Made by a program: the position numbers and the translations under genes | Shown here: positions 1-30,485 of the stretch, piece after piece | Layout: each line of letters begins with the position of its first letter | How positions within the stretch are numbered: position 1 is the stretch's first letter | Virus record (IMG/VR): IMGVR_UViG_3300035698_035352 | Coordinates: 1-30,485 of that record | From: a virus | Length of the DNA stretch: 30,485 nt | Direction: 5' to 3' (one strand) | The notes under the pieces: model-generated | Told to the model about the DNA's origin: nothing | Databases searched by the model: none | What the model saw: only the letters and a program-made list of their open reading frames with translations

Positions 1-609
1 GTGCCGGTTTCCGTTACTTGGCTATCGCCAATTGAATCTGACGATTTTGCGGAATACCGGGACAGCGATTTTCTTGAAAAACTCGGTGTCAGTTTAAACA
101 CCCGTTCGCTCTTGGAATTCTGGCCCAAGGGCGGACCGGTATGGGACGGGCTTGGGCGAACCGAGAATGGCGATTTGTTGCTGGTAGAAGCGAAAGCTCA
201 TATCGGGGAGATAAAATCTTCGGCGAGCCAGGCAAGTCCCGCATCACTGGAGCGAATTCAAACTGCGTTGCGTGAAACGCAGCATTATCTGGGCGTGGAC
301 CAAACTATCGATTGGTCTGGGCGATATTATCAATACACCAACCGCTTGGCACATCTGTATTTTTTGCGAGAGGTACACCAGCTGCCAGCTTGGCTGGTGT
401 TCGTTTACTTCGTCAACGACACGGATATGTCCGGGCCGGGAACCAAAGAGGAATGGGGTGACGCAATCAAGGACATGAAATCGGCACTCGGCCTGCCGGA
501 AAACCACTTACTTAGTGAATACGTTATTGATTTGTATGTGGACGTGAATGGCTTGCCGACAGATCCGCCTTTAGTGCTCCGAAAAGCTACTCAGAAAGAG
601 CATTTCTGA
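1..609 (+). CDS. Conserved hypothetical protein with a possible PD-(D/E)XK nuclease-like motif
   Basis: Open from a GTG at the first base, so the true start may lie outside the window. The 202-residue product has a D49 (WDG) followed by a strand ending in E63-x-K65 (LLLVEAKAH), which is the spacing seen in PD-(D/E)XK nuclease folds. The rest contains a conserved-looking NRLAHLYFLRE segment (about 114-124). I recognise this as a scattered bacterial family of unknown role; nuclease activity is inferred from the motif only. There is no signal peptide or membrane segment. Its 3' end overlaps the convergent 95-aa frame by 23 bp. It lies outside the phage module and is probably host accessory DNA. 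Confidence 0.6.
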   Translation: MPVSVTWLSPIESDDFAEYRDSDFLEKLGVSLNTRSLLEFWPKGGPVWDGLGRTENGDLLLVEAKAHIGEIKSSASQASPASLERIQTALRETQHYLGVDQTIDWSGRYYQYTNRLAHLYFLREVHQLPAWLVFVYFVNDTDMSGPGTKEEWGDAIKDMKSALGLPENHLLSEYVIDLYVDVNGLPTDPPLVLRKATQKEHF

Positions 610-874
610 TTGCCAGTCTCAGGATTTCCGCATGGACTTGGGCGCTCCGCATCTGCGCTTCTATCTCTTCAAGATTGACCCAGTGCTGATCCCATAACTC
701 CGCTCCGGCGAGATCCTGCAGCGACAGCGGTTCCAATGCGCCCCACGTTTCATAATTCTTCAATCGTGAAATGCGTTGATGCAAATCCGGTATCCCACGT
801 GTTTTTGGCGACCCGTTTGCATCACTTTCTATCCATATGTGCCAATCCGAATCGTGAAAGTAGTTTCTGATCAT
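587..874 (-). CDS. Small hypothetical protein, 95 aa
   Basis: Leftward frame starting at the ATG whose complement is at 872-874. A longer in-frame start at 943 would lie inside the divergent gene that begins at 873, so the internal ATG is preferred. The product is acidic and rich in Trp and Leu (HDSDWHIWIE near the start, LWDQHWVNLEEIEAQMRSAQ near 60-80), consistent with a small helical protein. I do not recognise the family. Its start codon overlaps that of the next rightward gene by two bases, and its 3' end runs into the preceding gene. It could be a spurious frame, but its length and composition favour a real gene. Confidence 0.45.
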   Translation of the reverse strand: MIRNYFHDSDWHIWIESDANGSPKTRGIPDLHQRISRLKNYETWGALEPLSLQDLAGAELWDQHWVNLEEIEAQMRSAQVHAEILRLAIRNALSE

Positions 875-1682
875 GACCAAGACCCAGGATCTTTTACCAG
901 CCGATACTGCCGGTGCGGAAATCACCCGGTTCAATGCCCTCAAGCATGGCGTGCTATCGCGCTATACGGTGCTTCCCTGGGAGGAGCCGAACGAATATCA
1001 GGCGCTCCTGGCCTCACTTGCCATCGAGCATCGCCCTGAGGGGCCGACCGAGGAGCACCTCGTGGAGGAACTGGCGGGCATTCTGTGGCGGAAGCGGCGG
1101 CTGCGTCTTGCCGAGGCCGCAGCTTACCGGCACGGCCTTGAAGATGCCCTCGAACCCTTTCGCGGCACGGTCAAAACGGCTTTGGTGCACCTGAAAGGCG
1201 GCAAGCAGATTGAGTGGGTTGTCGATGCAATCCGCGCCACACCCGAGGAAACCGCGCAGGAAATCCGTGATCTCGTCGAGGACGAGGGTATGACCGAGCA
1301 ATCTTGCGCGATCCTGGATGCCGGGGGCGCGCAAGCCTATAGTAAGGCCACCGCTGCGCTACGGGACGATACCCGCGAATGGTGGGAGGAAATGCTTTCC
1401 CGCGACCCGGAGGAGCTTGACGAAGACGAGGAACCGGCAACACCCGATGGGGATAGTTTACGTCGTTTCATCGAGACGGAACTCCTGGCCTGGTATGCCA
1501 AGCGACGGAATGAACTTGAAAACCGTCCCCTTATAAAGGCGCACGCCTTCGGTCAGTCGCTGGATCCGAATAAGCTGGCGGGCCTGGCGCGCTACGAAGT
1601 TCATTTGGACCGCAAGCTGGAGCGCACATTAGCTATGCTGCTGCGCCTCCAGGGTCTTCGGCAGGAAACAGGCGGTCAATAA
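873..1682 (+). CDS. Conserved hypothetical protein of a mobile-element-associated family
   Basis: The 269-residue protein begins with a low-complexity leader, then an NALKHGVLSR motif (about 22-31), a TEEHLVEELAGILWRKRRL helix (about 60-78) and a C-terminal RYEVHLDRKLERTLAMLLRL segment (about 240-259). From memory, this combination marks a widespread alphaproteobacterial family of unknown biochemical function, often near transposons and recombinases. The acidic stretch around residue 180-195 (DPEELDEDEEPATPDGD) looks like a linker. The gene is intact and stops at 1682. A degenerate recombinase fragment lies downstream, which fits a mobile-DNA hotspot. No strong ribosome site is visible. Confidence 0.65.
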   Translation: MTKTQDLLPADTAGAEITRFNALKHGVLSRYTVLPWEEPNEYQALLASLAIEHRPEGPTEEHLVEELAGILWRKRRLRLAEAAAYRHGLEDALEPFRGTVKTALVHLKGGKQIEWVVDAIRATPEETAQEIRDLVEDEGMTEQSCAILDAGGAQAYSKATAALRDDTREWWEEMLSRDPEELDEDEEPATPDGDSLRRFIETELLAWYAKRRNELENRPLIKAHAFGQSLDPNKLAGLARYEVHLDRKLERTLAMLLRLQGLRQETGGQ

Positions 1683-2242
1683 TCCGTTTCGCAAAATGTC
1701 CGGGGCTTTCCTTGCCGCAGTCCCATCCGGAAGGACCAACGTGAATGAGGCGCCGTATGACTTGCAAAGCGTTCTGGTGCAGCAAGCGGTTCTATGCATC
1801 ACGCTCAGACACGAAATACTGCTCAAACGCGCACCGCCAAGCGGCATATCGGTTTCGACACGGCGACGGCTTTAGTCAGGCAATGTTTCTGATACGCCAA
1901 TACCCGTAACGGGTCTGTTTCTGAAAGCTCCGTCCCTGCAATGGTTTAAGTCTCGAGTAACGGGTTTCTGCTGCCCGTAAATCGACATGCGCCATACGTT
2001 CGCGGGCGAGCGTTATCGCTCCGGAAATATGGCGGCGGGTGAATGAGGTCGGACAGGCGATCGTCGGCAATGTCTCGAGGGGAAGGCCAAAAATGCCCGG
2101 ACGGCCCCATGAACCGTGAATATGCCTTCCAGAAAGCGCCCAGGTGCACCGCCAGGCCGAAAAGGGGGAAAAACCGATCCCAGGCGCCTGAAGTCAGAGG
2201 ATGGGCTGTATGCGGCTTCCACGGCGCCCGGGGCGGCGGGCC
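1683..2242. other. Gene-poor scar region between hypothetical gene and recombinase fragment
   Basis: No convincing intact gene is seen here. Short frames exist on both strands but none shows a recognisable family. The octamer TAACGGGT occurs twice (near 1908 and 1958). The open minus frame downstream of the recombinase similarity continues to 1946 but is Pro/Arg-rich and does not look like recombinase. I read this as decayed or rearranged DNA. Confidence 0.4.
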
Positions 2243-2671
2243 AAAGCCTCGGGGCAGCTCAACGCCTTCCCGCTCCGCCTCTGCCCGGTATTCCGCAATC
2301 GTTGGTTTAAGTCTTGGTGTACCGGCGTGCTTGGAGTGCACCATCTTTTCCCGCCGCTCGCGTGTGTCCTTCATAATGCCGGCGGCTTCCGGGGCTTCCT
2401 CCCAGAGCGCCACCGTCGCCCGGTCCCTCACCCTGCCCCATGGCTTCGCTATGTTGACCAAATGGGCCTTCTTCTTAATCGGAGAGGGAAAGAGGTACGG
2501 GTTACCTTCGACAACGGGGAGCGTGTCGAGAATGGCCAGCGCCTGCGACGACAGAGTAAGAAACTGCTCCTCTCCCGACTTCGTTACGGGGAGTCGTATC
2601 CGTCCCGCCGTCCGGTCAACATCCACACGCTTCGACGTCAGTGGTTCAGACTTGCGTGCACCTGTCAGGAT
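2243..2671 (-). pseudogene. Fragment of a tyrosine recombinase (phage integrase family)
   Basis: In the leftward frame the residues LTGARKSEPL, then VDVDRTAGRIRLPVTKSG, a TLSSQALAILDTLP segment and NPYLFPS match the N-terminal half of the tyrosine-recombinase catalytic domain, including the first catalytic Arg (TGAR). They are followed by KPWGRVRDRA. The box II H-x-x-R and the catalytic Tyr are missing: after GVELPRGF the frame runs into unrelated Pro-rich sequence until a stop at 1946. The N-terminal DNA-binding part is also absent, because the upstream DNA is the truncated lipoprotein frame. It cannot be an active integrase. It looks like the residue of an older integrated element and is not part of the Mu-like phage, which uses DDE transposition. 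Confidence 0.7.
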
Positions 2672-2823
2672 GCGGCCGAGAGAGCGTGATCCGCAAGACC
2701 CTTGCCGGAGGATGCATAAGATATACCGTTCATCGTATATGACAGCGCGGCCATGCCGGCAGGCGCAGCACAGGCCCCGAGTGTTAAGAGCAGCCCGCTC
2801 AGGGCGAATTTTCGAACATGCAT
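2665..2823 (-). pseudogene. Truncated small lipoprotein, 52 aa
   Basis: The leftward frame begins with ATG at 2823 and encodes MHVRKFALSGLLLTLGAC followed by AAPAGMAALSYTMNGISYAS and ends GLADHALSAAS. The n-region, hydrophobic core and L-G-A-C lipobox (Cys18) are a textbook lipoprotein signal. The mature start (ALSYTMNGISY..SGKGL.DHALSA) resembles a small alphaproteobacterial lipoprotein family that normally continues with a Cys-containing segment. Here the frame stops at 2665, exactly where recombinase-like sequence begins in another frame. I infer a deletion or insertion junction that cut the 3' part off. It could still be expressed as a very short lipoprotein. Confidence 0.55.
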
Positions 2824-3142
2824 TTGCCTGATCCCAACGCCGATATTGAACGCCTCTGACGGTACAGATCGCCGGGGTTCATCTGAGACTCAATAGATTA
2901 AGCCTGCCTTAACCGGTAATGCGATGCCGATCGCGAAATATTGGGGGATCGCCGCCTTTTTGGGACGCGTGCCCGGCGATAGATCGCGGTTCCTGCCCCA
3001 GCCAACTCACAAAAAGTAAATCGGCAATAGGGCCGCCACAATTCAACCACCTTTCGTTCGAACAATCCCCGAAGGATAAAAACTCTTAGAAATCAAGGAA
3101 CTAGCAGCCCAGCCAATGCAGCCAAATAAGCGCCGGGATTCT

Positions 3143-3173
3143 TTACATATTTGTAAGCACTCGAAAATTTTCG
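3143..3173. repeat. Two adjacent palindromes in AT-rich DNA
   Basis: TTACA-TATT-TGTAA (3143-3156) is followed after five bases by the perfect 12-bp palindrome CGAAAATTTTCG (3162-3173). The second contains the CGAAAA core typical of many MuA end-binding sites in the family, here in both orientations. They could be transposase or regulator sites; this is inference only. Confidence 0.4.
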
Positions 3174-3250
3174 TAACTCATTGATTCTAAATATAAAAAT
3201 TAAAAAATAATAACCTCTGGATACGTTGTTAACTGACACTTGATGTTGGA

Positions 3251-3300
3251 GTGATGCCGGATGAGGTCGGATGATACAGGATATACCCGGACGTGGCGGA
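3251..3300 (+). repeat. 10-bp-phased GG/GGAT repeat near the prophage left end
   Basis: GG dinucleotides recur at exact 10-bp steps (3259, 3269, 3279, 3289). The first two are GGATGA and the third GGATAT, giving four near-copies of a decamer of the type ATNNNNNNGG. This puts the same motif on one face of the helix. The array ends around 3300, before the leftward gene. Confidence 0.45.
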
Positions 3301-3456
3301 GTTCCGCGGTAAAGAAGACGAGGCACAAAAATTTTGCGATTTCATCCTGTTCTTGGAGTATCGGGCAAACGGTGCGGATTCACCACTAGAAACTGGAGAA
3401 GTGCCCAGGCGGTTCTCAGGCTCTCAAGGCGTTCTTAAAGACGCTGGAGAAACCAT

Positions 3457-3759
3457 CTATGTGGGTCCTGAACGTCGTTGGGATAGCCGATCGTTCGAAG
3501 CCAGCGGCGGCACGTGGGAAAGGGCGCGATGCAGCCACGCCGGGCTGGAGGTGGCCTGGCCTGACAAGCCGGTTCGGCGTGAGCCTTGACCGCAAGGTGA
3601 ATTACAGATGCTTCCGATGCTGATATTCACATCTCCGTATACGTTGACGGTCGGGGCTTCACCCTTGCCATCGGAAATTCGACTAGGCTCCGTATTCACA
3701 TTGGCGCCAAGCACGCGCCGGATCAGCTGTTCTAGAGCCTGGCTGTCGTCGTCTGGCAT
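3457..3759 (-). CDS. Small hypothetical phage protein beside the repressor
   Basis: The 100-aa product starts at the ATG at 3759, chosen over an upstream in-frame start at 3807 because GGAGGG sits a few bases before it, the best ribosome site in this region. The first 50 residues (MPDDDSQALEQLIRRVLGAN and VNVYGDVNISIG) look like a folded domain: an acidic helix followed by a strand-rich piece. The C-terminal half is Ser/Arg/Pro-rich and probably unstructured. I do not recognise the family. The position left of the repressor and the leftward direction suggest a lysogenic or accessory gene. An antisense frame at 3293-3589 is less credible. Confidence 0.55.
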   Translation of the reverse strand: MPDDDSQALEQLIRRVLGANVNTEPSRISDGKGEAPTVNVYGDVNISIGSICNSPCGQGSRRTGLSGQATSSPAWLHRALSHVPPLASNDRLSQRRSGPT

Positions 3760-3852
3760 ATTCCCTCCGTATGACACTCGCGGGATCTCAGTAGAAACAG
3801 TAACCAAATTGATGGCGACAAGTATGTTTAAATTTGTATGATTTTATGCTTA

Positions 3853-3880
3853 ATTATGCAGTGTTAACAGGGACTTGCAA
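3853..3880 (-). promoter_or_regulatory. Possible leftward promoter for the small gene at 3457-3759
   Basis: On the minus strand TTGCAA (3880-3875) and CATAAT (3858-3853) are separated by 16 bp, in an AT-rich gap of about 135 bp between the repressor stop and this gene. The leader would be about 87 nt. Moderate match to sigma-70-type boxes only. Confidence 0.35.
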
Positions 3881-3894
3881 ACACTGGGCCAACC

Positions 3895-4377
3895 TCACCG
3901 CGTCAACCCTGCGACCCTGAGCATGCCGCCGACCAGCGCGTCCACACCGTCATCATCGACCCCATCGCCTTCGCGGGACCCACGGTTTTTCAGCAGCCAC
4001 GCATAGGATTCTGCGCAGACGAGGGCTTTGTCTTTCGGTGACGGATCGGCGTCACTGTCGGCGATTTCCGCGTCGATAATCCCGATGACCTTGGCCAGCA
4101 GCGCGGCGTCAACCGGCGTGCTTTCCACATTCACAGCCTCTCGGCCAGTCGCCAGCCAATCCAGGCTGACGCCTGCCGCCTGGCACAAGCCATGCAGACC
4201 AAGAAATCTCGGTTCCGTCCTTCCATCCCGCCACGCAGCCAGAGTTTCATCGGTAACTCCAGCATAAGGTGCAGCCTTACCCAGGCCTCCCAACGTCTTT
4301 ATGGCTTGCGCGAACCTCATGCCAAGTTCCCGCGTGTATCTAGGAACGGCCGTTCCATCTTTATTATCGTGTTCCAT
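3895..4377 (-). CDS. CI/Cro-type phage repressor (helix-turn-helix)
   Basis: The 160-residue protein has an N-terminal XRE-type helix-turn-helix (about 18-75: LGMRFAQAIKTLGG, then AAPYAGVTDETLAAWRDGRTEP and LHGLCQAAGVSLDWLATGRE). The remainder is an acidic helical tail, with no Ser/Lys S24 peptidase domain. This matches the short repressors of Mu-like phages that keep the early promoter silent in the lysogen. It is transcribed leftward, away from Ner, with the 183-bp control region between them. Without an S24 domain it should not self-cleave in the SOS response, so induction would need another route. No strong Shine-Dalgarno is visible and the leader from the predicted promoter would be very short. 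Confidence 0.85.
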   Translation of the reverse strand: MEHDNKDGTAVPRYTRELGMRFAQAIKTLGGLGKAAPYAGVTDETLAAWRDGRTEPRFLGLHGLCQAAGVSLDWLATGREAVNVESTPVDAALLAKVIGIIDAEIADSDADPSPKDKALVCAESYAWLLKNRGSREGDGVDDDGVDALVGGMLRVAGLTR

Positions 4378-4391
4378 GTTCTTTTTTTCTC

Positions 4392-4426
4392 ATTATAAAA
4401 CAATGGCTTGTCGAAAATACCGACAA
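4392..4426 (-). promoter_or_regulatory. Repressor promoter with overlapping operator
   Basis: A consensus minus-strand TATAAT lies at 4397-4392, about 15 bp before the repressor start. Just upstream is the inverted repeat TTGTCG-AAAATAC-CGACAA (4408-4426, 6-bp arms), which covers the position of the -35 element. The -35 itself is weak, as expected for an activated or autoregulated promoter. The repeat is a good candidate site for the repressor or Ner. Confidence 0.55.
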
Positions 4427-4451
4427 ATCCCGACAGTATCGCAACATGGAA

Positions 4452-4493
4452 CCGAGATTTATCTTGAAATACCAAGAAATCTCGGCTTATAAT
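4452..4493 (+). promoter_or_regulatory. Early rightward promoter embedded in a nested inverted-repeat operator
   Basis: TTGAAA (4464-4469) and TATAAT (4488-4493) with an 18-bp spacer form a near-consensus promoter reading into Ner. It lies inside an inverted repeat: outer arms CCGAGATTT (4452-4460) and AAATCTCGG (4477-4485), inner arms CTTG (4463-4466) and CAAG (4473-4476). A protein bound here would block the -35 box and spacer, the expected mode of lysogenic repression of the transposition operon. Confidence 0.65.
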
Positions 4494-4495
4494 CC

Positions 4496-4545
4496 ATCCC
4501 GTTCGGGATAAGCCTATCCCGAAAAAAGCCGGCCCGAGGGTCGGC
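4496..4545 (+). promoter_or_regulatory. Structured leader with tandem inverted repeats upstream of ner
   Basis: Just after the predicted start of transcription are ATCCCG-TT-CGGGAT (4496-4509) and the overlapping TTCGGGATA-AGCC-TATCCCGAA (4502-4523), mutually exclusive stems, then an imperfect GCCGGCCC/GGGTCGGC stem (4528-4545). The 9-bp stem followed by six As could also act as a terminator on the opposite strand. They may be DNA operators sharing the TCCCG core or an RNA switch; the sequence does not decide. Confidence 0.4.
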
Positions 4546-4560
4546 CTGCATGAGGACGCG

Positions 4561-4851
4561 ATGGCCACGAAAAACCAGCACCCGGAAGATGTCAAAGCAA
4601 AGGTCCGCAAGAAATGCGGTTCGCTCGCCGAGCTGGCGCGGCGCAATGATTTGTCGCCCTCGACAATACGCAAAGCGCTTTACCGGCCTCAGCCATCCGG
4701 GAACAAGGCTATCGCTAAGCTTCTCGGCAAAACCCCGCACAAATTATGGCCGAAGTGGTTTGACGAAGAAGGCAACCGCATTCCGTCTGCAGAGCAAAAA
4801 GATAGCAGTGCCGATCAAGCCGGTCACGGTCAAAAAAGCGAGGCGGCGTAG
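4561..4851 (+). CDS. ner: Ner-like transcriptional regulator
   Basis: The 96-aa protein carries the Ner/Nlp winged-helix signature near its start: HPEDVKAKVRKK, then SLAELARRNDLSPSTIRKALYRPQP and NKAIAKLLGKTPHKLWPKWF (about 7-67). It is close in length to Mu Ner (75 aa) with an extra Gln/Ser-rich tail. In Mu, Ner dampens both early and repressor transcription after lytic start. The position as first gene of the rightward operon, opposite the repressor, is the expected one. GAGGA lies five bases before the ATG. The stop is followed two bases later by the next gene, so the two are probably translated together. Confidence 0.85.
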   Translation: MATKNQHPEDVKAKVRKKCGSLAELARRNDLSPSTIRKALYRPQPSGNKAIAKLLGKTPHKLWPKWFDEEGNRIPSAEQKDSSADQAGHGQKSEAA

Positions 4852-4853
4852 AC

Positions 4854-5654
4854 ATGACTGAAACCGGCACAATGCTGATTGATATCACGGACGTCACCGT
4901 GCAACCGCGACTGCGGCCCAATTCGGCGGCGCATGTCGAAATGCTCGCCACCTCAATCGGGGAACGCGGACAGATCAGCCCCATCGAAGTCAGCCTGCAG
5001 AACGGCGTTTATGTACTGGTCGCCGGCGCGCATCGGCTGGCGGCTGTATCGCGGCTGGGCTGGCCCCAAATAGCCGCCGTTGTCCGTGGCAGCATGGACC
5101 CGACAGAAGCGCGGATGCGGGAGATCGACGAAAACCTGATACGGCACACCCTGAACCCGCTGGACAGGGCGATATTCCTGGCCGCACGAAAGGGCATTTA
5201 CGAGGAACAGCACCCGGAAACAAAAGCAGGGGTCGCCGGGGGAAAGGCGCGTCAAGGATCAGCAAGCGACACGATGTCGTTTGCTCGCGATGTCGCCGAA
5301 AAAACGGACTTGGGCAAGCGCACCATCGAGCGCGCCATTAGCATCGCCGAGGGCATCCCCCCGGCATTGCGCGAGCAACTGGCCGGGAGCGATACGGCGA
5401 ATAGCCAGAACGAATTGCTGGCGCTCGCGAAGCTGGAACCGAAGGTACAGAAAAAGGCCGTTGCGGCGCTGCTGCGGCCGGAGGCCCCGGCACGGACGGT
5501 AAAGGCCGCCCGCGACGAGATCGAAGGCCGGACGGTTTCAACGGATCCCCACGAATTGCAGCTAAAGGCGTTGCGCCAGGCATGGAACAAGGCCAGCACT
5601 AAGGCGCAAAAGGTGTTCTTGGACGGCCTCCGCGAAGCCGGGGAGATCGACTGA
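4854..5654 (+). CDS. ParB/Srx-fold DNA-binding protein
   Basis: The 266-residue protein has a ParB N-terminal domain: VQPRLRPNSAAHVEMLATSI (about 16-35), the GAHRLAA phosphate-binding motif (58-64, equivalent to the GERR-type box) and IDENLIRHTLNPLDRAIFLA (91-110). A helix-turn-helix follows (FARDVAEKTDLGKRTIERAISI, about 143-164). The C-terminal third is charged and helical. ParB-like CTP switches bind DNA in chromosome partition, but related proteins sit in the early region of alphaproteobacterial Mu-like phages, where the function is not known. There is no ParA or plasmid locus here. It lies between Ner and the transposition genes and overlaps the next start by one base (TGATG). Confidence 0.8.
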   Translation: MTETGTMLIDITDVTVQPRLRPNSAAHVEMLATSIGERGQISPIEVSLQNGVYVLVAGAHRLAAVSRLGWPQIAAVVRGSMDPTEARMREIDENLIRHTLNPLDRAIFLAARKGIYEEQHPETKAGVAGGKARQGSASDTMSFARDVAEKTDLGKRTIERAISIAEGIPPALREQLAGSDTANSQNELLALAKLEPKVQKKAVAALLRPEAPARTVKAARDEIEGRTVSTDPHELQLKALRQAWNKASTKAQKVFLDGLREAGEID

Positions 5655-6121
5655 TGCCCCGGCAACGCGACCCCAAGACACTCGATATATTCGAGGACTG
5701 GGACCCCCCTCAGATCGTAGAGCGGTTCGATGAAAATCGTGTGCGGACAGCAACGCTGAACGCCCGGATTGCGCGGGCGGTTTCGGAAACCCTGACCGAT
5801 TTCACCGAGCTGAATCGCCCCGATATCGCCCGTCGAATGACAGATTACCTGGGCGAAAACGTGACGACCAATATGCTCAACGCATACGCGAGCGAAGCCA
5901 GGCAAAATCATACAATCTCCTACCTTCGGCTTCTCGCGCTGATCCACGTGACCGGCGACAAACGCTTGCTGCAGCTCGGCGCTGATTTGTTCGGGTGTAG
6001 CATCATCGATGACCGCTGGGTTCCCTGGGTGGAGGTCGGACAGCTCGCCGACCGAAAGGATGGTCTCGACCGGGCCTATGACAGCGCGCGACGTCTGGCA
6101 CACCGGACGGTCAAACCATGA
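5654..6121 (+). CDS. Conserved small protein upstream of the Mu transposase
   Basis: The 155-residue protein contains SETLTDFTELNRPDIARRMTDYLGENVTTNMLNAYASEARQNHTISYLRLLALIHVTGDKRLL (about 44-107), an all-helical stretch I know from genes placed directly before MuA-type transposases in alphaproteobacterial transposable phages. Its biochemical role is unknown. The tail is charged (QLADRKDGLDRAYDSARRLAHR). It overlaps the transposase start by 4 bp (ATGA), implying coupled translation and a role in transposition or its control. That role is inference from position. Confidence 0.7.
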   Translation: MPRQRDPKTLDIFEDWDPPQIVERFDENRVRTATLNARIARAVSETLTDFTELNRPDIARRMTDYLGENVTTNMLNAYASEARQNHTISYLRLLALIHVTGDKRLLQLGADLFGCSIIDDRWVPWVEVGQLADRKDGLDRAYDSARRLAHRTVKP

Positions 6122-8094
6122 AAGCATGGTTCACCCCAGGGGAGATTTCCACCCGTGCCCTGCCCGACATGCCGGCGACGATCCGCGGTGTAAATGCGAT
6201 CGCTACCCGTCAGGAATGGAAGCTACGCGCCAACACAGCCGGAGAGGCGCTTGCCCGAAGCAGAAAGGGCCGTGGAGGCGGTTGGGAGTACCATTACAGC
6301 CTATTCAGCTCGACCGCTCAGGCGCGTCTTGTGCGCGATCATCGGCGCGAAATAACAGACCCTGCCGACATCGCGAAAAAAGAAAAGAAAGATCAGGCCT
6401 CTGCTAAAGACGCCTGGTCGTTTTACGAACGGTTGCCCGACAAGCGAAAGGCCAAAGCCAAAGACCGCCTGGCCGTGCTCGATGCCGTCGAGACATTGTG
6501 GCGGGGTGGCATGCCGAAAGACCAGGCTGTCGCTGTGGTTTCGAGCCAGAAAAAGGTAGGCACATCGACCATCTATAATTGGTTCAAGCTGGTCGAGAGG
6601 GTCGATAAGTCAGACCGAGTCGCCTACCTGGCGCCGCGTCATACCGGGCGCACGGCCAAGGTCGAATGCGACCCGCGTGTCTGGGAAGCAATCAAGGTCG
6701 ATTACCTGCGGGATTCGCAGCCCAGTTTCTCTACCTGTTACGAGCGTACCAAATCCATTGCCGACGAGAACGAATGGACAATCCCGGCGAGCCGCACACT
6801 TGAACGCCGGATGGAGCGCGAAATACCCGTCGCGCTACGTGTGCTTCTGCGCGAAGGCGACGACGCGCTGAGCCGTTTGCTGCCTCCGCAGGAACGTGAC
6901 CGGACGGCCTTCCACGCTCTGCAGGCCGTCAATGTTGATGGCCATCGGTGGGACGTATTCGTGAAGTGGCCGGACGGCACCACCGGTCGGCCCATGATGG
7001 CAGCCATTCAGGATCTGTACTCGAACAAGTGCCTGAGCTGGCGCGTCGACAAATCGGAAAATTCCGACCTAATCCGCCTGGCTTTCGCCGATGTTTTTCG
7101 CGATTACGGCATCCCGGAATTCGCCTGGCTCGATAACGGCCGAGGCTTCGCCGCAAAGACTATCACCGGCGGTACGCCGAACCGATACCGCTTCAAGGTC
7201 AAGCCCGAGGAGCCGAGCGGGATCCTGACCCAGCTCGGCATTAAAATCCACTGGACGCGGCCCTATAGCGGACAATCCAAACCGATCGAGCGGATGTTCC
7301 GCGATTTTTGCGATGCCATCGCCAAACATCCCGCCTTCGACGGCGCCTATACCGGCAACAACCCGATGGCCAAGCCCGAAAGTTACGGCAGCCGGGCGAT
7401 CCCGCTGGCCGATTTTCTCAGCGTCGTGGACCAGGGCATCAAGGCGCATAACGCGCGCTTGAAACGCAATACGCGGGTCTGCGGCCGGGTCAAAAGTTTC
7501 GATCAGGCATTCGATGAAAGCTATGCCGTTTCCCTGATCCAGAAGACCAATCCCGAGGCGCTGCGCATGTGCCTGCTGGCGGCCGAGAGCATCACCGCCG
7601 AGCGGCGTTCCGGCGAGGTCCGTCTTCACGGCAACCGCTATTGGTCAGAATTCCTGCAGGAGCATCGCGGCGAAAAGCTGACCCTGCGGTTCGATCCCGA
7701 CAACCTTCATGACGGTGTTCACGTTCACCGGCTGGACGGGGCGTTCCTCGGCTTCGCCGAGTGTCTTGACCCAACAGGGTTCGCCGATAGCGCCGCCGCG
7801 CGCAACCGGGCGCGTCTCGCTCGCCAGTTCCGCAAATCGACGAAACAGGCCGCGGAGGCCGAGCGCCAAATGACCGTCGCCGATCTCGTCCGCCTGCTGC
7901 CCGATGTCGATGATCCCGAACCGCCGGAAACGAAAACCGTGCGCCTTGTTCACGGCAACACGGCCGCCGTAGCGGTCGCCGCGCTGGATGCCGACCCGAA
8001 CGCCCATGTAGCGGAGCGAATGGACGATGAGGCATTCAGCGCGAGTTTTTCCGCCGGTCTCAGAATTCTGGAAGGGGGGCGCAGCGACGACTGA
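6118..8094 (+). CDS. A: MuA-like DDE transposase
   Basis: This 658-aa protein (Mu A is 663 aa) catalyses strand transfer for integration and replicative transposition. The N-terminal winged-helix domain (WFTPGEISTRALPDMPATIRGVNAIA, about 4-29) matches the family's end/enhancer-binding region. A helix-turn-helix domain follows (about 115-165). The RNase-H core carries D274 (VNVDGHRWDVF), D339 (AWLDNGRGF) and E391 (SKPIERMFRDF), nearly the same positions as D269, D336 and E392 of Mu A. A beta-barrel-like domain covers about 490-560, and the C-terminal tail is acidic, where Mu A contacts MuB. All three catalytic residues are present, so it is probably active. It is expressed from the early operon. 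Confidence 0.95.
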   Translation: MKAWFTPGEISTRALPDMPATIRGVNAIATRQEWKLRANTAGEALARSRKGRGGGWEYHYSLFSSTAQARLVRDHRREITDPADIAKKEKKDQASAKDAWSFYERLPDKRKAKAKDRLAVLDAVETLWRGGMPKDQAVAVVSSQKKVGTSTIYNWFKLVERVDKSDRVAYLAPRHTGRTAKVECDPRVWEAIKVDYLRDSQPSFSTCYERTKSIADENEWTIPASRTLERRMEREIPVALRVLLREGDDALSRLLPPQERDRTAFHALQAVNVDGHRWDVFVKWPDGTTGRPMMAAIQDLYSNKCLSWRVDKSENSDLIRLAFADVFRDYGIPEFAWLDNGRGFAAKTITGGTPNRYRFKVKPEEPSGILTQLGIKIHWTRPYSGQSKPIERMFRDFCDAIAKHPAFDGAYTGNNPMAKPESYGSRAIPLADFLSVVDQGIKAHNARLKRNTRVCGRVKSFDQAFDESYAVSLIQKTNPEALRMCLLAAESITAERRSGEVRLHGNRYWSEFLQEHRGEKLTLRFDPDNLHDGVHVHRLDGAFLGFAECLDPTGFADSAAARNRARLARQFRKSTKQAAEAERQMTVADLVRLLPDVDDPEPPETKTVRLVHGNTAAVAVAALDADPNAHVAERMDDEAFSASFSAGLRILEGGRSDD

Positions 8095-8202
8095 ATAGCC
8101 GACCGATTGAACGGATGAAGACGCGACCGCCTGCAAGCAAATCGCGCCTTCGATTGAAACCGGCCTCCCGACGCGGGGGGCCAACAACGAGGAGAACCCT
8201 AC

Positions 8203-9171
8203 ATGGCACCCGAAGAAAAAGACAGAGTGTTCAGCGATACGGAAATTGTCGAAACGCGTAACCGTGCGGCGCTGGTCATCGTTGACGAAAAGATAACCAA
8301 GAAAGCCGCCTCCGACGAAGCAGGAATCTCATATACGACGTTCGCTTCCTGGCTCGACGGAAAATATGCAGGCAACAACAACCGGATAACCGGCGAAGCC
8401 CATAACTGGCTCGTGTCGCGCACGGAGAAAAAGCGCCGGCTGGCGACCGTACAAAAGTCGCCTTGCTTCCAGAACACACCTACGGCCAAGCGATTCATGG
8501 AGGCGTTGCAATTCGCGCAGATCCTGCCGGAAATCGTGGTGATCGCCGCCGTTGCCGGGGTGGGAAAAACCACTGCCGTCCGTCAGTACCAGAAGATAAA
8601 TCCGAATGTCTGGACGGCCACGATGTCGCCCAGCACCAGCTCGCCCAACGGCATGATGAAAGCGCTATGCGTCACGCTCAGTATCACCGAGCGCCGTTAC
8701 GGCGGCGAGCTTGTCCGCACGATCGGCGGCAAGGTCCGTGGCATGGGCGGCGTTATTATCATTGACGAGGCGCAGCACCTGTCGCCGCTGGCCCTGGATC
8801 AACTCCGGCATTTCTACGACGAGTACGGCGTCGGCATCGCCCTCGTGGGAAATGAAACGGTTTATTCCCGCCTGGAAGGCGATGGGACGACAGCGAAGTT
8901 CGCACAGTTATTCTCCCGGATTGGCGCCCGTGTAACCCAACTAAAGCCCACGATGGCAGACCTTGATGTGTTGATAGGTGCATGGGGCATCACCGACAGC
9001 GAAGAGATTAGGTTACTGAAAAAGATCGGCCAGAAACCGGGCGCGTTGCGGCGGGTGGATAAAAACATGCAGCTCGCGTCGATGCTGGCCGCCGGCGAAG
9101 AAAAAACCCGAGGCGAAAAACATATAAGGGCGGCATTCGAACGGCTTTCGAATTCGTCCGCACAGAGCTGA
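8203..9171 (+). CDS. B: MuB-like AAA+ ATPase, transposition target selector
   Basis: The 322-aa protein (Mu B is 312 aa) begins with a small helix-turn-helix domain (about 20-60: KKAASDEAGISYTTFASWLDGKY). An AAA+ ATPase core follows with Walker A AVAGVGKTT (116-124, K122), Walker B GVIIIDEAQHL (183-193, D188/E189) and a sensor-like LVGNETVY (about 214-221). Mu B forms ATP-dependent filaments on target DNA and stimulates MuA. GAGGA precedes the ATG. A 108-bp gap without visible structure separates it from the transposase, unusual in this tightly packed operon, so it may be translated independently. Confidence 0.93.
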   Translation: MAPEEKDRVFSDTEIVETRNRAALVIVDEKITKKAASDEAGISYTTFASWLDGKYAGNNNRITGEAHNWLVSRTEKKRRLATVQKSPCFQNTPTAKRFMEALQFAQILPEIVVIAAVAGVGKTTAVRQYQKINPNVWTATMSPSTSSPNGMMKALCVTLSITERRYGGELVRTIGGKVRGMGGVIIIDEAQHLSPLALDQLRHFYDEYGVGIALVGNETVYSRLEGDGTTAKFAQLFSRIGARVTQLKPTMADLDVLIGAWGITDSEEIRLLKKIGQKPGALRRVDKNMQLASMLAAGEEKTRGEKHIRAAFERLSNSSAQS

Positions 9172-9182
9172 GGGAGGTTCAC

Positions 9183-9461
9183 ATGCTTTCCCAGGACATA
9201 AGAAACCTCGCCCGCGTCTTCGACGGGTTCGGCGCGCTGGACGGCTCTACCGAGCTGACGCCGGCACAGCTTCGCACATTTGCCTGGTCGCTGGGCACGA
9301 TGGCCGAGCAGGCGGAGAGGCTTGAAGCCCACACCGTCCCGGCGCAGGCGCGGCTGACGCCGGGTAATCGTCCGGCCAACGTGATCGATATTCCACGCTC
9401 GAAGCCGTGGGGCGGTCATAAGCGGACCCCGCATCGGCCGCCGGAAGGGGGTGCGGCATGA
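9183..9461 (+). CDS. Small hypothetical early protein
   Basis: The 92-aa product has a good ribosome site (GGAGG before the ATG) and a helical first half (SQDIRNLARVFDGFGAL, then LTPAQLRTFAWSLGTMAEQAERLEAH). The basic Pro-rich tail (RSKPWGGHKRTPHRPPEGG) may be unstructured and nucleic-acid-binding. I do not recognise a family. It follows MuB by 11 bp and overlaps the DnaA-domain gene by 4 bp, so it belongs to the early operon. Confidence 0.65.
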   Translation: MLSQDIRNLARVFDGFGALDGSTELTPAQLRTFAWSLGTMAEQAERLEAHTVPAQARLTPGNRPANVIDIPRSKPWGGHKRTPHRPPEGGAA

Positions 9462-10051
9462 ACGCCTATCCATCGATAGCGGCCATCAAGCTCAGTGTCG
9501 CCGCGCAGTTCGGCGTGACGGCGCGGGACATGGTTTCGCAGTACCGCGCCGTCCACGTGGCCCGGCCGCGCCAGGTGGGCATGTATCTCGCGAGGGAACT
9601 GACGCCGGTGTCATACCCGCAAATCGGCATGGCGTTCGGCGGGCGCGACCACACAACCGTGATGCATGCGCATAGCCGGATCGGCGAGCTGGTTGCGGTT
9701 AATCCCGACCTGCGCCGCCGGGTAGAAGCGCTTCGTCTGTCCCTGTCCGACGCCACAACGCTGGTCGAGGTGCCGGCCAACTGCAGTCTGGATGAGGCCG
9801 CGCGGGCGGCGATGAACAGAGCCGTCAGGCGCGCCAAGCTCGATCCCGACATGACGATCACCGGTACCGAGGACGCCGTTCGGCGAACGCTGTTCGAGGC
9901 GTTCGGCGAGGAGCCGCGCTTCCGCGCCCAGGGGGCGAACGAGCAGGTCATCGAGTTCCTGGTGTCGCCGGAGGGAAGCTGGTCGCGGCTCGTGATAGAC
10001 GGCGCCGTCGCGAAGGTCGCGGAGAGCGGCATCGAGTGGGTGTCGGTCTGA
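9458..10051 (+). CDS. Protein with DnaA-type domain IV DNA-binding fold
   Basis: Residues about 5-80 match DnaA domain IV: a helix ending in RPRQVGMYLARELTPVSYPQIGMAFGG, then the signature GGRDHTTVMHAHSRI (61-75), whose equivalents contact the DnaA box in host DnaA. There is no ATPase domain; instead a C-terminal part of about 110 residues of unknown fold follows (VEVPANCSLDEAARAAMNRAV and later LVIDGAVAKVAESGIEWVSV). It may bind host or phage DnaA-box-like sites to steer replication after transposition, or may mimic or compete with DnaA; both are inference. It sits in the early operon between MuB and Gam. Confidence 0.82.
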   Translation: MNAYPSIAAIKLSVAAQFGVTARDMVSQYRAVHVARPRQVGMYLARELTPVSYPQIGMAFGGRDHTTVMHAHSRIGELVAVNPDLRRRVEALRLSLSDATTLVEVPANCSLDEAARAAMNRAVRRAKLDPDMTITGTEDAVRRTLFEAFGEEPRFRAQGANEQVIEFLVSPEGSWSRLVIDGAVAKVAESGIEWVSV

Positions 10052-10170
10052 TGCGCCGCCCGTTCAGAAACCCGTTCAAAACCCTGAGACAGCAGATCCG
10101 CTGGTGGCGATCCGTGTGGTTCGCCCCGCGCCGGGTTGTCGTCAACCATACCAATCGGAGGAACGCATGA
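10051..10170 (+). CDS. 39-aa arginine-rich small protein
   Basis: An ATG overlapping the DnaA-domain gene's stop (TGATG) opens a 40-codon frame that ends by overlapping the Gam start (ATGA). The product (MRRPFRNPFKTLRQQIRWWR, then SVWFAPRRVVVNHTNRRNA) has ten Arg and three Trp and is strongly basic. It fills the gap exactly with overlaps at both ends, as expected for a translated link in the operon. It may bind nucleic acid or membranes, or may only couple translation to Gam. Confidence 0.5.
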   Translation: MRRPFRNPFKTLRQQIRWWRSVWFAPRRVVVNHTNRRNA

Positions 10171-10742
10171 AAGCGACAAGCAAAGTCCCGAAGGACGAGA
10201 CGGAAGTGCCCGCGCCGGATACGGTTATGATCAACCACTACGCCTGGGTATATGCCGATACGCGGAGAATGGTGGCCCATAGTGTTTCCATACTGGAGGC
10301 GGAAATGGCGGATGCGAAGCGCCGGCATCTGCCGGATATCCGCAAGCTGGTCGGCGTCCAGGCGTCGGCAGAGGCCGACCTGCACGCGGCGGTCGCCGCC
10401 CGGCCCGACCTGTTCACCCGTCCGAAGACACGGATCCTGCACGGCATCAAATTCGGCTGGACGAAGCAAAAGGGCAAAATTTCGTGGGACGATCCGGCGA
10501 AGGTGGTGAAGGCGATCCGCCGACTGTTCCCGCGCAGATTCAAATCGCTGGTGAAGACGACCGAAGCCCCGATCAAGACGGCTCTTAATGCTCTCTCCGC
10601 CGCCGATCTGAAGAAGCTCGGCGTGACGGTCGGCAGCGATACCGACACGGTGACCATCGCGCCGATCGACAGCGAGATCGACAAGCTGGTCAAGACGCTG
10701 CTGGCGTCGGCCAGGGACGCCGCCGGCGATGGTGAATCCTGA
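10167..10742 (+). CDS. gam: Mu Gam-like host-nuclease inhibitor
   Basis: The 191-aa protein belongs to the Mu Gam family, Ku-like proteins that coat double-strand DNA ends and block exonucleases. The central part shows the long coiled helices expected (VAHSVSILEAEMADAKRRHLPDIRKLVG), followed by RILHGIKFGWTKQKGKISWDDPAKVVKAIRRLFP and TTEAPIKTALNALSAADLKKLGVTV, the conserved core. The frame is open back to 10104, but the ATG at 10167 is preferred because GGAGG stands just before it and the 39-aa gene's stop overlaps it. It overlaps the next gene by one base (TGATG). Confidence 0.9.
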   Translation: MKATSKVPKDETEVPAPDTVMINHYAWVYADTRRMVAHSVSILEAEMADAKRRHLPDIRKLVGVQASAEADLHAAVAARPDLFTRPKTRILHGIKFGWTKQKGKISWDDPAKVVKAIRRLFPRRFKSLVKTTEAPIKTALNALSAADLKKLGVTVGSDTDTVTIAPIDSEIDKLVKTLLASARDAAGDGES

Positions 10743-11053
10743 TGGGATCGATATCCGAAAGGCCGGTTCCGCCGACCCTCAACCAGCTCTACGTGCTGCA
10801 CGCGATCAGGGATATGACCGAGATCGACGGAGTCGCGCCTTCTTTCCGCGAGCTTGCCGAGGAGCTCGACGCCGGGGTTTCTTCGGTTCACTGGGCTGTC
10901 CAGAACCTGATCGACCGGGGATGGCTGCTGCCCACCCCGCCGCACCGCCACCGCGCGCTGGTGCTGACGCGCGAGCCGCCACCGCTGCCGGAGCAGCCGT
11001 TCGAAATCACCGAGAAGGCCAAAACTTTTCTCATCGAAAGGACGTCCCTTTGA
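10742..11053 (+). CDS. LexA-N-like winged-helix protein
   Basis: The 103-aa protein resembles the LexA DNA-binding domain: TLNQLYVLHAIRDMTEIDGVAPSFRELAEELDAG (about 12-45) followed by SSVHWAVQNLIDRGWLLPTPPHRHRALVLT, i.e. the three-helix bundle, recognition helix and wing. No catalytic Ser/Lys domain follows, so it is a stand-alone domain. It may bind LexA-like operators or regulate phage genes; target sites are unknown. Its ATG overlaps the Gam stop, and its stop overlaps the TTG of the next gene. Confidence 0.75.
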   Translation: MGSISERPVPPTLNQLYVLHAIRDMTEIDGVAPSFRELAEELDAGVSSVHWAVQNLIDRGWLLPTPPHRHRALVLTREPPPLPEQPFEITEKAKTFLIERTSL

Positions 11054-11559
11054 GCTGGAACACGATCCAGGTCCGTCTGGGTGCAGAGGCGGCCAAGAAA
11101 ATTTCAGTCGGCATTGGCATTTCGAAAGGCCGGACGACGCTATATGTGCGGATTGGTGTTGAGGCCGCCCAAACGCTCAAATTCAGTCACGACGACATGA
11201 TCGGGATCGACTGGGGCGATGGCGAACACGCGGGGAAGCTGCGGATCGCGAAGAACCCTGATGATGGTTTCAAGGCCGTACACAAAGGCTCCAAGGCTCT
11301 TGTGATCAGGTCCGGCATTGTGCCCCCGACGATGCGGCAGGAAAAGGTGCTGTCGGTGAAGTGTCATTGGACCGAGGATGAAGGCGCGGCGATCATCGAG
11401 TTGGATCCGTCTTTGACGTCGCCGACGCAACCAAAATCCACGCCCGCGGCCAAGGGCAAACAGGTTGTCCCCGTGACACCCGTCACCGATCCAGAACAGA
11501 CTTTGGCGAATGCCGGCGGCCGGTTCGAGGACGCGAAGCTGAAAGGGCGGCGGCCGTGA
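11050..11559 (+). CDS. Hypothetical early protein, 169 aa
   Basis: The start is taken as TTG at 11050, overlapping the previous stop (TTGA) with AAAGGA upstream. The same frame is open to 10729 but there it would run inside the LexA-like gene. The first 110 residues look strand-rich (VRLGAEAAKKISVGIGIS, TTLYVRIGVEAAQTLKF, then DDMIGIDWGDGEHAGKLRIAK), like a small barrel also seen in phage early proteins of unknown role. The C-terminus is a Pro/Thr-rich linker and ends LANAGGRFEDAKLKGRRP. It overlaps the next GTG by 4 bp (GTGA). Confidence 0.6.
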   Translation: MSWNTIQVRLGAEAAKKISVGIGISKGRTTLYVRIGVEAAQTLKFSHDDMIGIDWGDGEHAGKLRIAKNPDDGFKAVHKGSKALVIRSGIVPPTMRQEKVLSVKCHWTEDEGAAIIELDPSLTSPTQPKSTPAAKGKQVVPVTPVTDPEQTLANAGGRFEDAKLKGRRP

Positions 11560-11867
11560 CGCGCACCGTGGCGCTAATCGCGGTCGGCGTATTGCTGGCA
11601 TTCGCGCTGCCGACACCGGTGCCCGCGCATACTTTGGCCTGCGGCAAACGCGCCGAAATACTGAAGCAGCTGCGTGACCGGTTCGGCGAATCCCGATCCT
11701 GGTACGGCGTCGGGCGCGGCGGATCGCTGGTGGAACTCTGGACCGACCCCAGGACCGGCCGATGGTCCCTGATCTATACCCGGCCCGATGGCGCGATGAC
11801 CTGCGGCCTCGCTTTCGGTGTCGGGTCGTCCCGGCCGGCCGCACGCGCGCCCGGCACGGATAGCTGA
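11556..11867 (+). CDS. Secreted (periplasmic) small protein with Sec signal peptide
   Basis: GTG start overlapping the previous stop. The 103-aa precursor has a clear Sec signal: positive start, hydrophobic VALIAVGVLLAFALPTPV, and probable cleavage after PAHA-like residues near 25 (VPAHT). The mature part has two cysteines (in LACGKRAEIL and MTCGLAFG), likely a disulfide, around RDRFGESRSWYGVGRGGSLVELWTDPRTGRWSLIYTRPDG. Similar small periplasmic proteins occur in alphaproteobacteria; their role is unknown. An exported protein inside an early transposition operon is unusual and suggests an envelope function. Confidence 0.65.
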   Translation: MTRTVALIAVGVLLAFALPTPVPAHTLACGKRAEILKQLRDRFGESRSWYGVGRGGSLVELWTDPRTGRWSLIYTRPDGAMTCGLAFGVGSSRPAARAPGTDS

Positions 11868-11876
11868 GCCCGGTCG

Positions 11877-12194
11877 ATGGATCGCCCCGCCACACACCCG
11901 AACATGCGCACCGCGCTCGCGAATCTCGCGAGCGTGGCTGCCGGGTTTGCCGTGGGCCGGGGCCGGCAGGATGCCCGCAAGGCGCTGCGCGACTGCATCA
12001 AGGAGGCGAATGCTGCACTGAACGTACCGACAGCCGGTGTGCCGGTGATGAGCGTCAGCGATCCGGATGCACTGGTGGACGCTTACATGGCCGCCAACGG
12101 TGACTGGTGTGCGCTGACCGCCGCGGTGAACCGCAACGCGATGAAGGGATCGTCGCGAAAGCGGGTCAGGATTCCGGGGGCAGCAAGTGAATAA
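11877..12194 (+). CDS. Small hypothetical protein, 105 aa
   Basis: The ATG at 11877 is 10 bp after the previous stop. The product has a hydrophobic Ala/Gly stretch near the start (LANLASVAAGFAVGRG), too short and interrupted for a sure membrane segment, then RQDARKALRDCIKEANAALN and a basic tail (MKGSSRKRVRIPG). I do not recognise it. Its 3' end overlaps the convergent helix-turn-helix gene by 29 bp, marking the junction with the leftward cassette. Confidence 0.5.
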   Translation: MDRPATHPNMRTALANLASVAAGFAVGRGRQDARKALRDCIKEANAALNVPTAGVPVMSVSDPDALVDAYMAANGDWCALTAAVNRNAMKGSSRKRVRIPGAASE

Positions 12195-12387
12195 GGCGAT
12201 CGATATTGGTTCCACGTGCAAGCAACAAACGGCGCAATTCGTGCGGCAGTCCTTCGGGAATGGCCCGTTGGCCACCTACCCAGCGATGAACTGTTCGCAC
12301 GTCGACGCGAAGCACCTCCGCCAATTCAGCCTTCCAGTTTCGCCCGTAAAGCGCCTCGCCGATCTCTGCAAAAACGTCAGGTGTCAT
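12166..12387 (-). CDS. Small helix-turn-helix regulator (leftward cassette)
   Basis: The 73-aa leftward product matches small XRE-like DNA-binding proteins: VFAEIGEALYGRNWKAELAEVLRVDVRTVHRWVGGQRAIPEGLPHELRRLL, with the turn at about 25-40. It is the second gene of a leftward pair (ATG overlapping the upstream gene's stop by 4 bp). A lone regulator opposite to the early operon may tune the cassette or the phage early genes, possibly in the lysogen. The targets are unknown. Confidence 0.7.
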   Translation of the reverse strand: MTPDVFAEIGEALYGRNWKAELAEVLRVDVRTVHRWVGGQRAIPEGLPHELRRLLLARGTNIDRLIHLLPPES

Positions 12388-12788
12388 TCAGGATTTCCGA
12401 CTCTGCGCACATATTCGTTCGCGCTGTATTCCAGGTCTCCGTGGTTCTCCAGCAACCGCGCCATAGCGACGACGGCATCTTGGCCGCCTTGCTCCCTGCA
12501 CTCATTCAATGTCGTCAACACGTCCGTGAATGTTAGCTTTTTTGGTCTTGGACGAGGGTTTGGTTCGGCTTCCCATCGTTCGAAATCGTCTCTCATCCCT
12601 TCGAGGTTCGCAAGTGCTCGCAGTGTGCCGGGTCTGTCCGATTCAAATTTCGATGCAAGCCTGACTTCGTCTTCGAAGGTCTCACGGGGAAGATGGTCAA
12701 GGGTGCCGTATTTCACCCGCATGAACGCTTCCGCGCCGGCAGGATTTACGTCGGGGGAAATTTCATGAAGCGTTTCTTGATAAGACAT
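12384..12788 (-). CDS. Conserved hypothetical protein of the leftward cassette
   Basis: Start chosen at the ATG at 12788 (134 aa): AAAGG lies upstream of it, and a consensus promoter at 12844-12874 would start transcription between this ATG and the in-frame ATGs farther upstream. The protein contains VNPAGAEAFMRVKYGTLDHLPRETFEDEVRLA (about 14-45), a family pattern I have seen in proteobacterial accessory DNA without a function, then a charged linker (EAEPNPRPRPKKLTF) and a helical tail. It is followed directly by the helix-turn-helix gene, so the pair probably forms an operon. Confidence 0.65.
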   Translation of the reverse strand: MSYQETLHEISPDVNPAGAEAFMRVKYGTLDHLPRETFEDEVRLASKFESDRPGTLRALANLEGMRDDFERWEAEPNPRPRPKKLTFTDVLTTLNECREQGGQDAVVAMARLLENHGDLEYSANEYVRRVGNPE

Positions 12789-12843
12789 TTTTTCGGCCTT
12801 TCGTTGCCAATGTTCGACCGGCCCAAGTGCCATGTCGATGGTC

Positions 12844-12874
12844 ATTATATAGGGACCACTCCCCGGATTGTCCA
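12844..12874 (-). promoter_or_regulatory. Leftward promoter of the antisense cassette
   Basis: A consensus minus-strand TATAAT (12849-12844) with TGGACA (12874-12869) 19 bp upstream. Transcription would start near 12837, about 50 nt before the 134-aa gene. As a sigma-70-like promoter with no visible phage operator, it may be active in the lysogen while the early operon is repressed. Confidence 0.5.
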
Positions 12875-12926
12875 CTGCTTTGTTGTGGCCGATGGAGTTG
12901 TAAACAGGCCGCAAGATCAAGCCAGG

Positions 12927-13163
12927 TTAATCGATGTTCGGCGGATTGGAATGACCCGGCTTCAACAGCACATCCTTTTCGCCCGCCAGCTCATCGGCCC
13001 ACGCAAGGATCGCATCGTTCACAGCGTTGCCCTTCCAGTACCCGGCAGAGCCAGGCGGAACGCGGATGCTGTGCGGGATCACCACGTCAGCGCGAAACGC
13101 CCGCAGCTTTTCGAGCAGTTCGGCTTTCTCATTTTCGGTGAGCGGGCGTCTGCGTCTGGACAT
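12927..13163 (-). CDS. Small hypothetical protein, leftward cassette
   Basis: The 78-aa frame begins MSRRRRPLTENEKAELLEKLRAFRADVV, a basic patch followed by a helix, then HSIRVPPGSAGYWKGNAVNDAILAWADEL and ends GHSNPPNID. I do not recognise it. It is separated from the next leftward gene by 138 bp that contain that gene's promoter, so it has its own upstream signal or is read from further right. Only 56 bp separate it from the divergent ASCH-like gene. No strong Shine-Dalgarno is seen. Confidence 0.55.
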   Translation of the reverse strand: MSRRRRPLTENEKAELLEKLRAFRADVVIPHSIRVPPGSAGYWKGNAVNDAILAWADELAGEKDVLLKPGHSNPPNID

Positions 13164-13180
13164 CCGGACACCCTAAACCA

Positions 13181-13195
13181 GCCCGCGCTGCGGGC
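13181..13195. promoter_or_regulatory. Short hairpin in divergent intergenic gap
   Basis: GCCCGC-GCT-GCGGGC lies midway between the leftward 78-aa gene and the rightward ASCH-like gene. It may be a shared operator or an RNA stem in either leader; no clear -10 box is seen beside it. Confidence 0.3.
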
Positions 13196-13219
13196 CAACT
13201 GACGAGCGAGGTACGGACA

Positions 13220-13582
13220 ATGGTCGCATACAATTACAAGGCTCAGTTTGCGTCGGACGTGGAGAGCGGCCGGAAGCGCCAAACGATACGCGCGAAGCGG
13301 AGGGACGGTCGCTGTCCCTCGCCGGGCGATGCACTCCAGCATTACACCGGGATGCGGACCAAGAATTGCCGGAAGCTACGCGACGCCGTTTGTTCGATGG
13401 TCCACGATATCAAGATCAAGGAAAACGGCACCGTGAAGATCGACGGGCAGACGCTTGGCAATATCTGTGTCGAGGATCTGGCGAAAGCTGATGGCTTCAC
13501 CAGCCGCGAGCCGTTCATCGCCTTTTTTCGCGACACCCACGGCCTGCCGTTCCACGGCGACCTGATCAACTGGTCCGCATGA
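13220..13582 (+). CDS. ASCH/PUA-fold-like small protein
   Basis: The 120-aa product begins AYNYKAQFASDVESGRKRQTIRAKRR, a pattern of ASCH-domain proteins (a strand, then a basic K/R-Q-T-I-R helix end), followed by PGDALQHYTGMRTKNCRKLRDAVC and a later VEDLAKADGFTSREPFIAFFRDTHGLPF segment. ASCH domains share the PUA fold and bind RNA or modified nucleotides; the substrate here is unknown. GAGG precedes the ATG. The gene overlaps the methyltransferase start by 4 bp, so the two are likely made together, which hints at a nucleic-acid-modification role. Confidence 0.65.
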   Translation: MVAYNYKAQFASDVESGRKRQTIRAKRRDGRCPSPGDALQHYTGMRTKNCRKLRDAVCSMVHDIKIKENGTVKIDGQTLGNICVEDLAKADGFTSREPFIAFFRDTHGLPFHGDLINWSA

Positions 13583-14208
13583 CCAGCCTTTTTCCATATC
13601 TCGAAGACGCTGCGCTGAGCAACGGCTTTGCCACGTTCGAGGAACAGGCCAAGGCGGCTGAGTTCTGGGAGACGCCGCCTTGGGCGGCCGACGCGATCCT
13701 GCGGGCGGAGCTGCTGACGTCGAACGTGTGGGATCCGTGCTGCGGCGCCGGCATAATTTCGGAAGCGGCGAAGCGCGCGGGCTATGCCGTCGTGTCCGGA
13801 GATCTGCACGACTGGGGTTATGCCGGTATCGATACAGACCAGATGGGCTGGAGCTTTCTGGATTTCTCAATGGCGCCGTCCGGCCTGCATCCCGGCGCCT
13901 TCACCGTGTTCATGAACCCGCCGTTCTCGATGGCTGTCGAATTCGTCAATCTGGCGCTGCGGCTTGGCGCGCGCAAGGTTGTCTGCTTCCAGCGCTTTGC
14001 CTGGTACGAGAGCGATGAACGGCAACCGTTTTGGGAGGCAACACGGCCACAGCGCATCTACGCCTGTGCCGATCGCGCCACCTGTTGGCTCGGATCTGTT
14101 CCCGCCGAAGAGCGCAAAGGCGGCACGCCCGCCACCAATGCCTGGTTTGTCTGGGAACACGGACAACCGGCTGGACCTTTAACCGGACATGTAAGGAAAA
14201 AGTCATGA
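13579..14208 (+). CDS. N6-adenine-type DNA methyltransferase
   Basis: The 209-aa protein has the SAM-binding motif DPCCGAG (52-58) and the catalytic NPPF (113-116) in the order of N6-adenine methyltransferases, with ETPPWAADAIL (31-41) before motif I. The short length suggests an orphan enzyme with little target-recognition domain. Phages use such enzymes to protect their DNA from host restriction; Mu protects its DNA with Mom instead. No restriction enzyme is adjacent. The recognition sequence cannot be read from the protein. It overlaps the next gene by 4 bp. Confidence 0.85.
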   Translation: MTSLFPYLEDAALSNGFATFEEQAKAAEFWETPPWAADAILRAELLTSNVWDPCCGAGIISEAAKRAGYAVVSGDLHDWGYAGIDTDQMGWSFLDFSMAPSGLHPGAFTVFMNPPFSMAVEFVNLALRLGARKVVCFQRFAWYESDERQPFWEATRPQRIYACADRATCWLGSVPAEERKGGTPATNAWFVWEHGQPAGPLTGHVRKKS

Positions 14209-14726
14209 CCCTGATCGTTATCGATGCCTCCACACCTGCGAAAGAAATCGAAAACTGCATCGCGTTCCTGCGCAACGGGAAACCCGAGGGCCAGCTACCC
14301 CTGGCATCCCACCTGTCGGCCGCGCTGGCCGAGGTGGTCCGCCTCCGGGCGCAGTTCGGTGAATCGTTGGGCGAGGATTTCGGCGGCCGCCGTATCACGC
14401 TGTGCGGATCCGCACGGTTCGCGCGGGCTTACCGCGAATGGACGGCCCGCCTGATGATCGATGAGTCCGCGATGGTCTGGACCGCGCCGCTGGTCGACAC
14501 CCTGACCGACGAACAGAAGGTTCGCATCGACCAGCTCTGGTTCGCCCAGATCGCCGCGTCGGACGCGATCTTCGTGCTGAACGTCAACGGCTATATCGGT
14601 CCATCCACCGCCGCGGAAATCGCCTTCGCCCGCGATCGGGGCATCGCGGTGCGGTTCCTCTCCGGCGAGTTTCCGGACTGGACGGAGGCGGATTGCCGGT
14701 TTGCCGGACAGGAGGCCGTGTCATGA
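14205..14726 (+). CDS. Nucleoside 2-deoxyribosyltransferase-like protein
   Basis: The start is the ATG at 14205 with AAGGA upstream and overlapping the methyltransferase stop; the frame is open further upstream only inside that gene. In the 173-aa product ITLCGSARFARAYREW (64-79) and FVLNVNGYIGPSTAAEIAFA (123-142, with E138 at the usual catalytic Glu position) are the signature strands of the nucleoside deoxyribosyltransferase/DUF4406-like superfamily. These exchange bases on deoxyribonucleosides or hydrolyse nucleotides. The N-terminal 60 residues form an extra helical extension. Next to a methyltransferase and an ASCH protein it suggests work on nucleotide pools or on DNA modification. Confidence 0.75.
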   Translation: MTLIVIDASTPAKEIENCIAFLRNGKPEGQLPLASHLSAALAEVVRLRAQFGESLGEDFGGRRITLCGSARFARAYREWTARLMIDESAMVWTAPLVDTLTDEQKVRIDQLWFAQIAASDAIFVLNVNGYIGPSTAAEIAFARDRGIAVRFLSGEFPDWTEADCRFAGQEAVS

Positions 14727-14908
14727 GAACCTGGTGTTTCAGGGGATGGCGGCTCAGGGCGGGCCGCGGCGGGACTTTCCGGCGATCTCCGCTGTTCACG
14801 ATCGGAGTGTCCTGGAAGCCACGAAAGAACCCGGAGCCCGGTGAATACGATTTCCGCCGGCACATCGGCGTCGAGGTATACAACCCGTTCGAATGGTCTA
14901 ACCGATGA
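14723..14908 (+). CDS. Small basic hypothetical protein, 61 aa
   Basis: ATG at 14723 overlapping the preceding stop (ATGA), with GGAGG upstream; it ends overlapping GemA's ATG by 4 bp. The product (MRTWCFRGWRLRAGRGG, then SPLFTIGVSWKPRKNPEPGEYDFRRHIGVEVYNPFEW) looks strand-rich and small. I do not recognise it. The overlaps on both sides and the strong ribosome site support translation. Confidence 0.6.
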   Translation: MRTWCFRGWRLRAGRGGTFRRSPLFTIGVSWKPRKNPEPGEYDFRRHIGVEVYNPFEWSNR

Positions 14909-15621
14909 CCGCCGCCCCGGCCCGCAAGTCCGGAGATCGCCGCCGCCAGTCTCTGACCGCCAAGGTGCATATCGCCAAGAAGGAACTGAATCTCGGCGAC
15001 GATGCTTACCGCGATATCCTGCAGCGGTTGTTCCAAAAGCCGTCATCCAAGAACCTCAGTCAGACGCAGCTCGTTGACCTGGTCGAGCATTTTAAAAAGC
15101 TCGGCTGGCAGCCGAAAAAGGGCAATGCGCCGAAGCGGGCCGGAAAGCGACGGTTGGCGACGACACCTGTCGCCCGCAAGGAACTGGCGCTGTGGCTGTC
15201 GCTGTATCACCTGGGATGTATCTCAGACCCGTCTCAGAGCGCTCTCGCGGCGTTCGTAAAACGTCAGGCAAAGGTCGACGACCCCGGATTTCAACACAAT
15301 TCCTTTTCGGCAATCGAAGCCCTGAAAGCCTGGGCGGCGCGGGACACCGCCAAGGGCGGCGGTGGCGTTGACTGGTCGTCCTACGCGACGACCAACGGCC
15401 GGGTCGATTACCCCCGTGCCCGCGTGCTGGAGGCGCAGTGGCGGATGCTTCACACGCTCGGGGAAGTCAAAATCGCCGACACCGGCGCGCTGGCCAACTG
15501 GATCGACCGCCGCCGTCATGAAGTCTGCGCGTATACCCGGCTGCCGGATGAAGATGCCGACCGGATGATCGAGGAATTCGGCGCGTGGATCCGGCGCGCC
15601 AGGGCGAAGAAATCCGCGTGA
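14905..15621 (+). CDS. gemA: GemA-like regulator (Mu gp16 family)
   Basis: The 238-aa protein has the DUF1018/GemA signature: LTAKVHIAKKELNLGDDAYRDILQRLF (about 17-43), SQTQLVDLVEHFKKLGWQPKK (about 52-72), a basic linker, then the C-terminal part with DPGFQHNSFSAIEALKAW (about 125-142). In Mu, GemA is a semi-early protein that alters host gene expression and DNA topology. This homologue is longer than Mu gp16 (about 170 aa), with an extra C-terminal domain. It lies in the expected semi-early position, before the Mor-like activator. Confidence 0.85.
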   Translation: MTAAPARKSGDRRRQSLTAKVHIAKKELNLGDDAYRDILQRLFQKPSSKNLSQTQLVDLVEHFKKLGWQPKKGNAPKRAGKRRLATTPVARKELALWLSLYHLGCISDPSQSALAAFVKRQAKVDDPGFQHNSFSAIEALKAWAARDTAKGGGGVDWSSYATTNGRVDYPRARVLEAQWRMLHTLGEVKIADTGALANWIDRRRHEVCAYTRLPDEDADRMIEEFGAWIRRARAKKSA

Positions 15622-15911
15622 GCCAATTGCCCGCCCTTTCCCCGCCTTTGGCCCCGCCCGATGCCCTGCACCGTGCGAACTGCCGGTGCCATGTGCTGCG
15701 CGTCGCGGGTGCGCGGGGATGCTCGATCGGGCTTTGCGAACTGCCCAGGCTGGAGCGGCGGCTGGAGATCATGCGGCCGGCATTTGAGCGTCCGGGACAG
15801 GACCAATACATGATCCGCGTACGCCGGCCGCGTGGATGTATCAGTGTCATTTACGACACGCGGCTGCGTTGCCTGGTCACGGCCTGGCCGATCGAGAGCC
15901 GGCACGGATGA
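15618..15911 (+). CDS. Cys-containing hypothetical protein, 97 aa
   Basis: GTG at 15618 overlapping the GemA stop (GTGA). The product has four cysteines within about 30 residues (HRANCRCHVLRVAGARGCSIGLCELPRL), possibly a metal site, and a strand-rich end (MIRVRRPRGCISVIYDTRLRCLVTAWPI). I do not recognise it. It is translationally coupled to GemA and to the Mor-like gene. Confidence 0.55.
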   Translation: MSQLPALSPPLAPPDALHRANCRCHVLRVAGARGCSIGLCELPRLERRLEIMRPAFERPGQDQYMIRVRRPRGCISVIYDTRLRCLVTAWPIESRHG

Positions 15912-16270
15912 AGAATTCGGTTTACCCACACGGGCTGCAGGTGCTGGCCGATGCCGCCGGTACCGACGCCGCGCTGAAAATCGCGCTGGCCCGCGGCGGA
16001 TCCCGGCTGCGTATTCCGCAGAAAGCCGAGGGATCGATCCTGGAGGAGCTGGTCGGCATTGACGCCGCCCGCCTGATTGTGAATGATCTCGCCGACGAAC
16101 GGTTCGAGATCCCGTTGGCGAAGAAACTGGTTTTTGCCTGGCTTCGCGAACAGGGACAGAGCGTAGAGAAAGCCGGTTCGGCGATCAAGGTCTCCCGCCG
16201 GACCGCTCAGTATTGGGACAGCGGCACAACGCCCACCCGCGAACCGGATCTGTTCTCCACACAGGATTAA
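15908..16270 (+). CDS. mor: Mor/C-like middle transcription activator
   Basis: The ATG at 15908 overlaps the preceding stop. The 120-aa protein (Mu Mor is 129 aa) shows the Mor dimerisation pattern: LADAAGTDAALKIALARGGSRLRIPQ (13-38), then LEELVGIDAARLIVNDLADERFEIPLAKK (45-73), ending in a helix-turn-helix EQGQSVEKAGSAIKVSRRTAQYWDSG (81-106). Mor and C activate the middle and late promoters of Mu through RNA polymerase contacts. Here it is the last gene before the late region and is the only visible member of the family, so it probably does both jobs. That is inference from position. Confidence 0.8.
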   Translation: MKNSVYPHGLQVLADAAGTDAALKIALARGGSRLRIPQKAEGSILEELVGIDAARLIVNDLADERFEIPLAKKLVFAWLREQGQSVEKAGSAIKVSRRTAQYWDSGTTPTREPDLFSTQD

Positions 16271-16384
16271 CCGTCCCACGGGCGCAAGCGTTGCGCCCTC
16301 ACATTCCCCGCTTCCATCCCGCATCATTCGCCCCTCAAAGCGGGGGCCGTGTCCCCGCTGCAGCTGCAAGCGGAGCCGGTCGCG
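16271..16384 (+). promoter_or_regulatory. Early/late boundary region with inverted repeats
   Basis: This 114-bp gap is where the late promoter should be. It contains the hairpin at 16280-16298 and the interrupted inverted repeat CCCCGCT (16306-16312) / AGCGGGG (16339-16345). The second could be a site for the Mor-like activator. I see no good -10 or -35 pair, as expected for an activator-dependent promoter. Confidence 0.4.
16280..16298 (+). terminator. GC-rich hairpin at the end of the early region
   Basis: GGGCGCAA-GCG-TTGCGCCC, an 8-bp perfect stem, 9 bp after the Mor-like stop. It has no U-run, so it may be a weak or factor-assisted terminator. Its twin with one loop base changed is at 23412-23430. 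Confidence 0.45.
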
Positions 16385-16867
16385 ATGTTCAGAATCAAGA
16401 TTTACCTGCCTGCCATTCGTGCCCGACAGGGCATCCTGCGCCTGTTCCGCGGTCCGACGCAGGAATACATGATGGATGCGCCGTGCCTGGGCAAAGCCGA
16501 TAATGCCCGCGCGGCGAAGGCGAACAACCTGACCCGCGATCCGGCGCTGCCCTATGGCGATACGCCGACCGGCGAATACGCCGTCACCCGGTATTTCGGA
16601 TTTGCGGAACCGCACCCGCGCATCGGCAACGGCTGGATCCCGATCACGGGAATTTCCGGCCAGGCCGAAGACGCTGTCGAAGGCGGTCGCACCGGCCTTG
16701 GTATCCACGCCGGTCGCGGCGACGACCGTTTGATCCCGACCTATGGCTGCGTGCGCATGTTGGACCGGGACATGGCCTGGATGGCCAAGCTGGTTGGCCA
16801 AGAGGAGATCCGCGTCGAAGTATTCGAGGGCGTACCCGGAACCTACCGCCGCGAGGTTTCGGTATGA
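16385..16867 (+). CDS. L,D-transpeptidase (YkuD-fold) protein in the lysis cassette
   Basis: The ATG at 16385 is chosen over 16349 because GGAG lies upstream. The 160-aa product has YkuD motifs: DTPTGEYAVTRYF (59-71), GLGIHAGRG (105-112, with H108) and IPTYGCVRM (117-125, with C122 and R124), the H...(S/T)xGCxR catalytic set. It has no signal peptide. L,D-transpeptidase-fold enzymes form or cut meso-diaminopimelate cross-links in peptidoglycan. In Mu this slot holds the lysozyme gene, and a holin follows here, so I infer that it serves as the wall-targeting lysis enzyme. It overlaps the holin start by 4 bp (ATGA). Confidence 0.8.
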   Translation: MFRIKIYLPAIRARQGILRLFRGPTQEYMMDAPCLGKADNARAAKANNLTRDPALPYGDTPTGEYAVTRYFGFAEPHPRIGNGWIPITGISGQAEDAVEGGRTGLGIHAGRGDDRLIPTYGCVRMLDRDMAWMAKLVGQEEIRVEVFEGVPGTYRREVSV

Positions 16868-17436
16868 TGTCGCTGGCGCTGGGCCTTGCCAGCTTCGTCG
16901 CCCCGAAGGTGGGCCGCTGGATCTTCGGCGACGACGGCGAAAAGGTTGCCGGCGAGATTGTCGGTATCGCGCAGCAGGTAACCGGCACCGCCACTGGCGA
17001 CGCCGCGTTTGAGGCGGTCCGGCGGGATCCCGCGCTTGCCGACCGGCTCCGCGAGAAGCTGATGGAATTCGATATCAGAAAGATGGAGGAAGAGACCAAG
17101 CGCCTCCAGATGATCAACGAGACCATGCGCGCGGAATCTTCATCCAACGATCCGTTCGTCCGGCGCGCCCGGCCCGCCTTCCTGTGGGTGACGGCGTTTT
17201 CGATTTTTGTAGAAGTGATAATCGCCCTGGTCGTGGTGATAGCCGCGCCCGACAAGATCGGCGATCTGGCGACGCTGTATTCGGCACTCAGCATCCCGCA
17301 GTCGGTCGCGGCTGCAATGTGCGGCGTCTACCTCAAGAAGCGCTCAGACGACAAGGCGATCGAGCGCGGCGTGGCGCCGGGCGGCAGCCTGCTGCAGACG
17401 CTGGCCACCCGGTTCGCAGGTAAGCCCGGTGCCTGA
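16864..17436 (+). CDS. Holin (3TM family)
   Basis: The 190-aa protein has a weakly hydrophobic N-terminus (MMSLALGLASFVAPKVGRWIF), an amphipathic charged middle (about 55-100: LREKLMEFDIRKMEEETKRL) and two membrane spans (FLWVTAFSIFVEVIIALVVVIAA, about 106-128, and LSIPQSVAAAMCGVYL, about 142-157). This matches the 3TM holin family of phages and gene-transfer agents. It would permeabilise the inner membrane to trigger lysis. The C-terminal tail is cytoplasmic and basic. The next gene's GTG overlaps it by 8 bp. Confidence 0.8.
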   Translation: MMSLALGLASFVAPKVGRWIFGDDGEKVAGEIVGIAQQVTGTATGDAAFEAVRRDPALADRLREKLMEFDIRKMEEETKRLQMINETMRAESSSNDPFVRRARPAFLWVTAFSIFVEVIIALVVVIAAPDKIGDLATLYSALSIPQSVAAAMCGVYLKKRSDDKAIERGVAPGGSLLQTLATRFAGKPGA

Positions 17437-17635
17437 TATCGCCGACCGCGCGCAGGACGTTATTGACGCCGATCTTGGGCGATCGCTGCAGGCTCACCGG
17501 TCGCGTACCCGCAGCGCCAGCGACGGTGCCTGCGTGGATTGCGGCGACGGTATATCGCCGGCCAGGTTGGCCGCGCTCCCGGATGCACAGCGGTGCATCG
17601 ATTGTCAGTCACTATTCGAGAAATCAGTGAGGTAA
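17429..17635 (+). CDS. TraR/DksA-type zinc-finger protein
   Basis: The 68-aa product has the four cysteines of the TraR/DksA zinc finger (C35-x2-C38 in CVDCGD, C56-x2-C59 in CIDCQ) spaced by ISPARLAALPDAQR, and a preceding helix. Short DksA-like proteins enter the RNA polymerase secondary channel and change promoter use. Equivalent genes lie in the late region of several Mu-like phages. GTG start overlapping the holin gene. Confidence 0.85.
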   Translation: MPDIADRAQDVIDADLGRSLQAHRSRTRSASDGACVDCGDGISPARLAALPDAQRCIDCQSLFEKSVR

Positions 17636-17637
17636 AC

Positions 17638-17994
17638 GTGGACGGTACCGATTATGAGGCGCTGAAATTCTGGGTGGATGTGGCCTGGAAGGCAGGGACG
17701 GTCATCTGTCTTCTGTGGCTGATCCTGCGCCGCAGTTCGACAGCGAACAGCAAGCGGCTGGACGATCATGGCGACAGACTGGCGGCGCATGACCTGGAGC
17801 TGATCGTGATCAAGGCCGAGGTCGAAAAAGGGCCGACCCACAACGACGTGCAGTTGGTCCACGATCGAACCAGCAAGGTCGGGGAACTCGTGTCGCAAAC
17901 CCGCGAAGCCGTCGCGCAACTGGATGGTCACATTAAGGGTATCCGGGGTGCCGTCGATCGTATTCAGGATTATCTGATGAAAGAGAAAGAATAA
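17638..17994 (+). CDS. Mu gp25-like protein (DUF2730)
   Basis: The GTG at 17638 is preceded by GTGAGG and lies 3 bp after the zinc-finger gene. The 118-aa product has one N-terminal membrane span (KAGTVICLLWLILRR, about 18-32) and a long coiled coil (RLDDHGDRLAAHDLELIVIKAEVEK and later VAQLDGHIKGIRGAVDRIQDYL). This is the DUF2730/Mu gp25 pattern, unknown in function. The topology resembles an inner-membrane spanin, and no other spanin is visible in the window, so that role is possible but unproven. Confidence 0.75.
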   Translation: MDGTDYEALKFWVDVAWKAGTVICLLWLILRRSSTANSKRLDDHGDRLAAHDLELIVIKAEVEKGPTHNDVQLVHDRTSKVGELVSQTREAVAQLDGHIKGIRGAVDRIQDYLMKEKE

Positions 17995-18299
17995 TGACAA
18001 GCCTGCCTGCTCGCGTCCGAGCCGACGCCCGCCTTGCCATCCTGCGCGCACTTGCCGAGGATCCGGGGTATTCGGTCAATCATTCGATCCTCCGCGATGT
18101 GGTTGACGTCACGACGGCGATCACTCTGTCGGAAGACGAGATCAAGGAACATCTGGCGTGGCTGGAGAATATTGAGTTGCTTACAACCGATTTCGCCGGC
18201 CCGTTCACGCTCGCCAAACTGACCAGCAAGGGCCTGTCGGTCGCCGGGGGCAAGGATCAGGTCGATGGCGTGAGCCGCCCGCGGCCGGAAGACCTTTAG
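17994..18299 (+). CDS. Mu gp26-like winged-helix protein
   Basis: The 101-aa product starts on ATG overlapping the preceding TAA. It shows DARLAILRALAEDPGYSVNHSILRDVV (about 11-37), SEDEIKEHLAWLENIELLTTD (about 46-66) and a Gly-rich tail: the winged-helix pattern of the Mu gp26 family, which precedes the terminase genes in Mu-like phages. The function is unknown; an ArsR-like DNA-binding role is likely. Confidence 0.8.
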   Translation: MTSLPARVRADARLAILRALAEDPGYSVNHSILRDVVDVTTAITLSEDEIKEHLAWLENIELLTTDFAGPFTLAKLTSKGLSVAGGKDQVDGVSRPRPEDL

Positions 18300-18302
18300 G
18301 CC

Positions 18303-18869
18303 GTGGTAAAGATATCCCAGCTCGACACGCACTTCTCGCCCGAGGAGCAGGGCAGGCTCGCCGGTTTTCTGAACGCCAACCCGGCGTTGACGGTCGACGC
18401 ATTCTGCGACCTGCTCGCGGAAAAGGGCTTGGATGTCAGCCGGTCCACCGGCCACACCTATCAGCGGAAGCTGAGCGAGATGGGATCGAAACTCAAACAG
18501 TCCCGGATTGCGACCGAGGCGCTGTCGCGCAATCTCGGGGACGCCCAGGTCGAGGGCGAATTCGGCCGGGTGCTTATCGAGATCGTCCGCACGCTGGCGT
18601 TCAACGTCAGCCTTGACGGTCTCGATGGCGGCGACGCCGGGCTCGACCCCCAGCAGATCGCCTACCTGGCGAAAGCGCAGAAGGATCTGGCGCAGGCGCT
18701 GCGGCTGAGCCAGGATTTCGAAACCAGGGTCGCCGAGATCAGGGCGCAGGCCGAGAAAGAAGCGCTCGCCGCCGCGGCCGTGGTCGCGGGCGAAGCCGTC
18801 ACGCGCGCCGGCATCAGCGACGAAGCCAGGCGCGTTATCGAAGAAGAAATTCTGGGGCTGAAACGATGA
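18303..18869 (+). CDS. Mu gp27-like protein, probable small terminase subunit (DUF3486)
   Basis: GTG start at 18303 with little ribosome-site signal. The 188-aa product begins with a helix-turn-helix (LDTHFSPEEQGRLAGFLNANPALTVDAFCDLLAEKGLDVSRSTGHTYQRKL, about 7-57), the DUF3486 pattern, followed by long helices with a coiled coil (LAKAQKDLAQALRLSQDFETRVAEIRAQAEKE). Small terminase subunits recognise phage DNA for packaging; in Mu-like phages packaging starts near the left end. It overlaps the large subunit's start by 4 bp. Confidence 0.85.
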   Translation: MVKISQLDTHFSPEEQGRLAGFLNANPALTVDAFCDLLAEKGLDVSRSTGHTYQRKLSEMGSKLKQSRIATEALSRNLGDAQVEGEFGRVLIEIVRTLAFNVSLDGLDGGDAGLDPQQIAYLAKAQKDLAQALRLSQDFETRVAEIRAQAEKEALAAAAVVAGEAVTRAGISDEARRVIEEEILGLKR

Positions 18870-20245
18870 ACAACCCGTCCGCCGCATATTTTCTACCCTA
18901 CCAGGAACGCTGGCTGAAGGACGAATCCCGCCTGAAGATCTGGGAAAAGTCGCGGCGGATCGGCGCGACCTACGTGCAGGCTTACGAGGACGTGGTCGAT
19001 GCGTCGAAAGCCGATGGCGCGATGGATGTCTGGTTTTCGTCGGCCGACGAATCCGCCGCCAAGGAATACATCCTGTATTGCGGCCAGTGGGCGCGGCTGC
19101 TGAGCATCGCGGCCGAAGACCTGGGCGAAGTCGTCATCGATGACGACAAGGACATCAAGGCGCGGGTGGTCCTGTTCGCCAACGGCAAGCGGATCCACGG
19201 CCTGACATCCAACCCGAACGCGTTCCGGTCGAAGGGCGGCAAGCTGGTCCTGGACGAATTCGCGTTTCACGGCGATCCGGACGCCCTGTGGAAAGCCGCC
19301 GCGCCGATTGTCACCTGGGGCTACCCGGTGCGGATTCTTTCGACCTATAACGGCAAGGGCAACCGCTATTACCGGATGGTCGATGAGGCCAAGAAGGACG
19401 CAGATAATCCGGGGGGCTGGTCGCTGCACACGACGACGATCGAGACGGCGATCGACGAGGGGCTCGCCGCACGGGTGGTGGGCAAGCCGGCCGCCAACGA
19501 CAACGAGAAAGAAGAGTTTCGGCAAGCGTGCAGGGATATCGCCGGCGACGAGGAAACCTACCAGCAGGAATACATGTGCAACCCGGTCGACGAAGCCTCC
19601 GCCTGGCTGACCTGGGACATGATCGTGGCCTGCGAGAGCGAGACAGCCGGGCGACCCGATCTGTATGAGGGCGGGCTTTGCTATGTCGGTATGGACATCG
19701 GCCGGAAACGGGATCTAACCGTGATCTGGGTGAATGAGAAAGTCGGCGATGTGAGCTGGAACCGTGAAGTCGTCTCCATGAAGAAGGCGAGCTTCGCCGC
19801 GCAAGACGCCGAGCTGCTCCGCGTGATGACCCAATACCATGTGTCCCGGCTCTGCATGGATGAAACCGGGCTCGGTATGAAGCCCGTAGAAGACGCGAAG
19901 GCCGATCACGGCGCCTACCGGGTGGAGGGCGTTATGTTCACCAACCAGAGCAAACAGCATCTGGCGACGATCGGAAAACAGGCTTTCGAGGATCGGACGA
20001 CGCGGATCCCCGCGCGGGTCGATATCCGAAACAGCCACCATGCCGTGCGCAAGCTGCAGACGACGGCAGGCAATCCGCGGTTCGACGCCGACCGCACCGA
20101 GGTCGGCCACGCCGATGAATTCTGGGCGCACATGCTGGCGCTGCACGCGGCCGAAGGCACGGGCGGCGGGCGCTGGGTGCCGCTGGGTCATGAAGATGCC
20201 GGGGCGAAGGCCGCCGGCGCTGACGACGATTGGATGCCGGCATGA
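18866..20245 (+). CDS. Mu gp28-like large terminase (packaging ATPase/nuclease)
   Basis: The 459-aa protein has a terminase ATPase with the Walker-A-like EKSRRIGATY (27-36), Walker B KLVLDEFAF (126-134, D130/E131) and the coupling motif ILSTYNGKG (157-165). The RNase-H-like nuclease has D277 (GMDIG), D332 (MDETG) and D417 (HADEFW) as the likely metal triad. It is close to Mu gp28 in the Walker A variant and position. It pumps DNA into the head and cuts it, for Mu-like phages by headful including host DNA. It overlaps the portal's start by 4 bp. Confidence 0.93.
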   Translation: MNNPSAAYFLPYQERWLKDESRLKIWEKSRRIGATYVQAYEDVVDASKADGAMDVWFSSADESAAKEYILYCGQWARLLSIAAEDLGEVVIDDDKDIKARVVLFANGKRIHGLTSNPNAFRSKGGKLVLDEFAFHGDPDALWKAAAPIVTWGYPVRILSTYNGKGNRYYRMVDEAKKDADNPGGWSLHTTTIETAIDEGLAARVVGKPAANDNEKEEFRQACRDIAGDEETYQQEYMCNPVDEASAWLTWDMIVACESETAGRPDLYEGGLCYVGMDIGRKRDLTVIWVNEKVGDVSWNREVVSMKKASFAAQDAELLRVMTQYHVSRLCMDETGLGMKPVEDAKADHGAYRVEGVMFTNQSKQHLATIGKQAFEDRTTRIPARVDIRNSHHAVRKLQTTAGNPRFDADRTEVGHADEFWAHMLALHAAEGTGGGRWVPLGHEDAGAKAAGADDDWMPA

Positions 20246-22359
20246 TGGGATGGTTCACGAAGAAGCTTACGGCGATGCGCCATACCGGGCGGTTGCCGTT
20301 CCTGATGGGCAGGCTGGCGCGCACCGGGTTCGACTATGCCAAGGAAGTCGGCGACGGTATCGACAGCTCGGTCGTCACGGCGCCGATCCAGTGGATACAG
20401 CGTGCGCTGCCCGAGGCCCGCCTATGCGTGGTCTGCGAAAACAAAGACGGCCGCGAGGAACGCGCAGGCCACGAGTTGGCGGCGCTTGTCGCCCGGCCGA
20501 ACGCTCATTACGGCGACAGCCACCTGTGGGCCGCGACGGTGTTCTCGTATTGCGTTGCCGGCAATGCGTACTGGATCAAGCTGCGGAACGGCGCGGGGCG
20601 GGTCACCGAGCTCTGGTATGCGCCGCACTGGACGGTCACACCGAAATGGCCCGATGACGGCTCGGCGTTCATAAGCCATTACGAATACCGGCCGGGCGGC
20701 GGATCCGAGCCGGTGCGCCTGGACCCCGCCGACGTGGTGCATTTCCGGCACGGCATGGATCCGCGCAACCCGCGGCTGGGCCTGTCGCCGATGCACGGGG
20801 CGATCCGCGAGATCTTCATGGACCTGGAAAGCTCGAACTTCGTTGCCTCGCTGCTGCGCAACATGGGCGTTCCGGGCGTGGTGATTTCGCCCGAAGGCGG
20901 TGTCAGGGCGGACCCGGCAGACGCGGAAGCCGTGAAGAAGTGGTTCTCGGAGGCCTTCGGTGGCGACCGCCGGGGTGAGCCCCTGATCATGGGCGCGGCA
21001 ACCAAGGTGCAGCAATACGGGTTCAGTCCGCAGCAGATGGATATTTCACCGGTCCGCAATCTGGCGGAAGAACGGGTCTGCGCGTCGCTCGGTATCCCGG
21101 CCGCGGTTGTCGGATTCGGCGCCGGCCTGGAGACCGCGAAAGTCGGCGCAACGATGAGCGAACTGCGCAAACTTGCCTGGACGAACGGCATCATACCGAT
21201 CCTTCGGGCCCTGGCCGACGAGCTGGAGCGGTCGTTGCTGCCCGATTTCGACCGCCGGCCGGGCGACAAGGTAGAATTCGATACAGCCGGGGTGCCGTCG
21301 CTGGCCGAAGACGACGACAAGCGCGCCGTGCGCTGGGACACGATGGTCCGGGGCGGGTGGGTGATGGTTTCGGAAGCGCGCGAGGCGAACGGCCTCGACA
21401 GCGATGACAGCCACCGGATTTACCTGCGGCCGTTCTCGTCGATCGAGGTGCCCGCTGGCGAGCCCGCGCCGGCGCGCCCAGGCACCGAGGAGGCCGCCCT
21501 GGACATGCGGGGGTCGATCGCCGGCAAAAGCGACTGGCGCGCCGAGCTGGTTGCCGCGGCCGGGAAACAATCGCGGCGTCGCCCGACAGCAGGACAGCGC
21601 GCCTATGTCGGGGCGCTTGAGCGGATGGAGCGGTCGCTGACGGCGGCGTTCGAGCCGAGGCTGACCGGGTTCTTCGCCGATCTCGGCAAGGCCGCGGTGG
21701 CATCGTTTGAAGCGATACCCGACGCCGAGGCCGTACTTGTGGCATCCGCGGACGGTGAGTCCAAGGATGCCCGCGACGAGTTGCTGGTCGGGCGGATCCT
21801 GGCCGGCATGGACGCGGAAACGCAAAAGCGGGCTTTCCGCCAGGTCTATGAAGCGCACTATCTCAACGTGGCGCAGGAAGTGGCCAAAGCCGGAGAGCTT
21901 GTCGGGCTCGCGGCCGACCTGCCGGATCCGGTGGCGCGTGCGATCGTCCAGGCGGGCGGGCGGAGATCGGGGCTGGTCGACCTGGACAGCCAGTCCAGGA
22001 AGGCGCTGTTCGCCGCGCTTGAGGAAGGCCGCGCCGCCGGCGAAGGCGCCGGGCAGCTCGCGAGCCGGATATCGGCGCATGTCGAGGCCGGACCCTGGCA
22101 ATCGTCGGAGACCAGGGCGCGCACAATCGCCCGGACCGAAACCAAGTTCGCGCAGAACACCAGCACCATCGAGCGCGCACGCCAGGCGGGCGCCGACCGG
22201 TTCATCGTTTTCGACGGACGGCTGGGCGAGGGCCGATCGGACCCGGAGCATATCGCGCGCGACGGCACGATCGTGACCGCAAACCAGGCCGCCCAGATGG
22301 CGGCGGACGAACATCCAAACGGGACGCTGAGCTTTAGTCCCCACTTCGAGGAGAACTGA
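20242..22359 (+). CDS. Portal protein fused to a Mu F-like minor head domain
   Basis: Start taken at ATGATG at 20242, overlapping the terminase stop; an upstream in-frame ATG at 20230 lies inside the terminase. The 705-aa product begins as an HK97-type portal: DLESSNFVASLLRNMGVPGVVISPEGG (about 195-221) and ERVCASLGIPAAVVGFGAGLETAKVGATMSELRKLAWTNGI (about 275-315). After residue 400 it becomes Gly/Ala-rich with GLVDLDSQSRKALFAALEEGRAAGEG and ARTIARTETKFAQNTSTIERARQAGADRFIVFDGRLGEG (about 630-668), the Mu F/SPP1 gp7 minor-head signature. In Mu these are separate genes (29 and 30). No stop or frameshift separates them here. Confidence 0.9.
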   Translation: MMGWFTKKLTAMRHTGRLPFLMGRLARTGFDYAKEVGDGIDSSVVTAPIQWIQRALPEARLCVVCENKDGREERAGHELAALVARPNAHYGDSHLWAATVFSYCVAGNAYWIKLRNGAGRVTELWYAPHWTVTPKWPDDGSAFISHYEYRPGGGSEPVRLDPADVVHFRHGMDPRNPRLGLSPMHGAIREIFMDLESSNFVASLLRNMGVPGVVISPEGGVRADPADAEAVKKWFSEAFGGDRRGEPLIMGAATKVQQYGFSPQQMDISPVRNLAEERVCASLGIPAAVVGFGAGLETAKVGATMSELRKLAWTNGIIPILRALADELERSLLPDFDRRPGDKVEFDTAGVPSLAEDDDKRAVRWDTMVRGGWVMVSEAREANGLDSDDSHRIYLRPFSSIEVPAGEPAPARPGTEEAALDMRGSIAGKSDWRAELVAAAGKQSRRRPTAGQRAYVGALERMERSLTAAFEPRLTGFFADLGKAAVASFEAIPDAEAVLVASADGESKDARDELLVGRILAGMDAETQKRAFRQVYEAHYLNVAQEVAKAGELVGLAADLPDPVARAIVQAGGRRSGLVDLDSQSRKALFAALEEGRAAGEGAGQLASRISAHVEAGPWQSSETRARTIARTETKFAQNTSTIERARQAGADRFIVFDGRLGEGRSDPEHIARDGTIVTANQAAQMAADEHPNGTLSFSPHFEEN

Positions 22360-22361
22360 AA

Positions 22362-23135
22362 ATGGACAAGAACCTGATTCTCAAAACCGGCGTTATCAAA
22401 GAACTCGGCGACGAGGGCACCGGCATTGCACGGATCGCGATCCTGTCGGCGATCGACAGTGACGGCGATACATACCTGGCCGGGGCGTTCGGAGAACAAC
22501 ACGTCAAGGTCCTGCCGGCGCACAATACAGGCTCGGTACCGCTGGGGCGTGCGCGGATTTATGAGCAGGGCGATGAAGCGCTCGCGGAATTCCAGCTCAA
22601 CCTCGACACCGAGGCGGGCCGCGAATGGCATGCCGCGCTGAAATTCGATTTCGAAAGCGGCAACCCGCTGCAGGAATGGAGCTACGGCTTCAGGATCGTG
22701 GACGCATCCAGCGACCGGCGCGACGGCGAGAACGTCCGCGTGCTCAAAAAGCTGAAAGTCCACGAGATCTCGCCGGTCGTCCTCGGCGCCGGCGTCGGCA
22801 CGGCAACGCTGTCGGTCAAACAAAGAGGCGGCGCGTTCGGCGATCAGATCGCCGCCGTGGCGGCCGAGCTTCAGGATGTCACTGTCCGCGCTCAGGAGAT
22901 CAAGGCGCTGCGCGCCGGGGACGGCCGGGACCTGTCGGCCGAGCGGCGCCGGCAGCTTGAGGAGCTTAAAGCGCAGTGTTCGGCAATCGGCGCGATCGGC
23001 GACGAGATCGGCGTGCTCCTGGATAACGTCGCCGCGGCGGCGGACGGCGAACAGGCCTCCGAACGGGATCTCGCCGATGCCCGGAAGCTGCACGGCGCAT
23101 TCGAATACACGCGATCGACCCTGCCCCGATCCTGA
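22362..23135 (+). CDS. HK97-family prohead maturation protease (S78)
   Basis: The 257-aa protein matches the U35/S78 prohead proteases: LPAHNTGSVPLGRARIYEQ (51-69, H54 as catalytic His), PLQEWSYGFRI (102-112, S107 as nucleophile) and LKVHEISPVVLGAG (131-144, E135 as the third residue). The C-terminal 100 residues are a charged coiled coil (AAVAAELQDVTVRAQEIKALRAG, then RRRQLEELKAQ) that may act as a scaffold, since no separate scaffold gene is seen. It cleaves the capsid N-terminal delta domain before expansion. It starts 3 bp after the portal stop. Confidence 0.9.
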   Translation: MDKNLILKTGVIKELGDEGTGIARIAILSAIDSDGDTYLAGAFGEQHVKVLPAHNTGSVPLGRARIYEQGDEALAEFQLNLDTEAGREWHAALKFDFESGNPLQEWSYGFRIVDASSDRRDGENVRVLKKLKVHEISPVVLGAGVGTATLSVKQRGGAFGDQIAAVAAELQDVTVRAQEIKALRAGDGRDLSAERRRQLEELKAQCSAIGAIGDEIGVLLDNVAAAADGEQASERDLADARKLHGAFEYTRSTLPRS

Positions 23136-23554
23136 ACGCCGGCGCACGCCGCCGTTCCATCCGCGCCGCATTTCCAGAGACGCGCCACAGCGCGCCGTGG
23201 CGCCTCAGCGGCTACAACCGCCGCCAATCCGGCGAGACGGCTACCCCATGCGCTCTTATTCGCTCTTAAACGCCTTTCAAGACCTGCCCTGAACCCCCGA
23301 TCGGCGGTCGCGATTGCGCGCGCCCGGCGGTGCGGGGTATGATCGGCGCCTTCCCCGACATCAGGTTTATCCGCCCGCACCCGCACCCGCACCCACCCGG
23401 ACCGGGCCGCGGGGCGCAACCGTTGCGCCCTTATCCCCGCGCCGCGCGGATCGCAATATGCCTCCCTACAGCGCCTCCGCCGGCGGGGGCGCCTCACCAG
23501 GCCACGCGCAGGCGTGTGGTGAAGCGCAAAACCCCATCGGACGGAGGAACCACC
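23136..23554 (+). promoter_or_regulatory. 419-bp leader before the capsid gene with two hairpins
   Basis: No gene is supported here: the capsid frame is open upstream to 23330 but this is Pro/Arg-rich and lacks a ribosome site. The region holds GCGCCAC...GTGGCGC (23182-23203, 7-bp stem, 8-nt loop), a threefold CCCGCA hexamer repeat (23374-23391), and the second copy of the boundary hairpin (23412-23430). It is the longest gap in the late region, and may hold a promoter or stability element for high-level capsid expression; no clear promoter boxes are seen. Confidence 0.45.
23412..23430 (+). terminator. Second copy of the boundary hairpin
   Basis: GGGCGCAA-CCG-TTGCGCCC. It has the same 8-bp stem as 16280-16298, with only the first loop base changed, again in a module gap and followed by a similar C-rich stretch (CTTATCCCCG here, CTCACATTCCCCG there). 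No U-run. Confidence 0.45.
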
Positions 23555-24856
23555 ATGTCCACGCTAAAGAAACGCCGCGACGAACTTGCGGCCAAACAGG
23601 CCAAGCTGCAGGAAGTCTTCGCAGAATCGAAGAACGACGACGGCGAATACGATTTTACCCGGGTCACATGCCTGGGCGATACCATCAAGGGCTCCCAGGC
23701 TGTCGCCGAGGAAGTCACCAAGAGGAACGCAGAACTGGACGATATCGCGAAGGAATGCGAGTCGCTGGAGGCGGCCGAGAAAGCCGCGGGCGATCAGGCC
23801 GCGCGCGAAAAGACGCTTGAAGGTTTCCGCCACGCGGACCCCGGCAAGTCGGGGGCGCCCGACCGCCGGGTCGTGAAAAGCCTGGGCGAAGAGGTTGCCG
23901 GCAGCGACCGCTACGCCGAATGGCTCAAGTCCGGCGCCGCCGGCGGGATGAATTTTTCGATCGCCGACATGCTGCCGTCCGATGCGCTGGCCAAGGGGAT
24001 GCGGGTCGCAACCCTCGGCGCGAAGGCGGATTTCGAAACGTCCGCCGGCTGGGCGCCGGAATCGGTGCGCATGCCCGGCTTCGTGGAAGCCGTGACGCGG
24101 CCGATCCAGTTGCTCGATATCATCCCGCTCGCCCAGACCGGGATGGATACCATCAAGTACATGGAAGAAACGACCCGCACCCATGCGGCGGCCGAGGCGG
24201 CGGAAGGCGCCGCGTTCGCCGAATCCGCGTTCGCGCTGACCGAGAAAAGCTCCCCGGTCGAAAAGATCACGGATTCGCTTCCCGTCACCGACGAACAGCT
24301 TGAAGACGTTGCCCAGGCGCAGAGCTACATAAACGCCCGGCTGACGTTCGGGCTGCGGCAGCGGCTGGATACCCAGGTGCTGATCGGTAACGGCACCACG
24401 CCCAATCTGCGCGGCATCAAGAATGTCGCGGGAATCCAGACCCAGGCCAAGGGCGCCGATCCGGTGCAGGACGCTTTCTACAAGGCAATGACCAAGATCC
24501 GGGTGACCGGCCGGGCCATGCCGACGCACCACGTCATCCACCCGACCGACTGGGAAGGCGTGCGCCTTTTGCGGACGGCGGACGGCATCTACATCTGGGG
24601 TAATCCGTCGGAATCCGGCCCCGAACGCATGTGGGGCCTGCCTGTCGTGCAATGCGACGTGGACGCGGCGGGCACCGGCTATGTCGGATCGTTCCTGCCG
24701 CCGTGGATATCGCTGTTCGAGAAGCGCGGCGTCGATATTCAGGTCGGATACACCGGCACTCAGTTCCTCTCGGGCAAGCGGACGGTGCGCGGCGACATGC
24801 GCATGGCCCACACGGTCTTCCGCCCGGCCGCGTTCTCGACCGTCACCGGTCTGTAG
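23555..24856 (+). CDS. HK97-fold major capsid protein
   Basis: ATG at 23555, chosen because GGAGG stands seven bases before it; the frame is open for another 75 codons upstream but without signals. The 433-aa product has the N-terminal helical delta domain (TLKKRRDELAAKQAKLQEVF, then AELDDIAKECESLEAAEKAAG, residues 2-90) that the protease removes. It then has the HK97 core: QLLDIIPLAQTGMDTIKYMEETT (about 186-208), TDEQLEDVAQAQSYINARLTFGLRQRLDTQVLIGNGT and AMPTHHVIHPTDWEGVRLL. The end YTGTQFLSGKRTVRGDMRMAHTVFRPAAF is typical of the C-terminal P-domain strand. Mu itself uses a different capsid gene arrangement. Confidence 0.95.
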   Translation: MSTLKKRRDELAAKQAKLQEVFAESKNDDGEYDFTRVTCLGDTIKGSQAVAEEVTKRNAELDDIAKECESLEAAEKAAGDQAAREKTLEGFRHADPGKSGAPDRRVVKSLGEEVAGSDRYAEWLKSGAAGGMNFSIADMLPSDALAKGMRVATLGAKADFETSAGWAPESVRMPGFVEAVTRPIQLLDIIPLAQTGMDTIKYMEETTRTHAAAEAAEGAAFAESAFALTEKSSPVEKITDSLPVTDEQLEDVAQAQSYINARLTFGLRQRLDTQVLIGNGTTPNLRGIKNVAGIQTQAKGADPVQDAFYKAMTKIRVTGRAMPTHHVIHPTDWEGVRLLRTADGIYIWGNPSESGPERMWGLPVVQCDVDAAGTGYVGSFLPPWISLFEKRGVDIQVGYTGTQFLSGKRTVRGDMRMAHTVFRPAAFSTVTGL

Positions 24857-24866
24857 CCACACTTCC

Positions 24867-24892
24867 CCGCGCCGGGGTTCGCCCCGGCGCGG
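24867..24892 (+). terminator. Strong hairpin with TTCG tetraloop after the capsid gene
   Basis: A perfect 11-bp stem, CCGCGCCGGGG (24867-24877) pairing with CCCCGGCGCGG (24882-24892), closed by the extra-stable TTCG loop. It lies 11 bp after the capsid stop and is followed by TCTTCCCG, a poor U-run. It may terminate in part or protect the 3' end of the capsid message. Confidence 0.7.
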
Positions 24893-24922
24893 TCTTCCCG
24901 CTCACCTGAAACGGAGCCACTC

Positions 24923-25384
24923 ATGTCGACCATCGAAACACCGAACCCCATCGCCGGGTCCGATCCACGCACCAAACGTCTCCGGGTCGTCGTCGCGTCC
25001 GCCGCGCTACTTGCGCTGAACGCAACACCGGCCGAACTGGTCCCGGCGCCGGGTGCCGACCTCGCGCTGATCTTCGACGGCGCCGTCATTCGCAAGCCCG
25101 CTGGTGCGGCCTATGCCGGCATCGCGGCCGGCGAGGATTTGTCGGTGAAGTACACGAACGCGGCCGGCCTGGAAGTCGGCCAGGCGGAAACCACCGGCTT
25201 TCTGGATCAGACGACCGACCAGGTCCGCTGGGTCGCGCGGCATGCGGCAGCGTCGGGCAATTCAGCCATCGTGCCGGTCGCGAATGCGGCGCTGGTCCTG
25301 CATCTGCTGGCCGGCGAAATCATCACCGGGGATTCGGATCTCGAACTTGAGGTCCATTACCGGGTTGTCCGCACCGTTCCCTAG
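24923..25384 (+). CDS. Probable capsid-associated structural protein
   Basis: The 153-aa product is Ala/Val/Leu-rich and strand-like (RLRVVVASAALLALNATPAELVPAPGADLALIF, then LSVKYTNAAGLEVGQAETTGFLDQT and LELEVHYRVVRTVP). No catalytic motif or signal peptide. A gene of this size directly after the capsid gene is commonly a decoration or head-fibre protein, but I do not recognise the family. GGAG precedes the ATG. The terminator-like hairpin separates it from the capsid gene, so its level may be set apart. Confidence 0.55.
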   Translation: MSTIETPNPIAGSDPRTKRLRVVVASAALLALNATPAELVPAPGADLALIFDGAVIRKPAGAAYAGIAAGEDLSVKYTNAAGLEVGQAETTGFLDQTTDQVRWVARHAAASGNSAIVPVANAALVLHLLAGEIITGDSDLELEVHYRVVRTVP

Positions 25385-25409
25385 ACCCCTGCACAGAAGA
25401 GGAAATCAC

Positions 25410-25874
25410 ATGCATGCGACGCAAAGACTTTACTGGAACGCGAAGAAGAACAAGCTGGTCGGCGAAGGCGATAAGGCCGCGGCGTTCCTGTATGCCGCGG
25501 TCGGCGACGAAATCCCGCAGGACGTGATCGAACGCTACCACCTGAAAGACGGCGGGCTGCCCGGCCGCAAGTCAGCGCCGACGCCCGACAACAAAGACAA
25601 TTCCGGCAGCGCCGACAACAAAGGCGGTGATGGTGGTGGCGGTAGTGACGGCGGCGGCGGCGGCGACAGGCCGCCTGCGAAGACCGCGCCGGCCAACCCT
25701 GCGGAACGCCGGGCCGCGATCGTGGGCGCGATCGGCACGCTGGATGCCGGCAACAAGGGTTTGTTCCTGAAAGACGGCCGCCCGAAATGCGAGATCCTGT
25801 CCGCACAGCTCGGCTGGGATCCGAGTGCCGCCGACCGCGACGACGCGGTCGAGGAGATGAAACAGAATACCTGA
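25410..25874 (+). CDS. Hypothetical structural protein with a Gly-rich linker
   Basis: The ATG at 25410 has AGAGGAA upstream; the frame is open further back only inside the preceding gene. The 154-aa product has a short N-terminal domain (TQRLYWNAKKNKLVGEGDKAAAFLYAAVGDEI), an Asp/Gly linker (about 60-80: GGDGGGGSDGGGGGD) and a C-terminal helix-strand unit (ERRAAIVGAIGTLDAGNKGLF, then DGRPKCEILSAQLGWDPSAADRDDAVEEM). The C-terminal part resembles small DNA- or protein-binding modules on phage head-completion proteins; exact function unknown. Confidence 0.6.
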   Translation: MHATQRLYWNAKKNKLVGEGDKAAAFLYAAVGDEIPQDVIERYHLKDGGLPGRKSAPTPDNKDNSGSADNKGGDGGGGSDGGGGGDRPPAKTAPANPAERRAAIVGAIGTLDAGNKGLFLKDGRPKCEILSAQLGWDPSAADRDDAVEEMKQNT

Positions 25875-25882
25875 GCGAGAGA

Positions 25883-25998
25883 GGCTGCCGGCCGAGGGGC
25901 GCGCACCCCAGGGCCGGCAGCCGGGCCCGCGCATAGCGTAAGCGGGAATCCGGCAGGCCACCGCATGTGACAGGACCGGGAGTGCGCAGCTCCCGGTC
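25883..25998 (+). promoter_or_regulatory. Two strong hairpins between head and connector genes
   Basis: The first has 11-bp arms, GGCTGCCGGCC (25883-25893) and GGCCGGCAGCC (25912-25922), with an inner GGGG/CCCC stem; the second has 9-bp arms GACCGGGAG (25974-25982) and CTCCCGGTC (25990-25998) with a 7-nt loop. Together they fill the 149-bp gap before the connector gene. Neither is followed by a U-run, so attenuation, processing or protection is as likely as termination. Confidence 0.6.
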
Positions 25999-26023
25999 CG
26001 CCGTGAAAGGATAACGACCAGAT

Positions 26024-26578
26024 ATGGCGCTGCTCGACCGCATCAAGGAACGCATCGAAACCGATCTGTCGGATACCGAGCTGCAGTCGATGATCGACGC
26101 GGTCACGGCCGAGATCGATTCCCGTTACGGCGCGGACGGGGCAACGGTCGAGACGATCGACGGCGACCGCCTGTACATCCTGGCAGGCAGGATCATCAAT
26201 ACAGCGGCGTCGGTAACGATCGTCGAGATCGAGCCGGCGCATACGGGCGCGGCCGCGAACCGCACAGCCCTGTCTTCGGACGATTACCGTGTGCGCGCCG
26301 GCGGCCGCATGGTTGAGCGGCTCAACGACGGGACCAACGGCCGCGGCCAGTGGGCGCCGACCGTCGAGATAATCTATACGCCGGTTTCCGATGCGCCTCA
26401 GCGCGAAGAGGTGACGATCAAGATCGTCAACCTGGACATCACGTATCGCGGTCTGGACAAGCAGGAAAGCGCCGGCGATTTTTCGCGATCCGGATCCGTT
26501 ACTCACGACGCCTATACGAACGAACGCAACGTCCTGCTCGACAGTCTCGCGCCCCGGCGCGGGCTGATGATGGCGTGA
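26024..26578 (+). CDS. Head-tail connector (gp6-like)
   Basis: The 184-aa product begins MALLDRIKERIETDLSDTELQSMIDAVTAEIDSRYG, a helical pattern of head-tail adaptor proteins that dock on the portal ring, followed by strand-rich sequence (VETIDGDRLYILAGRI, then SSDDYRVRAGGRMVERLNDG) and a charged C-terminal loop. It starts the tail-joining module after the hairpin gap, with AAAGGA before the ATG. The assignment rests on the sequence pattern and on its position before a closure protein. Confidence 0.75.
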   Translation: MALLDRIKERIETDLSDTELQSMIDAVTAEIDSRYGADGATVETIDGDRLYILAGRIINTAASVTIVEIEPAHTGAAANRTALSSDDYRVRAGGRMVERLNDGTNGRGQWAPTVEIIYTPVSDAPQREEVTIKIVNLDITYRGLDKQESAGDFSRSGSVTHDAYTNERNVLLDSLAPRRGLMMA

Positions 26579-26582
26579 TGCT

Positions 26583-26924
26583 ATGAGCCGGGCCCGAATG
26601 ACCATGCGCGCCGACATCGAGCGCAACACCGCGAGCGGCACCGACGCCTACGGCCACGCGGCCGCGCCGGTCTATACCAGCCTGGCGACCGTCCCGTGTT
26701 TCGTCTGGTCGAAAGTGCGCCGGCCGGTGACGGACGGCGACAAGGAAGCACAGGTCGAGGATCTGCGGGCGATGTTCCCGCTGACGGCCGACGTGGCCGA
26801 AACAGATGAGATCGCCGCCATCAAAGACCGCAAGGGCACGGTCATACTCACCGGCCGCTTCCGCATCGAATCCCTGCAGCGCGAGCACCGGCATCTGGGC
26901 GCCGGGCTGCTGAGGATCCAGTGA
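26583..26924 (+). CDS. Head-tail closure protein (gp16/Gp9-like)
   Basis: The 113-aa product resembles SPP1 gp16-type closure proteins: MTMRADIERNTASGTDAYGHAAAPVYTSLATVPCFVWSK (a strand, a central loop, then a strand), followed by DLRAMFPLTADVAETDEIAAIKDRKGTVILTGRFRIESLQREH. These plug the connector after packaging. It starts 4 bp after the connector stop with no strong ribosome site, so it probably relies on coupling, and overlaps the next gene's GTG by 4 bp. Confidence 0.75.
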   Translation: MSRARMTMRADIERNTASGTDAYGHAAAPVYTSLATVPCFVWSKVRRPVTDGDKEAQVEDLRAMFPLTADVAETDEIAAIKDRKGTVILTGRFRIESLQREHRHLGAGLLRIQ

Positions 26925-27349
26925 TGGTGCTGGAATGGGACGGGGACCAGGTCAAGGCGAAGATGCGGCGCGCCCAGGCGGAAGGCATTAATTCCACGAT
27001 GGCAGGGTCGGCTGTCCACGCGAAGCGGAACCATGCCTGGAGAAACCAGACCGGTACGCTTGAAGGCTCCCTCGATGTCGTCGAATTCGCGACGCCGGAT
27101 GGCAAGGGGCAGATTTCCGGCGTCTGGGGGTCGCGCGACGTGCGTTATGCCCGGATTCAGGAACTCGGCGGCACGATCCGCCCGGTCAATGCGAAAGCGC
27201 TTTTCATCCCGGATGCCGCAGGCGGTATCGCGGCCGTGGTCCAGGAAGTGACCATCCCGGCGCGGCCCTATCTGCGCCCCGCCGCGGATGCGGTTTACCC
27301 GACCCTCGCGAAACGCATTCGCCAGGCATTCGAAAGAGCGGGCACATGA
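26921..27349 (+). CDS. HK97 gp10-like tail-joining protein
   Basis: Start GTG at 26921 overlaps the previous stop (GTGATG), though the ATG at 26924 is an equally good choice. The 142-aa product shows the gp10 pattern: EGINSTMAGSAVHAKRNHAWRNQTGTLEGSL (about 22-52), GVWGSRDVRYARIQELGG (about 66-83) and IPARPYLRPAADAVYPTLAKRIRQAF (about 112-137). These proteins complete the tail tube end or connector. It overlaps the next gene by 4 bp. Confidence 0.8.
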   Translation: MMVLEWDGDQVKAKMRRAQAEGINSTMAGSAVHAKRNHAWRNQTGTLEGSLDVVEFATPDGKGQISGVWGSRDVRYARIQELGGTIRPVNAKALFIPDAAGGIAAVVQEVTIPARPYLRPAADAVYPTLAKRIRQAFERAGT

Positions 27350-27768
27350 GCACCGATCCCGTCGAAGCCCTGGTCGCCTTTCTGAAAGCCGATTCCGGTG
27401 TAGCCGCCCTCGTATCGACCCGCGTGTTCGGCGAGGAGTTGCCCAGGACGGAGGCGAAGTCGATGCCGCGGAACGCGATCGTCATCCAGGCGTCAGGCGG
27501 TGTCAGTCTCGCGGCAGGCAGTTATCTCGAACACGACACGCTGCGCGTCGACGTCATGTCCTACGCCGCAACGATTATCGCCGCGCAGGGCGTGCGGCGC
27601 GCGGCGCGGGACGCCTTGAAACCGCTGCGCCGGGAGGTCGTCGGCACGACGTTGATCCACTGGTGCGAGCCCGCGGGCGGATATACGTCCGGGCGCGATC
27701 GCGACGGCGACTGGCCGGTGGCCGGCGAGTCCTACCAGGTGTTTTTTGCAGAGCAAGCGACCTCTTAA
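27346..27768 (+). CDS. Tail terminator-like protein (DUF3168 type)
   Basis: The 140-aa product has an N-terminal helix (DPVEALVAFLKADSGVAALVSTRVFGEELP), a strand-rich centre (NAIVIQASGGVSLAAGS, DTLRVDVMSYA, then AQGVRRAARDALKPLRRE) and an Arg/Gly loop. This is the usual layout of tail-terminator proteins, which cap the tube before head joining. Placed between gp10-like and major tail genes as in HK97-like phages. Confidence 0.75.
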   Translation: MSTDPVEALVAFLKADSGVAALVSTRVFGEELPRTEAKSMPRNAIVIQASGGVSLAAGSYLEHDTLRVDVMSYAATIIAAQGVRRAARDALKPLRREVVGTTLIHWCEPAGGYTSGRDRDGDWPVAGESYQVFFAEQATS

Positions 27769-27789
27769 ACGGGGTCTGAGAGACCGTTT
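27767..27789 (+). promoter_or_regulatory. Imperfect hairpin upstream of the major tail gene
   Basis: AAAC-GG-GGTCT-GAG-AGACC-GTTT: nine pairs with a two-base bulge, starting at the last base of the tail-terminator stop codon region and lying 24 bp before the major tail gene's ATG. It may modulate translation of the most abundant tail protein. Confidence 0.4.
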
Positions 27790-27812
27790 AGACCAGAGAG
27801 AAAGGCTATCAA

Positions 27813-28415
27813 ATGACTCCCTTCGAAATCATCGCCGCCCCGTTCATCGTCTACAAGGCGCCGGCCGGCGAAGCTTTCCCGCTGATCGACGCCGACCCTG
27901 CGGGCAACTGGGTCAAGATCGGCACGTCCGGCGACCGCAACTACTCCGAAGACGGGGTGACGGTCGCGCATCAACAGTCGATCGAGCAGTTTAGGATGCT
28001 GGGCAGTACCGGGCCGGTGAAAGCCAGCCGCACCGAAGAAGGCCTGATGGTGCGGTTCACCCTGCACGATCTGTTGCTGGAAGAATATGCCAAATCCCTG
28101 AACGACAACACGGTGGCGACAACGGCCGCCGGGTCCGGGACCGCCGGTTTCAAGACGCTGAAAACATACCAGGGGCTGGACATCGCCACGACAGCTTTGC
28201 TGGTCCGGGGCGATGTATCGCCGGAAGGCGCAACCTGGAAAACCCAGTATCAGATCCCCAACGGCTTCCAGTCCGGGAGCCCGGAGGTCGTGTTTTCAAA
28301 GGGCGCGCCGGCGGGCCTGGCACTGGAATTCACGGCGCTGGAAGATCCGGGTGCCGCCAGCGCGGCCGACCGGTTCGGTTCCCTGATCGTCCAGCATCAG
28401 ACGCCGCTCGTGTAA
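27813..28415 (+). CDS. Major tail (tube) protein
   Basis: The 200-aa product is strand-rich without membrane segments: FEIIAAPFIVYKAPAGEAFPLIDADPAGNWVKIG (about 4-37), HQQSIEQFRMLGSTGPVKASRTEEGLMVRFTLHDLLLEEYAKSL and TWKTQYQIPNGFQSGSPEVVFSKGAPAGLALEFTALED (about 145-182). This is the sheet-loop-sheet pattern of siphovirus tube proteins. AAAGG precedes the ATG. Its stop overlaps the next gene by one base (TAATG). The tail-tube role is inferred from composition and from the chaperone and tape measure that follow. Confidence 0.75.
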   Translation: MTPFEIIAAPFIVYKAPAGEAFPLIDADPAGNWVKIGTSGDRNYSEDGVTVAHQQSIEQFRMLGSTGPVKASRTEEGLMVRFTLHDLLLEEYAKSLNDNTVATTAAGSGTAGFKTLKTYQGLDIATTALLVRGDVSPEGATWKTQYQIPNGFQSGSPEVVFSKGAPAGLALEFTALEDPGAASAADRFGSLIVQHQTPLV

Positions 28416-28630
28416 TGCCAGACCGGGCGGCAGAGGTACGCGATCTGGATGCGCGGGCCCGGCACCACAAACAGCAGGCGTCGCACCACCGCAGGGTGGC
28501 GCGGAGCCTGCGCAAACGACAGGCCGGGCTGGAAAAGGAATGCCGCCGGCTCGGCATCGATGTGACCCACACCAAAGCTAACGGCGAAGGAGATATTCAT
28601 GGCCGGCGAAACACCGATACTCGATCTTGA
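28415..28630 (+). CDS. Small basic overlapping protein, 71 aa
   Basis: ATG at 28415 overlaps the tail gene's stop (TAATG). The product (MPDRAAEVRDLDARARHHKQ, then QASHHRRVARSLRKRQAGLE, then KECRRLGIDVTHTKANGEGD) is very basic and helical and ends 31 bp inside the chaperone gene. Its ATG fits the overlap pattern, but its only support is length and position, so it might be a spurious frame. Confidence 0.4.
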   Translation: MPDRAAEVRDLDARARHHKQQASHHRRVARSLRKRQAGLEKECRRLGIDVTHTKANGEGDIHGRRNTDTRS

Positions 28631-29099
28631 GACCGTCATCGAGCGACCAACGATTGTCATCGACGGCGAGCTTTACGGAATCCTGTCGCCCGAAGAACTG
28701 AGCGTCATCGATCACCAGCGCTTTGCCACACAGGGCCGGCGCATGGACAAGCTCTATGAAATGGAGTCGCTGTCCGACCGGGAAGGACACGAATTGTCCA
28801 AGATCGTCCGGGATGTTTCAGACCGCATTCTGGTCGAGGTGCCCGACGATATCCGCGACAAGTTGTCGGATGCGCACCGCGTCAGCATTTGCGAGGTTTT
28901 TACGAGGCTTCCGCTGCAGGCGAAGATCAAGGCGCTGGCGGCGGAAGCATTGACGATCGCGGCGGCAGCAGAGGAGGCGAAGACGGAACAATCGACTGGG
29001 GGGATGCCGTCGCCCGCCTCCAGCGATTCTACGGCGGCCAACCCGCCGGATGGCTCAACGACACCCCCATCTACCTTGTCCGGGCATTCCTCAGAATGA
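28599..29099 (+). CDS. Tail assembly chaperone, short form (gpG-like)
   Basis: The 166-aa product has LDLETVIERPTIVIDGELYGILSPEELSVIDHQRF (about 8-42) and a helical DRILVEVPDDIRDKLSDAHRVSICEVFTRLPLQAKIKALAAEAL (about 76-120), the pattern of lambda-G-like chaperones, then a low-complexity Ser/Pro/Thr tail (about 133-166) that is typical of sequence translated past a frameshift site. The real long form probably shifts to the -1 frame near 28998-29003. Chaperones of this kind bind the tape measure and tube protein and vanish from the finished tail. Confidence 0.75.
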   Translation: MAGETPILDLETVIERPTIVIDGELYGILSPEELSVIDHQRFATQGRRMDKLYEMESLSDREGHELSKIVRDVSDRILVEVPDDIRDKLSDAHRVSICEVFTRLPLQAKIKALAAEALTIAAAAEEAKTEQSTGGMPSPASSDSTAANPPDGSTTPPSTLSGHSSE

Positions 29100-29308
29100 T
29101 GCCCCGGATCGATGCACGGGAGCGGATGAACGCCGCGCAGGCGGTGGCTCTTGGTTCGGGCACCATGAAACGCCCTGACGCCGCCCAGGCATGGCGCGGT
29201 CTGGAGCGGGCTGCCGGCGCCCACGTCGGGCGGCTGGCAACCCGCGAGGATCTGTCCGTGCTGTCCGCGATCGGCATTTCAGTGACGGAGGTCCAGCAGG
29301 GTGGCTGA
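28889..29308 (+). CDS. -1 frame extension of the tail chaperone (gpGT-like)
   Basis: This frame is -1 relative to the chaperone and overlaps it by about 210 bp. From 28980 it reads EDGTIDWGDAVARLQRFYGGQPAGWLNDTPIYLVRAFLRMMPRIDARERMNAAQAVALGSGT, the folded T domain expected after lambda G. No good independent start exists (only TTG without ribosome site), so I read it as the frameshifted end. A run of six Gs (28998-29003, ACT GGG GGG ATG in the upstream frame) is the best slip site. It ends overlapping the tape-measure GTG. Confidence 0.7.
   Translation: MRGFYEASAAGEDQGAGGGSIDDRGGSRGGEDGTIDWGDAVARLQRFYGGQPAGWLNDTPIYLVRAFLRMMPRIDARERMNAAQAVALGSGTMKRPDAAQAWRGLERAAGAHVGRLATREDLSVLSAIGISVTEVQQGG
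28998..29003 (+). promoter_or_regulatory. Candidate -1 ribosomal slippage tract (G6)
   Basis: Six Gs read as GGG GGG in the chaperone frame; moving one base back keeps the A-site codon a GGG and reads TGG GGG GAT into the T-domain frame. The pairing of the P-site tRNA on TGG would be imperfect, so efficiency is unknown. Confidence 0.5.
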
Positions 29309-30485
29309 ACGTCTTGGCGTCGCCGTCATGGAGCTTCGAACCGACGATGCGGGATACCTGACCGGGGTCGACAAGGCGGAAGGCCGCGCGAAACGGCTGG
29401 ACCGTTCCCTGGTGAAAACCGAGCGGACGTCGAAATCTCTCGGTGCCCGGCTGTCGAAGCTGGGCGGTCGGCTTGGCAATGTCGGGAAGCGCCTGTTCAG
29501 TCTGCGAACCGCCGCCGTTACCGCGGCCGGAATCACTGGCTTTTTGCTTCTGGTGAAGCGGTCGATCAAGGTCGCCGATCAGATCGGCAAGACGGCGGAC
29601 AAGATCGGCCTCGGGGTCGCCGCACTTCAGGAGCTGCGGTTCGCCGCCAGCGAAGCCGGGGTCGAAAACAATGTGTTCGATCTTTCGATGCAGCGGTTTT
29701 CGCGCCGGTTCGGCGAAGCCGTCGCCGGCGGCGGTGAGCTGCTGCCGGTGCTGAAGCAATACAATATAGCGACCCGCGACGCGGATGGCAGAACCCGATC
29801 GCTGGAGGATGCGCTGGCCGATTACGCCGATGTCGTCGCAAATGCCGAAAGCGAACAGGAACAATTGCGGCTGTCGTTCAAGGCATTCGATTCCGAAGGC
29901 GCGGCCCTGGTCATTCTGATGCGACGCGGATCCGAAGGCATTCGCAAATTGCGGGCGGAAGCGCGATCGCTGGGTATCGTCATCGACACCGCGATGGTGC
30001 GACAGGCGGAAGAAGCCCAGGACCAGCTCGGCCGGCTTGGCCAGGTCCTCGGCGTGAACCTGATCCGTGCGGTTCTCGCCGTGTCGCCGACCGTGGTGCA
30101 GCTCGGCAAGGCGTTCGCGCAAGCCGCGCCACATATCGCGAACTTCGTCAATCGGCTGTTGCCGGATTCGGCCGCCGCATCGGATGAGCTGCGCAGCAGG
30201 ATGATCGGCATCGAAGAAGTCATATTCCGCATAAGCGGCATGAACATGTCGCAGTTGTTGCAACAGGATTCGCTGGCCCAGTTCGGGGACGATGCGGACA
30301 AGATCAGAAATCTGCTGGGTCAACTGCGCGAACTAGACATCGTGCTCAAACAGCGTGTGCAGCAGGAAAGTATCGTCAAGGACGCGATCGAAGGCGGCAG
30401 CCGGGCGAACGCCGAGCAGACGGCCAAGGTCGCCGAGCTGAAGCAGGCGCTGCAGTTCGAACGCGAACAGCTCGACCGCACGGAG
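29301..30485 (+). CDS. Tape measure protein, N-terminal 395 residues (truncated by window end)
   Basis: GTG at 29301 with GGAGG upstream, overlapping the T-domain stop; open to the window edge, so the 3' part is missing. The visible part is helical: ELRTDDAGYLTGVDKAEGRAKRLDRSLVKTERTSKSLGARLSKLGGRLGNVGKRL (about 11-65), a hydrophobic stretch (TAAVTAAGITGFLLLV, about 70-86), then KIGLGVAALQELRFAASEAGV and long charged helices with coiled-coil character. This is the layout of phage tail-length tape measures. The N-terminal part binds the chaperone. Confidence 0.85.
   Translation, partial: MAERLGVAVMELRTDDAGYLTGVDKAEGRAKRLDRSLVKTERTSKSLGARLSKLGGRLGNVGKRLFSLRTAAVTAAGITGFLLLVKRSIKVADQIGKTADKIGLGVAALQELRFAASEAGVENNVFDLSMQRFSRRFGEAVAGGGELLPVLKQYNIATRDADGRTRSLEDALADYADVVANAESEQEQLRLSFKAFDSEGAALVILMRRGSEGIRKLRAEARSLGIVIDTAMVRQAEEAQDQLGRLGQVLGVNLIRAVLAVSPTVVQLGKAFAQAAPHIANFVNRLLPDSAAASDELRSRMIGIEEVIFRISGMNMSQLLQQDSLAQFGDDADKIRNLLGQLRELDIVLKQRVQQESIVKDAIEGGSRANAEQTAKVAELKQALQFEREQLDRTE

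Follow-up and report, generated by a model that had tools for sequence, protein, structure and literature searches.

A probable self-limiting, acr-aca-like gene pair inserted in the early operon of a Mu-like phage

The window analysed here is a whole 30,485-base viral record whose genes are ordered as in a Mu-like phage of an alphaproteobacterium: a c-like repressor gene, read leftward, is followed by Ner-like and ParB-like genes, MuA, MuB, small early genes, GemA and a Mor-like gene. To the left of the repressor, positions 1-3300 hold ORFs of bacterial look, and a leftward tyrosine-recombinase-like fragment was noticed by eye at 1946-2626, at the left end of the window; the record probably includes host DNA at the left end of the prophage. 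Within the rightward early operon, at 12166-13163, lie three leftward ORFs, which code for a helix-turn-helix (HTH) protein of 73 aa and for proteins of 134 and 78 aa. As an earlier note on this DNA had claimed, all three interrupt the early operon, the HTH and 134-aa genes overlap by 4 bp, and the promoter elements TGGACA and TATAAT are present with a spacer of 19 bp. The features are as follows.

3895-4377, leftward: c-like repressor
11877..12194, + strand: rightward early gene, 105 aa, left flank of the insertion; homology with relatives stops near 12174
12166..12387, - strand: 73-aa HTH protein, Aca2-like HTH (phrog_3626-like), predicted autorepressor
12384..12387, - strand: 4-bp ATGA overlap of the 134-aa stop and the HTH start (TCAT on the + strand)
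12384..12788, - strand: 134-aa orphan protein, payload X
12793..12810, - strand: hairpin 2 of the 5'UTR, UUGGC-aacgaaag-GCCGA, with a Shine-Dalgarno-like GAAAG in the loop
12814..12838, - strand: hairpin 1 of the 5'UTR, UCGAC-A-UGGC-acuugg-GCCG-GUCGA, directly after the operator-like palindrome
12839..12858, - strand: operator-like 20-bp imperfect palindrome TGGTCCCTATATAATGACCA, 8/10 pairs, over the -10
12844..12849 (read 12849-12844), - strand: -10 TATAAT; alternative -10 TATATA at 12846-12851
12869..12874 (read 12874-12869), - strand: -35 TGGACA
12927..13163, - strand: 78-aa orphan ORF with phage-like codon usage, upstream of the pair's promoter
13220..13582, + strand: rightward early gene, 120 aa, right flank of the insertion, phrog_8581

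For comparison, MuA-based searches of genomes and viral contigs gave 160 Mu-like loci; with named phages added, 167 loci were compared. None of the 167 carried a homologue of the HTH, 134-aa or 78-aa protein, and BLAST of the region's DNA against phage records returned no matches. L103, a relative, shows the empty site: there the counterparts of the two rightward flanking genes, at 8971-9270 and 9257-10222, overlap each other. The leftward genes at 12166-13163 are therefore an insertion between two genes that are adjacent in this relative. Repeats flanking the insertion were looked for, and none were found. The HTH/134-aa pair has foreign codon usage, with a GC3 of 57 and 55% as against 62-85%, mostly 70 or more, in the other genes, and with a codon score near zero where the score is positive elsewhere in the window. 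The 78-aa gene has codon usage like the phage's own and lies upstream of the pair's promoter, and the insertion therefore holds at least two units. It is a separate gene inside the same insertion, and the promoter drives only the 134-aa/HTH pair. Thus, of the single three-gene cassette that had been proposed, the common leftward orientation and the place in the early operon stand, but its homogeneity does not. The earlier proposal was borne out in so far as the accessory unit is independent and anti-oriented and has a promoter to itself; the unit is absent from all relatives examined, and no rightward version of it, which would have spoken against the earlier note, turned up in relatives, as these lack the cassette altogether. 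Insertion between adjacent genes and differing composition, two marks of a moron, are both found in the pair. As for the third mark, a promoter and terminator of its own, the promoter is present and no intrinsic terminator was recognised at the pair's end, on its leftward side.

The stretch between the early genes and gemA, which corresponds to the slot at 12166-13163, is a recurrent slot for anti-oriented genes. Rhizobial Mu-like phages carry leftward cassettes for putative membrane proteins there (L004, 10184-11619; L052, 14726-15529), and the leftward protein of L052 is similar to AUSSIE_16/17 of Sinorhizobium phage Aussie.

The HTH gene is supported by homology, the 78-aa ORF by its phage-like codon usage, and the 134-aa ORF by the tandem arrangement, by being the best-scoring reading frame and by the leader RNA structure. 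A longer start at 12833 for the 134-aa gene was rejected, as it lies inside hairpin 1; a Shine-Dalgarno-like site precedes 12788. Searches for homologues of the 134-aa protein gave nothing usable in phages, plasmids, viral contigs and 385 class-level genomes, and the same was true of the 78-aa protein in phages and viral contigs. The only hint of a relative is a 66-aa protein encoded beside the same HTH family (L192, 3784-3984), which weakly resembles the C-terminal ~45 aa of the 134-aa protein; a TatB match (L175) was judged spurious. No known exclusion or defence family, nor any other annotated one, was matched by the 134-aa or the 78-aa protein, and the 134-aa protein matches no toxin family and no known Acr. 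Its structure model is helical and of low confidence, and a BFVD fold search with this poor model gave chance matches only.

The HTH protein was more informative. PHROGs lists its family as unknown (phrog_3626, phrog_12690). When a profile of the family was compared with solved structures, Aca2 came first (E 6e-5), followed by the HigA-2 antitoxin and YdiL, with the Aca2 match confined to the HTH part. The AlphaFold model (pLDDT 97) aligned best with the AcrIF25 HTH domain, Aca2, Aca10, SO3848 and HigA2 at VIA-align Z 7-8; these values are modest, so the link to Aca2 rests on profile and architecture together. The Pfam model Aca2_YdiL was weakly matched by 17 of 26 family members, and a YdaS model was also weakly matched by many. 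The homology comparison with known Acas ran without the sequences of Aca3-6, 8, 9 and 12. The window HTH is a member of an unannotated phage family (phrog_3626-like) for which Aca2 is the closest counterpart by profile and among the closest by fold, and at 73 aa its model consists of the HTH only, without the C-terminal dimerisation domain of Aca2.

Searches of viral contigs and genomes with the HTH gave about 100 loci, of which about 70 were non-redundant. The usual arrangement, seen in dozens of phage loci, is a tandem with the HTH gene in second place behind a small first gene that is a different one in most loci, and at least 25 loci have an ATGA-type overlap like that of the window, which suggests translational coupling of the 134-aa and HTH genes. 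Those first-gene X proteins that were scanned contained no Pfam or NCBIfam domain, no known Acr and no RelE/HigB-type domain. A payload without annotated matches is typical of Acrs, but proves nothing. The downstream neighbour was convergent in 36/55 family loci, compared with 36/244 background neighbours (p 2e-13), and opposite-strand genes flanked the pair on both sides in 17/48 family loci. The convergent placement of the window pair is therefore normal for the family. In some loci (L170, 2680-3198; L227, L234 and L250, e.g. Mannheimia phage 535AP2) the HTH is carried by an ORF with a long N-terminal extension; such extensions are possibly payload-HTH fusions like Acr-Aca fusions, and in some cases the ORF may have been given too early a start.

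Many family loci have, ahead of the first gene, a conserved 20-bp palindrome on the -10 of a TTGACA promoter. This family operator, ATGTCSTANNNNTASGACAT, or ATGTC(C/G)TA-N4-TA(G/C)GACAT, was found at 12/16 or better in 38/70 non-redundant loci against about 2 expected, and at 14/16 or better in 18/70 against 0 expected; 32/70 loci had no recognisable operator of this kind. A DNA-only search of viral contigs for the promoter-operator found 8 new loci, with an HTH gene 297-648 bp downstream in five of them, and the three without an HTH were also without a hairpin; an earlier, first search of this type behaved similarly. The residue in the recognition helix co-varied with the operator, Q going with GTCG (6/6) and R with GTCC (32/32), in statistics that ignore relatedness. 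This co-variation supports, at the level of the family, a predicted repression of the own promoter. The R/GTCC and Q/GTCG rule, seen for example in L208, L204, L262, L203 and L179, is a protein-DNA code readable from sequence. The window HTH has H at this position (H34).

The promoter of the window pair is off-consensus in its spacing, and a plain sigma-70 scan limited to spacers of 16-18 bp did not report the TGGACA/TATAAT promoter; the family geometry also permits TGGACA-17-TATATA. TGGACA stands 10 bp ahead of the palindrome, with the GTC-N10-GAC spacing of the family. A -35 of at least 5/6 followed at the correct spacing by a 20-bp palindrome of at least 8/10 occurred at 2 of 60,800 positions on both strands, one of which is the pair's promoter. 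Against the PWM of the family operators the window palindrome scored -7.6 bits, below background, and we do not claim it as a family operator at the level of sequence; what places it in the family is its position and symmetry, the GTC-N10-GAC spacing and the presence of the hairpins. The diverged sequence of the window operator is the weakest link of the assignment.

The leader RNA carries a second set of shared features. In the window the order is TGGACA, palindrome, hairpin 1, hairpin 2 and the ATG at 12788. In 34/41 family leaders, hairpin 1 lies directly after the operator and is a stem interrupted on its 5' side by a bulge, mostly A, beyond which come an inner stem and a short loop, and hairpin 2, likewise in 34/41, is a second stem with the Shine-Dalgarno in its loop. 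The window leader has both, which occurred in 0.2% of shuffles (P about 0.002), and its folding z is -2.37. MAFFT with RNAalifold on leaders of unequal length gave no structure, because two hairpin forms misalign; we used equal-length subsets instead, with the alignments for the pair counts picked by form, and each hairpin showed compensatory changes. Rfam contained no family matching the leader. In a subset of family leaders (L196, L193, L239, L257 and L214) the operator and hairpin 1 are separated by about 11 additional bases, which means that hairpin 1 does not always stand at the extreme 5' end.

Taken together, these findings suggest that the HTH/134-aa pair is an autorepressed, acr-aca-like moron of two genes, self-contained and acquired recently, a reading to which we give a probability of about two in three. 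The strong promoter would fire when phage DNA enters the cell, so that the 134-aa payload is made, and the HTH would be produced from the same mRNA through translational coupling. The HTH would then bind the palindrome on the -10 and shut the promoter. It may also bind the 5'-terminal RNA hairpin, as does Aca2, which represses at the RNA level as well, through mRNA hairpins; the second hairpin would hold the Shine-Dalgarno. Expression would then be expected to peak briefly at entry or induction and to stay low in the lysogen. Going by the architecture, the 134-aa payload would most likely be an anti-defence or host-takeover factor.

The strongest competing explanation is the one the earlier note had offered, lysogenic conversion or superinfection exclusion, in which the promoter is active in the lysogen and other phages are blocked by the 134-aa protein, the 78-aa protein or both. 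The pair does have its own promoter, is anti-oriented and is independent of the early promoter; in Sinorhizobium phage Aussie, as in L052, this slot is taken up by leftward genes for putative membrane proteins; and in the B3-like phage Fc02 an opposite-strand gene, antisense to the early genes and expressed in the lysogen, gives exclusion (PMC9936078). We nevertheless consider this explanation unlikely, since the predicted autorepression argues for low expression in the lysogen and neither protein resembles a known exclusion or defence family. An unregulated promoter, simply on in the lysogen, does not agree with a candidate operator on the -10, two leader hairpins and an Aca2-like autoregulator family, so that the promoter is probably self-limited rather than freely on.

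Two further explanations are less likely. A type II toxin-antitoxin pair of HigBA type, toxin first and HTH antitoxin second, would fit the order with overlap, the predicted autoregulation by a palindrome, the presence of HigA-2 among the closest profile and fold matches, and the weak YdaS matches; but X is dozens of different orphans, without RelE/HigB-type domains in those scanned, and the 134-aa protein, predicted to be helical with low confidence, has no toxin match, and we regard this explanation as improbable. Least probable is an antisense brake, also raised in the earlier note, by which leftward transcription would reduce the early rightward transcript, either by collision or by antisense RNA. 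Although the pair is convergent within the early operon and no intrinsic terminator was found on its leftward side, in other phages pairs of this type also converge on a variety of unrelated genes, and in relatives the early operon does without the pair.

If the acr-aca-like reading is right, the 134-aa gene would be switched on when the phage enters or is induced and would not run freely in the lysogen, and the signature of promoter, operator, hairpins and HTH would offer a homology-free route to small anti-defence or takeover genes without recognisable relatives. To our knowledge, dual DNA/RNA autoregulation by a single HTH protein is known only from Aca2, and it would here extend to a minimal one-domain protein. 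The architecture places the pair in a class of phage operons, widespread and mostly unannotated, that would curb their own expression at two levels, DNA and RNA, in the manner of operons for anti-CRISPR proteins. A bolder reading, possible and put forward tentatively, is that the cassette represents a large class, so far unnamed, of anti-oriented phage morons with a 70-aa Aca2-like repressor, two-tier self-control by DNA operator and leader RNA hairpins, and ever-changing anti-defence payloads that include the 134-aa protein; in that case operator and hairpins together could serve as a sequence tag by which to find many new anti-defence genes.

Among known systems, HigBA2 shares with the pair the fold of the second-gene HTH and the autoregulation, predicted here, and differs in that no toxin-like first gene was recognised in the window pair. 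AUSSIE_16/17 of Sinorhizobium phage Aussie likewise form a leftward cassette in the same early-operon slot that is absent from a relative, StopSmel, but they are two putative membrane proteins with no HTH. Accessory regions of low GC in Mu-like phages of Pseudomonas contain acr genes together with an associated gene (PMC4378225). These regions have in common with our locus a Mu-like phage, foreign composition, insertion among core genes and a small payload with a conserved associated gene; the genes and payloads are different, and the window pair is anti-oriented inside the early operon. In Aca systems, the HTH protein shuts the promoter from which it is made by obstructing polymerase at the -10 (PMC9410906, PMC8434428, PMC9410881), and on this literature we infer own-promoter repression by the window HTH. 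The comparison with the acrIF8-aca2 operon of Pectobacterium phage ZF40 (Pfam Aca2_YdiL) is the closest, as Aca2 is the nearest HTH by profile and among the nearest by fold. Aca2 is longer (116-125 aa against 73 aa), and the C-terminal dimerisation domain that marks Aca2 proper is lacking in the window HTH. The operators also differ, with ATGTCCTA-N4-TAGGACAT in the family and GTTCGCAATTGCGAAC contained in the Aca2 probe (PMC9410881), and the leaders of the HTH family, where a hairpin with a bulged A is joined by another whose loop contains the Shine-Dalgarno, are a distinct arrangement. Common to both are a small payload followed by the gene of an HTH autorepressor, predicted as such in the window, and an inverted repeat over the core promoter. 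The window pair has two of the features by which acr-aca operons are recognised, a small (<150 aa) HTH protein behind a small payload in a short operon and an inverted repeat within the core promoter, here an 8/10 palindrome of diverged sequence on the -10.
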